Source: Ulota crispa (taxonomy: Eukaryota; Streptophyta; Bryopsida; Orthotrichales; Orthotrichaceae). Taken from it: a stretch of 64,000 nucleotides of DNA. The DNA lies in contig OY987246.1 of NCBI GenBank assembly GCA_963920765.1, forward strand, positions 7,442,501 through 7,506,500, in the 5' to 3' direction. Below, piece by piece: positions 1-64,000 of the stretch. Within the stretch, counting starts at the first letter, position 1; every line of letters starts with the position of its first letter. Both the position numbers and the translations under genes were made by a program. The notes below the pieces were generated by a model that searched no databases, was not told where the DNA came from, and worked only from the letters and a program-made list of their open reading frames with translations.

Positions 1-233
1 AAAAATGTAAAAAAAGAGAGCACTGATGGAGAATTAAAAAGGCCCCTGCAACATTATCCACCCAGATTGAGATTATGTTGGTGGCTCTGGGCAGCAATGA
101 TTTGTAATAAACTCCATATTTTAATTGGATTAGCGCAGGCAAGCATGCAGTGCAGAGAATCTCGTATTGTTAGTGAACTCTTTACACTAACTACTTAAAT
201 TGTACTCCTTTTTTTAATATTATTTTTGTACAG

Positions 234-547
234 AATTGCAGCCCCCTCTGAGGAAACAGTTGGGTACGCGGTGTAAGTCGATCCATGTCAAACAATTGCT
301 TCTTCTTTCTTTATAAATTTAATGGCACCCAGTTTTGCTAGTGTTATGGTTGTCCTTAATCATAAATGGACAATTTGCAATTGAATTTGTTTTGATACTT
401 GCCAGAAACAAAAAGAAAATATAATTAGGTGAATTAATAATTAAAGTGAGTAGTTATTTGAGCATGGTTTCTATCATTAAGTGATTTTGATGTTAAGTTT
501 ATGTTAAGTCTTGTAGGCAATGGAAAGACGATTTTAGATTCCTGTAG
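234..547 (+). CDS. 3' terminal exons of an unidentified gene (partial)
   Basis: Two short exons can be read. The first, 234..272, follows a T-rich tract ending in CAG and ends at a classic GTAAGT donor. The second, 517..547, follows a TTGTAG acceptor and ends in TAG. The phases join without a stop and read IAAPSEETVGYAV then QWKDDFRFL-stop. The rest of the gene would lie upstream, outside or at the very edge of the window. I do not recognise the protein. The support is only splice consensus plus phase agreement over about 70 nt, so chance is possible. Confidence 0.35.
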
Positions 548-1780
548 TACACATTTTTTAGGGTCTTGCAAAGAGATCAATGAGTGAGGAGATATAAAAA
601 TGATAGAAAGTTAGCCGAACAAAATGACAAAATCATTAGCTGAAATTCGATTTTATTGGAAAAGAATGGGCCAAATATTCCAACCTGATTGTAGTGTAAT
701 TAGGTAGGCAATATCAACTGTGTGCACTCAAAAGATTGGTCGGAAGGGTAATATCTTAAATTTTGGTTGAGAGAGCTCAAAATTTCTAGTGGCATTGGAA
801 AAGGTTATGGATTCTCTAAAGTAAATTGAACAAACATAGTCATATAAGGTATTATTAGAAAGCTATAGTGATATAGAAGCTTATTGTAATATGAGTTTGA
901 TTTCCTTAGCCTTAAATTTGTATGAAAGAAATTTGGAAAACACATTATAGGGTTTATAGCCACATAGAGGAAAAAAATTCCTACATAGCGTGCATCTTTG
1001 TAATATGAAAGATGTGATGACATTTCCTATATATTTGTGCAATCAAATGTTAAAAAATCATCACATATATTTTTCAATTAATTTTTATGTGATGCCAAGA
1101 AAATAAAGTAAAGTTGTTCACCAAAAAATAGGGTTCTTATTTTTAGACATTGACATTTCATGTGTTGGTGAAGGTTCTATAAAGCAATACATTTAATAAG
1201 ATAACTTTGATAAAATACTTCTACAATGGAAATAAAAAAAAGAATTAGAAGGGCTTCATTGAAGGGTTGCAAGAGTATCTAAAGGTACTACACATAAAAA
1301 TTTGTTTTCTAATTTGTCCAAGCTCCTAGTTTAAAAAAATCTGAAAAAAAAGATGAGCATTTTCCTTAAAACCACACTAAAAATTATATTTCCTTTTTTT
1401 CTTTTGCAACTAACTTCCATGCATACCAACCAACCAACTCTTGGATTCATCCTACTCTTTCCCAAATTCGACCACAAATAAAAAGGTTACTAAAAAGTAG
1501 ACCACACTCCCTGACCATCCATGTAATAATAAATCTTGCTCTCGTATGCCAATGTTGTACCTCAATGTTTGGGAAGAAATTTCACCTTCACTGGTTAAAA
1601 TCTAGCATTTCCCATTATCACCCGGTTTTTCATCAACACGCATCACATGTTTCTAATACTTATATTATATTGATATTGTAAGATATTAAAATTAGGCGGT
1701 TTTTGGAAAATCAAACCAATTTTTTGCTCAATGGTTTCTCACTTCAACTGGTATTTTTGCAATTTCAACGGGCCAACAAT
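548..1780. other. AT-rich intergenic stretch, nothing recognised
   Basis: Many stops in all frames, homopolymer A and T runs, and no RNA gene or terminal-repeat structure that I can see. It could include the 3' UTR of the gene ending at 547. Confidence 0.5.
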
Positions 1781-1789
1781 ACACCAAGG

Positions 1790-2130
1790 TAGCTCAAATT
1801 GCAACCTCTCTCACATAAAGCATCCCATAGATAGCTTAGAAATGGTAATAAAGTGGTCCTTGAATGAACCTCTTTAAGTCATAGAAGAAAATGTGTATTC
1901 TATTGCAAGAGCCAATCATACTCCTTGGTGTCACCTCATCTCTACAAATTGCAAGGGAATGGTTTATGAGAAACCTAGAGTCATAAATAGGTGCATATTG
2001 CACAAAATCTTGAAAATTCTTCAGTTATTCAATAATGCTCCAAAAAACATGAAAGAAATTGTGTTACATTTGGTATCCATTTCTCTTTGTTTGGGATTTA
2101 GACAAAAATCTTTGTGTCTCCAAAACCCAT
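1790..2130 (+). repeat. Dispersed repeat R1, copy 1
   Basis: This stretch aligns by eye with 9523..9830 inside an intron of the LPA1-like gene. Shared blocks include AAGCATCCCATAG, CAAGAG.CAATCATAC, TCACCTCATCTCT and ACCTAGA.TCA.AAATAGGTGC. Both copies are in the same orientation and differ by many substitutions, so they are old. No terminal repeats or target duplication were found, and the family is unknown. The open frame across it is chance. Confidence 0.7.
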
Positions 2131-2225
2131 GAAAAGGCATATACCAACCTTTAAAAGTGACAGTTATAGAGCATACTACCTTATCCTCTCAACGACCATA
2201 GGGCATAGTGTTTATGCTGCCATAT

Positions 2226-2409
2226 AATTGGCATTTGCTACCAACAAGATGTTTTAATTTGAGATCTCAAATAGCTCGCTAAAATTGCATTGATCTATTC
2301 TCCAATTTTTTTGTTGATCTCAAATGTAGTAAAGGTGGGAATCCATTACAAATACAAGAAAAATACCTAATATTGTACTGGGCATAGTGACACACTTAGA
2401 CATTTAACC
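2226..2409 (+). repeat. Dispersed repeat R2, copy 1, interrupted by a TTAA element
   Basis: Matches 5791..5972 through blocks such as GATCTCAAATAG and TTTTTTTGTTGATCTCAAAT, ending in TTAGACAT followed by TTAA. In this copy the TTAA is where the element at 2404..2664 starts. In the other copy the sequence runs straight on. Confidence 0.75.
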
Positions 2410-2664
2410 CCTAAAAAAATGTTGTTATATTGCATATGCTCTCCTATATTGTACACAGATGGGGTATTTGGGTAACATGCAAAATAACACATGAATCTCA
2501 TTGGAGTTGAAAATTTGAACCCAAGTCATACACATACTACTGGTCAATTAGGATTTTTTGGAGAATCTTTGAACATTTATCGGAAAGTCATTTCTTCAAG
2601 TATTAAATGATCCTTGTATTAATATAACTAACACTTTCGATATGCAACATCCTTTAGGGGTTAA
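2404..2664. mobile_element. Short TTAA-flanked DNA element (member A)
   Basis: Left end TTAACCCCTAAAAAAATGTT and right end, read inward, TTAACCCCTAAAGGATGTT. These form imperfect terminal inverted repeats of about 20 nt, bounded by TTAA on each side (2404..2407 and 2661..2664). It has no coding capacity. The paralogous sequence at 5965..5975 carries one TTAA and no insert, which supports TTAA as the duplicated target. TTAA targets with CCC..GGG ends are the hallmark of piggyBac transposons. The superfamily assignment is inference, because no transposase was seen. Confidence 0.75.
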
Positions 2665-3109
2665 GGGTTAAATGTCGGTTCTCCCGGGACCCTGCTATAC
2701 CAATACCCAAGTGCGCAGAATTACGTGCTGTACGGTAATAGGTGCAGCCGACCTTAGAGAGGCCCTAGGGAGGATCAAGGGGTTAAGCTTTAATTCCCAG
2801 GCAGTGTAAGACTGTAAGTAAAAAGCCACTCAGGCACTCTCCCAGTCCAAGGGTAAGTGCAAGTGCAGACTGCAGACAGAAACCCACAGGGTACTTTTAC
2901 CTGACCTGCCCAGAGTCACGCACCATGCCAGTTTAGTACCCTCACAACTGGACCCTGAACCAATCACAACATCTGCCCCCCACATGATGAAAAACCCACA
3001 TCAAATCTGCCATTGCCCCAAGCGAGTGAGGTCCTTGTCTCTATCAGAATACACACACACTTACCAAATCACTATCAAAAACACACTCATACCAAATAGG
3101 CAAGTTTTC
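2665..3109. other. GC-richer patch, unassigned
   Basis: Clearly higher GC than its surroundings, with a CCCGGGACCC block and a run CTGCCCCCCACATGATG near 2970. It resembles the C-rich stretch at 4835..4860, so both may be fragments of one retroelement. I found no primer-binding site, polypurine tract or open frame to prove it. Confidence 0.3.
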
Positions 3110-4147
3110 ACTCACCCTTATTACCCACATATAACGGTACCACGTCCTATACTGAACTATGCCAGATGTGTTTGTAGGTTTCCATACTCCATACACCATG
3201 TGACATTGTGTATAAGAAACTGTATGTATCAGATGGGTATGCATCTTATTTGGTTTCCATACTACATATACCATACGACAAGGAAAATTTTACAGGCTAA
3301 AATTTGCCTAAATCTTATCTCCTCAAAACTTGAATGGTGACCATAGCACTAAAAAAAACTTTGGTGAAAAAATGGATGAAGTTGCCAAATCCCTCCCCAA
3401 GTTTGCACCATATTTGTCATATGTTGGATGAAAACTACTAATAATAGTAGATTTAATGGATGAACGTGTGCACGTGGTTGATTCTATCCAATTCTATCCA
3501 AATCTTCCTTACCTGCTAGCATGGTGGGGGGTGAGAGTGTTGCTCTACCAGCAAAAATTCAAAAAACAAGCCCTGTCATACGACATCATATATGGAATTG
3601 TATCCATATGTAGGGATCTGTGCAAGTTTCCATACTCCATATACAATAGGACACCATACATGGGACTATGTCAAATGTGTAGGGCTATGTAGGTTTCCAT
3701 ATTCTCCAAATGTCATACAACATTACATACTGAACCATTCTTGATGTGTAGGGATCTACACATGTTTCCATATACCATGTGACATCATATATCGAACTGT
3801 ATCTAATTTGTATGGATCTATGCAGGTTTCCATATCTCCATATACATACAACATCGTGTATGGAACTATATAAGACGTGTAGGTTTTCTTATCTCCATAT
3901 AGTGCACAACATCATGTATGTAATGTAGATTTCCACATCTTCATACATCGCATGACCATCATATATGGAATTTGAATGAAATGTGTAGGCATGTATACAT
4001 GTTTCCACACTCCATATACCATACAACATCATATATGGATTTGTATCTACAGGTTTCCATATTTCTCCATATACCGCACAACATCATGCATGTAACTATA
4101 CCAGATGTGTAGGAATCTACGTAGGTTTCCATATTCCATACCATATC
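3110..4147. repeat. Degenerate tandem array, unit about 80-90 nt
   Basis: About ten diverged units around the pattern TTTCCATACTCCATATACCA, then ACATCATATATGGAACTGTA and GATGTGTAGGGATCTA..CAGG. Units are clearest from 3568 to 4147 and at 3110..3290. A different insert lies between about 3300 and 3560. Short open frames across it simply reflect the repeat. It looks like an old satellite or the internal repeats of a larger element. Confidence 0.8.
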
Positions 4148-4149
4148 AA

Positions 4150-4966
4150 GGGACAACGCTATTTTATGAGTGTAAAATGGTGAGCTATGAGCAGTGGGCC
4201 AAAATTTTGTGAACTAGAAATGATTGTGAGCTCAAAACCAATGGATAAAAAAAAAACAACAATTTCTTAAAAAAAGTTCAAAATTTGAAATGTACAAATA
4301 TAAGGTTATATGTACACAATCATAGGTGGAATTTAGTAATATTCTAACAAAACATCTTACTCATGGCTCAAAACATCTATGCTCATGGCTCATGGATCCC
4401 TGCTCACAATATAACATTTCCTCCATACCAAGGTTATAAGAACAAGTCATTCCAAAGATCTAACATTTACCTTAATTTTCTCAAGTTTTCTCAAGGTTTC
4501 TCGAGGTTTCTCAAGTTTTCTCGAGTTTCGGCAAGTTTCGGCAAGTTTTTGGCAGGTTTTGGGAAGGGTTTGGGGGGAGAGGGTGAGGGTGGTCAAAAGG
4601 AGTTGGTCAGCCCAATTCATGAGCTTTCAGGAGGTGGATGAAGGTTGCCATCTAGGCAGGACCACGCCCGCGGGCATGTCGGTTGGTGCTCAAGTTTGGT
4701 GACCCATCAGGGGTCTGAGTCTGAGTCCGTGCCGTGGAGAGGCCACCCCCCCTTGAAATAATGGTTTTCACAAGCATATTGTTATAGGATGGATGATGTG
4801 GTTTCCTTCAGTCCAGGTCAAGCATTTATTTTACACACTCCCCCCCCCCACTTGAAATCAAGCCCTTGCCCAAGCACATCCATCACCACACACATTCTGC
4901 AACGAGCTCTGTGAAACGGATGAAATACATTCAATTATGCTTAGAAAAAGCAATGACTTTTAACTC
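4150..4966. other. Intergenic, low-complexity patches
   Basis: Contains a short CAAGTTTTCTCAAGG-type tandem at 4478..4560, a G-rich run at 4570..4595 and a C-rich run at 4837..4848. No gene is supported. Confidence 0.5.
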
Positions 4967-5333
4967 TTAATCCTTAAAGGACGGATGGATCACCGTGGCT
5001 TGCCCTGCCTGTAGCATTTTATAGTGTTTTGCACATGGGCACCATCAGTATTGTTTCAAAAAGTTGGAAAAGTCAACAATGCATGATGCCTTCATGAAAA
5101 TTGCAAGAAGGGCAGCTTGGGAGCTAACACCATGTTTTTGAATCTTATCACAATTTGGGTTACAAAAAAAAATGAATGCATCTCAAGAGGTAATTTTTTG
5201 TCTTCCATGATGGACCATGTGTTTATGGTCACTTATGAAAAAAATCAGATGAAAAGCAACTTTTTTCTAAATCACATAATCTTTTTTCAAGACCAAAGGA
5301 TGTTTTTTGTCCTCCTTGACGTTTAGGGGTTAA
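4967..5333 (+). mobile_element. TTAA-flanked DNA element (member B)
   Basis: 367 nt bounded by TTAA at 4967..4970 and 5330..5333. Ends read inward are TTAATCCTTAAAGGAC and TTAACCCCTAAACGTCAAGG. The whole element matches 25364..25736 in inverted orientation, including the blocks GTTGACTTTTCCAACTTTTT and ATGGACCATGTGTTTATGGT. Non-autonomous, no transposase. Confidence 0.8.
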
Positions 5334-5366
5334 ACATTCCATGGGCATAATAGATATAATAGTATA

Positions 5367-5786
5367 CTCCCTTTGTCCCTCTAAAAACGTCCAAAAAGTT
5401 TCATTACAAAGGATTAATTGTGTTTTTAGTCTTTGTGCTAATGTCACATGTATTCTAGAATCAATATATCACCTACCAAATGTATGCAAAATCTCTAACT
5501 TTTATGTTGTTGTTTGGGCACCCAAATTCCATGCAAAAAGTACCATATTTGTGCATATTGTCAGCTCCTCATTATTGACTGTTTAAAGATTAGTAGCAAC
5601 AATGGCAACTCATATGGGCAAGGCCAAGCTTGCTAGGAGATGAATGCTCCCTAAATCTCTTAACTTGCCCCCATGAGATCATTGAACATGACAAACCCTT
5701 TCTCAACATTTGAAATTAGCAAAAGAGAGCTTTTTAGTGGTACAAGAAATGTGTTTGATTTGGACATTTTAGAGGGACATAGGGAC
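5367..5786. mobile_element. Stowaway-like MITE (Tc1/mariner)
   Basis: Left end CTCCCTTTGTCCCTCTAAAA and right end, read inward, GTCCCTATGTCCCTCTAAAA, flanked by TA on both sides (5365..5366 and 5787..5788). A CTCCC-type inverted repeat with a TA target is the Stowaway signature. It sits directly before repeat R2 copy 2. Confidence 0.8.
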
Positions 5787-5790
5787 TAAT

Positions 5791-5972
5791 TGACATTTGC
5801 TACTAGCAACAAGAAATTTTAATTTGGGATCTCAAATAGTTCACTAGAATTGTATGAATTTATACTTCAATTTTTTTTGTTGATCTCAAATGTAGTAATG
5901 GTGTGAATCTTCCAAATACAAGAAAAATATGTTGTATTTGTACTAGCTGCAGAAGGGCCATTTAGACATTTA
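5791..5972 (+). repeat. Dispersed repeat R2, copy 2 (empty site)
   Basis: Homologous to 2226..2409. Here the sequence TTAGACATTTAAGGGTT is uninterrupted, whereas copy 1 has the 261-nt TTAA element inserted at the TTAA. Confidence 0.75.
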
Positions 5973-6726
5973 AGGGTTCAGGTAAAGTTTGGAATCAATT
6001 CATATAGAGATGGACAAACAAAAAGGCCATAATTTGTTTTGCCTTGAAAGGTTCCAACTCGAAGTTTCTTCATTCACCCATACTCTCTCAGGGATTATAC
6101 AAGGATTGCCATAGAAATAACATGGTTACATCATCTCATCTAATAGGTTCAAACTTGTATTTACATTTACCTACAGGATGTTAGGATGACATTGGGATGA
6201 GAACTAGAAGAACAATAATGAAGAGCAATTCACATTTTGTCCCACATCCCAAGTACTATTGACATCTCAGAATTTGATTGGTTTTTGTTGGAAACTATTG
6301 TCGTCCCCCAATACAATGTGTACGCATTACGTTCAACTTTTGCTCAAAGTAGTGAAAATTCCAGATATTATGCCAAAAACTCAGGTGTAGTGTGAATATT
6401 ACCATATTGCACTTCAAATCCGATGGAACATAGTACCTTTGTTTGCAGAAATAATCCTAATGCTCTCAATTCAACACCATTTCTAGCAAAGCATCAGTGC
6501 ATGCAACATTCAAATCCAATCCTCAAACACTTTGCATTCAAAAGCAGGCATCAAGACTAAAACCATGCGCAAGCTTTTGGGCCAAAGTTCTTAAGCAATG
6601 AAAGACACAGAATTACATACAGAATTAGCATAAGCAGCATAAGTAGCAACTTTGCAGAAGATGTGCTTACAAGTACAAAAATCTTCCACAGGAGCAACAA
6701 AAAATAGAAGGAAACCTGAAACACTT
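5973..6726. other. Intergenic spacer and 3' flank of the LPA1-like gene
   Basis: No gene seen. Part of it (about 6225..6290) resembles the interior of the inverted-repeat element at 15873..16215 (CCCACATCCCA, then ATCTCAGAATT). The portion near 6500..6726 probably includes the 3' UTR of the minus-strand gene. Confidence 0.5.
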
Positions 6727-9700
6727 TTACTTCTCAAGTTTGCTAATAATAGTGTCCAACGGTGCCAATTCATTTACAATGTCAACCCACTCCGGCATCC
6801 CCTGCATCACAAGAACAAAAGCAAGGCTTGGATTCAAAAAAAAAAAACATAGAGAAACAGAGGAAACCTAAGGTTAAGACACAAATTCAGCTAAAAAAAT
6901 GAAGTAAGAGAGAAAAGAAACAAAACACCATTTAGGTTTGGCAACTCACCACTCCAGATTTCCGGACTCTTCCATCAAGCCTAAGAACAATGTAAACGTC
7001 TTCTCCTGGTGTGACGCCTTCTGACTCTTGTTGTTCTCTCACCCAACTGCTACAATACAATACAAAACAATAACAAATGTTACAAATGAAAAGACAAGAC
7101 TTAGGCTGAATTTTTGCATGCTTTCACGAAAAAAAAAAAAAAAGGAAAATGTCTGGTTTTGACAAATTCTACAAAGCTTTTCTAAAAGCATCCGCAAAGT
7201 GCCTTGGATGGCGCAAACTTCTATGGACACAGAACTCACAGTACAGTGCAGTACAATAATAATTGGATGGTGATAAAAAAAAATGGAACAAAAACAAATA
7301 ATATGCCACATCTCAGGCGCTTTACCTCTCCCACTCCATTGTCGACACTGGTTCAGCTTTAAAACGTTTTTCTCCTTGAATCACACCTTTTGCAGCTGCA
7401 GCTTGAACTCGCTCCTCAAACGCATCCTGTGGTTTTCCCCCACCATAGCCAACTGTTACCCTAGGAACATATGCTTGGAAATGTTGAGAATTTTGGTGGC
7501 CAATGAAAATAAGACATGCATTGAAAGCCAGCCATAGTAGAGCATGTTGCGGTCCCATCATTGCAAAGATTAGAAATCCTCATGTCATGTAGAATTGTGA
7601 AAATTTCTCAAATAGTCAAACTTACATTTAGAAATGTACTAAGGGTTATATAGGGAAAAATGTACAAAGATTGTACGTTTCTACTTCTATTTCAAGGTTT
7701 AGATTCCTGAGATTAGAAGCTTGTTTAAAGGAAGGTACATACCAGAGGAGTCTTGCCCCCAAAGCCGAGTTTCTTCTTGGGTTTGCTTGCCTTGCTATCA
7801 TTCCACACCAAGGGAACCAACAAAACACCTCGCTTGAGCAAGTCTTCCCTGTATTTCTCAGCTGCGCGCATGGACTTCTCCACGTTCTCCGCCTTTCCTG
7901 CTATTATAACCTGGTAAAACACAAAAACCCCATTTACACAGTCAAAGCAATGGAGAGTAATAACATTGATTCTAGGAGTCCAAAATGACAACCTGTTAAT
8001 TTCACAAAGATGCTCCATTTCAAAACCATGAAAATCTTGGACTTTTCATGTTCAAAAAGAGGGTGTCGAGTTTTGAGAATAAAGATATAAAGATGGCTCA
8101 CCGGTCGAGTGTTCTCCCGCAATTGCATGAGCTCCACAACCCTGCTAGTAGCCAACCTAACAGGCAGCCTTGAGAGTGTTTCATTCCGCGTGATTCTAGA
8201 CATTTGCTCCTCTTCTCTTCTGTTTTCCCATAGAAACAAAGCTACGAATGCTCCACCTCCTGCTTCGTGTAACCCCATTTGAAAAGAGTTGTCAAGTCTA
8301 CATTAACCTAACCACCCTCAATATCATAACAACACCATCTTTTACAAAAAGGGAAAATTTCATGGATACCCCTGAAGTTTGCAATAATTTCATAGATACC
8401 CTTACTTTTTCAGAAATTTCACAGATACCCTTGGACCAATTTTCAGATGTTTGTTATGTTGTGCATGTCACTTCCTTCTCTATTTGTGCGCACACTACTT
8501 CTTCCTAGCTATGCGTGCCCACAGAAGAAGAAGGGAAGTGGCATGCACAACAAAAAAAACGCTTGAAAATCTTGGTCCAAGGGTATTTGTGAAATTTCTG
8601 AAAAAGCAGGGGTATCTATGAAATTATTGCAAACTTCAGGGGTATCCATGAAATTTTCCCTTACAAAAATTGTATACTCCAAGGGTTTAAAGCGTCTTCT
8701 TAGAAGCACCTACTTTAGATAAGAAAAAAAAACTCAAACTTTGAATCAACACCATGTGCAACTAGGAGTGACATAACAAGCTCAAAACAGTTCAACACCT
8801 GCATTGGAGGTAACAAGGAATCCAATCCACCTCAACTAAGTAGCTTGAAACCTTGTTATATCATACATTTCTAGCATGCCAAATGAAAAGAGTTTTTCCA
8901 TCAATCAAGATGTGGGATTTCTGGTTTTTTCAAGCTTGTTGCTGCAATCTTAGCTGGTTTGTTTTCTTAGTTAAAATGCAAATACGTGTCAGAGAATGTA
9001 CCTCCGATGTTGATAGCCAGGTTCTGTACAGTTTCAAACAGGCCAGGTGCTCCTTCTCCGCCTTGGATGGCGAGGATGAACCGGGGGATCGTAATGGCTG
9101 TGGAAATCCCGGCTGCTGAAAACAACGCCACGTAGAAAAACTTGCGGACTCCCCTGAAAGGAGCCTGCACCTCACTTATCAGCTTCAAATCTCGCCGCAA
9201 ACTGTCACCCACTTCTTGTCCACCCTTCCTGGCCTGCACAAAAAACAATAGAAAAAAGCACAAGAGACTCTCTCAGAAACACGTTAGAACAACAACAAAA
9301 AAAAAACTAGGAAAATGTTACAGTAGAAAAGTCTTATGGTCAAGGGAAGTGGATTGTTACCTCGTCTTGCAACTGCTTGAATTCTGGCATTGCTCGGAAC
9401 GGGGCCAAGTCTGGATCGCTCAAGATGACACTGAATTTCAGGTTGTGGTCTTTGAGAGCTCGCCTGAGCGCTTGCGAGGCTTTCTCGCCTTCTTCGCTGC
9501 ATTCGAAACACGAGTATAAGGTAGGGAGCTCAAAATTGCGACTCCTCTCATGAAAAGCATCCCATAGGTAGCTCAAGAATAGATATGAGGTGGTGCTTGA
9601 ATAGAACCTCTAGAAAAGGTGTATTCTACTGCAAGAGTCAATCATACCACTTGATTTCACCTCATCTCTTTACAAGTTGCAGGAGAACGGTTTATGGGAG

Positions 9701-10575
9701 ACCTAGAATCACAAATAGGTGCCTACTACAGAAAACTTTGATAATTCATCAACAATTCCATAATGTTTCAAAAAATATGAAAAAAATTATCTTACACTTG
9801 GCATCCAATTTCTCTTTATCTCAAAATTAGACCTTTTATCTCAAAATGCCCATGAAAAGGCAGATCAGCCCTTAAAGTGTCGATTTTCGAGCTACGTACC
9901 TTATGTAGCAAAGGCTAAGTCTTTATTTTTATCACCGCGTTTTAGTTCAATTAGGCTTATCACCATCGCCGATCTGTTTCAAGAGCACATGCAAAGGTTG
10001 AAGAGAACAGCAAGCAAGGGGGAAAGGAGTGTGTAAAAACCTTCGGGCATGGCAACAAGCCTTGTTGTAAAGAGCAGCTTGAGCTTCTTCGTCACTGGGA
10101 TTCATCTCAAGCGCATTGTCAAACTGCACCAACGCCTCTTTCACCTACAAAAACAGAGGAAAGCTTTAAACCCGAGCTTAGCAAAGTAAGCCTATGAGAG
10201 GCATACTGGTGTGGATAGCTGAGAAACAGAGCATGAATGGGGGCATGCAGGAGCAATTCCATGCTGTTGTACCCTGCCTTTGGAGAATTGGGCCAGGCCC
10301 AGATTGATGGCGTCCGCAGGGCTGGTGGGAGCAACAGACGACGCCGCGATGTTGGAATCTGACGACGACGACGACAACGCCATCACCGACAATCCATGAC
10401 GACGATGGTGCACAGTCCGTCGTGACTCCAGAACGAAGCACGCCCGCCGTCGTCTCCTCGCAATCCCGAACGCGACACTCGCGACTCCATTGCATCCGGC
10501 TCTCGGATGCGGCGCACATCCTGCCGCAAACGAGCCCGATGCCGGAGCCCTGCTCACAGAGAGCAAGGCTTGCAT
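6727..10575 (-). CDS. LPA1: LPA1/REP27-like photosystem II assembly protein, chloroplast
   Basis: Nine exons read on the minus strand: 10273..10575, 10041..10144, 9361..9496, 9002..9233, 8102..8259, 7743..7910, 7326..7426, 6950..7046 and 6727..6801. All have GT..AG borders, phases agree, and the total is 457 residues. LPA1 (Arabidopsis) and REP27 (Chlamydomonas) are thylakoid membrane proteins needed for D1 synthesis and PSII assembly or repair. Residues 1-80 form a basic, Ser/Ala-rich transit peptide. Next comes a TPR region (INLGLAQFSKGR / VKEALVQFDNALEMNP / AALYNKACC), then the family core (SLRRDLKLISEVQAPFRGVR) and two membrane segments (FFYVALFSAAGISTAITIP; AFVALFLW). The C-terminal part carries EEEQMSRITRNETLSRLP and GEDVYIVLRLDGRV. 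The start is the first ATG; the frame is open six codons further upstream without another ATG. The acceptor of exon 7 is the least certain border (poor pyrimidine tract). Confidence 0.9.
8351..8660. mobile_element. Foldback MULE-type MITE in an LPA1 intron
   Basis: Two inverted arms of roughly 100 nt, starting GGGAAAATTTCATGGATACC, flank a short centre. The sequence TTACAAAAA occurs directly before (8342..8350) and after (8661..8669), a perfect 9-bp target duplication. Long inverted arms plus a 9-bp duplication fit Mutator-like elements. It lies inside the intron between the exons at 9002..9233 and 8102..8259. Confidence 0.85.
9523..9830 (+). repeat. Dispersed repeat R1, copy 2 (inside LPA1 intron)
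   Basis: Homologous to 1790..2130 in the same orientation. It is located in the intron between the exons at 10041..10144 and 9361..9496. Confidence 0.7.
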
Positions 10576-11308
10576 TGTGGGACGCAACCCCAAACCCTAA
10601 CCCCAACCCCAACCTCAACTCCAAATTCGATTCTCTAGCAGAGTTCAGAAACCTGCTCAATGCACCCTAAAAGCTCACACACACTGGCGCCATAGCCAGA
10701 ACCACGACGACAACGACCAATTGACCACTGAAAGCGACTGGTACAAAAAATATTCGCGACCACCATGAACTCGGAAAACCTCGAGAATCGAGTCCGTCCA
10801 AAGAGGATTGCGCCTCCTGCAAACCGTCAGATGCAGTGTGCAAGGAGATTTTGAGCTTCTTCAGCAAAAAGCCTATATTTCTCATTTTCATCCGGTTTTT
10901 ACAGTGGATGCACTTATACTACTTATACTATAATGAACTTATACTATAATGAGAAAATTTTCAAAAATTTGATCGGTTTTCAGCTGATTGATATAAATTT
11001 CAATCGGTTTTTTGCACATTTCATTCAGCTGACTTTCTATTGTTTTTCGGCTCTCCCAGTAAGCTTACATTGGTCAGATGAGGCGCAGACTCGGGAATGG
11101 AGCCGAATGAGACCGGAGGATGAAATTCCTTTATTCGGATGAAGTCAGGTTCTGGGCCAGACCAAGCATGCCGGGAGCCGGGAGCGTGTTGAGGAATTGA
11201 ATTGCTTGCCGGAGCTTCATGCCACCCCCTCTGCTGAACATAACGGCCTCACTTCACCACACTGCCCGCATCATCGCATGGTGAGTGCCTGCGAGTTACG
11301 GCTTCGGA
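10576..11308. promoter_or_regulatory. Shared divergent promoter region with telo-box
   Basis: About 730 nt separate the ATG of the LPA1-like gene (minus) and the first ATG of the gene at 11309 (plus), so both 5' UTRs and promoters must fit here. A telo-box, AAACCCTAA at 10592..10600, lies just upstream of the LPA1 start, within its probable 5' UTR. Telo-boxes are known plant promoter/5'-UTR elements. No clear TATA box can be assigned; ATACTATAATGAAC near 10927..10940 is only a weak candidate. Confidence 0.5.
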
Positions 11309-14300
11309 ATGGCGACGCTCACTCGGGATTGCGAGGTTCTGCACTCCGAGGTAAGGATCCTTTTGACAGGCGATTGTGTGAAGCTTGTTCTTGTCAAAAC
11401 TGTTTCACATGCCCTCGAAGTCTCCGTTCGCCGCCATCGGCTTCACCTCAAGCAGAGCTTCAACTTGCGTTTGTTCGATTTCATTTGTTTTTTGACCAAC
11501 ACATGCAGAGAGTGGTCCCGCAACGGAGAAGCGCAACGAGTGAGGAGGCGATGGCGATGGCTATCGCGAGGCTGGACGACGACGACGACGGCGACGAATC
11601 CTCGGTGGTGTCACTTCCGGTTGGAGCATCGACGTCCGGCAGAGTGGAGTCCACGTTTTGGGACGAGAGGTGGCGACGACGACGACGACCTCGTCGTCGT
11701 CGCCGAGTTTGGGCGTCTCCGACGGGCGTGCTTTACGTTGTCAACGTAACATCCAATGCTTTCTTTTCTTTTTCATATTTTGTGTTTGGGTTTTTTTGAA
11801 TTGTAGATCTTGCTTTAATCGCAATCGTTGCTGTGTTGTGTTAAGCTGCTGTTGTGTTAAGCTGCTGTTGTTTAGGTTCTCTTGCTGTTCGTGATGGCTT
11901 TCGGTAACAGTACCTTAGCTAATTCCAACATATTTTAGTACGTGTTTTCTTTCATACTATAAGATTATTAAGGGCATAATTTCATGCAGGTCAGGAATGG
12001 TAAAACAACTCATAATCAACAAACAAGTTTGCAGTGTTTCTAGGTTTCTAATTCTGGGTCCAATATGAGAAGTTTGCTCTAAGTTTGTGAATTTTTAAAA
12101 TGCACACCAAAAACTAACTTGGGCAATGCAGTTCAAGAGAATGTACACCCTCATAAGCTACGTTTAGTAGAGCTTCTATTTGCCATAAACCATTGGGGGG
12201 AGAAGTTTTTTGCATTCATTTACAAGGCTGGTTTATGATGCAGAATTAGGAGTATGAGAAATGTTACACAAGTTTTCTGCTTAATCAAGCATTATGCATC
12301 TCATCCATTGATGCTAACTTTTGTTTGTCCTTGACCACAAAATTCCCCCCTATGGTTTACGCTGGGTAATGGTCGACTCATCGGGCATTCTGCCAACGAA
12401 AAAGGAACAAAACTTCCTTGTTGGGCTTAGCCTTTGTCATCGACTTTTTTTTGATTTTATTGCGTAATGTCCTCTTTGTTGAGCATTATTCTGTACTTTT
12501 GTGTTTCCTAGAAGTTGAGGTTGAAACCTTTGAGTGCAGCGGCCCTGTAATTTTGAGTATAACGAGCTGGAGCAAGGTAGAAATGTAGAAGAGAATGTGT
12601 CGATTGACGTCAAACACACCGGTGAGAACCAAGTTTTAAGTTTTTTCTTTAGGGGTTTTTGAAGTTGTTTTGCTGTTTTTTTTGGCATCTGAGTGAGTGA
12701 GTGAATGTGTAGTCTCGACATGTTTTGAGCAAGGGAGACTGGGAGAGGCGAAGTCCATCCTCATGACCACCTCTCACGAATTGGGTACCAACCACATGTT
12801 GACAACGCACTATGTGAACAATCTCAACGGAGGTATTGCTTGAACCTTTTTCTCTTGAAAAGCATACAAAGATTTCCAACTTGGAGCAAATTGGTGACAA
12901 AAAGATATATTCTTTCACTCAAACCGTTCCTATAATTCTTTATTAAAATTTAAAAAGTAATTACACATTCTAATAGTTAAGAAAAAGGTACAAGAGGTAT
13001 GAAGATTCGAGGAGTAGATTATTTTTCCTCACATGCCTTTGTTCCATGCCAAGTGCAATTTTGCATGCACTAGTATGCCATGTTCATCAATGTTTATCAA
13101 CATTTTTGTGACTCTAAATTGCTATATACAACTTGAAGTCACCTCACCTCAAGCAAGCATCTTGTAGATTGAGAATAGATTAGTGTTAAGCTAGTGGTAG
13201 ATCAGTGGTAGATCGATGGTGGACTTTTAGTGACTTCAAGAGCTTTCTAATTGTGACTTCAGTCTTTTTGATAGTTTTCTTTGTACTACCGCTTCTACTT
13301 GTTTGATTCACCTCAAATTTTCAACACCTTTCATAACCCCTTCGTGTGCTTTCAAAATAAGTAATTTGTTTTAAATTTGGAGACGTGTTGATTGTGTGGG
13401 GAAGGATCTAAGTGATGAATGGATCCTTTTGTCCCACTCTACAGTACAGGAATTTCCTTTGGTCAAATTTTAATTTATTTTTGGATCAACACATGCAATA
13501 TTTTTCATTGATTTTGGAAATACAAGGAAATTGATTACAAAATGTGTCAATAGAAACCCATCTATTCAGTTAGAAATCAGGCTCTATTTAAACTGTAATT
13601 TCTGCAATATGATCAATCAGTTTAGTCTTCTTTTAAATTCCATAAATCTTTGGCTGACTTAGGGGTTTGTGGCCTTTGCTAATAGGTTATGAATACTCCT
13701 GCAACACGTCGCATGCCATACTTCCAGCCTCCTCCAGGCTTTACACATGGTACGTTGAGCTCACTTTGAAAAACCTTAACTAAGTCTCACATATTTTCAA
13801 GAGGGAAAGACTTTGAACTTCTTCAATGAGATTAGCATGGATTTTGCATTATTGTCCAACTTCCCTTTGTTTTTTTGTCCAGTTTGAATTTGACATCAAT
13901 TGGAGATCCTACACTTGAAGTGGAGTTAGAGCAAGAGAAACAACCCAACAAGGTTAGGTCTAGCTTAAGCCCAAATCCCATTTTATGATTTTCTTTAGCA
14001 GTTCTGAGTTTTTGAATTTCATCTAGTTATTGACCATCAAATGCGACGTTCTCTATTAACTCTATTGATATATAATTTAAACCCCATTTGAATGATCTTT
14101 TGCACTATAAAATCAGCCTTGCATACTCAGCAATCTGTGGGGTTTTTTGTACCAGATGTCGGAGATTGTTCTTGCCAATTTACGTACTGGAGAGAAATTT
14201 CTAAAGTTGCAATCCAAGAATAACATAACAGACAACGTAGCACTGAGTAATACCTACATTACAGATTTGAGGTATTAGAAGAAAGAAGTACCTTTGTGGA

Positions 14301-16916
14301 AGTTGTAGCAATTATTTTTCAGAATGTTCTATAATGTTCTAGAATTTTCCTTCTTCCATCCTGGCTAGAGTGTCGGTTTTTGGACGTGAAGATACCCTGG
14401 TTTGATGGCCTTTTAATTTACAACTGCAGGAGAAAACACTCGGTGAAACTGGCAGCTGCTTTGCCGCTCTGGGGCTTTGCAAATCTCTCAAATAGGTGAG
14501 ATAAATTCCCTTCCCCTTATTCCTTTGCACTGAGGTAGAGGATATTAAAATTGGTATAAACCTTTTATAGAGAAAACATCCTTAAGAACCATGATTGTGC
14601 GCAAGTAATACTTGATATCTTACTTACACACACACAAATTCTGTCCAAATCTAAGTGAAATTCAAGAGTGGCATTTGAATATTGTATGCAAAGGTTAGAA
14701 AGGAGTCAAATTCAATTGACCATAATTTCAATGTCTTAACGCTGAATATTTTCCAGCAAACGTCTACTACTTCTGAATGTCTTATGGCACACGATTGGGT
14801 ACATGCTTGCTTTTGGGTTGTCCTACCTTAATTGACCCATGTCACCAATTCCAGCTCATCTAGTCATCCACTTAATTGGTTGGACTTGGATTTAATAAAC
14901 AGTGTGAGTATGACATGGCATAACATATATGGCTAGTGACCTTTGAATGAAAAAATAGGTTTGTTTGCTATCCTATTCATTGTGTTGTACAATAGTTATC
15001 TTTCATAGTAGTGCAAGAAGGCTTGAGATTGAATTGTAGGTTGTTTCCAAGAAACCTGCATAGAGGTTCAGCAAAATGGTTCAACTAGTTTGTTGAATAG
15101 GCAATTGGGTCCCTCTATCTACATGGGTTCAAGCACTTATAATTGTTTTGTAGTTTATAAGAAGATATTCCTTTTTGAGGACTTTTCATTTATACAAAAA
15201 TCTTAAAACACACTATTTTTAAATACCAGGCCTTCTTGCACTACCATAGAGAATCAGAACTTGATATTAGAATATGATTTTACGACATTTTGATTCTTGT
15301 AGTACTCAAAGTGATCTCCCCTCACCTCTATAATAGCAATCTCTCAATGAAAAGCACACTCCTACTTACTGGTTATAATGCTTAATTAAATGCAATATGT
15401 TTTGCTTAAAAACGCTAATGGTATTGAATTGGTTTTTGCATGTGCAAGCCAGTTTCACCACCGATTTTCAAGAGAGTTATGAGATCTGCTGTAAGGCTCG
15501 GCAACAGATTGATGAACAAAACATTCTCAAGGCTGAATTTCTTAGAAACAACAACCAAACAAGGTATGTATTGCTTGAACAACATTATGTTAAGTTTTTT
15601 TTTGCTTTTTTCTTATGTATTACAACAAGGGTCACAAATGTTTATGGGAACTAGAATGTAGCCAACTCTAGTGTCTTAGCACTTGACTTGTATTCAACAA
15701 ATATAGTATCCAATGCACTTGTTTGCATGTGTTGTTGTTTATTTTATTTTATTAGTGGCTATGTTAAATTGAGTGTTGCATGCAGTGTGCTAAAGCTTGT
15801 GGTGGGCACATGTTATCCTTCGTGACTTGGTGTGACATGCACCCACTACAAAGCTGGAACAGACATACTCATGGGTGGTTCACACTACATCCCACATCCC
15901 ACGTTGCACCAAAATCTCAGAATTGTATTAGTTGAGAGCCAAAAGTTGGGGCTGGGCAATTCACAGCATATCCCAAGTCCCACGTCTTTATTGATTATAG
16001 TTTTGCCTATGTGACAACACCTTTTGGAAGTTGTGGCGTCAAGAAAGTGGGATTTTACTCAAGGTTTGGGTGGACCATTTTGTTAATACTTTTGCATAAA
16101 ACATTCATGACTTTCCTTAGTACTCCTTTCTGCTCTCAATAACCCAACAAAGCTTGCGTTGATCGTTGAGGTGGAACTTCATAGATGGACCGTGGGACGC
16201 AGTGTGAATCACCCCTCAACGTAGAAGTGTAGATGCTTTAAGTGTTGTCATTGACTCTAGTAAAAAATGTTATGATCTCAATGGTGTTGCTTTACAAAAT
16301 AAGCTTACTTTCTTTTGGCTTTTTTTTTTGCAGCGTTGCTTTACAAGATTGGTTTAGTTTCTTTTGGATCTTTTTGGCCTTTTTTTGCAGTGTGGAGATG
16401 CAGCATGTTGCTCAAGGCACCAGTGACGTTGCCGTGAAGCTCATAAGAAACATACAGGGCACTACGCAATTCAAAGTGACCTCTTCACATACAAGGCAGG
16501 CCAATTGCTGGGGATGGAGCTTCAGGTTCGAAACTTGCTTGAAATTATGAAAGAGACAAGTGCAGATTTGGTGATGAAAACCATCATTATTTTCTCATGT
16601 TTTAGTAACCCCCTAACAGAAGTTGTGCAATAGACAGCAATAGAGAATTAAAAGTCTATAACTTTAAGGAATACCTTTTGAAGAGACTCTAAGAGACTGC
16701 TGACTTTGGAATTTTGGCATTTTTTTTAGGGTTTTGTTCTCTCTCTCTCTCATCAGCTGGTGATTCATGTGTGCACACAGAAAGGTTTCAGGTGAGGCAT
16801 ACTCGGTGGGAATGGAGTGGAAGCGTGAAGTGGCCCCTGACAAATTTCTTTTACTTCGCACATCCACTCAAAATCGGAGTTGCACTGTGTACACCGAGCT
16901 GCGCAGACCATTCTAA
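11309..16916 (+). CDS. Unrecognised eleven-exon gene, about 374 residues
   Basis: Exons inferred from splice sites and unbroken phase: 11309..11350, 11509..about 11736, 12540..12576, 12713..12832, 13686..13749, 13883..13952, 14156..14271, 14430..14495, 15453..15563, 16391..16525 and 16781..16916. Total 1125 nt, divisible by three, ending in TAA. Readable segments: MATLTRDCEVLHSE; an Asp-rich stretch (ARLDDDDDGDESS); FEQGRLGEAKSILMTTSHEL; LEVELEQEKQPNKMSEIVLA; GEKFLKLQSKNNITDNVALS; RKHSVKLAAALPLWGFANLS; a helical, probably coiled-coil part (QQIDEQNILKAEFLRNNNQT); and the C-terminus EWKREVAPDKFLLLRTSTQN..VYTELRRPF. No targeting signal or transmembrane segment is evident. I cannot name the family. 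The end of exon 2 and the frame of exon 5 are the least secure parts; an alternative exon 5 frame reads RRMPYFQPPPGFTH. Introns 8 and 9 contain inverted-repeat elements. Confidence 0.6.
15009..15244. mobile_element. Small inverted-repeat element in an intron
   Basis: Ends TAGTGCAAGAAGGCTTGAG and, read inward from the right, TAGTGCAAGAAGGCCTGG. CATAG flanks both sides (15004..15008 and 15245..15249). It is a non-coding MITE inside the intron between the exons ending 14495 and starting 15453. The superfamily is not clear from a 5-bp duplication. Confidence 0.6.
15873..16215. mobile_element. Inverted-repeat element in an intron
   Basis: Left end GGGTGGTTCACACTACATCC and right end, read inward, GGGTGATTCACACTGCGTCC. 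No clear target duplication. It lies in the intron between the exons ending 15563 and starting 16391. Related sequence occurs near 6225..6290. Confidence 0.55.
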
Positions 16917-19317
16917 TGTGTTTGTAGATTCACTTTCTTCACAAACACAAGACTCTTCAGCAAAGCTGTTGTGAAAATATCCAAAGGAGGAAGCTACTCT
17001 GAGTGCGGAGAAAAACGAACACTCCAGCTTGTGATATCATACTTGTACATAACTTCGTTAGTGTTTCATCACAAACAGGAGTTTCCACAAACAGTGATAT
17101 CAGCATAGAATTTTTTTTATCATAAACTCAGATTTCATTCAAACATTCTGAGAGAATAGGGGTAGGGGTAAGGTAGAAGCACCCAAATGTGACACTTCCC
17201 TCAGGTGTGGTAATCTGGAGGGTAATGTAATGGCATGTGCTTGTTAGGAAATGGGTACAGATCTAAGCATAATTGATTTCAGAATTTTCTGAGATCGTAT
17301 GAATAAATTATGAATTGTTGAAGGTAACTCCCTAGATTCACCTATTGTGGACATTAGACCTTTGAAAAATCAACAACAACAAGACCATGTCATGACAACA
17401 AAAGAGCATGTCACACCCAATCAAAAACTATTACCTACACAATTTCTATTCCCTTATGTCAACTTGAGTGTCTGATTTGGGTGCATTCATGTCTTGTTTG
17501 GGTGCAAGAGTGTCTACTTAGATTTAATTTTAGATGTCGCAGAACGGCTAGTGTTGCAATTGGGTGTTCTTACCTTAGTCACACCTTATTCACCCCATTC
17601 TCAATTGTCTATGTACGTGGCACTCTCTCCTTGATTTGCAAAGTTCCCATTCTTTGAAGATTGAGAAGTTTTTTTCTTGAATCCAGAGGAGAGGAATAGG
17701 AAGAATGGGCATGAAGAAGTTTTAGCACATGAAGTTTTTACCAATGCGTGTGTCCTTTTTGTCTCCCTCTTCTTGTTTTCACCCTCCTTGTAATTGGAAA
17801 CCTCAATTGAGTGTGTGAATGCAACATGCAACTTGCTTTCTTATTGCATCACCATTTTTGAGGTAAACTCATTCTCCATTCTCCATTCTCTACCGCCCAT
17901 AAAAGGGGAGACATACCTTCTTCATAGAAGTTTCATCTTTGGAGAAAGTGCGAGTACCCCTAATGTAAATGACAATTTAAGCTTCTTATGTTTCTCTCGT
18001 AAAAGGCAAAACTGGTTTTGCAACTTGAACAATCTTAACAAAAACGTCCACTTTTACATAGTGGCGAGCTTCTCCGGAGAATCCAAAACCAAACATCAGA
18101 TCTCAAAGGACATGTATCTAACTTCCACAAACCATGAAGGTCATTTGACTTAATATGCAGAAAACAAGTAAACATTTGACCAATTTTGGGATTTGTGGGT
18201 TTGTAGACTATTTATGGTGAGTAAGTTGTGAGAAACTTGAGATTTCCTTGTTTTCTGTTGTTTTGAGAGCGGAAGAGCCGCAAGAAATTGCTAGTGAGAG
18301 TTCCTTGAAGCCGGTTGTTTGGAGGCATAACGGTACAGTAGCTGAGAGTTGGGGTGCGAGCAAAAAAACAGTATAGTCATTCTAAAAAATTTAGGTGAAT
18401 TGAAAGGGAGCAAACAGACCTGGATTAGTAAATGTTTAGGTAAGAAAACATGGCCAGGCATTATAGATCTAGTTGGTCGTCAACTTGGATTTCCGTTAGA
18501 TTTGACGAGAGAGTAAAAAGTGTCACTTGAGCTCCACGTCTCTTCACCGCTTCCACAGGTTGCAGCGCTGCTCCCATCTGAACTCGAGAAATCCCTGAAG
18601 GAAAAAGCGTCGGTGCAACAAAACTGCAGCAACAATATTCAATACGTAGTTAGTGTAATTTTTTTCCCCAAAACAGATTTTTTTGCTATGCACCAGAATT
18701 ACAAAATAGAAAAATATCGGAAAGATGATTTGAATCAAGCAAACACCACCAAAGCTTTTGCAGATGGCTTTATCTAGAATCGACTCACTTAGATAAGAAC
18801 GATCTCTATTGACAAGGTTGCAAATTCAAAACATGGAGCAGATGATACAACCCTCTAAGAAACGATTTTAATAAGAGTTGATTTGTGTTTTACAAGAGTG
18901 ACATAACCCTAAATTTTGATCAACATGGAAGGTCATGCTAAAACGTTCACTGGTTTCATTTCGATGCACTTTTCAGGAATTTCTACATGAATGGGATGAA
19001 AAACAACGTTGTTTAGTGATTTTCGTGTGGTACGCACCAGAAACATAACTTATGTATAAAGCTTTTCTTCGTCCCCAGTATCCTGGAATTCGTGACAAAA
19101 ACATGAAACTTGGAGGCATGCTTTTGAATTTAAAAGACTCAGATGTCCAAGCCTGTTTCGTTCTTTCTGTATTTCTGAAATTCTGACAAAGACCAGCCAG
19201 GGGGTAAGTATTTGAAGAAAGCACACCAAGCCTCAACATGATGCAGTCCAGAATTTTAAACATCAAAATTTATTCCAACAACAATGGTCCAACACTTGCC
19301 AAAGATTTGAGTATCTG
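16917..19317. other. Intergenic spacer
   Basis: Contains the dispersed repeat at 17565..17960 and the 5' flank of the gene at 19318. A short plausible exon-like stretch at 18558..18640 (VAALLPSELEKSLKEKASVQ, after a CCACAG acceptor) could belong to an unrecognised transcript, but it has no partner exon I can join to it. Confidence 0.4.
17565..17960 (-). repeat. Dispersed repeat R3, copy 1
   Basis: Inverted relative to 61806..62245. Shared blocks include GTCACACCTT.TTCACCCCAT, AGTGCCA or its complement, CACCCTCCTTGTA and the CTCCATTCTCCATTCTC run. The start of this copy, TTAGTCACACC, corresponds to the terminal motif seen at the ends of the other copy. Confidence 0.7.
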
Positions 19318-21892
19318 ATGGCGGAACATGGAGCTGGAGAGCAAGAATGCACAATTGACAACAGCCAGACATTTCAAAGCAAAAGTCAAGGTGCTGTGAA
19401 GATACTGGACAATCCACAATGGACAATACGCAAGAGCAACATGGGGCTTTTGGAAACCTACCAGTTTGAAGCCCGCGCAGGAGAACCACCAACACGAGAT
19501 TTGAAGGGAGGAGCTTGCACGCTCCACTTAGAGAGTGGTTCCTGTGGTGTACCCGCACTTCCCAGCCCTCTCAACTTCGCTAGTAACTGCCGGTGTCAAT
19601 GCACCTGTTCTCAATGTCCTCCACAACAGCCTTGCCCTCCACAACAGCCTTGCCCTCCACAACAACTTTGCCCTCAGTCTCCTCCCGATTACAACTCATA
19701 TCCTCCCTGGCCTGGCCCAGTTGAATCCTGTCTCCCTGGGTTACACCAAAAATACCGAGACTTCTATCCAGACTGCAAAGAAACACACCTCGCAAGTGGT
19801 TACCGAAACGTTGTAGAACATGATGACCTGTATTTACCTCCGTCTCGTCCCGTGAGTGCAGCGTCAAACTACTGCATTAGGCCTACGTCGTCAAGATCCT
19901 GGTCTCCGCCTTCCCCACCGCCACAGAAATGCCACTGTGGTGCCGCACAATACCGAGTTTCACAACCGCGTCCAACGTGGGACATGCCGGAGTCAAAGCC
20001 GTGCTTTCAAACTTTCTTCCAAGCGTCTCCCAGTCCTCAAGGGTCATCTCCCAGACACCCCAGCCGCTGTGAGTCCTCCCTCTACCTTGCCGACACGCCA
20101 CAAGCATCGCCGCGGTATCATCATCAACCCCGTTCAAAGTCCACTTCGCCGTCGACCAGACATGTGACGGTGAATATCAGCTGTCAATGCAGTCCTAGAA
20201 TCGTACGCAAGTCGTTCCAGACACAAAAATCAGGAGACAGCTCCCCGCTCTCCTCTTACAACCTCGAGCTTTCTCCAGATCCCTCACCTCACTCGCATCG
20301 AAGACGACGCCCCTCGCCTTGCAGTCCAGCTTATTATCCAGCTTGTTATGCTACCAACAAGTCCATGGATCCATCAGCAGGTCGGAACTTGAATCCGTAT
20401 GCAGCAGAGCTGGTGAGGGTGGAGAAACACGTGCTGTGCAACTGTGGTGCGCAACGGGAGTCTCTTGATCAGCCGTATACCAGAAGGGCGAGTGTTAACC
20501 CGGGTATGTATGACGACTCTGGTGCTTCCATTCGGAGAGTGTTGCGTCCGGAGAGCCCGCTTGACTTGGCTCGAAGCTCAAGGCGCCTGGAATGCACCTG
20601 CCAACAACACCACAAACCAGCAGGTCAGAAAAGCTACCCCACTCAGTTGCCATTTCCCATGCACATTGCGTCACGTTCGCAGTCGCCAGCACAATCCAGC
20701 CTTTCCATTGCGCAACACGGCTCGGAGGACACGGATCTCAACATTACGACATTCCTCAACGAAGTGAAGCGGATCTTGACTTCGGATGTTCCGCCGAAGT
20801 TAAGTCCACACGTTCGAACACAAGACTATAACTCAAGGAAACCAGAGTCTCCTTCGAGAGAATCAGATTCCTCGACGAGACGAAGTAAAGACAGGAAGTC
20901 CATGCTTTCTTCGAGTGGGCGGACTGCAACTTGGCAAGAAGAGGACCGGCCGTCCACAGACTACTTCGCCAGAGTGAAGTCGACGTTGAAATCAGCAGTG
21001 CCAGTGATTGACTTCGCATCCGGCACTGGAAGAACAAACAGGACAACAGCAAGGGATAATTTCCAATTCAGAGCTCCAGATTGGGAGCAAGGGGGAATTC
21101 CTTCCAGCGGGAGGACCACGGAGAGGAAACAAGACTGGGAGATTGTTTCAAGCGGGAGAAGGACAACGGATCGGAGACAAGCAGAATGGGAGGAATCATC
21201 AAAGTATGGTTCGAAGTTTCCATCGACAGCAAGAACAACAGATCGCAAACAATGGGAGTTTCCATCACACCTGGACTGGGAGTTCCCCCTGAGAGCAACG
21301 GATCGGAAGCAAGAGTATGCCTCGTGCGTCAGGACGACCGAACGGGGCAGTTCGCCGATCATCGTCACTCCCACTCCCAGAAACTCCGGTCCAAATTCTG
21401 CCAGGGCAGGACCTGAGGCACCTGGAAGGCCGAAAACGGCTTCGACTGGAATCAACTGCGAGGCTCACGCGCTCCAAACTGCAAATGGTCGGCATGACGA
21501 TGCCACGTCACGTGCGCAGCAAGCTAAGGTCTCGCCACCCTCGGAGTCTGAGGAGGAGTATCACCGACACGGCACGGCCGTCGTTCCCAAAGCTGCAGAA
21601 CCAGTGAAGCGTAGTTTCAACAAACGGGACTGTGCAAGGCAGCCTAATCGAGATGTGATCCGGCAATGCTGCTGTGGAATGTGCAGGAGCACCTACTCTA
21701 GGAGCCATTTCACGACGAAATGCCCGTTCTGTGCAAACGTGCATTCCTGCTGCTGTGGCATGTGCAGTTGCCCGTTTCCATCATGCACCAGCAAGTCCCC
21801 GATCCTCGACTCTTCCAACACTTCTAACTACACGTCCAGCGTGAGTTCTCCGGGCAATGACAAGCTGCCTTTGCACAACAACAACCACAACC

Positions 21893-21927
<35 letters not shown>

Positions 21928-22404
21928 AACAGCAGCAACAACAACAACCATCCAGGCTTTTCATCACGGCCGAAGTCTCTGTCTCCGATGCGAAGGACGT
22001 ATCTCGCAGGGCTTGACAAAGGATACGGCCAGCGCTCCAGGTCGTCCAGAGCCAAGTGCAAGCTCCCGCCGAGAGCGTTTGAGCCGAGTCCAAGAGCGCT
22101 GCTGGAGTCTTTCCACAACTACTTGAAGTCGGAGTCTCGACGTGCAAAGGCCGGCCCCAGTCCGAACCGGCGATGCTCTGACCGGCGATCTTCACGTTGG
22201 TTTCCTGATCGGCACTGCTCGCAGCAGGCGATGCGGGTGAGTACACGCAAAGCTTTACGAGGACCGCTCCAACAACAGCAAGCACCCTGGGGCACCCATC
22301 CACTCTTGCTGTCGTCCAAGCCATCAAGCACTGAGTATCGTCTGCCCTACACCGGCTCCCACCGCGGCTGCTGCTGCCCACGATGCGTCAACGGAAAATT
22401 GTAG
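19318..22404 (+). CDS. Large Cys/Ser/Pro-rich protein with CCCGMC modules (unknown function)
   Basis: One uninterrupted frame of 1028 codons from a real ATG, with higher GC than the flanks. Low-complexity Ser/Pro/Arg-rich composition suggests a largely disordered protein. Cysteine clusters punctuate it: CRCQCTCSQC followed by three PCPPQQ-type repeats near residues 95-120, KCHCGAAQ near 207, ISCQCSPR near 286, CNCGAQ near 383, LECTCQQHH near 445. A duplicated QCCCGMC...CPFC / SCCCGMCSCPFPSC block near 782-826 and a terminal GCCCPRCVNGKL follow. Paired CxC/CxxC motifs could bind zinc. Residues about 595-690 hold at least five degenerate repeats of the type RTTDRKQ-WEF. An Asn-rich run of about 25 residues (near 860-885) comes from an AAC microsatellite. 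No signal peptide, membrane segment or catalytic domain is visible and I recognise no family. An upstream non-coding exon is possible. Confidence 0.75.
21881..21950 (+). repeat. AAC trinucleotide microsatellite within coding sequence
   Basis: Nearly pure AAC repeat with a few CAC and AGC interruptions, encoding an Asn-rich tract. It is likely to be length-variable between individuals because the longest uninterrupted run is pure. Confidence 0.9.
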
Positions 22405-23411
22405 CCCGGTGCGATCCAACAACAAGTCCCGGCGTCAACCTCTGATAATTCTGCATACTAATGACTGTTCAACCTCTACTGAAATGACGCTCATGGTTAT
22501 GGCGAACGGAGCAATCAATGCAACACACGATCCTGACAAACCTCAACGCCGGCTTGCCACCAAAAAACAGCTGCCTTCGTGTAAATCCGTGTGAATCCCT
22601 GGTGATAGCTAAGTACCTCGGTGAATCTGCATCTCAAGCATGCCAGGTTCAATCGATATGGAGTTGTGGAACGGTACGTGGAATCTGCTTTTCATTACCT
22701 GAGTTTCATCATTCAGCTGGGATTTTGATGCACATAATTTATAAGATCTGTATTAACTGGGAGTCGTAAGATGCAGGTAAACGAGGAGGAGCTCAGGAAG
22801 CACGTTGGAGAACTTACGTGGTTTTCCTCTTCGTACAGAAAACGACTTGGTACATTTTCCTCCGTATGTCAATAATGATTCCTCTTTGCCAATCCTGTTC
22901 TGTTTTTCAGGTAATCCAATCAGTCTTTTAGTAGCAGCAATCTTAAGTAAAAAAGGATCTCTGATCCTCACGCTGGATGGTTCTCACCGCAGGGAAGACT
23001 GGTTTGCTCTCTCAAGTATCGATTGAGCGAGAGACTCTCCAACCAGTACTTTAGGTTCTCAGGACTTGGTACCGTAACCTCCAATGGAATCTGAACCACG
23101 TGTAATCTCCATGAAGAAGTTCGAGTTTCGAAAAAAACTGAGGTTTGATGTTCATGCCACAGATCCACACCGCATTACAATACAACAGAAGAGGGACTCT
23201 GAACGCCATGAAAGACCTCGGCATTGAGCAAGGTGGTGCCAAATGATATATACATCACGCAACTTTTCTGATACCAAATTCTTGCTCGAAAAGTGGATTT
23301 TGTAACTGAATCTCAATGCTAACACTTCCAGAAACGTGTCGGTATTGAACAAGGTGCGTGTATCACGATCAGATTCTTGATGAAAACCCTAAAATCCTAA
23401 AACCCTAAACC
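22405..23411. other. Intergenic region between convergent genes
   Basis: Lies between the stop of the Cys-rich gene (plus) and the stop of the folate gene (minus), so it should hold both 3' UTRs. No further gene is supported. Confidence 0.5.
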
Positions 23412-23426
23412 CTAAAACCCTAAACT
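23383..23426. repeat. Short interstitial telomere-like repeat
   Basis: About five units of CCCTAAA or CCCTAAAA type in tandem. It overlaps the 3' end of the adjoining minus-strand coding region, so the last codons and stop are built from TTTAGGG units. Confidence 0.85.
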
Positions 23427-23858
23427 TTGATCTGATGATGACTTGTTATGAGAGCTCCGAAATATTTCTACACCCAAGTAATCGAGGACACCTTCCACGG
23501 CCACGTGAGGCTTGCACACCTTGACTCGAACATCAGAGACCGAAGGGTGCGTACTCAAGAGCGCCTGCGCAATCGCGCTCGCTACGGATTCCACCAGCTT
23601 GAAAGGTGGGCCTTCCACAATGCCCTTGATCTGCTTGTAAATGTCCGCGTAGCTCACGGACTGCTCAATGTCGTCGCTCTCGCCTGCGCGGCGAAGATCC
23701 ATCCACGCGTCCACGTCCACTAAGAACTTCTGCCCGAGCTTGTTCTCCTCGGCGAACACGCCGTGGTGGCCGTGAAACAGCATCCCCCGCAGCAGCAGTC
23801 GGTCTCTGTTCCCGGGAGTGCAACCGTCTCCCGCTCCACAACTGCTGCACGCAGCCAT
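23412..23858 (-). CDS. FOLB: Dihydroneopterin aldolase (folate synthesis)
   Basis: 148 residues. The enzyme converts 7,8-dihydroneopterin to 6-hydroxymethyl-7,8-dihydropterin and glycolaldehyde in the pterin branch of folate synthesis, which is cytosolic in plants. Family landmarks: LLLRGMLFHGHHGVFAEE (21-38), with the Glu after GV; VSYADIY (68-74), with the conserved Tyr; FKLVESVA (86-93), with the pterin-anchoring Glu; and VKVCKPHVAVEG (112-123), with the catalytic-type Lys116. An intron acceptor (TTTTGCAG) lies just before the chosen ATG, so upstream exons are probably 5' UTR; the frame stays open upstream without an obvious targeting sequence. The length is normal for plant FolB. Oddity: the terminal SLGF-stop is encoded by telomere-like repeat, so the extreme C-terminus may be recent. 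Confidence 0.92.
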   Translation of the reverse strand: MAACSSCGAGDGCTPGNRDRLLLRGMLFHGHHGVFAEENKLGQKFLVDVDAWMDLRRAGESDDIEQSVSYADIYKQIKGIVEGPPFKLVESVASAIAQALLSTHPSVSDVRVKVCKPHVAVEGVLDYLGVEIFRSSHNKSSSDQSLGF

Positions 23859-24496
23859 CGCCTCCCGAAATCCTGCAAAACGACAGGTTACAGAAAACGT
23901 TGGACACTCAAACACTCGAAGCAACTTCTTCTGAGAACAAAGAGTAGTGCAAGTACAATTGCAAGAGAAACAAGATGATTCACAGACCACTGGTAATTTT
24001 TCAACCAACGGGCATGGCGATTCTGTGCTCTCTCGTGTCTCAAAATTGACCTAAACACAACTTAGGTGCGCAGTCAATAACTTCCTCAACGCTGAATTCC
24101 AGATGAACAAGTTATGAGACCATTGTTAACACCGCCCCTCCCTGCACCACCAAATTTGGCATCCAAACTACATGCTGCAATCTCGAGCAACCGAAATCTG
24201 GAAAAGTTGACAAACTCACAGTTGAAATGAAAACTATTACTCGGGATTCGAAGCCATGGACATCCTTGGATCTTAAACCCGCGGTGAGCGTTCTCAAATT
24301 AGTACCTGGATTACTTGTTACATCGTCACAAACCCTACATTTCCCACTCGGGAAGGTAATCGCCACAAGCATCGATTGTGCAAGGGCAATTGGAAACGAT
24401 ACCAGGAGTAAAAGGAAGGAGCACAATTAGGAAAAGGAAAGATGAAACTCCGAGAAAAGGGGGACTCGCGATGTGTAAAACTCAATTCTGAAAAAC
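23859..24496. other. 5' flank of the folate gene
   Basis: Probably contains the 5' UTR, a 5'-UTR intron and the promoter of the minus-strand gene ending at 23858. No protein is supported here. Confidence 0.4.
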
Positions 24497-24731
24497 TATA
24501 CGGTGCATGACACTTATAACCAACAACTCCCAATTCAAAGTGGTTAGTCTAAGGCTTTGTCAAAAAAAAAGTTATCAAAAATTCAAGTTCACCAAGATGA
24601 AATCTAGAAAGTGTAGGGTTTTTCTCACTTGATGGTGGAATTACTTTCTAACTGATGAGTATATGTGTTGTGCTTTAATATTTCTTATTTGGCCAATAGT
24701 TGTTGGTTACAAGTGTCATGCACTATAAGAT
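24497..24731. mobile_element. Short inverted-repeat element
   Basis: Inverted ends share GTGCATGACACTTATAACCA on the left and GTGCATGACACTTGTAACCA read inward from the right, continuing ACAACT. Non-coding. Flanks both contain ACTATA, but the exact duplication is ambiguous. Confidence 0.6.
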
Positions 24732-24983
24732 GATACAAAATGGCAAGGACTATAACTCAAAAAGACCAAAGTCCAAGTAAAACTCGTTTGTATTGCGATT
24801 AATGGGAGGAAGAAGGTCACGATAACAATTCTCTGAGGGTTGTAAATCACATTACAGTGCGGTGAGACGCTCAATTCTGCGACAAAAATTAGCGCATTGC
24901 CATCAAATTCGTCCCAAACATTCTAAAGTCACCGACAAGCGTGCCTTGAAGCCCAATGGTGTACCTCAATTGCAAAATCCTAA

Positions 24984-25285
24984 GAGCATCTCCACTGGTG
25001 GCTCTGGCTCGCTCAAAGTGGATGAAAAGTAGCCAGGCCCCTCTCAAACTCTCTTATTTGGCGAGTCTAGCAGCCACTCTCCAAGCCGCTATTCATACAC
25101 TATTCACCTTAAGTTTAGTGCGTTTTATTCTCTACTTCCCTAGATAAGTGGTCAACTGTTTATTTATGGAGTGTGTTTGAATGTAAGGCCACCTTTTCAA
25201 AGAGCATGGGTGGAGATTGAGAGCCTTTAGGCCTTGCCAAACCAAAAGGAAAACTTTGAGCAAGTCTGGACTGGTGGAGATGCTC
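24984..25285. mobile_element. Tourist-like MITE (PIF/Harbinger)
   Basis: Ends GAGCATCTCCACTGGTGG and, read inward from the right, GAGCATCTCCACCAGTCC, with a direct TAA on each side (24981..24983 and 25286..25288). A 3-bp TAA target with GAGCATCTCCA-type ends is characteristic of Tourist elements in plants. Confidence 0.85.
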
Positions 25286-25363
25286 TAAACCCTGGCAAGC
25301 TTGGCCTTTAGCCCTTCCAGCTGAATGCCAGTTTGGGGCGCCAAAGGATTTCATTAAATAAGC

Positions 25364-25736
25364 TTAACCCCTAAACATAAACGTCGAGGAGGACAAAAAA
25401 CGTCCTTTGGCTCTAAAAAAAGATTATGTGATTCAGAAAAAAGTTGTTTTTCATTTGATTATTTTTCAAAAGTGACCATAAACACATGGTCCATCATGGA
25501 AGACAAAAAACTACGTCTTGAGATGCATTCAATTTTTTTGTAACCCAAATTGTGATAAGATTAAGAAACATGGTGTTAGCTCCCAAGTTGCCATTCTTGC
25601 AATTTTCATGAAGGCACCATGCATTGTTGACTTTTCCAACTTTTTAAAGCAATACTACTGGTGCCCATGTGCAAAACACTGTAGACTGCTACATGCAGGG
25701 CAAGCCACGGTGATCCATTTGTCCTTTACGGGTTAA
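25364..25736 (-). mobile_element. TTAA-flanked DNA element (member C)
   Basis: 373 nt bounded by TTAA (25364..25367, 25733..25736). It is the inverted counterpart of 4967..5333, similar over its whole length with scattered substitutions and small indels. Ends read inward are TTAACCCCTAAACATAAACG and TTAACCCGTAAAGGAC. Confidence 0.8.
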
Positions 25737-25857
25737 GGAGAGAATTACGTGGGGGTTTGGGACCACTCCATTCTACATAATGTATCTTTCCATTCTACTA
25801 TCTCTTTATGTGAGTCCTCACGTGAGTCATTAGTCTTAGGACCTCTTTTCATTACAT

Positions 25858-26490
25858 TGAATATTGCGTTTAGGTTGCTCCACATTAATTTCTTGACATT
25901 TTACACTACATAAGTATTTGCTGTTGCTACAGTAGTTTTTGTCAAAAATTATTGTAACAAACAATTTTTGAAAGACACATCAACAACATTAAAGCTACAA
26001 AAAAACAAACTATTGACATCCAAATAGTAAGCCATGTGAAATCCAAGTATGGAGAGAGTTGCATGTGCCTCCAAGTGGCCAAGTGATGAGTCATGAGGTA
26101 GGTTACTAGGGTAAGGCAACCTAATTATCAAGGCAACCTAAATGCAATATTTAGTAAATTTAGTATATACTAAACATTGCATTTAGGTAGCCTTGACAAT
26201 TAGGTTGTCTTACCCTAGTAAGTTACTTCATGCCTCTTTGCTTAGCCACTTGGAAGCGCACTTGGCTTTTTAGATACTAGGATTTCACATGGTTTACAAC
26301 CTTGATGCCACTAGTTTTTATTTCAACAACATTGCTGTTGTTGTTAAGTCCTTATTGTTGTTAATATTTGCTTATTATAGTATTAACTAATGCAAATTAT
26401 TGTAGTATAAGTAAGTATTTATATAGTGCAAAATGTCAATAAACTAATCCAAGGCAATCTAATTGCATTATTTAGTACAATGATTAAGGG
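25858..26490. repeat. Large foldback: two head-to-head inverted-repeat units
   Basis: The motif AATATTGCATTTAGGTTGCC, or its complement, occurs four times: near 25862 (forward), 26130 (reverse), 26170 (forward) and 26455 (reverse). The two units, about 290-300 nt each, face one another around a centre near 26155 (AGTATATACT). The inner arms pair over at least 50 nt. It is non-coding. Either nested insertion of one MITE next to another, or an element that fused as an inverted dimer. Confidence 0.7.
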
Positions 26491-26639
26491 TTATGACCAA
26501 GGCATTTTAAATGATATGATTGGTGGAAAAAAGCCACTTGGTCCAAGGTCGCTTTACACTAATGGAAAGAAAGGGAGATGATGATAATAAAAAATGGATG
26601 AGAAATTAGTGAAATGGAATCCTACATGTCATAAAATGA

Positions 26640-26791
26640 CACTACAAGAAATTGTGTCCTAATTGACATGTCCAAATTGACTAAATGTGTCCAAAATGAC
26701 AAAAAAGACTGTCAAATCGGACAATTTCTGTAGATTTAGCCATGTTGATTTGGACATATTTTTGTCATTTTGGACAATTTCTCTTGTAGTG
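26640..26791. mobile_element. CACTA-type MITE, 152 nt
   Basis: Starts CACTACAAGAAATTGTGTCC and ends as the inverse of CACTACAAGAGAAATTGTCC. TGA lies directly on each side (26637..26639 and 26792..26794), the 3-bp target expected for CACTA elements. No coding capacity. A diverged relative lies at 47661..47806. Confidence 0.88.
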
Positions 26792-27043
26792 TGAATAAGG
26801 TTTCACGATCACCTAGATTTTATGTTGAGAGGACCTCAAGAGGTTCTCTAGTTGGGTTTTTAAGGTGACCAAGCCATCTTAAAAATATGTGGTTTTTTTG
26901 ATTAATCCTTAATGCTATTTATTATTAAGAATGTTTTTTATTATTGATTTACCATTGTGAACATAATTTTTATTACTAAAATGTTGTTCTATTACAAGAA
27001 ATGCAATGTGTGCAAATGCAATCAATTATATACCTGCATGTAA

Positions 27044-28136
27044 CCCCGCAAAATTGCAACATTCATCTAGTCTTTGGCCAACTGAGGAGTGGTTACTGGA
27101 TCATGGCTCTCCAGAATAGGTATGCACTATGTTTTATTCTGTGATCTATGCAGGGATGAGCATGAGGAGACTTATGGCCATCTCTTCTGGAGTTGTGAGT
27201 TAGCCTCAGAAGCATGGAGAAGATATCATCACGCCACACTACTACACAAAGGACCAAAGTACAAGACATGGGAGAAGGCATTGTTAGGGAAATTCAGAGT
27301 TCCCACTTCTGGAGCAAAGGAGCTTCAGTACGTCTATAGTCACCACCCTTGGATTATTCTTTGTGGCTATTTGATTTGGTTCATTTGGATTAAGAGGTGC
27401 CAGAGATGCTTCAACAACAAAACACCCTCAATTGACCATCTCATGGGAAGAACTTGGAGCTCCACGATCCACGCTGGGCTAGCTACATGGAGATCCATCC
27501 ACCAATTCAAGAGAGAAGAAGACACCTTAGTGGCTCTCAAATCCGCCTTCCGGACCAAATGGGTCATTGACCTGCCCCTGTTTTGCAAACCAAACGGTAG
27601 CAAAATCTTTTGGTTTTACGAAACATCAATCCTACTGGCATCTATCTAGAGCCCCCACCAGCTCAATACGGGCCACCACCAGCTACAGAGGCACAGGAAT
27701 CTCCAAGATTTGCAACCAAAAGACACTGCACTCTGAGCATCCCGGAGCCACAACGAACATCCAAAGCCAAAGGTGCACAGGTACAGCCAAATGTGTCCAC
27801 GATGCACTGCGACGGCTAGGGCTCTTCACAGGTCAGAGAAGCGTGGAAAGGAGCAACACAATGGACACACCCTCCACGTTTGATTACGACTCAAGTAGGA
27901 TCACAACCTACTCCCAGCCTCAGCATCACATCTATGGGTTGCATCTGTGGCAGCACCATTCTAGGCCGTCTCTAACTTGAATCATTCTAAAGTAGAAACA
28001 ACCGGTTTTCATCCCTCACAGGGTTTTTGGCTTTTTCCCCCAAATAAGGGGGTTTTTCATGTACTCCAATTTCATCCTAATTTATGATCTTGACGTCTCT
28101 GGACGATCCGGTTTTTCCCCCGTAAGGGGCTTTTTC
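27044..28136 (+). mobile_element. 5'-truncated LINE with 17-bp target duplication
   Basis: TATATACCTGCATGTAA occurs perfectly on both sides (27027..27043 and 28137..28153). Inside, an open frame of about 185 codons (to 27649) carries the zinc-binding region found at the C-terminus of plant LINE reverse transcriptases: CDLCRDEHEETYGHLFWSCE followed by LASEAWRRY. The reverse transcriptase and endonuclease parts are missing, a typical 5' truncation. The remainder is 3' UTR with GGGTTTTT/CCCC-rich hairpin-like stretches. It lacks the poly(A) tail usual for plant L1 elements and ends ..GGGGCTTTTTC. Confidence 0.88.
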
Positions 28137-28304
28137 TATATACCTGCATGTAAAGTTTGCAATAGACACACCTCATAAGTATTGATGTCTTATAGAAACC
28201 AAGTCTTGACAATTGTGATTTTTTTTGTTAATACCTCTTTTTGGTGTTTTGAAAAGAATTTTTTAAGAGCTTCACTCATACAAATTTGCAACAAGAACTG
28301 GACA

Positions 28305-29236
28305 TTAACCCTTTAGTGCCCAGTTGACCACTTTTGGGGTGATTTTGGTACTCTATGGTTCTTGTCATCTTTGTTCTATTTAATTTGCAAAAACACAAAA
28401 CATAATGGAGTTGGGGTTTAGTTTGTGCTCCTACTAGAACAAATTTCAAAGCAAGGCATAAAGAAACATGGTAGCTATGCGTGTTTTACATATGAAGCTG
28501 GGAATCTCATACGGATGTAACAAATGAAATACTAATTCAGTGCAATTGTGATGTGGCCCCAAAGCCCACATATTGCACCCAAAGTATCTGGTGCTAACTC
28601 TCTAGCAGCCGTGCAAAAGATGCATGGTTTATTTAGAAGTTCTACGTATGGCGTATTTCAGCTACAACATTGCGTATTCCATGAAATCTTAGGCTCCAAA
28701 GGTTTGCAATGCTAAATGTGGAACCTTGTACCTCAAATGACACCCAATGTAGATGATATTGACCAATCAAATTTTGTGGAAACATGTTCCATGCATGATG
28801 TATTCAACCGTATATGTGTGGCCAGTTCTTATTCTTCCAATGCTCAATTTCACAAATCATGTCGTGAAATGCACAGATTGACTCAAATTTTGTATTTTTT
28901 TTAGAAGTGCAGTAACCTAGAATAGGGCAATAGCCTCTACAAATTTCACCACTATCAAAAGTTTCAATTGCATGATTGACACTAATTAATTAGAGTGTGT
29001 CACGTTTTTGCACAACAAGTTTATTTGGATCATCAAGCTTCTCACAATCCTCACGTGGAATTGTTATGATAGATCAAACTTTTTTTATATATTCATGTTG
29101 CCAAAGTTTATAGCTTTGATATGTCTGGTCCGATCTGATTTTAGAAACACAGATTTTGTCCTTGAATGTGTTTTGCAGACCATATAGTGAAAATTTGAGG
29201 TGCCCCCCAAATGGTTGACGGTCACTAAAGGGTTAA
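28305..29236. mobile_element. TTAA-flanked DNA element (member D)
   Basis: 932 nt with ends TTAACCCTTTAGTGCCCAGT and, read inward, TTAACCCTTTAGTGACCGTC. The first 14 nt are identical. TTAA bounds both sides. The short interior frames look random and no transposase is recognisable. Confidence 0.78.
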
Positions 29237-30125
29237 TGCATTTAAAGGATTTTGAGGCATGCTTGCTCTTTTTAAGTGTATGCATTGGGTTTGGAAGAAT
29301 TGTTTTTATTGCATGACAAGAACAAATTTAAGATAATAAGAGCCATGGGCAATAGCCTAAGTTCTTTAATCAATCCTCAACATGATTTTTAATGAAGATT
29401 TCCATAAATTATGTTCCATAATGATTTCAATTTCATCTAAATCAATCCTGAATTTATCCAATGTGATCATTAATGGTACATTCTATTCAAAACATTATCA
29501 GTTCCAACAAAAATAGATCTTTCTATTTTCTTAGTTTTAGAAAAATTAAGAAATGATGGTTACAAGTCCAATGTTAATCATTTTGATGTTTCATCTAAAC
29601 TTTAAAAAAATTTATTTATTATCAAGAAGTACAAGCATAAAAACAATGACACATAACCTTTTGTCAATATCTCCTATTATTTTACAAGTGTCACATAGTA
29701 ATGCATGTTTACAAGCAATAGTAATGACAAGCTTACAAACATCTCAAATAAAAAGAAACTCATTGCAAGCACATGTGGCTCAAATAGAACAACATGAAAT
29801 TCATATATATGCACAAGATATTCATAAACTATAAGGTATTCTCAAAACCTAAAAAAGGCTCATTGATTTGAGTAGAAGATTCAAGAAGAAGGATTGTAAC
29901 AACAAATTCAAAAAGCCTAGATATAGTAGCAAGAGACCCAGTAAAACCTTGATGAGCAAAATTGCAAAAAGCTTGAGAATCTTTGGTCTTGAGTGAAAGC
30001 CTTGATTTGTCTGCAATGCTAATTAATCATTCAACTAATGTAAAAATCTTAAGCTTTATCACCTCAAAAGATACCAGCTAGTGGAACAAAATAAAAACAA
30101 TGCAACTCTTTTATCATTTGAGTCA
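29237..30125. other. AT-rich spacer between two TTAA elements
   Basis: Very A-rich with scattered short frames of low-complexity composition. I see no gene. Confidence 0.5.
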
Positions 30126-31069
30126 TTAACCCCTAAATGACCAAGTGTCCATTCAAGAGCCACTCAAGAACTAGGGTAGGGTCATATGGAGTTAATTTTT
30201 ATTAGATGTTCTCAAAATGGTTACACAAGGTGTAAATATGTATCCCCCAAATGGAAATGCAAATTTTCCCAATTTGGATGCCCGTTTCAAAAGTTATGCT
30301 GCCTAATAGAATTTGGGCAACTTGGGCAATTTGAGCATCTTTGAAGAATCTTATGCTAAAACTCTCATCAACTTTTGAAATTTGGCATGTACGTAGCTAA
30401 TAAAATATGGTGTACAATTGTCAAAATAAATAAATAAATATAGCTCTCACATCACATTCTAAAGGGAGATAAACTTTGTTAACTATGTTTGGGCAATTTC
30501 AAGAAAAAATATTTTCCTCTAACTTCAAGCCATATTATCTTTCAATTTATAAATTCAAAGCTCTTAAATTTTTTTTTCACACATCCCAAATTTTTATAGT
30601 TCAAATTTCAAAAAAAAAAAGACTTCCTCATTGCACAAGAAATCATGAAAGAATGACTAATGTATTGCCAATTCACTTAATTGTAGGGTGATTTAGAATA
30701 AGCTAGATTGTATAATTGCTTCTAAAATTTTTCATGAGTTGACCTAACATCATATACTTATGAATGGTCAAAAAGATCATTTTTGTGTAGAGCAGAAATT
30801 TACTCTAGGAAGGCTCAAAATCTGCTAACCTTATTTTGGAGGAATGAAAAAAAGTTGATTTTCTCACTTAAAACATTATAATCTTACAATATACGCAGGT
30901 CAAATGGGCTGAATTTTTTTGAACATACCAATTTATCTGTTTTACACGCTTTTGTATGGTTGGTTTTTTTTTTTTAAAGTTTTTTTTATTCAATTTTAGG
31001 CAATGCCCTAAAAATTGGTAGTTTCTGAGATTTTTTCTCAAAAAACACCCTTGGTCCTTTAGATGTTAA
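30126..31069. mobile_element. TTAA-flanked DNA element (member E)
   Basis: 944 nt. Ends TTAACCCCTAAATGACCAAG and, read inward, TTAACATCTAAAGGACCAAG. These inverted ends are imperfect but extend over about 22 nt. It is bounded by TTAA at 30126..30129 and 31066..31069. No recognisable coding sequence. Confidence 0.65.
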
Positions 31070-31454
31070 AGGGGCCTCTTATACCAGTAATTGACTAATT
31101 TTATGTTACTTATACAACTAGTGTTCTAAAATTTATCAAAGCTTTCTTAGATTAAAGACTTGAATACCAAAAACTTGAATTTGGATCTTACCACAAGAGA
31201 TTTCAACAACTCCATACAAAGTCTTGGACAGAAAGTTGTAGTCCTTTTTTCATAATTCTCTTGTGCAATCAATTCTTTACCAAATCTAAAATAAATTACA
31301 CATTTTAAAAGCTTAGAAAAAGGGGAAAGTTTTAGTAAAGTTTGATATAAATCTAATTAGGAGAAGTATTAGAAAGAAAAATTGAAAAAAAACATCAAGC
31401 CATGATTTAAATGCTTTAAAATTTTTTATAAGTTCATCAACAATTTACCAATGA

Positions 31455-32276
31455 CGTTGTGTGAGCAGTGAGCAATGGCCAATGAGCATTGAGCAGTGAG
31501 CAATGAGCACCTAGATTTGAGTATTGAGTGTTCACATTTTACAAAAAAATATTTATTTTTGAGTAATAAAAAGCAAGGTTAGCCTATAAAATAGTAATGG
31601 AACAACTATTAAAATTGAAAAGATCATAAATTAACTTGGAAAAAGAGAGCTTTTATAAATTCATCCACTGTCCAAATAAGGGTCGCAAAGGCAGAAATGG
31701 TAGAAATTCTATTTTATGCACATGAAAGGAACTTTGAAATGGATGAAGAATGAATTTCAGTCATCCATGATCAAAAAACATTCATCCAAACATCCATCCA
31801 AGTATCATTCAATGAATGAGATTATGATGTGGGTTTTGAATACATAATGAATAGGCATGCATAAATAGGACATTAAGACAACCTCCTCAAATTCTAAGGA
31901 GGCTTCAAGTTATGATATATTAACATTTACAAATTCACTTGCACATTACAGACTCCCTCTTTGAAACCAAATAGGGGTGGCCTAGGACCCTCCTCAAAAT
32001 CAAGGAGGTCTTCTTGTACTTGTTATAGGTTTTATAAAGTGCTCCTTGGGATCCAAGGAGCCCTCTTTTGTTTTATTCTTAAATTTTGGTTTTTTTCAAT
32101 TATTATTATTATTATTATTGTTTTTGCAAACCTCTACCTATCCTAAGACCCTCTTCAAAACCCAAGAGGTATTCTTGAGCTTGTTACAAGTATCACAAAA
32201 TGCTCCTCAAAATCTGAGGAGCACTGCATAAAATTTAAAACATTATTATTTTTACAATTAAAATTTAAATTATTTT

Positions 32277-32344
<68 letters not shown>

Positions 32345-33655
32345 TCTTTGCAAATGACCTCTTCATGTCCTAGGACCCTCTTCAGAACCTAGGAGGTATT
32401 TTTGGGCTCATTACAACTTTTGCAAAGTGCTCCTCCAAATCCATTGTTTATTTATTTTTTCTCAACATTTTTTTTTGTTTTTTTGTTTTGCAAGTTACTT
32501 CTACTAGTCCTAGGATCCTCCTTGGAATCTAGGAGGTATTGTTGTACTCCTAATTTGTCTTGTAAAAAAGTCACAAATTTGTTAAAATTGCAAAATATAA
32601 GAAATTTCAACAAAATTTAAGGTTTTAAATAAGAAACTTAGTTGTTTTGCTAAAAATCAATTAAAATGACCTTTCCATAGAGAAAATTTCCAAAATTATG
32701 AGTTTGCTGCCAAGTCAATTTATTAATTTTGTTGATTTAAGGAATCCAAATATAATGAACACAAATTTGCCTTAAATGATTTGTTGTGTTTATACTGTTT
32801 CATTTGGAACTTGAGAAGGTGAAAAATGCTTATGTTAACAAATATAAATTTCATTTGAAAATACTTCACAATCTTTTGCAATGTGGGCTTGAGCTACCCT
32901 ATTTGAAACCTGGGAAGGTGGAGCATGTACAATTGAAGAAATGTAAATTTTATTCTAAAACGTTTGAAAAGGTCCCACAGGTATTACAAGTTACGATGTG
33001 GCCTTGAAGTACTTGATTTGGAACCTGAGAAGGTAGATAATGCAAATTTAAGGAAATGTAAATCTTGTTTTCAACCATTTGACAATGCCCTTTGCAAAAT
33101 TACAAATTGCAATGTGGGCTTAAGCTTTTCTATTCAAAATTTAAAAATGTAAAAAAATGCACATGGAAAAATATGTAAATCTTATTTTAAAGCATTTGAT
33201 ATTGTCTCTTGTAATATTACAAATTGCAATGTGGGTTTGTGCTACCTATTTGAAACTTGAAAAGGTAGAACATTCTTGTACTTGATCTTTTTTCTTTGAA
33301 AAGTGGATATCTATAATTATGTATTCTCTAGTTTTCAAGTACTCTACCTTGATTAATTTTTATGATGTGCCCTCCTAAACGCATTAGCACGATGTTTATT
33401 GTCCTCTTTTCATCTACATTCATTCATTTCATTTTTCACTCATCCAATAGATTTTTCATTTGATCTTTCAATGGACGATTTTCAAAGATCATCAAATATT
33501 TTTCTTTATGTAATGATCACTTTTGCCTATTTACAATTATATGAAGTTCATTAAATTATCATTTTCAATTTCCAAATTTTCAAAAAAATTACCCATTGCT
33601 CAACTCTCACCACTCAACGCTCAAAGCTCATTGCTCACTACTTACACTTTAGCAA
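31455..33655. repeat. Composite repeat block with internal tandem arrays
   Basis: Inverted GAGCAATGAGC-type blocks lie at 31455..31510 and 33595..33650. Inside are four diverged copies of a unit built on CCTAGGACCCTC.TC....AGGAGGTATT, starting near 31980, 32140, 32368 and 32510. An (AT)n run lies at 32281..32341. Five starts of a roughly 115-nt unit (TTGGAACCTGAGAAGGT type) lie at 32804, 32903, 33018, 33133 and 33249. It may be one non-autonomous element carrying subterminal arrays; I found no target duplication. Confidence 0.55.
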
Positions 33656-33922
33656 CCTTGGGTAAGCATCTCTCAATTGTTACCTCTAGCAAATCCTAGT
33701 CCATCCAAAAAAATGTCTTGCTTGAAGTTCTAACCCAACTTTGAAATCTATATCATTGTACATTGAAATTGAATTGTATTTTAAGACTTTTGAAAGGGTT
33801 GCTTTAGACATTGATATCCCTCGCCTTAATTGTCTTCACTTCTGCAGGTTTGGACATGCATTGAAGACCTCTCCATCTCCATTTGAACTCTGAAAGATAT
33901 GCTCATATAAATCCTCAAATGC

Positions 33923-34972
33923 TTACCAAAAAACTTGGAAAGTACGTCCTGTAGCCTCCATTTTGTCTATTTTCTCTTTGAAGTCCATAAATGCATAGTA
34001 AGCAATGTGGCAATCTTCCCAAACAATTGCTAATCTTTTCAACTCTATCAATTCTTCATCTAGTTTGTGGCCAACTTTAGGCAAACCATAGGTAATTTCA
34101 GAAATTGACATTGAAATTAGGTCAACAAGAGGAGAAGCAGTCTGCATGTGGGCACAGAAGATGGATCAATTGATGCAATTTTAGAAGCTAATGCTAAACT
34201 TGAGTCTAGTGGAGGAGAGACAATTTGTGATGTTTGCACAATTTGTGATGCCAACACAATTCGTGATGTTGGCATTGCAGGCAAATCAACTTATGAAGCT
34301 GACATGCATATAATCATAGAGTTTGCATTCAATTTTTCATACATTGCACCTACTTCTTGGACATAGGGCTCTAGTCTACAAGCCTGATTTTGCCCAACTC
34401 CTTTATTTTTCTTTGTTCATTTGAAAAATGATCCAAAAATTCCATATTCAGGAGATTGGTATTGGGGAAGGCTTTTGAATGCTTTTGCAACATAAAACTC
34501 CACACTATCTAGAGGAAAAAGTTGTGGGATAATCAACCATGCCCACTTCTTGGAGTCTTCTAAGGAAACTAACACATATTGTGAATCTATTTGCCAATTT
34601 GCTATGTTTGGTACACTTGATGACCATTGGGTGCCCTCAAGCATTGCCAAATTTTTTGTGTGATGAATCTTTGTGTTTTGGAACATGAGAAATTGAAATA
34701 TGCTGACTTGGAGATGATGCATGATCTTAAGGAGCTGGAGGCGTGGTTGATGTTGCTAGAACTTGAGAAGTGGTGGCGGTTGCAGGAGCTGGAATAGGTA
34801 ATGATGCTTGACCTAAAAATGACCTTCTTCTTTGTCTTTGTGTGCCTAATTTTGGTAGGTAGGAGAATGCCCTAGTCTTGTCTGCAATTGCCCTAGGAAA
34901 CATTGACATTTTTGCTAGTGTTGTTGGTGTATTTGGTGAGGTAGATGGTGGTGGATCTCCATGGTTCTCCAT
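33923..34972 (-). pseudogene. Decayed coding region, unrecognised
   Basis: Three minus-strand open blocks in order from 34972 leftward look protein-like: a Pro/Ser/Thr-rich N-terminus (MENHGDPPPSTSPNTPTT..), a block with WQIDSQYVLVSLEDSKKWAW, and an acidic helical block (DEELIELKRLAIVWEDCHIA) at 33923..34147. They are separated by stops. It is on the same strand as the transposase at 39-43 kb and might be a second transposon gene, but I recognise no domain. Confidence 0.35.
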
Positions 34973-37900
34973 TTGTCACAAGGCAAACATGTATCATCAA
35001 CAAAATAAGTAAACTTGTTGTTTGGCTATAGTATTCAAGAAATTGCTATCATTTTCACTGATCTATTTACTTCTTGGTCGATAGACTTTGTGAGCATATT
35101 AAGGTTCTACGTGTTATTGCAGAGAGCAACTACAACCCCAATTGTACCAACTATGATCAATCTCTGCATAGCTAAAAATCAGCAAGCAGATTAAGAAGTG
35201 GCATTAGGCCATTAGCTAGATACATTTTATAGGACAATTTAATCAAGATAACATTGAAGTTATAATTATAAAATTATCACCATAGCAAGCATGAATTCCC
35301 AATTCCTAAATCTTAAATTCTAAGTCCTAAATCCTACACGAATCACATCAAGAAATTACACAAGATTAACAACAACCCAAAACAAATGGGGAAGTACATG
35401 TGATGCCAAAATATCCAAAAATTTGTACAACCTCAATAATTGATCTAAGCTGCAACAATCTTCAATAAGCTTCAATGCAAGCTATAGCCAATACCAGCAA
35501 ATACTAATTCCAATAGAAGCTTCAAACTCTTGTGATTTTTTAAAAGAAGAAAGTAAGAAAAATAACTCTCCAGAGACCTATGAGAATTTCATCTACGAGA
35601 GTATATGAAACTTTTCTAGAACCTATGGCAATTTCATCTACAAGAGTAGAAGGTAAATTCCTTCTAGTGCCTTTCTATCTGTTTTGGCTCTCAATTGAGC
35701 TTTCATTAGACTTTGAGAAAACTAGATAGAATCATATATTCACTAAAATGAGAGTTTCCTACTGAAATGAAAGATCTTAGTATCTCTTTTTCATTTTTTT
35801 GAGAGATTCTCATGAATTTGAGAGGAAACTTGATTGAAATTTAAAGGAAACACGATCTAAATTTGAAAGGTTTTAGATCAATTCAGCTTAATTTGAGCTA
35901 AAATTGAAAGGTTTTAGGTCAATTCAACTTGATTTGAGCTAAATAGTCAAATTCAAACTTTCATTTTAATGAAAATTGGTGTTTTTAGTTGAGCTTTGAC
36001 CTAAATCAACATGGTTATTTTGAGAGGTCCCCATTCTCTCAACTTAATGAATATAGGGTTATAGGCCATGTTTATACCTTAACCAACAACATAATAAATG
36101 AAAATCTTGGAGCTTGAAATTTGGTACAATTGGTATGATTTTGTAAAAAATGCTTCCAATTTCTTTATTTTTCTCCTTCTTAACAATTGAAAGGTCATTA
36201 CATACAATAGTATTAAGTATTCATTTAATTCTTTCTAAATCAATGTTTCTGCACATATTCTAAGAGAATGTATATTAAGATGATATATTATTTTGAAAAA
36301 TAATTATTAATAGTTTTACGTTTTACATAAATATCTTGCATATTAATTAATAGAAAAGACAAAGAATAAACATCGAAGTAATACATATAAAACTCAATAG
36401 AAATATAAGATTAACATGGGATATACAAATTCATTGCAAGCATGTTCTTTTTATACTACCTTGATGAAGCAAAGTAAAAATTAAAACTTATTATTTTGGT
36501 TTATGTAAAAATAAAATGGAATAAATAGAAAAATAGTAAAAATAAAAGTGAAATAGAAAGTTACAACCCAAACCTAGAGAGTTTGGGACCCAAACATGGG
36601 AAGTTCAGATCCCAAACTTGTTGTATTTGAATATTATTATTTAAATGAGAGATAAGTTGAATGTTCAATAAAAGATAAGTTGAGTGTAATATTCTTTTAC
36701 TTGTATTGATCTACTGCTATAGGCCAATTTAATCTATGGGCCTTATTTTGTCTTGTGTCTTTGTTAAGATAAGGATTATATTAATATTTTCTTCACATAA
36801 TTAACTAGAGTTTACTTTTATAGAAGAATTCTATGGACCAATAATACAAAAGGACTTTTTATTTATATCATCTCTCACCTTGTATATAGTGGAGTAATCT
36901 ACTTGGAATATACTCTATTACTCTTTCACAGCTTCTAACTTTTTTCTTCTTGCATGCTTTGGTTATATATTTTCTTTGTAGCTTCATTGTGTTTTCTATT
37001 TGCGATAGTCTTAAAAGGTATTTGCATTAGTTCATCTAGTTCTTGGTTTTTTCTTGCGGCAGTTTGAAGTTTGCTTGTGTTACAGTTCAAGTGCATTGGA
37101 ATAGCATGGCTTATGGTGCTTGCATTATAAAAATAATAATAATAGAATCTTTATTGTGTTAAAAAGTATTATAGATAGTATGCTTTCAATTGTTTACAAG
37201 AGAGGTTTATATGGCTTCAATTAGCATATGTTATGAATTTCTATAAGGTTGATTATTGATATTTGAAAAGTTTTGAAAGATACTTAAGAAGTGTAATGGA
37301 CTCTTCCAAGCTTTTACCCCTCTTGGTTAACACTATGTAAGTTTTCTATCCATATACAATATATTATATAAAAAAGTTAATTGTTATTATTTTCATGTGA
37401 ATTTTATGTAAGTTGTTTATTCTTTTTCATTATTAATTAAAATTTTAATTGGCTTTGTTATGAATGTATATTTAATTTACTATTAACAAAAAAAAGTCCT
37501 AATATATAATCATAATATGTTGCCCACAAATTACACGTACAATGCACCAAGAAATCAAATGACAAACAAATAATATAAGAAGAGCCCTTTACCTTCACTT
37601 TTAACCATCTGTATTTGCTGTGGTGTTTGGTAGTGAGGCATTTGGTAGTTTCTTGTGGTACACTCGCGCTTCAACTGGCATTGCAACCTCCATGGTTGCT
37701 CATTTCCTCACATCTACGCTTCACACTTTTTTATCTCTCTCTCCCCCGTTTATTGCTCGCTTCTTAAATCATTTACACTTGATGTTGAACCTCATGCTAT
37801 GTCGGTGGATCATTTGTTCTGTCACCTATCACAGTCGCAACATTTCCTCTTGCATCAATGCTCTCACTAGAGAAACAATAAAAAGTCAAGAAAGTCACTA

Positions 37901-39029
37901 TTACATAGAATTAATTCCTAAAGGACCAAGCCCTTTTTTTTTGCCAAAATCACTAAAAACTGCCACTTCTAGGAGGTTTAGAAAAAAAGGATTTTGTATT
38001 TTGTTTTTGGGAAATCCAACCATAGGATCTTGCCCTAGACTAGAAGAGGTACTTGTGAGAAAAAGATCAGCTCATTCCAAATGGAGAGGAGTGAGATATT
38101 TACATCTAAAGTGAAATAAAAAGTTATTTTCCATGTTGCCCTAAATTTTCAAAAACCTTTGACCACTCTTATAACTAAAAAAATGCTCTACCCAAAGTTG
38201 TGCTTTATTTTTCCATGTAGGAGATCAAGTTAGGTATGTGTGGGAGAATTTTCAAATCAATTGAAACTATACAAGACATGGGGAAAATTAGTAAGTAAAA
38301 AGAAGTAGAGAATGAGTCAAAACACTAAATTGTTAAGAATTTAACTATTAAAATGACAAATGCAAATCCCAATGGTGATAATGTTGTGATAAACAATCTA
38401 CTTCCTTTGATTTAATTTTTTTCCAAAATATTGAAAAATGAGTAAAATAAAGGACTTCAAAGTTTATTTTAGAGTAGAGATTCCAGAATTGCCCGCAAAC
38501 AAAAACTCCTCATAACTTTCATGTCATTGATTGAAATTGAATGATTCAAAGCTTCTCATAAATAAATAAATAAATGTAAAGAACCATTTTCAAATTTGTG
38601 TTGAAAAAACAAGTAAATTTTAAAGAAGTTTTTGGGCTGCCCGAACGGGCAGTCATCTCCAAATTTTTATAAATTCATGCATAACTTCTTCGTTAAATGT
38701 CGGAATGCAGAAAAATTTAGATGCCCATGTAGATCTTTGAATTCCCCACCTTCAATAAAAGTTTCAGAAAATCACACAAAGTAGTTTAGCCATAGGTACA
38801 TGCTTGAAGTCCAACCTGTCTCTCGAAGGGACAACGGTCTTTTAGGAGCTAAGAACAGGAACTCTCCAAAAGATGATAATGGATAAGTATCTATAAAAAC
38901 AAGTAAAAATAAATACATCAATTGCACAATGATCTAAAAATAGCATTTAGAACTTTTGATTGTCAAAAGCTATGTACATTATTGAACCAACTTTTGAAGA
39001 ATTACGTACCTAACTTGAAGTTATCTATT
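34973..39029. other. AT-rich spacer, nothing supported
   Basis: About 4 kb with a duplicated stretch of about 75 nt at 35865..35945 (GAAAGGTTTTAG.TCAATTCA) and many A/T runs. The frame at 37620..38114 has no recognisable domain or gene-like composition. Confidence 0.5.
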
Positions 39030-42000
39030 CAAGAAGGATTGACATTAGGCAAGTAATCGGGTCCTTGGTTGTGTATCCTTCATTTTATATGCTATGCTCA
39101 TAGGTCTTTTGTATGCAACTTTCCTTGACAAACCAGGCTCCACTAACATAAAAGTATGAAGTATTGAGCTTATAGGACAAATGCATGAATGATCAAATGG
39201 ATACCAATGATTGTTGTAGACGACGTTCATGCCAGTGACTTCATTTACTAAATCCACATATATCTCTTCAAATTCTTTGTAAGATATGTCTTGCAGATGA
39301 TAGTAATAATCAGCAGTAAAATAAATGGAGATTTCACCTATAAAATTATGGCTAAAGAATCCACGGATCTTTGCTTTGAAAGGAGTACCATCCATGTCGT
39401 TATCACGTTTTACAACAACAAGACTTCTTGTTCTGTACAGGGTCCCCTCCAACATGATATTGTTGATTTTGGTGATAAGAGGGACCCGCCTTTCTCCCAT
39501 GTCGAAGCATAGAATCAAAATTCTTCAATCTCAAGTGATTGAGTCACTTTTGGAGCAAGTTTCCGTCCAATTGAGATGCCTTTGATTGCTGCTATTGATG
39601 CGCAAAGACTTCCAATTGCAAGTTCTTAACTCTATGTAATGTCTTTTGCTTTCGCAATAGAACTAGTGTGGATTCTACATTTGCTGTGCCAGAAAGGACA
39701 CTGATGCAACCCTTCATGATTGTTTGGGTCCACTCCTTTGAGATACATCAAAAATCCATGAACCTTTCTAAGAGCTCTTTGACTCACATGAAGCAAATCT
39801 CTTTCTTCACTTATTTGATGCACCACATTTGTGAAGAGTTTGCGCGAATAGTAATGGATGAAGCTTGTTTCCATCAGTTTATTGTTTGTTGTAATGTTTC
39901 CAAATCAAGCTACCTCTTGTTCATAGACAAAATACTAGTATATACCACTTGTACCAAATCTTCGAATATCATAAAACATGTGAGTTGCACCAGCAACATG
40001 CTTTAAAGGAGCTCCATTATATCCATCAAGTTTTTTTGAGCAAACTTGCCATGCTTGAAAAAGCAATTGAACAGCTTGCAAGTTCAGGGTATTCCAACCA
40101 CTAGTCCTTGTTTGGTTGAAAAAAAATGTGCCAAGTCAACAAGCAAAGCCCCAATAAACAATCTTTTTTCAGAGATATGACCATGGAGTACATGTACAAT
40201 ATGGGGTAACAACCACTATATGAACTTCTGATTTTCCTCAGCCATATAAACATAATGTTTTTGAATTGGGTCATAGGGCCACCTTCCTTGCTTAAGTTCA
40301 TATGGACGGCTTTTGTTGATTTGCGCACAAACTTTTCAAACTTCTTCCAACAAAGATTCATCACGTAGCAAAACTACTTCATCAAATAACTTGGATATAT
40401 AATGCTTCAATAAATTGAGACAAGCAATGTGCATTACATCAAACACCAAATCATTTGAAATGTTGAAGTCGTACAAATGGAATAGTTTCCATAAAATGGA
40501 TTCTCTAGATATTCCCGATTCTCAAGATATAAGCTCCTTGGCAATAATTGGGTCAGCTAGCTTCCAAGCACGGACACTCTGAAACAACTTGTTTGCATTG
40601 CGTCAGGGTGGTGGGTCATGAACCTGCATGAATGATCATTTTAATTAAACTACAAGTATAACTAGTAACTAGGGCTAGCTAAATTTTTTATTTACAGTCA
40701 AGTGAAATTTGCATATTCTATAAACACCTTTGGCGCTTGAATTGTACTTAATTCAAAATTGTCTAACTCTAACAATTCTTAAAGTACATTTGGCACTAAC
40801 AATAGAATACTGAAATTATTAAAGCCCAAAACTCACCTACATCATCTTTTTTTTTTAAAGCATTGAATTGTGAAACAAAAGGAATCAGTAAAAATATGAC
40901 CTTCTTCATACCTCTCTTTGCATCTTCTATACTATCATTTCAATTTCAACCAATATCTATTTTTTTCTATAATATTGCAAAAAAAAAGAATGTTCTATTA
41001 TAGATATCCCTACAATTTTCATAGAATGACAACACACATAATATTTAATGAGAACTATAATTGAATTAGAAATTAAAAAATACATAAAGGTATGCTATGA
41101 ATGTATTTGGATATGATTATGATCATACAAATATTGCCCTTGCGCACTAAGCATAGTATGCATAACACATTTACGGCATCCTGATTTTCCAAACGACTTC
41201 AGTTTACCAATTTGACATTAGGCTGGATAGTCCCCTATGACAAGCATAAGAATTACCTAAATGGTTGTAAGACCATTCTACATAATTGAAAGATGCTCAC
41301 TTATGTATTGATTAGGAACTAGAAAAACTACTTGAAAACCATCTAGAAATAGGCGCTCCAAGTCTTCTATCAAAGGTTGCAAGAATGCACACTTGGCATC
41401 ATTCATTCTTACATGAAGAGCATCAATTTGAGAATGTAGAGGAATGAAAAGGACATGCAGACTTTGTAAATGACCTCCATTCTATGCATTCAACACATTT
41501 GCTGAAACAGACTAGCAGCTTATGGATCCATGCTTTGATGTCAGAAAACCATCCTAGTGGATTCCCAATGCAACATTACAAGGATCGCCTACACATATAC
41601 ACAATTCATTGTTTAGATGACCAACTACTCAGAATTTGAGAAACAATTTAAAAAAAAATTATATTGTGTGATGAAAAAAACTATAATTGAAACGAATTCA
41701 GAAGAACACATAAATGTGTACATACAAAGTTCAATTACCTTTGCATTTGATCCTTGGTGCTGTGATGTAATCTCGGCATTGCTTGCAATGGAAATTGTAC
41801 ATCTGCATTGCCTCATCCCAAATTTTTCCCTGGCATATCTTTGGAAAAGACTTATGAGCCATTTTACAACTTTGACAAATGACAAGTAGTTCCTACATAG
41901 TAAAATGGTTCCAGAAAGCTTGATAAATCCAAACTTTCTTGCCATCCCAAAAGTCCTTGATTTCTTTAGGATGTTGCAAGACACCCTTCTTCATCCACCT

Positions 42001-42904
42001 TGACTTTTTAGTCCACATTGTCCAAAAATCTATACAATGTTTGTACAATGTGTTAAAGAACGCATCAAAAGCGCAAGTTGGTCTCCAAGCGGTAAGTGGT
42101 CAAGGGATATCATATTTTTTTTCATGATATTACAATCTGTGCAAATCTCAGCATGCTTTGGACAATCTCTTTTATTCAATGGTGGATCACATTGACATTG
42201 CAATGTTTCACTAGTGATATAACTATCTTCTTTGCTTGGGGGATATACATTTGGCTCATGACCAAATGTGTTTGTGCTCAAACACATCTTCCATCTACAA
42301 GGTTTTATCATACCCAATGCTAAATATGTTTTAACCAATTTTACCCAAGACGTAGGTGCTCTAACCCCTTCAAGGTGTCCATCCCAATCTTGGTAACTAT
42401 GAAAGGAGCTTCCCTAGGGTTTGCTTCTCAAGTGGAATGCCGACATCATTGGACCTCCAAAAAATTCGCTTAGCATATATCCTTGCAATTCAAGGAACGC
42501 TTCATGTTTGTCCCACATTCTCTAGATGTTAATGAGCTTTACTAAAAGGGCAAATTCCACTGTGTGTCCTTGCATGTTGTAAACAACTTCCATTAGAACA
42601 TCTTCTTCTGAAACATCTTGCTCTAAAAGCTGCAAATAAGCATTGTCTGTCGCTTCTTCTGAAGAGTTTCTAGTAGAGCTATCAATGTCACATATATCAT
42701 CAACTGGGGCTTGATCAGCACTGTAAGTGTTTACACTACTATCAATAATTCAATATTGAAGGTTGTCGTCTGAAGAAGTGCATCTCTTCTTGCATGATAG
42801 GTTGCAGAAGTGTGCAAAAGAAATCTTCCACCACTTTCTAATAACTTGCAATTGCTACAAATACACCAAAATCTCCTATCCCGTGGGTTGGCTTGATGTT
42901 CCAT
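39030..42904 (-). pseudogene. Decayed CACTA/Plavaka-type (Tnp2-like) DDE transposase
   Basis: Read on the minus strand with frame changes and stops. In order: a Cys motif (PRDRRFWCICSNCKLLESGG) near 42850; a Cys-rich block (CPKHAEICTDCN) near 42150; a further CQSC..C..C block at 41750..41870; GDPCNVALGIH-stop-DGF near 41555; YLQPLIEDLERLFLDGFQ-type sequence near 41370; GDYPA..CQIGKLKSFGKSGC near 41200; LWKLFHLYDFNISNDLVFDV then MHIACLNLLKHYISKLF at 40380..40500; GRWPYDPIQ near 40280; and a C-terminal open block at 39045..39518 with IRGFFSHNFIGEISIYF. The DPxNVxLG...DGF, PL.E.L..L..dG, D(Y/F)PA and DvMH..LNL landmarks are those of Tnp2-type CACTA transposases. Many stops show that it is dead. 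It is divergent from the gene starting at 44380. Confidence 0.75.
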
Positions 42905-43892
42905 TTCAATGCAATTACCATAGAATTTGTAAAAAAAATTGAAGCATTATATTAGAATGGCTTTTCATGAAGACATTTGTATGTTTGAACTTTGACCAAA
43001 AACCCATCTTTGCCTCAATGAAAACCAAACAACCAGGGTTTCAGATAAACCAAAACAAGGATTACTAAAAAAAAAAACCACCTTTTGTTGCATTGGACTG
43101 TTGTTTCATTATGTTTATTTCTAAAAAGTATTCTTCACCTATAACAAAACAAGCAAAGTTGGAAACAGTTCAAATTCACTTAGGATTTAAGATCTCACTT
43201 TGTAAATAAACATCAATGTAGGAACTAGCCAAAAACCCATCTTCCATTCATGAATACTAATAGAACAAGCGATATGTTCAAAAACTCATCTTCCATTTTA
43301 TTTTTCAAAAATAAGATTTAGGGTTCTTTGAAAAAAAGGAAATTGCACATGAAAAATGTTGTGGCAGGGATGAAGATTTATCTACTTTGCAATATATGTA
43401 AATGCTGCAATTTGTACAATGATAAATCTAGATTCAAAAACAAATAAAAATCAATATTTTTGCTAAATTGGTCACTTACCGATGGACTTGTTTGAGCTTC
43501 CTTATCCCTCAACGCAATTGTGCAGAAAAATGAGGAAGGTATGAGACTAAGGATTTGACAAAATCCTGCACATTTCCAATCATAAATTTGTCAAGTAGTT
43601 CTCTTGTATTGCGCTACTTGTGTTTTTCATTATATGGACATTCAAGCTTTGTTACTAATATAAAGCCTTACCAAAAAAGAAAAGAACTTGCCTAGGGCAC
43701 ACAGGGAAGAACCAAACATTTCGTTCGTGACTGCGATTCCTCCAATCCGCGATTCCGCAAGAGTTTGGTTTCACTAAGACAAAAGCATATACAAGGAGAG
43801 GAAGAGGATATGGCTGAGGTGTTCTCTGGCACAGAGAAAACAAAATCACAAGGAGAGAAGGAAAAAATGGGGGAAGTGTTTTTGTTTTCTTA

Positions 43893-44245
43893 TCCCATAT
43901 AAAAAACCTTTAATTTAAAAAAATATTACAATCATGTATTAGGATTTCTTTTGTTAATAGCACATAAAATAATTTGGATATTAAAAATTTTTTACAAAAG
44001 ATATGAAACTCAATTAGGTGATCAACCTTAATGTTTTCTTATCTCGTGTAAAAAATCTTTAATATTAAAAAATATTACAATCATACATTAGGATTTCTTT
44101 TCTTAATAGCACGTAAAACAATTTTGATATCAAATTTTTTTTACAAAGGATATGAAACTCAGTTAATATTAAAAAATATTACAATCATGTATTAGGATTT
44201 TCTTTGTTAATAGTAGATAAAATATTTTTGATATTGAAATTCTAC
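43893..44245. repeat. Three tandem copies, period about 120-150 nt
   Basis: Each copy contains ATATTACAATCATGTATTAG then GATTT and a tract ending GATATGAAACTCA. The array lies between the two divergent decayed genes, immediately upstream of the start at 44380. Confidence 0.8.
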
Positions 44246-44379
44246 ATACACAAAGAAATTAAGTTAGTCAATTGGCTATAAGTTTTATTTTTCCCAATGT
44301 ATAAGTGTAATAATCAAAAATTAAAAACGTATTATAGTACAATATTGAAAGAGATGTTTTTCTAATTCTTTTTTGTGAA

Positions 44380-47277
44380 ATGATTATGTATTACAAAAAA
44401 ACTAAAGGAGATGACGTTAAGATTGATAAGCGAAAGGAATACATTAGAGCTAAGAAACACAACAAGGTGATTTTGCAAGTTAAAAATGTGCAATCTAAAA
44501 TTAAAGGTATTATTTCTAGAATAGTATGAAGTATATATATATAGATTTTATAAAACATGTGTTTATTTTATTTTGTATAAATATATGAAAATATAATTTT
44601 ATACCTATATAGTAGTATTATATGTTGTATTTTTTATTTTGAGGCATTTATTCTGAAAATTTTCTTTCAAATTCTAAAAGGTTATTGCATTCATAAGGAT
44701 ATGATTGCTTTGAACTACTTGTATGTATTGAAACATGTTATCTTAATGGGAATTGATATGTGTACCACACCCTTTCAATTACTGTATCACATCCTAGAGT
44801 AAATTTTAAATTTCTACCATCGAAAAGTTAAATTTGAGAATTTGGAATTCAAATTTGGACTTAGAGACCATGATTTAGTCTAAAACCACAAAAAAGTTAC
44901 AACTCAACACCCAATGAAAAAACTTATATTTTTTTACAAACAAAAGTAAAAGTAACACTTTTTTCCCTAGCTAAATTTTTTCATTGAGTGTTGTTGAATT
45001 GCAATTTTTTTATAGTTCTAGACGAAATCATGGTCTCTAAGTCCAAATCTGAATTCCATTTTATCAAATTTAGCTTTTTGATGGTAGAAATCTAAAATTT
45101 ACTCTAGGGTGTGGTACAGTAATTGAAAAGGTGTGGTACACATATGAATTCCCTAACTTAATTAATAATAGGTTACAAAAATATGAAGTATCTCTATTTG
45201 TTATTTAAATTATCTAATTATACTAAAGCCATTTTTATTAGATAAGGAAAAATCTTTTTCCAAATATATCTTAAGAGCATTGAAATTTTCCTTGGTAAAA
45301 ATATTTTCATGACTTGAAGTTGAGTTTTTAGAAATTTCTTACTCTTTTATATAAGAGTTTGAAAAAAATATTAAAATAAATACTTTCAATTATCAAAAAT
45401 CTTTAACAACATAAAAATGAATAGTTTGATAATTACATGTTTTTCCAAAATTAACAAATATGGTATTCATTGCTTTATAATGTTTTAAGTTTTAACTGCT
45501 AGTTAAATATATCTTGTTTAGCATGTACTTGTTTATTTTTATATTGTAAATACCTAAATATTCAATAGCTATAAACTTATTTTAAATTAAAGAAATATAA
45601 GTATTATCTTTAATTAGTAATATGTAATCATTTTCAATATTTCTAATTTGCAATCTTAGAAGTAAAAAATATTTAAAATATTAAGAACTAGAAATATGGC
45701 AATATTAGTAATTTGTAATAAATCTTTGTAATTTTCTTAATCAGAACATCTATAATAAATGTTTAATATATGATTATTAAAAAAAAATTAAAACAATAGT
45801 TTTATTTTGTATTCAATATAATCTAAAATATCATATCAAAAATTTAGAATACATTGTATTATTTTATGTATTAAAAATTTAGACTATAAAACTTCTAAAT
45901 AAAATAACATTTACGAAATTTAAATCAAACCAAACTTTTCATATAACTAATAAGTAGTATATACTATATATATATATATATATATGGGATTTGGAAACAG
46001 AGTGTGAAATTAAAAAAGCTTCTTAGAATCGTCAAATATAACAAAGCATATTTTAAGTAATGTAGGATAGTAAAATTTTTAAGGATTAATAAAGAAAATG
46101 GAAAGTCAATTTATTCTTAACTTTTATATAAATAATATATTTTTATTTTTATTTTTATCTTCACATTAATAATTTTGTGTATTTGACCCAGATGCTTATA
46201 TTATGCAAAAAAAGAGAAATTTAGAGGACACAGCAAGTACTTACATAACATCTATTCCTCTTGACTATATCTGCATTGGTCATGGAAAAACAGCCGTTCA
46301 AGACAAAGTGTCAAAGGAAATAGTTTTTGTTGTTAATTTTATTCCATTTGAAAAAATGACTGATGAAGAGTATAAAGAGAATGAGAAATTAACTTCTTTT
46401 CTTATGAGCGCAAAGAAAGGCGCTAGTTTTGTGACTTCTAATGGAGCTCACAAAACAGGTGATATGTACACAATTGGATGGAAGGCATATATACACAAAT
46501 TAGTTTTGTTTTTACTTTCATTTTTTACTTATTAATTAGTTTTATTTTTATAAATTTTGTAAAGATAATTTAACATATACGTGGTTATTCTGCATGAATA
46601 AGTACTGATAAAAAAAAAGTGCTGGCTAGTACGTTCCTAATGGCGATATTCAACAAGACATACCAAGCTTATTAAATTGGGAACAAGAACAATTGTCTAT
46701 GAAGAATATTTCTTCTATTTATGCTAAAAAGTTTGCAATGTTGGCGCCATCCTTATTTGAAAAGACAAAAAAGGAATTTAAAGAAGCTAATGTTCCAAGA
46801 ATTACTAAAGGAGAATTTAGTACTTTATGTAAAGAAGAAGAGTATTTTAGTAGTAGTCTAACATATACACTCAACAACTTTAGTAATTCATTTCATAGAG
46901 ATTACAATTCTAATCCCTATACATTTGGTGTTTTTGCCCCAATCTGTTTAGAAAATGGCACTTTGGCCAGCCAAAGCAGTGAGTTTAAATGTTAGGGAGG
47001 TGAATTTGTGGTAGGCGATTATAACGTATTTATTGATTTTAGTGGATGTGACGGAATAGTTGAATTAATATGGCGAGGTAAAATTGATAGTCAGTGTACT
47101 ATCCCTTCTACGACATCTCCAAACTTTACAAGACTTGGGGTTTCTTTGCAAGTAAGCAAAGATTTGGTTCATTGGATGAGACTTTTAGCAGCAAGGCAAC
47201 TGCAAGGTGAAGACATCGGGAAACGAATCCGAGGCATTCAAGAAATTCTCCAATCCAAAATAAAGAAAATAAAATGA
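44380..47277 (+). pseudogene. TET/JBP-like 2-oxoglutarate/Fe(II) dioxygenase, decayed
   Basis: Three exons with matching phases: 44380..44506 (basic N-terminus MIMYYKKTKGDDVKIDKRKE..), 46192..about 46500 (DYICIGHGKTAVQDKVSKEI..TGDMYTIGW) and 46630..47277. Exon 3 reads YVPNGDIQQ..; then FHRDYN with an HxD metal-binding pair at 46894..46902; PYTFGVFAPI; GGEFVVGDYNVFIDFSGCDG; IVELIWRGK; and FTRLGVSLQ with the Arg expected to bind 2-oxoglutarate. This order is that of the TET/JBP oxygenase domain, whose members oxidise 5-methylcytosine or thymine in DNA. One in-frame TAG (46993..46995) splits exon 3. Where a second metal-binding His is expected (DSQCTIPS) there is Gln (47092..47094). Intron 1 holds a MULE-type MITE. 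The family call is by pattern only; the second exon's donor is uncertain. Confidence 0.6.
44748..45153. mobile_element. Foldback MULE-type MITE (GGGAATT family)
   Basis: 406 nt made almost entirely of two inverted arms of about 190 nt, beginning GGGAATTGATATGTGTACCA and, from the other end, GGGAATTCATATGTGTACCA. Flanks TATCTTAAT (44739..44747) and TAACTTAAT (45154..45162) match at 8 of 9 positions. It lies in intron 1 of the dioxygenase-like gene and shares terminal sequence with 60514..61004. Confidence 0.85.
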
Positions 47278-48814
47278 AAGAGTAAGCAATTATATAGATT
47301 TTTGTTTAATTTAACAAAAATCATTAAGTTATCGTTGCTTTCTACATTTTTTATATTTATTATCAACTTTTTGTTAGTATCCTTGATCTAATTATATTTA
47401 CATCCTTTGTTGACGGCAGGTTGACAACTCTAGCTAAAGAGCTAGCGAGCTAGCGGATTCAACAGCCACAACTTGGAGCATGGCAATTCACGGGAGTTTA
47501 TAAATTCATGGTTTAATTTGTTTTTTCATATATTTATTTGATATAAGCTTTTAGCGCAATGTTAGTGCTTGAATTTGCTAGCCATATGTATTAATCCTGA
47601 AAGCCTAATTGGATGATTGTGTTTATTCATTAAAGATTACAGCATGCTTGTTTATAGTTAACTAACTATAAGAGAAACTCCGACATATATGACAAATATT
47701 TGACAGGTCGGTGTTAACTGTATTGTCAATTTGAATGGGTTGATTTGGTCAATCAATTGATAGTTTTTAGTCAATTAGACTGTCACTTTGGACACGTTTC
47801 TACATCATATTCACTTATGTCTTTCTCCTATGTTAGGCTGAACTTTCCATCCACACCATCCACTTTTACTTTTTAAAGCTTTATTTGTTTGGGCTTCAGA
47901 GAATGCCACATTAGTTCATCAGAACATTGTGGTAGGCATGTACAACGCACTTGGATTGGCTTAAGAACATTAACACAGTCATGCAGTTTTATCCCTTAGC
48001 AAATAAAAATATCCAAAAGCTGGGTCAACCCAAGTTTGACTAATGTAATCTCATTGCTCCTTTGGTGAAACCACCTCCAGTCAAGCCCATTACAATGGAG
48101 ATGTCTTCTACTAACAATTTGTATGATCCAATATTGTAATTTGTTTTTTTTCAATCCATAGAGGCATTTTGATTGCAAGTAGGTCGAACTTTTTTGGTTC
48201 AAGTCTAGGCGCTCAAGGGTTAACACCCTTGTCAAAACGTGGCTCTTTTGTTACAACCTTCTAGTGAAAACTTTTTGTGCTAATTATAGCTTTTTTGCTA
48301 CACCAAAATTGGTGTAATTGTTCTATAGGGTTTTTTGAAAAGATGTAAAATATTTAGCCAACTTTCATATACGGGTTTGGGAGTAGGAGCACAATTTTTG
48401 GGATTTAGGGTGATGTTGCCTCACCCTAGTATCACTTCGCCGGCCCATGTCGCCTAATAATGATGACTTGACTATTCAAATAGCTATTTGCATTCATTTA
48501 TGATGTAACTTGTTGCCCTGCCCATCTCCTTGTGATTTGGCTTAGCCATACATTATTTCAAGCTATTAGCATCTGCTGGCAATACTTCATAACTAGAGAG
48601 TGCCATATTTTTTATAGCTCTACAGCCGCCATAGCCATTAGCTTGTGTTTAATGCTTAGTAATTTGTACTCAATACTCACTGCAGTGCTCAATGCTTAAT
48701 GCTTGCTTTCATGGCCTGAATTGTTGAACCTGCGTCTCTACATGCAATTCCTTCCATGTCAACAAATTGCAATTGAATGCACCATTAACACAATATTTGT
48801 TAATTTAAGAAAAA
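47278..48814. other. Spacer with a diverged CACTA MITE
   Basis: Apart from the element at 47661..47806 and a short TCAATGCT-rich patch near 48640..48710, I see no structure or gene. Confidence 0.45.
47661..47806. mobile_element. Diverged CACTA-type MITE
   Basis: The left end, ACTATAAGAGAAACTCCGAC, and the right end, read inward, GTAGAAACGTGTCC, resemble the termini of the element at 26640..26791. The interior has the same alternation of TGTCAATTTG/GTCAATTAGACTGTCA motifs. The ends are degraded and no target duplication is left. Confidence 0.5.
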
Positions 48815-49645
48815 TAATTTTCTAAAATAAATTTTAGGATATTGAAATTTTGTATTTGTGAGAATAGTTTGGTAATTTAAAGTGAGTTTTTTGATAATTC
48901 CTTCAAGATGTTTCATCATTGATGTAATGTCTTGACAAAATCATCATAAAATTCACTCTACATGACCTCAAAGCTCTTAAAAATGAAACATTCAGAAGTC
49001 CCAAAATTTACCTTTTATTGCAACTTAACAAATATGGTGTTCCTTGTCTTTGATTATTGCTATAGTTTTGAGTTTTCAATTTTTGATTATTACATATTCT
49101 AATGAATTGTAAAAAAATAAAATAAAACATCTACCTTTGAAATGTACCACCAAAGTTAGCCTTTATGATTTGTGTCCACAATACTATACGTAATATGATT
49201 AATTTTGGTACAAATTTTTATTCATTTGATTATGAGAAATCCATATTATACAAAGCTACATATAGGTACATTGTATAATAAAATTGCCCCTACACTCACA
49301 ACTACAAAGAAAGGTTGAGATTTTATACTTATCATTCTAATCTTTAATTTTTTTCATGCATGATTTTTGTCTTGTGGTCAAATTAATGCGTTATTCATTA
49401 AATTGGGAAAAAACACTTCCCAAAATGTATTTTGGAAACATTAACTTTTACATTTGTGAGAGTACTTTCATGATTTGATGTGAGATTTTTTGATAGTTCC
49501 TATAAGATATTTTATCATTGATGTAAGGTCTTGAAAAAATCAGAATAACATTCACTCTAAATCACCTCAAAATTTTCAAAAATGAAAAATTCAGAACTCC
49601 CAAAATTGAAAATTTCTCCCAAATTAACAAATATTGCATTCTAAT
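48815..49645 (+). repeat. Direct repeat pair, about 235 nt each
   Basis: 48815..49050 and 49400..49645 share a series of blocks (CATTTGTGAGA, ATCATTGATGTAA, GTCTTGA..AAATCA, ATTCACTCTA, ACCTCAAA, CAGAA.TCCCAAAATT, TTAACAAATAT) in the same order. The spacer between them is AT-rich. Family unknown. Confidence 0.7.
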
Positions 49646-49712
49646 ATCACTACGTGGCTTAGGTGCTCTTGGCCTAGCTTTGTTGTTGCGCTTTATTGAA
49701 AGGGTCACTACT

Positions 49713-49714
<2 letters not shown>

Positions 49715-49746
<32 letters not shown>
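49715..49746. repeat. Poly(T) run of 32
   Basis: Uninterrupted T run. It could be the reverse of a retroposon poly(A) tail, but no element body can be assigned to either side. Confidence 0.8.
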
Positions 49747-49751
<5 letters not shown>

Positions 49752-49839
49752 CAAATTTGTGCTAGTGGCCTGGTGGCACTGTGGGGTGGAGAGGAGCGTG
49801 CTTTGAGAATACGCAAGGTATTTGGCTATGACTTAGTGT

Positions 49840-50760
49840 AATTGGACTTTTCCATTGCAAGTTCTAAATAAAAATTTTGGAAAACACTTGCTCTCTAGAA
49901 TAGCTTCCAACTATTACAAACTCTCAATAAAGTTTCTAGAGATAATGTTCTCTCTAGAATAGGCACAGTCGTTTACTGCAAACTCTAGATGGAAATTCTA
50001 AAGACAACATTCTCTCTAGAATGGGTGCGGTTTATTACTTCTAAATCTCTCAAACTTCTAAATCTACAAAATCTCAAAATCTACCAAATCTTTAAATTTT
50101 CACTTCAAACTATACTACTATATAAAATTGAAAGAAAATAAAATGGGAGTTTTTTTCCTTATGCAAACCAACCATTGTCTTTTTGAAGCTCTATAACTTT
50201 TGTGTTATAGCTTTAAAATACCAGTGTGATAGCAATTCAAAAAGCTAATACTATCAAGTACAATACATAAAAAACTCACTAAAAACTAAGACTATATCCA
50301 AAAGTTATAGCTAATCAAAGTTTAGATATCTAAATTAAAGAAAATACCAAACCTTTCAACTTTTACATACCATAATTCCCTCAAAATTCTTTCAAATGAC
50401 TTGAATGATAACAATCTGAAAAACTAATCTAATAAACTATTATCTATAAAAGATTCAAATGAAAAATCTAAACAAGTCAAAAATTATGGCTCATAAAAGT
50501 TGCGGCTTTTTTCTTGCAAAAAGACAACTTACCTCCCAACTTCAACTCAACACAATTCTCTCAAAAATCCTTCAAATGACATGAATGATAATAATTCAAA
50601 AACCCGATTTGATAAGCTAACCCTTTCAAAAAAAACATTAACATGATCAGAAGTTATGACTCTTCAAAGTTGCGGCCTCTCTTTCACCAAATACATGCAA
50701 CCTTTAAGCCTTTACACCTCTATATTCTTCTTTTCAAAGCTCCAAATCTCAAGTTTAATA
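49840..50760. repeat. Two adjoining degenerate tandem arrays
   Basis: 49840..50040 holds three units of about 75 nt around CTCTCTAGAATAG and CAAACTCTA.AT..AA.TTCT. From 50160 to 50760, units of about 165-175 nt repeat TTCAAATGACATGAATGATA, CAAAAGTTATGGCTC-like and AAAGTTGCGGC motifs. Non-coding. Confidence 0.6.
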
Positions 50761-52691
50761 ACTTTCCACAAAGTTTATACAATGATCTTTACTCTATAAA
50801 AAATTCCTAACAAAATAACAAATTGTGTAGTTTCTATGGTTGATCAAAATCATCACCCTTTTACATGTGAGGCAACAAACTTTTCCCACTAAAACATGCA
50901 CAACTTTTGAATGCTAACTCCAAATCAAACAAACATAGAATTTTTAAAAACCTCACACAAAGTTACATAAATTCAACAAATCTCATTTTATAATTCTATA
51001 TATACAATAAGTTATGGCTCTTGCCACATTTGGATCTTTAATCCCAACTTCCCATTACACTCCAAAAGTTTTAAAAACTTCCTAAGATGCTTTTAGCACA
51101 TGAATCAGCCTATACTCTTCTTAAATAGGTGACCCTACTCCCATTGAATCCCTTAACTTACCTTTATCCTTATTTTGAGATTATTCCACCTCAAATTTTA
51201 GATTAAAGGCAAACTACTTTAGGATTTCTCCCAAACTACTTTTACCAAAGATATCTACCTCATTTTTTTTCACATTTCCTAATAAAAGAACAAATATAAA
51301 ACAAATACCACTAAAAGATGCCACGTATCTTTTTGAACATACAAAAGGGCTGAAAGCTTATCTCTAGTCACCAAGTTGTAGACTTGGTTGATAAGAGTAG
51401 CGGTGATCTTTATCGCTCATTTTATTTCAACTCTTGATTTATTGAAATCTAAACAAAATTAAGTAATAAATGTATATCTACATGATAGAGGCATCTCCAT
51501 CATAACAGCGCAGCAGCAACTGATTCTTAGAGTCTTTATAAACTTAGAAAATTGTATTTTTTTGAAAATAAGTCGCACAAAATGTTGGCAAATTGACACT
51601 TATATGTTACTAGTTGACTTTGGTGTTCAGAGTTTTAAAATCATTTCAGTCTTGAACTTATTTTGTCTCTTCATGTTTTTAAAAAATACATTACTTGCAT
51701 TCCAATTTGTTATTCCAGTTCTCTTTTATTTTGGATTTTTGTTGTTTTTTTAGACAGTTCTAATAGAGTTTAGTGAGAATAGATTGAGTGGAAATATCAA
51801 AAATTTGGCTCGTTGCATGCTGTTTGAGTGAGTTAATGATGGATCCCACATTTGTAGTCTTTACCATGCAATTTGGAGAAGGAAAAGGTGCAACAAAAGT
51901 TAAGAAGCCAATTTTGAAGGAGTTTTTTTAAGAGCTTTAGAAACTTGGACTGCTAAAACGCTTTGGTAATTCCAAAGTCTGAAGGCAAAGGAAAGAAGAA
52001 TGTCAATGAAAATGAAAACGTTTCACTTAGAGGTAGAAAAGAGACTACTAGTCAAGGCTTCAGCCAAGAGTTGGGGCTTTGTAATTCATTGCTAGCTTCT
52101 AAGGTGGGACAAAAAAAGAAGGTCTTATGGGCAGTTGCAAGAAACACTTCACAGTTTTGTCTCAAACACCCTTAAAATTGGTAGTACTATGTAGTACCAC
52201 GAGCTTTTGAAATCATTTTTTTTAAATTAAATAAAATATGGAAAATTTGTAAAGCACTTAAAATAGCTTACATGTGAAAATTCAGACCTAGAGATTTTTT
52301 ATTCTAAAAGTTATGCACAAAACAAAATCACCAACAAAAAACCAATTTCTTTCTTGTTTTTTAGAAAATAGTAAAATAATTCAAAAAAATAAAATAAAAA
52401 ATTGGCCATTTGAGAATTCATTAAACACATTCACATGGTACAATTGCTTTGTTGAGGAATTTCTTTGTATTTTGCCAATGAAGGGAGATAGGATGCCCAC
52501 TTAGAGACAATGTAGATGCCATGGAGTTTATAATTTTGCAAAACCCTTCTAGAAATGCATGTAAGAATGCTCCATAAACTACATCCCTAATTTATAGCCC
52601 TAGAAAAGCTTTTTTGAACCCATAATAGCACTAAAAACCCCCAAAATGGCTAAGGTAGATACCTATTTGGGGGCTGTTCAAAAATAGCAAA
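50761..52691. other. AT-rich spacer, 5' flank of the hAT remnant
   Basis: No gene supported. Short open frames at 51562 and 51963 have no recognisable domain. The 5' terminal repeat of the hAT element may be here, but I could not find it. Confidence 0.4.
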
Positions 52692-55664
52692 ATGATTTTA
52701 AAAAAACCACAAAAATTATGGAAGGTCTGTAACTATGACATGTACCTTTCTCTGAAATTTCAATTCAAAAGAACTTGCTCCACAAAAGTTACAAACCAAA
52801 AAGCACCTGCAAGAGGTGAAGGGGACAACAAATTGGACCGGTGTTTCTTGCAATCACCCTTATGCCATCCAAATTTCTCTAATTTGGTTGTGTTTTATGA
52901 CACTAATGCTACTTTACTGGAGTCTTCCAATGTTGCAACTACACCGGGAACTACACCAGCTCCTATTGCTCTTACCTTGATCCAAATTAGGAGCTTCCAA
53001 GATTCTTGGGTTACTTCTTTTCCTTGGGCAGAGAAAATGTTGGATGAGAATGGCATGGCTGTGCTTGTCAAGTGCTTGATTTGTACTAGGATTGAGGGGA
53101 GGATTACAACAATAGCTATGAAGAAAGACAAGTTGAATAAGCATGCCGGGTGGAAGTGTGCAACTCGTGTCATGCCAAGGGAAGGAGTCATGGTAGGAGA
53201 ATGGTATAGGGACAACAAGAACAAGCATTTCATAAATGAAAAGGCTTATGCTGCATTATCACGCGGAACTATTTCACAGAAGCTTAAAAGGGCAGGTGAT
53301 GAATTAGATTGCAAGAAAAAAGAGCAATTTGCTTGTGTCTTTTGGCTTTTGAGCAATGTTCGACCCGTGTAGGATTTCCCTTCACAATGTGATCTACTTC
53401 AACACATTGGTGTGAAGATGCCTAAAAAGCATTGGAACATTGAGTCTGGTTGGGGCATGGCCGAGGCGATTCATTTTGTATATTGTGAAAAGATTAAGGA
53501 GTTGTTGCAAACGGCTTAGTTCATTAGTGTTCCATGCAATGAGGCCACATCAATTGATAATAGATCTTGGATTTCAGTTCATATATACGTGATCATTGAT
53601 TTTGTCCGTGTCCCACTTTTGCTGCATCTTGAGGAAGTTATGGGTAAAGCAGGATCTGATTTGCTTAGTCAAATGATCATGCATGGTTTGTTAGGGGCTG
53701 GAGGCTTGACTTATGAGCACTTGATGGTCAAATTTGTGTGCTTTGGAGCAGATGGTGCATCCACATTCCAAGGATGTCGGCATGGAGCTGGTGTACAAAT
53801 TAGAAAGAACTTTTCTCTCCATGTATTGTGTGTCTATTGTTGGGCACATAAGACACATCTTGCTATCACTGCCATTTTTGGTCTCATGGTGATAGCTTGT
53901 ATGGAGGTAGTTCTTCAAAAAACTCATGAATACTTCTCTAAGTCACCCAAACGTCACCTAGAGTTCACTAAGTTAGCCAAGATCATGGAGACAAAGGGAC
54001 GCAAGATCTTGAAACATGTCAAAACTCAATGGTATAGCATGTTGTTGCTGGCTCAAAGGATCTTAAGTGAGTATAGGACACTAATTGTCAAGATGGCACT
54101 GGATAAGGACAAAAAGAGCCATGCTAAAGCCCTCCTCAATTCCCTCTCTGATTCAAAGATCCTTTCAGGGTTAGCTTGCATTGTGCCTCTTATGGAGATG
54201 GTGAATTGCCTCAGTGAGTATACCCAAGCACGTGATGTGTACATTTGTAATTTTGTTGCCGCTGTAAGAGAATGTATCAGTGGGCTTCAATGTATGTACA
54301 TTGAGGAGTCTACAACCTTCATGTCAAACCATTTTACTATTTTGAGGGGCTTAGAAGACACAACCTTGGAGTCAATTCAAATGAAGTGGGTTCTAGATCT
54401 AAACTCCCCTAATACTGAGGTAGAGCACCTAACATTTCAATCATCTGATGTTTCCACAAACATCTTTGTTGTGAAGAGCAACTTTATAACAAGAAAGAAG
54501 ACTAAAGTAATAAGGATTAATTGGGCAACAACATCCAAATCGGTGAGAGCAATGTATTGGTGAGTTCCAAACTCAAAACCCTTCAAATTTATTGTTGTAT
54601 GGCCTTTGAATTTAATTCCTTTCAATTTTATAAACATAATTCCTTTCAATTTAAGTTTTGTTTTGTTTTTTTCAAATGTATTCCTGTTTGTATCATAGTC
54701 TATGTTCTTATATTTATATGTCCTTTCCTTTCAAATCTAATTAGTCTTGTGCTCTAATTTGTAAGTGTTGTACTTTATTTATATACATTCTTTTTGTTTA
54801 CATGTCTTTAAATTTATATATGTGAGTTTTAATTTGCTTATTTGTCTTATCATTTATTGATGTGTTTTTTTGTTTACATGTCTAAATTTTCATTTTATAA
54901 GTTTTAATTTGTTCATATATTTAGCCATTTTGTTATGTGTATACTAATTTATTTGTGTGTCTTATAACGTATTCATGTGCTATAATTTAGCAATGCCTCT
55001 TCAATTTATGTAATACATGTTCTAATTTGTTTGGCCTTGAGGTTGTGATGTAGGGGCAACTCAATCACTAATCTCTGAGTTGACAATTCAGTTCCCTAAC
55101 CAACCTCTCATGGATGCATTTGGGATTGTGTTCCCCCAATTTTGGATTCATAAAGAGTCTTGTGATGCAAGCTTTCACAAGCATTTAGCAGTGCTCAAAT
55201 CTAAGTATTGCACTGCTCAAGAGATGAGGCCAGGGGAAGGGAGGAGTCATGTTTGGGTGTCACCTCCTTTGAGTGAAAATGCCCTTGATGAGCAACAAGC
55301 CATGTTTTGGTCAACCATGAAGGCCAATTCAGAGCAAGCCATGACTCCACCCTATACACAAAACCCACTTACAAGGCTATGGCAAATTTTTGGTGCAAAT
55401 AAAATATTGCTTGCAGCATTTCCAAAATACTCCAAGATGGCTAAATTGGCAATGGTTTTGGTGTTGAGCTCGGCTGAGGATGAAAGGACATTCTCCACAG
55501 TTGGCATTGTGAAATCCAAAGTGAGAAACAAACTCATAGATCACCTTGCATTATGTGTTCAGATGAAAACTCAACGATTTTGGACTCTTGACACCTTTCC
55601 ATTTGGTGAAGCTATGCATGAATGGCAGTTAATTAATAATAGATATGGGCTCAATGGCCTGTAG
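52692..55664 (+). pseudogene. Decayed hAT-family transposase
   Basis: A single frame from 52692 to 54563 is interrupted only by two TAG codons (53370..53372 and 53517..53519). A C-terminal block follows at 55080..55664, probably after an intron with a GTGAGA donor at 54543. N-terminal part: a BED-like zinc finger (LVKCLICTRIEG..KKDKLNKHAGWKC). Middle: FVCFGADGAST with the DDE-type Asp and LCVYCWAHKTHLA, as in plant hAT-like proteins. End: LSSAEDERTFSTVGIVKSKV then RNKL, the hAT dimerisation region. Long uninterrupted similarity of layout means decay is recent or mild, yet the stops and the phase mismatch at the last block make it non-functional as read. Terminal repeats were not located. Confidence 0.88.
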
Positions 55665-56487
55665 ATAGCTTCAAATCAAATTTAGGAAACACGTCAAGTG
55701 GTGTTTCATCTTACACTATACCTTTTCTATTTTGCATTTGCATTCTTGCTCCTCATGTTAGTAATGTGGTGAGTGCTTATGCATTTTAGTTTTTATTAGG
55801 GTTGTTGGATTATTTTCTAGGTTCACACTGGGGTTTTACAATTGTCCCTTGCCTTGTCATGTTGTATGGTCACTTCAAATTTTGGAACTCTCTTTTTTAT
55901 TTCAATTTTATTATGATGTTTCCTTTCATGTTAACATACTAATTTTGGGCGTTTGAGTGTGTTTTGTTCTGTATATAAGTATGATGTGTATTTTAAAATC
56001 TTATGTTGAATTGCAAATTTGTTTTGAAGTGCATGTGTTTGCTTTCTTTTAGTTGAAATTTTCAAATTCACAATACTTATATTGAGCGTTGGAGTGTATT
56101 TTGTTGTATACAGGTTCATTGTAGATAACCATTTTTGCTTGTGCTATGTAGAGAATTATTTTTTAAATGTAGTTTAGAAAATAGCCTTGAAAGCTACTTT
56201 CTCTTTGAGAATGACGCCAAATTATAGTGAAACTACCTCTAAGTTCACTAATTTGCTTATAATAAACTTCAAAACTTCAAAAAATTAACACACTTCATTT
56301 TTGCAAAGAATGTCTATAGCCTGTATATGCTACTTACAAAACTAGCACTAGCATGCAATATTTTAATGTCTCACAAAACCATCATGAAATCTAGCCTTGA
56401 CGAAAGGTTAAAAACATCCAACTTTACATTTCCTAAAAAAAAAGTAGCCATTCTTGCTACTCAACCATTTTTTGGTTTGAAAAAAAG
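55665..56487. other. AT-rich 3' flank of the hAT remnant
   Basis: No gene or clear repeat. The right hAT terminus should be sought here. Confidence 0.4.
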
Positions 56488-57188
56488 CTAAAGCCACTTG
56501 TGGTAGTCACGGTTGGTTTAAGATTCAGATTTCTGTGAAGATTGAGAAAAGGCAGAGTGAAAGTACGAGTCAATACAATGGGAGTAGCAACGCGAGATGA
56601 ACCCAGAATTACGAGAAGTAAAAGTTCTCTTGCAAAAACCTGAAGGACGCCACATCTCCACGCCTGGGGGAGGATAATTTTTTTCTCAATCTTCACGGAA
56701 AACCTTGAGCGCCAATCGCGGACAAACCGCCAAGTCAGTTTCCGTGAAGATTGAAAAAAATAAAAGTCAAATTGTGACTACCACTCTAGTAGTGGTAGTC
56801 ACAGTTGGTGTGAGATTGAGGTTTCCATGAAGATTAAGAAATGGCTGAGCGGATGTAGGAGCCAATGGGAGCACTTCTTCATGGAAGGAGGTGTGACACC
56901 CCTTTTGTGAGTGATGGAGAATGAAGGATGGAGAATGGTAAAAACAAACTCTTACTTACTAAAAACGGATAGGATAAACTTGTACGTAAATTGAAGTACA
57001 AGGAAACTTGGATTGTGGTAAGAGTTTCTCAGAGAAAATAAATTCTCCACATTTTTCTTCATGCCCAAGGGAGAATAAAAAAAATTCTCAATCTTCACGG
57101 AACCAACAAGTCGCCGATCGCGGAGAGAGGGCCACGTTGGTTTTCCATGAAGATTGAGAATCGGAAGAACGAACTGTAACTACCACTA
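56488..57188. repeat. Two adjoining inverted-repeat elements meeting in a palindrome
   Basis: GGTAGTCAC.GTTGG-type ends lie near 56490 (forward), 56775 (reverse), 56790 (forward) and 57180 (reverse). The two middle ends meet in a palindrome with 13-nt arms (TGTGACTACCACT and AGTGGTAGTCACA, 56773..56804). Interiors repeat CAATCTTCACGGAA and TGAAGATTGAGAA. The second unit shares the TGTGAC.CCCCTTTTGTGAG / GGAGAATG.. block with 61806..62245, so both belong to family R3. Confidence 0.65.
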
Positions 57189-57844
57189 CACTAATAATGG
57201 TATTTAGTGTTGGTAACACTAATTACAAACCCCAACACTAAATGTCAACAATCCCCTTAATGTTACCAACACTAAATGTCAACCTATACACTATTTGTCA
57301 ACTATTGTAACTTTTGGGAGTAATTTTTTTTACAAGTTTAGATTTAGTGTTAGAAATTGGTTCATTTTTTATCCAAAAAAATCCAAAAATTTGAAACAAC
57401 AACAAAGAATGTTATAATTTCTTAAAAAATATCATAACTTTTTTTCTTCAAAAAAAAAGTTAAATTTTTTATTTAATGTTATAATCTAATGTTCTCAAAG
57501 TCCCTAGTGAAGTTCCCAAAGTTCCCAATGAAGTTCTTGAAGTTCCCATAGGACGTTCCCAAAGTTTCCAATGACGTGCCCAAAGCTCCCAATGGAGTTC
57601 CCAAAGTTCCCATATGACATTCCCAAAGTTCCCAATGGAGTTCCAAAAGTTCCCATATGACATTCCCAAAGTTCCCATTTGACTTGACGTTCCCAACATT
57701 CCCATAGTTTGGAAGAAGGTAACAAAAAATGGTGTGCACAAAAAGAAAGCAACTCTAAATGCAAACTAATTGAGATTTAGAGTGAGTGAAGTTAAATTAT
57801 AGGTAACACTATTGGTACCATAACACTAAATACCATTATCAGTG
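57189..57844. mobile_element. CACTA-like non-autonomous element with internal GTTCCCA array
   Basis: Ends CACTAATAATGGTATTTAGT and, read inward from the right, CACTGATAATGGTATTTAGT, both continuing GTT. Between about 57488 and 57715 is a tandem array of short units of the type GTTCCCAAAGTTCCCAATGGA-like (varied every 15-16 nt). The three overlapping minus-strand frames there are by-products of the array. No matching 3-bp target duplication was found. Confidence 0.65.
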
Positions 57845-58250
57845 TACTGCATCGAAAACATTTTCACTGCACCCTACATGTGCGCGGCCCTTCTGCCCCA
57901 AATGCCGTTTTCATTCGTATACATACCCGGCGTGATACCCGGATATATATCCGGGTTGATACCTGGGTCCAAAGGTCGTCGTCGTTCAGGGCTTCCACAG
58001 AAATATTCCTCCCAGCAAAGAAAAAAATTGGTCACTCGGGATCGTTGTTGGTGATTTTGGGTCGGTTCGAAATCTGTGCAGCATTATGTTAAGCCTCAAC
58101 CTGTTCAAATTCTCAAGGATTTTTCCGCCGGCTAAATTTTGCAGGTTATAACTTAGTTTAAGATTGAATGTGACGAGCGAAGTGATCAGGAGGTGTGAGG
58201 AAGAGTGTCATTCCGGGGGTGGGGGGGAAGAGATCATTGATTTCTTCGCC
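57845..58250 (+). promoter_or_regulatory. Promoter and 5' UTR of the gene at 58251
   Basis: GC-richer than the transposon zone to its left, with tandem CCCGG..ATAT.. motifs at 57925..57965. Core promoter motifs cannot be assigned with confidence. Confidence 0.35.
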
Positions 58251-59534
58251 ATGGGGGAGAGGGTACTTATCAGACGTGTGAGTTCTCTTTTGCGAGGTAC
58301 AGGGGAGAAGAATGTGAGATACGTTCAGCAAATTGTTGTGCGATGCGCTTCTGGTGGCGCTGCGAATCCCGCCAGAGAGGCGAGAGCGGCGAGTCCTTCC
58401 AAAGTGGTGAAGAAAGGGGCCGCTGCTGCTGCCAAGGACGCGGGGCTGGAGAAGCGCGACAGGTTTGCCACCGTCCTTCAGTCGTGTCTGGATGCGCCGT
58501 CGCCGGTGCGGCATTTGAAGGAGAAGGACAGGCTCAGGGAGCTTGAACGGGAGAAGCTAGGGTTAATAAGCAAGGAGAAGGAGCGCGCCTTGGAAAGAGA
58601 TAAGGCCAAAGCCAAAGCTGCTGCGAAAGAGAAGAAACGAGCAGGTAGGGTTTCACATTGGTACATTGATCATGCGAGGTTCTTAGTTTTCTAACAATGA
58701 AATTTTCGATTTCACCACGACTCGTTTTCCATGCTCTAGGTTCTACTCTTTCTTTTTTTCAGAAAATAGTTGCCTGTGATGCACAAAAAGGCCTTGAGCT
58801 GCGAGTTAAATGTCCTGATTTAGGGTTTTTAGGGTTTAGGGTTTAGGACGGAAATTAAAGGAAGAAAGACTGTTTATGTCTCTTGAAGCATTATAACAAA
58901 GATAGAGTAGTTTGCTTTCATTGAGAGATCAGTATAGAGCTCACTGTAGAGATCACTTAGGGTAATGTAAGAGCCTAACTCTCTCTTTAGATCAAACTTT
59001 CTTCACAATTTAGTGATGATAGACATCTTGCCAAGTCATGTTCACTTAACTTGCTGATTGAAGGCCAACCAAGTTTATGGGCAGATGAGTCTCTGTTGGT
59101 AACAGAGAAATCTAGATCATCCCTTTTGCATCCTTTCTTTGTTCGGAAGTGTTCTGCCGATTATTAACATGAAATGTTGCGTTTGTGCAGATAAATCGGG
59201 TACAGAGAAAGAAGCTACTGTAGAAGTTGCAGCACAAGCTGAGCAACCGTATGATTTGACTGCAGAAGAAGGTATGAAATTAGCCAAGGAGTACAGCAAG
59301 TTTCTTATGAAGGAACACAGATTGAAGTCTGCGGCAGAGAATGTGAGATTACAGTTGAAGAAAGACGCAATTGCTGCTCTTCCTCCACACCTCCGAGAAA
59401 AAGCTCTGGTACCTGACTTCACTCCCTTCCCTCCCACTAGAATCCCAGCTTCCTTGACGCCACCAATTCCAGGCTACGTAGAAGAGATGACAAAATCTGC
59501 CGAGCAATCTGCCAAGATTCAAAAGATAAGATAG
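58251..59534 (+). CDS. Small helical protein, probably mitochondrial, function unknown
   Basis: Two exons, 58251..58644 and 59191..59534, with a phase-1 GT..AG intron; 245 residues. The ATG is the first in frame. Residues 1-40 (MGERVLIRRVSSLLRGTGEK..VVRCAS) are Arg-rich and lack acids after the first few residues, as in a mitochondrial presequence. A strongly charged helical segment follows (LKEKDRLRELEREKLGLISK then KERALERDKAKAKAAAKEKK), likely a coiled coil. The C-terminal third contains EEGMKLAKEYSKFLMKEHRL, AIAALPPHLREKALVPDFTP then FPPTRIPASLTPPIPGY. I think this conserved Pro-rich tail marks a plant mitochondrial (possibly mitoribosomal) family, but that is a weak impression. No catalytic motif. 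The intron contains telomere-like repeat. Confidence 0.78.
58819..58848 (+). repeat. Interstitial telomere-like repeat in an intron
   Basis: About four TTTAGGG-type units with one extended T run. Located in the only intron of the gene at 58251. Confidence 0.85.
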
Positions 59535-60513
59535 GTCTATTTATTGCCTTCTCTGGTTTTTACCAATGAGTTGAGTTCCAGTTCACCTTGAGGTCTATCT
59601 AGTGTGGCCCACTTTATTTCGATTTTTTAAAAAATTTAATGGCTTTACGACAACTTTATTCACACTCCTACGCTTGATAGGGCCCAACCCTCATACAAAG
59701 TAAACAAGAGAGGTTACTTTGGTGATTTTTTGCAAAATGACTTACCTTTGTTTTTTGCCTTGCAAGTTCTTCAGTTCTTTTTGATGAGCTGTAGGCGTTA
59801 TCAAACTCATAAGCTCCAGCTCATATGTTCACTGTCCTAGTCATCACCTTGCTGGTTATTCAGGTGTAGTGCTTGCTGAATTTGGTCATATGAATCCCTT
59901 GGTAATTGCTGTTAGCTGATTTTAGATGCTGTAATGTGGAAGTGAGCGCTTATTTGAAATGTGCAATCAGCTTAAGAACTTAATTTGTGTATGTTATGCT
60001 TGGTAGCAGTAGTAGTAGCAGTAGAGGTTTTGGCAACTCAACATTTATTATCCATAGGCTTGGGGTCCATACTGGTAAGAATGTTATGTGACCAAATGGA
60101 GATTGAACTGTATTTTTTCAGTTTAATATAGAATCAAGAAGAATATTCAAAGCTTGTGGTTTAAGGTTGGGTAATTGCTAAAATGGTATTTTTTCTAGCT
60201 ACTGTAGCATTATAATTTAAAGAAAAAGTAGTCACTAGCTTCGTGGGCAATAGAAAATTGTAGTGTTGAAAATTTCAAAGAGAGAATGGAGTAATACGCA
60301 TCAAAAGATGTATGAATGAGATTCTAAACCAATTGGCTATAAATTTGAATTTCTGGTTTATACTTTCATACTTTCTTTTGGAAGACCACTCACACTCAAG
60401 ACATGGTCACAAAACAATTCTGGATTTTGATTGTCTTGTTGTGGTAATGTTCATTAAGCAAAATCCAAATTTTTGTGATCTACTCAACAAACTGATTATG
60501 ATGTATTACTCAT
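59535..60513. other. 3' flank of the gene ending at 59534
   Basis: Likely 3' UTR in its first few hundred bases. A short AGT/AGC triplet run lies at 60008..60025. No other gene. Confidence 0.45.
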
Positions 60514-61004
60514 GGGAATTGATACATGTACCACCCCTTCTTGACTACCACACCCTGCTATATATGGTCAATATTTACAACATTAAAATGGGAAATGATA
60601 CATGTACCACCTCTTCTTGACTATTCTACTGCTTTTACTATATATGGTCAATATATTGTAATATTAAAATAGGTGTGGACCACAAGAAAAACATCACTAG
60701 TTTGAAAATGCAACTTGACATAGAAGTTTCAACTTAAATTTTGCTTTTTAGCTTTAGATCCCGCCCATAATATCAATTACAAAATCTAAATTATGTTTAG
60801 TTTAATTTATACTTTTTTAAATTGCTACTATGAGCGAGATTCTGAAAAAAAAATTAAAGTTACAACTTCTATATCAAATTGTGTTTTCAAATTAGTGATG
60901 TTTTCCTTGTGGTCCACACCTATTTTAATATTAAAAAAATATTGACCATATATAGTAGGGTGTGGTAGAATAGTCAAGAAGGGGTGGTACATGTATCAAT
61001 TCCT
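60514..61004. mobile_element. Foldback MULE-type MITE (GGGAATT family), perfect 9-bp target duplication
   Basis: Ends GGGAATTGATACATGTACCA and, read inward, AGGAATTGATACATGTACCA. ATTACTCAT lies directly on each side (60505..60513 and 61005..61013). The left arm contains a partial internal duplication (near 60516..60560 repeated at about 60590..60650). No coding sequence. Confidence 0.9.
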
Positions 61005-61805
61005 ATTACTCATTTGTGCCAAATAGACAAGTATTGTACTGTATGTATCATGGGCTTTCAAAGATCATTATAAGATAGAAGTTAGAATTGTGCAAAATTT
61101 ATACTTCCATCTTTTTGAGTTACGAATGACTTTCAACTCTTAATTTATTACACATGAACCTCAACAATCTTTTTTTTTTCTAACCTATTTAACAATATTT
61201 GACACATTGTATTTTTATGAGGGATTTTTTTTCTCAACTTTCTCCTATTCAATCTTCATAAACGTACCGACTTTATTAATTTTGAAGAGTCATAAATTTC
61301 TATTCACAATTACAATTCAGACCTTTGGATAAATGCTTGCTTTCACAAGCTTATCAAGCACATGAGATATGTCACCTGTTTCGTCTTTACTAAGATACTC
61401 TAGTGTCTTGATTGCTTCTTGATTGCTTGTAACTCCTCAAATCCATGCTATCAAGTTTTTATATTAGGAATTGAGACAAAAAGAACTCAAGAATCAACCA
61501 ATCCTATTGGTATAGCTTGAAATTGGTCTTAGAAGCTTTACACAAGGAGCCAAGATTAAAGTATGTTAAAATGGTATAGTACCTGCGTGGCATTGTTTTG
61601 ACATCAAATTCTCTTGGCCCTATATCAACAAAGCAATCCATCCAATTTCTTGAACCAAATTTCTCATCTTGAAAACAAAGTGCAATTTAATAAAATATAA
61701 TGTTTTTTTAAGTATTTCTATTGGCCAACCAATTCTCTTGTCATTTCTTTCTTGCTTCCCTCTCGTTTTCTTTGCTTTCCTTTTTGTTTTTGTCTTTTTT
61801 TGTTG
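61005..61805. other. AT-rich spacer
   Basis: T-rich, with no recognisable gene or element. Confidence 0.45.
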
Positions 61806-62245
61806 AACAAGGGTGGTCACACCATTGAAACTAACTTCTATGAAGAATGAGAAGTTGTGGAATAGAATAAGAGCTAATGGGAGCACTTCTCCATGAAGGT
61901 GTGACTCCCCTTTTGTGAGCAATGGAGAATGGAGAAATTATTTACTAGAGAATGGAGAAATTATTTACTTAGAGAATGGTGATGCTATAAGAAAACAAGT
62001 TACTTACACACACTCAACTAAGCTCTCCAACTACAAGGAGGGTGAAAGCAAGAAGAGCAAGATGAAAAGAAGATATACAATGGTAAAATTTTCACGTGCT
62101 AAAACTTCTTCACGCCTATTCTTCTCCTTTGGAGGTGAAGAAAAAAACTTTTCAATTTTCAAAAAATGGAGCCTTTACAAATTAGGAGAGAGTGCCATGT
62201 CCCCATTCTCTAAAGATTAAGAATGGGGTGAAGGTGTGACTACCC
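61806..62245 (+). repeat. Dispersed repeat R3, copy 2 (inverted-repeat element)
   Basis: Ends GGGTGGTCACACC and, read inward from the right, GGGGTAGTCACACCTTCACC. The interior matches 17565..17960 in inverted orientation and part of 56870..56945. The open frame across it is a by-product. Confidence 0.7.
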
Positions 62246-63445
62246 CTAATGTTTCAAGAACATCTCCCTTCTTTAGGGAACTTATCTTCACTTGCTTCTT
62301 GTTGCGTTGTTGAAAACTTCAAAGATGTTATGCATTGTTCAAATTGAATTCATTGCTTCCAAGGCCTTTAAATAAAAAGTCTGGACCATTATACAAATTA
62401 GTATCTTAATACTTTTTTTCAGCTTAAAGTAGTGTAAGCCACAAATTATAAAAGAATTAAGTACCTCAGGACAAGGGAAATTAACAAGATCTGATGATGC
62501 CAAAAGATCATCTTAAACAATTGCCATAAACACTATATGCTAGACAAAACACAAATCCTTTTAAAAATTGGATCAAAGCCTATAAACAATAGAGATTCCT
62601 TTTAAAAGATTCGGAAATAAACCCAAGTTCACATTACTAGAAGTAATACAAAAACAAAATTGGAGGATGAACTAGAATCTTAAGAGGTGCATTGTTGAAA
62701 CTAAGATTTCCTCAATCTTGAATTCTATATATATCTATATTTACCATAAAGCTTCTCAAGTTGCTTGTACTTGCTCCAACCCTTTCACATAAGCTTCTTT
62801 TGCAAGCAATTTCCAACAAAAAAGCATCTCAAAAGGTTTCAATCTATCTTAGAACAATCTTTTGGGTAGTTTCAACATTTTCTTTTTAAATACCATCACA
62901 TAAAACTTTCCTTTTGTAATTTATTAACCCCTCCTACATCAACCCTTAAAGAAACCATTATGTATATTTCTACACCAACAAAAGAAAAAACACCCAATTG
63001 TAGGTTATAAAAAGAAACTCGCTCTAAAACATAGCATGCAGCTTTACATTTGCAATGGATAAAATGTTAATCATGTTATTAAACTCACAAGGACCTCTAT
63101 AATATCACATCTGCACATTTGTAATATCACATCTCCAATCTCTGTGATATTATCATATAAATACAATTTGAAAGCTTACTAAAATTTTTATTTTGCATTG
63201 TATATAACATCTAAGAATCCTAATAAAATTATAATGGTGGATGCACGGCGTAGCAAATGTCAACCCCTAATTACCACTAAAACAATACAATATATTTTTA
63301 TGATTCACACATTATTTAAGACTTCTTTTGGAAAATCTATGATAAAGAAGAATGTCTTTAAAGCCAAGAGGAGGTTATAAAATCGACCCACTAGTTAAGT
63401 GGTCAAAGCTTATGATCTTGTCTCTAGACCTCCTTGAGAATCTAT
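62246..63445. other. AT-rich spacer
   Basis: No gene recognised. ACATCTGCACATTTGTAATATC-like direct duplication near 63100..63140 only. Confidence 0.45.
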
Positions 63446-63945
63446 CTATAGAGTCTTAATGGGATGTCCAGTATTGTGATGCTTGACGTATAGATCAACG
63501 CGGAAGTGTGGTCTTGTCCATCTTTTCACCTTCTCAAATTTTTGCCTTTGACGTTGCTTGCTACCAACTACAATATCTCCAACCTCGCCATTCTCCATGC
63601 CAAAGGTAATGCATAGTTGGCAAGCCACACCAAAGTCATTGTTTGTACAAGCATCTTGTTCTGTGATTGTCAATGCGTACTGGAGATCATGGCTAGGCAG
63701 AAATCCAGCACAAGATTGTTTGGTATATGTCATCTTTGACTGAAAACAATCTACAAAAAATTGGAGAATGATAAACTAGAGAACGGTTTGTGAAAATGAT
63801 TTGCAAAAAATTGAATAATGATAGAATGGAGAACAGTTTGTGAGGAAAAAAAGAACCTCAACCACAAGTCACGAGTGACATAACGATCATCTAACTCATA
63901 TCCTTCCATGGCTTCCATGGCTTCCCTCCCATTGATGCCTCCCAA
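63446..63945 (-). pseudogene. Transposase-like zinc-finger fragment
   Basis: Two open blocks on the minus strand: 63945..63751 (MEGYELDDRYVTRDLWLRF..) and 63733..63446. The second reads ACQLCITFGMENGEVGDIV then KRWTRPHFRVDLYVKHHNTG followed by HP. This is a Cx2C...Hx4H-spaced finger with the F-R-x-D-x-Y context seen at the N-terminus of some transposon-encoded proteins. Remaining domains are absent to the left, so it is a fragment or a decayed copy; the assignment is tentative. Confidence 0.4.
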
Positions 63946-64000
63946 GTGGTGCTTAAAAGTGAGAAACAGCTAGTCTTAAAAGTGGTAGAGTGGCATCTAT

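Follow-up and report, generated by a model that had tools for sequence, protein, structure and literature searches.

The 64-kb stretch of moss DNA analysed here (the window) holds a spliced Tet-like oxygenase gene and, head to head with it, the remnant of a transposase gene. The oxygenase gene is very probably a decayed member of an old and dispersed family of moss Tet-like genes, upstream of which a separate tnp2-like element inserted later. Both genes lie where the first-pass annotation had placed them, divergent and with starts about 1.5 kb apart. This layout, together with the occurrence of TET+ EnSpm and Plavaka transposons in fungi (PMC12730594), speaks for the proposal made at that time, namely that a plant transposon of the CACTA/Plavaka type brings along a Tet-like enzyme of its own, the two genes moving together between shared ends. 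Comparison with sister loci renders this proposal highly improbable and, judged on sequence, the transposase remnant and the Tet-like gene are not one unit.

The evidence comes from both sides of the pair. The upstream part of the Tet-like locus, to the left of the inserted stretch (37013..37518, plus strand), matches C6:10813103-10813661 (L048:604-1165), C9:8490949-8491245 (L050:4950-5246) and C2:25167134-25167431. These are the three other copies of group A, the branch of the family that contains the window copy, and in all three the segment is found on the upstream side of the Tet-like gene, while 37519..43882 is missing (3/3). At these loci, position 37518 is joined, directly or at a distance of some 50 bp at most, to the sequence that in the window starts at 43883 (C6) or at about 44190-44270 (C9, C2). 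With the flanks joined (37201-37518 and 43879-44400), the alignment to L048 spans the junction (651 bp, 71%, E 6e-90), and one alignment to L050 crosses it by about 15 bases only. As the flanks stand together at C6, C9 and C2, window positions 37519-43882 were inserted later, in one or more steps, and the head-to-head layout is hence an accident of nesting. Regarding the transposase, the two other long copies of the genome, C5:4982836-4986399 (82-84%) and C2:31917430-31920201 (68%), both lack a Tet-like match nearby (0/2, none within 690 kb), the nearest Tet-like places being 1.57 Mb and 0.69 Mb away. Between the 36 Tet-like places of the genome and tnp2 matches, the shortest distance is 17 kb among the 150 scored of 596 candidates, with a short tnp2 fragment in L043. 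The idea that the two genes always travel together did not survive this genome-wide search for copies, in which each gene is found without the other, an outcome that had been named beforehand as refuting it; a single transposon unit is ruled out by sister loci on the Tet-like side and on the transposase side. Gene order alone may thus suggest a transposon partnership, which sister loci disprove.

The inserted stretch (37519..43882, minus strand) has ends good to a few bases and possibly represents more than one insertion. It contains a decayed tnp2-like transposase gene (39533..42904, minus strand, start 42904), as the first-pass annotation had recognised. Indeed, tblastn with the chain translated from the C5 copy aligns to the window from 42904 to 39533 on the minus strand with 55-74% identity and many stops. 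On the read-through C5 copy, tnp2 (PF02992) is the sole Pfam transposase match, a weak one (E 0.037, 13.6 bits vs a cut-off of 28.6), and none of five pieces taken from the window remnant, each scanned on its own, matched a Pfam family. The C5-copy chain has the motifs DGF, GDHPAQC and GCRRC, read by eye, which we take to be features of tnp2 and of CACTA/EnSpm elements. Of the CACTA/Plavaka assignment, the tnp2-like, CACTA-like part is supported, if weakly by profile; a Plavaka identity of the insert was rejected, PF18759 having 10 matches genome-wide and none in the window. The left end of the insert is also found in the C5 transposase copy (L037:951). Homology with that copy ends at window position 42959, 43000-43882 is without any other match among those listed for the genome, and the right end has no second copy, leaving it unconfirmed by comparison. 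No terminal inverted repeats of the insert were found in the window sequence, and neither CAC...GTG ends nor a 3-bp duplication could be made out at its two inferred boundaries (37515-37521 and 43878-43885, the latter being the one that lacks a second copy). Two dispersed repeats are nested in the insert and absent from the C5 copy. The first (37911..38850), whose bordering positions are adjacent in L037, has copies in L001, L007, L013, L049, L053 and L055, among others; the second (40652..41024), inside the transposase gene, has 31 short matches elsewhere in the genome. The tnp2-like element, which entered the region upstream of the Tet-like copy, would itself have been hit by two smaller repeats.

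The plus-strand gene reads from 44380 across two GT-AG introns drawn by eye (44509-46192 and 46486-46629) with matching phases, and it contains all the motifs first noted, i.e., HRD for HxD, GGEFVVGDYNVFIDF, and R-L-G-V-S-L-Q for R-x-G-x-S-x-Q. Exon 1 (44380..44508), a basic N-terminal region, is tentative: it is an open frame with a donor after 44508 and a phase that fits exon 2 by eye, and its DNA is conserved in L048, where the ATG is missing, and in L050, where one base is inserted. Exon 2 (46193..46485), the start of the oxygenase domain, aligns with L048, matches P0001 at 43% and gives with PF20515, the Tet-like 2OG-Fe(II) oxygenase superfamily, a score under the curated cut-off of 27 bits (46185-46481, 17.3 bits, E 0.0049). 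Exon 3 (46630..47277), the catalytic core, passes this cut-off in both halves, on 46630-46992 (67.4 bits, E 2.4e-18) and on 46996-47274 (43.2 bits, E 5.8e-11). Between these halves, and between the HxD and GGEF motifs, lies an in-frame TAG (46993-46995) that the first-pass annotation had not mentioned. HxD and the 2OG-binding Arg are kept, and the distal Fe-binding His is replaced by Gln, residue roles being assigned by analogy with TET; L048 and L050 have His at this position. With its in-frame TAG and its Gln for the distal His, the window gene is, from its reading frame, a dead copy. The earlier description of a TET/JBP-like enzyme holds in that a Tet-like gene is present in a land plant; it does not extend to Tet_JBP proper (PF12851), for which the window gene reaches 12.3 bits vs a cut-off of 34.9 and the profile has no match in the whole genome, nor in the control genomes. 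Sequence searches of the PDB with a half-exon of the window gene gave one chance-level match only, a dUTPase (E 0.034), the family profile matched no PDB sequence up to E 10, and a plasmid collection gave no match. With mean pLDDT values of 38.2 for L001 and 44.5 for P0003, a naturally intact family member from public data, the predicted structures could not serve for a comparison of folds.

Around this gene, the 3' part of the locus common to the C6 and C9 copies (47278..47660, plus strand) is defined by homology running to 47658-47660 in L048 and L050, and a tandem array of three units of about 134-149 bp lies upstream (43883..44269), L048 having a longer array at the equivalent position. 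Intron 1 contains a MITE-like element with 162-nt inverted arms (44748..45153), which has at least 36 further places in the genome at 88-91% identity (40 scored of 4574 candidates). As this element recurs in the genome, the Tet-like gene is resident and not a contaminant. The host is placed among the mosses by its FolB gene: of the named proteins matched, those of Ceratodon purpureus (82%) and Physcomitrium (73%) are nearest in identity, although a Ziziphus jujuba protein (61% over 67%) ranks first by E-value. Fungal contamination or an assembly error, suggested by the fact that the only named relative found comes from Puccinia graminis, is hardly credible when the copies sit inside chromosome-size moss contigs and repeats that occur throughout the moss genome break into the window copy.

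PF20515 has 42 matches in the genome, merged to 36 places on 10 of the contigs C1-C11, and the family tree has about six groups, group A comprising the window copy and those of C6, C9 and C2. Most of the copies read are broken: the residues H, D, H and R are all kept in 7 of 32 rows (six do not span all four positions), the aligned part is free of stops in 7/32, and no row combines both (0/32). With the two Tet-like copies of L050 treated separately, dN/dS was 0.48-0.84 in group A (6 pairs), 0.42-0.77 in group B (10 pairs) and, in group C, 0.31-0.48 in 8 of the 28 pairs and 0.16-0.40 in the other 20, in which dS is above 1, such deep pairs being near synonymous saturation (pS up to 0.72, dS up to 2.4) with alignable parts that favour conserved stretches. 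The twenty deep group-C pairs show, as read from these ratios, past purifying selection. The following history may be proposed. The intact ancestors would have been putative nuclear enzymes oxidising a modified DNA base, most likely 5-methylcytosine, with Fe(II), 2-oxoglutarate and O2 as putative cofactors and substrates; their genes would have multiplied under selection for protein function and the copies would subsequently have died where they landed.

How the family spread admits two answers, which concern the mode of spread and are not alternatives to an old, dispersed family with a later tnp2-like insertion. The first, to which we give close to an even chance, is that other mobile elements (e.g., hAT, Helitron or Mutator-like) carried the genes, these carriers being now decayed or unrecognised. 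The dispersal of the copies over ten contigs, the deep constraint followed by decay at the tips and the 1-2 kb of non-coding flank shared around the gene within groups fit this answer, as does the passage of fungal Tet genes between transposon superfamilies described in PMC12730594. Beside single Tet-like copies are found a Pif1-type helicase fragment (L044), hAT-like fragments (L054, L055) and the tnp2 fragment of L043, from which a varied set of carriers may be envisaged. Against it, no recurring transposase carrier was found at the 13 loci examined, where none of 94 open frames of at least 78 aa matched a family of transposases at E 0.01 and one matched a Pif1 helicase. Among the matches listed, Plavaka lies 190 kb or more from Tet-like places. 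As carriers, both Helitron, whose nearest listed match is 194 kb away (the Pif1 fragment occurring in L044 only), and KDZ, whose sole genome match sits on a small contig, were rejected. Terminal repeats are also lacking: no terminal inverted repeats of a Tet-like unit were recognised in the window, L048, L050 or at the deduced ends of a group-C pair, nor were target-site duplications at the unit ends, and in the alignment of eight group-C loci the 3' boundary is ragged, not sharp; the carrier families covered genome-wide were tnp2, Plavaka, Helitron and KDZ. The second answer, a serious possibility although somewhat short of even, is an ordinary host gene family, perhaps from one fungal acquisition, which duplication of DNA enlarged and most of which has since decayed, though one or a few members may still serve the host. 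A near-identical 7-kb duplicate on C10 (99.2%), a head-to-head pair of Tet-like copies on C9 and the copy L003 at C4:11295416-11298904, which has all four catalytic residues, canonical introns and a single coding stop located after the core, argue for it, whereas 36 places spread over almost every chromosome, in which introns are kept and collinearity hardly reaches past the gene, are more than tandem duplication explains.

Land plants excise 5-methylcytosine by means of DNA glycosylases and are not known to have TET-type oxygenases. In a wider scenario, which we consider unlikely, a moss lineage would have taken up a fungal-type Tet-like oxygenase, which selection would have maintained during a mobile, multi-lineage expansion whose copies could withstand methylation silencing, at least one working and perhaps domesticated member remaining to date, with the L003 type (C4:11.297 Mb) as a candidate. 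If true, a TET-type route of 5-methylcytosine oxidation would exist in a land plant. The family raises a testable question: did a moss lineage oxidise DNA bases, with mobile elements using this oxidation against silencing, as proposed for fungi?

Within the literature searched, the occurrence in a land plant of a large, formerly selected Tet family of fungal-like kind appears to be new. Among named relatives, PGTG_09785 of Puccinia graminis ranks first; it matches PF20515 at E 8.3e-51 and the moss family profile at E 1.9e-19, and is presumably of the PU type, to judge from its host. PU-type TET/JBP genes were described in DNA transposons of rust fungi by Kojima (2025), where one Tet type is common to seven transposon lineages (PMC12730594). 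The moss genes are alike in their HxD...H...R plan, high copy number and several diverged groups; they differ in having a moss host and, in the copies examined, no transposase in the unit, the sole adjacent transposase being a later insertion. In contrast with a fungal TET+ DNA transposon, the moss locus does not unite Tet and transposase in one element with shared termini. With TET1-3, NgTET, CcTET and Chlamydomonas CMD1, the family shares its superfamily by Pfam description and its catalytic residues, while its window gene lies under the Tet_JBP cut-off. Finally, the insert resembles CACTA/EnSpm elements by the motifs of the C5-copy chain, with a tnp2 profile score under the cut-off, and differs from them in lacking recognised CACTA ends or a 3-bp duplication; it is an element separate from the Tet-like gene beside which it came to lie.

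The plus-strand gene is a real and unexpected Tet-like gene. Indeed, it matches PF20515 (Pfam, 'Tet-like 2OG-Fe(II) oxygenase superfamily') above cut-off in two stretches (46630-46992, plus strand, E 2.4e-18; 46996-47274, plus strand, E 5.8e-11), bearing out the earlier reading of an oxygenase; the Tet_JBP profile proper (PF12851, Pfam), which had been proposed as the check, scored 12.3 bits, under its cut-off of 34.9. Three exons (44380-44508, 46193-46485 and 46630-47277, plus strand) were drawn by eye, with GT-AG introns and agreeing phases, and exon 2 on its own matches PF20515 more weakly (Pfam, E 0.0049). Exon 1 (44380-44508) is tentative: its DNA is kept in the sister copies on contigs C6 (locus L048) and C9 (locus L050), but the ATG is missing in L048 and a single base is inserted in L050. 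The window copy is dead, with an in-frame TAG at 46993-46995 and a Gln in place of the distal iron-binding His. As L048 and L050 retain the His and lack the stop at the same codons, both changes look private to the window copy; these two copies are themselves broken at other places. In two groups, Tet-like genes are immediately preceded by tandem arrays of ~145-160 bp units (window 43883-44269; L048:1169-2250; L052:5923-6882 on C10), candidates for promoter or subterminal repeats.

The first-pass annotation had proposed that this gene and the divergent transposase may belong to a single transposon. At sister loci, the sequences flanking the transposase stretch are found side by side. On C6, window 37013-37518 (L048:604-1165) is next to 43883-47660 (L048:1169 onward); on C9, 37190-37518 (L050:4950-5246) is immediately followed by 44190 onward (L050:5244); on C2, a gap of ~50 bp separates 37190-37518 (25167134-25167431) from the part starting at 44269 (25167087 and downwards). 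Once joined, the window flanks align through the junction with L048 (651 bp, 71%, E 6e-90) and past it by ~15 bases with L050. Because the flanks are side by side or within ~50 bp at three loci, 37519-43882 is a later arrival, which may have come by two or more insertions. The long transposase copy on C5 is homologous over 37515-42959, and 43000-43882 has no further match among the genome matches listed; two repeats nested in the inserted stretch (37911-38850 and 40652-41024) are both absent from the C5 copy. The single-transposon proposal does not survive, since the transposase stretch is missing from the C6, C9 and C2 Tet-like loci and the nearest Tet-like place is 1.57 Mb away from the long copy of the transposase at C5:4.98 Mb and 0.69 Mb away from that at C2:31.9 Mb; copies of either gene without the other, named beforehand as evidence against the unit, are what the genome holds. 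The head-to-head layout is thus an accident of nesting, and the partnership an artefact of later insertion. Of note, a piece of the segment upstream of the Tet-like gene recurs by itself (84%) at C5:10036437-10036574, with no PF20515 match nearby; it may be a promoter-like or mobile sequence shared between loci.

The transposase remnant starts at 42904 and extends to 39533 (minus strand), as aligned with the C5 copy, which is 82-84% identical to it and reads as a 917-residue chain aligning with the window at 55-74%. The chain carries the motifs DGF, GDHPAQC and GCRRC, taken by eye as tnp2-like, and its Pfam match to tnp2 reaches only an E-value of 0.037, below cut-off. On these features 'tnp2-like' is a reasonable label, and 'Plavaka' is unsupported by the profile search. 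The window also contains a broken transposase gene (52659-55664, plus strand), which we take to be hAT-like from its motifs and whose middle piece has no Pfam hAT match. Finally, an inverted repeat of ~143 nt (69%; 48791-48933 and 49504-49636) surrounds a possible small element, with related sequence in three fetched loci (L011, L020 and L031).

Across the genome searched (274.8 Mb in 157 contigs, of which C1-C11 are chromosome-size at 6.3-41.4 Mb, a range stated without C7), PF20515 gave 42 matches, merged to 36 places on C1-C6 and C8-C11; C7 had none in this genome-wide profile search. Contamination is argued against by the position of the Tet-like copies within large contigs and by a MITE-like element (44748-45153), found at at least 36 further places of the same genome, inside the window copy. 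Regarding the FolB gene of the window (23412-24050), the closest named match by identity is Ceratodon purpureus (82%), followed by Physcomitrium (73%) and the liverwort Calypogeia (65%); a Ziziphus protein (61% identity) tops the E-value order. On this gene we regard the host genome as that of a moss. Thirty-three of the 36 places were fetched whole or in part (all except C1:26.97 Mb, C2:6.10 Mb and C3:21.97 Mb). After removal of near-duplicates and of moss sequences with under 95 usable residues, a tree built from 28 moss, 8 metagenomic (of 12) and one Puccinia sequence resolves about six moss groups. The metagenomic fragment P0009 falls inside moss group B (support 100/98) and, given this placement, is probably from a moss; the remaining metagenomic rows form a separate clade. 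On C9, two Tet-like genes of groups B (L050:3084-3685, minus strand) and A (L050:7389-7754, plus strand) stand head to head within ~4 kb. Loci L052 and L053 (C10:0.38 and 0.54 Mb) are a near-identical duplicate (99.2% over 6,961 bp) of a Tet-like pseudogene with a tandem array upstream, and at L020:4-1273 sequence resembling the upstream part of the group C unit abuts the 3' end of a Tet-like copy, which may reflect tandem or nested copies.

These genes may have spread on decayed or unrecognised mobile carriers or by plain duplication. No transposase recurs at the Tet-like loci examined. Among 94 open frames (at least 78 residues; one of 95 was excluded for being repetitive) around 13 Tet-like loci, lying outside the Tet-like gene at all loci but L050, no transposase family was detected (Pfam, E up to 0.01); the same scan returned one Pif1 helicase fragment, a few host-like domains and two more Tet-like pieces. 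The Pif1-type fragment (L044:847-1104, minus strand, placed by eye), ~3.5 kb from a Tet-like copy, is perhaps a Helitron remnant. By tblastn, L054 and L055 each contain a single hAT-like fragment, and L043 contains one of tnp2. Within a group, 1-2 kb of non-coding sequence flanking the gene is shared; the ends of the unit appear ragged, and a search for its terminal repeats found none.

The interest lies in the moss family itself and in whether any member still works. Pairwise dN/dS was 0.16-0.40 in the 20 group C pairs with dS above 1 and 0.31-0.48 in the other 8 of 28, 0.42-0.77 in group B (10 pairs) and 0.48-0.84 in group A (the window, C6, C9 and C2 copies; 6 pairs), the two L050 copies being kept separate; saturation at synonymous sites (dS up to 2.4) and the choice of alignment make the exact figures less certain. 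These values show protein-level constraint on deep branches, and younger comparisons shift towards neutrality. In a census of 32 rows, with the C10 duplicates counted twice, the catalytic H, D, H and R are all kept in 7 and the aligned part is stop-free in 7; no row combines both traits, six rows not spanning all four positions. In L049, one of these six, H, D and H are present and no stop was observed. L003 (C4:11295416-11298904, ~11.297 Mb) is the best preserved, with canonical introns and the full set of four residues; of the five stops counted in it, four are intronic and the remaining one comes past the core, and nothing in the other loci fetched matches its upstream sequence. The open frame of L001 reaches 325 residues, with Cys at the Arg position.

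By analogy with what is proposed for fungal relatives, an intact enzyme of this family is predicted to oxidise a base (5mC being the likeliest) with the help of Fe(II), 2-oxoglutarate and O2, and the basic N-terminal exon, if real, would suit a nuclear, DNA-facing protein. The family profile search, which reaches only proteins with five-residue words in common, listed 13 proteins, of which Puccinia graminis PGTG_09785 is the only named one; no named plant protein was listed, moss proteins being present in the database. Among the top-ranked open-licence papers listed, no title or abstract opening described a TET-type gene from land plants; the passages of PMC13297926 and PMC12344493 examined name no plant TET, and the plant mentions in PMC12730594 report none. 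Among fungal DNA transposons, 11 lineages are described as carrying TET/JBP genes (Kojima 2025; PMC12730594), and CcTET, a member of a different fungal type, is reported to oxidise 5mC and 6mA (PMC12730594).
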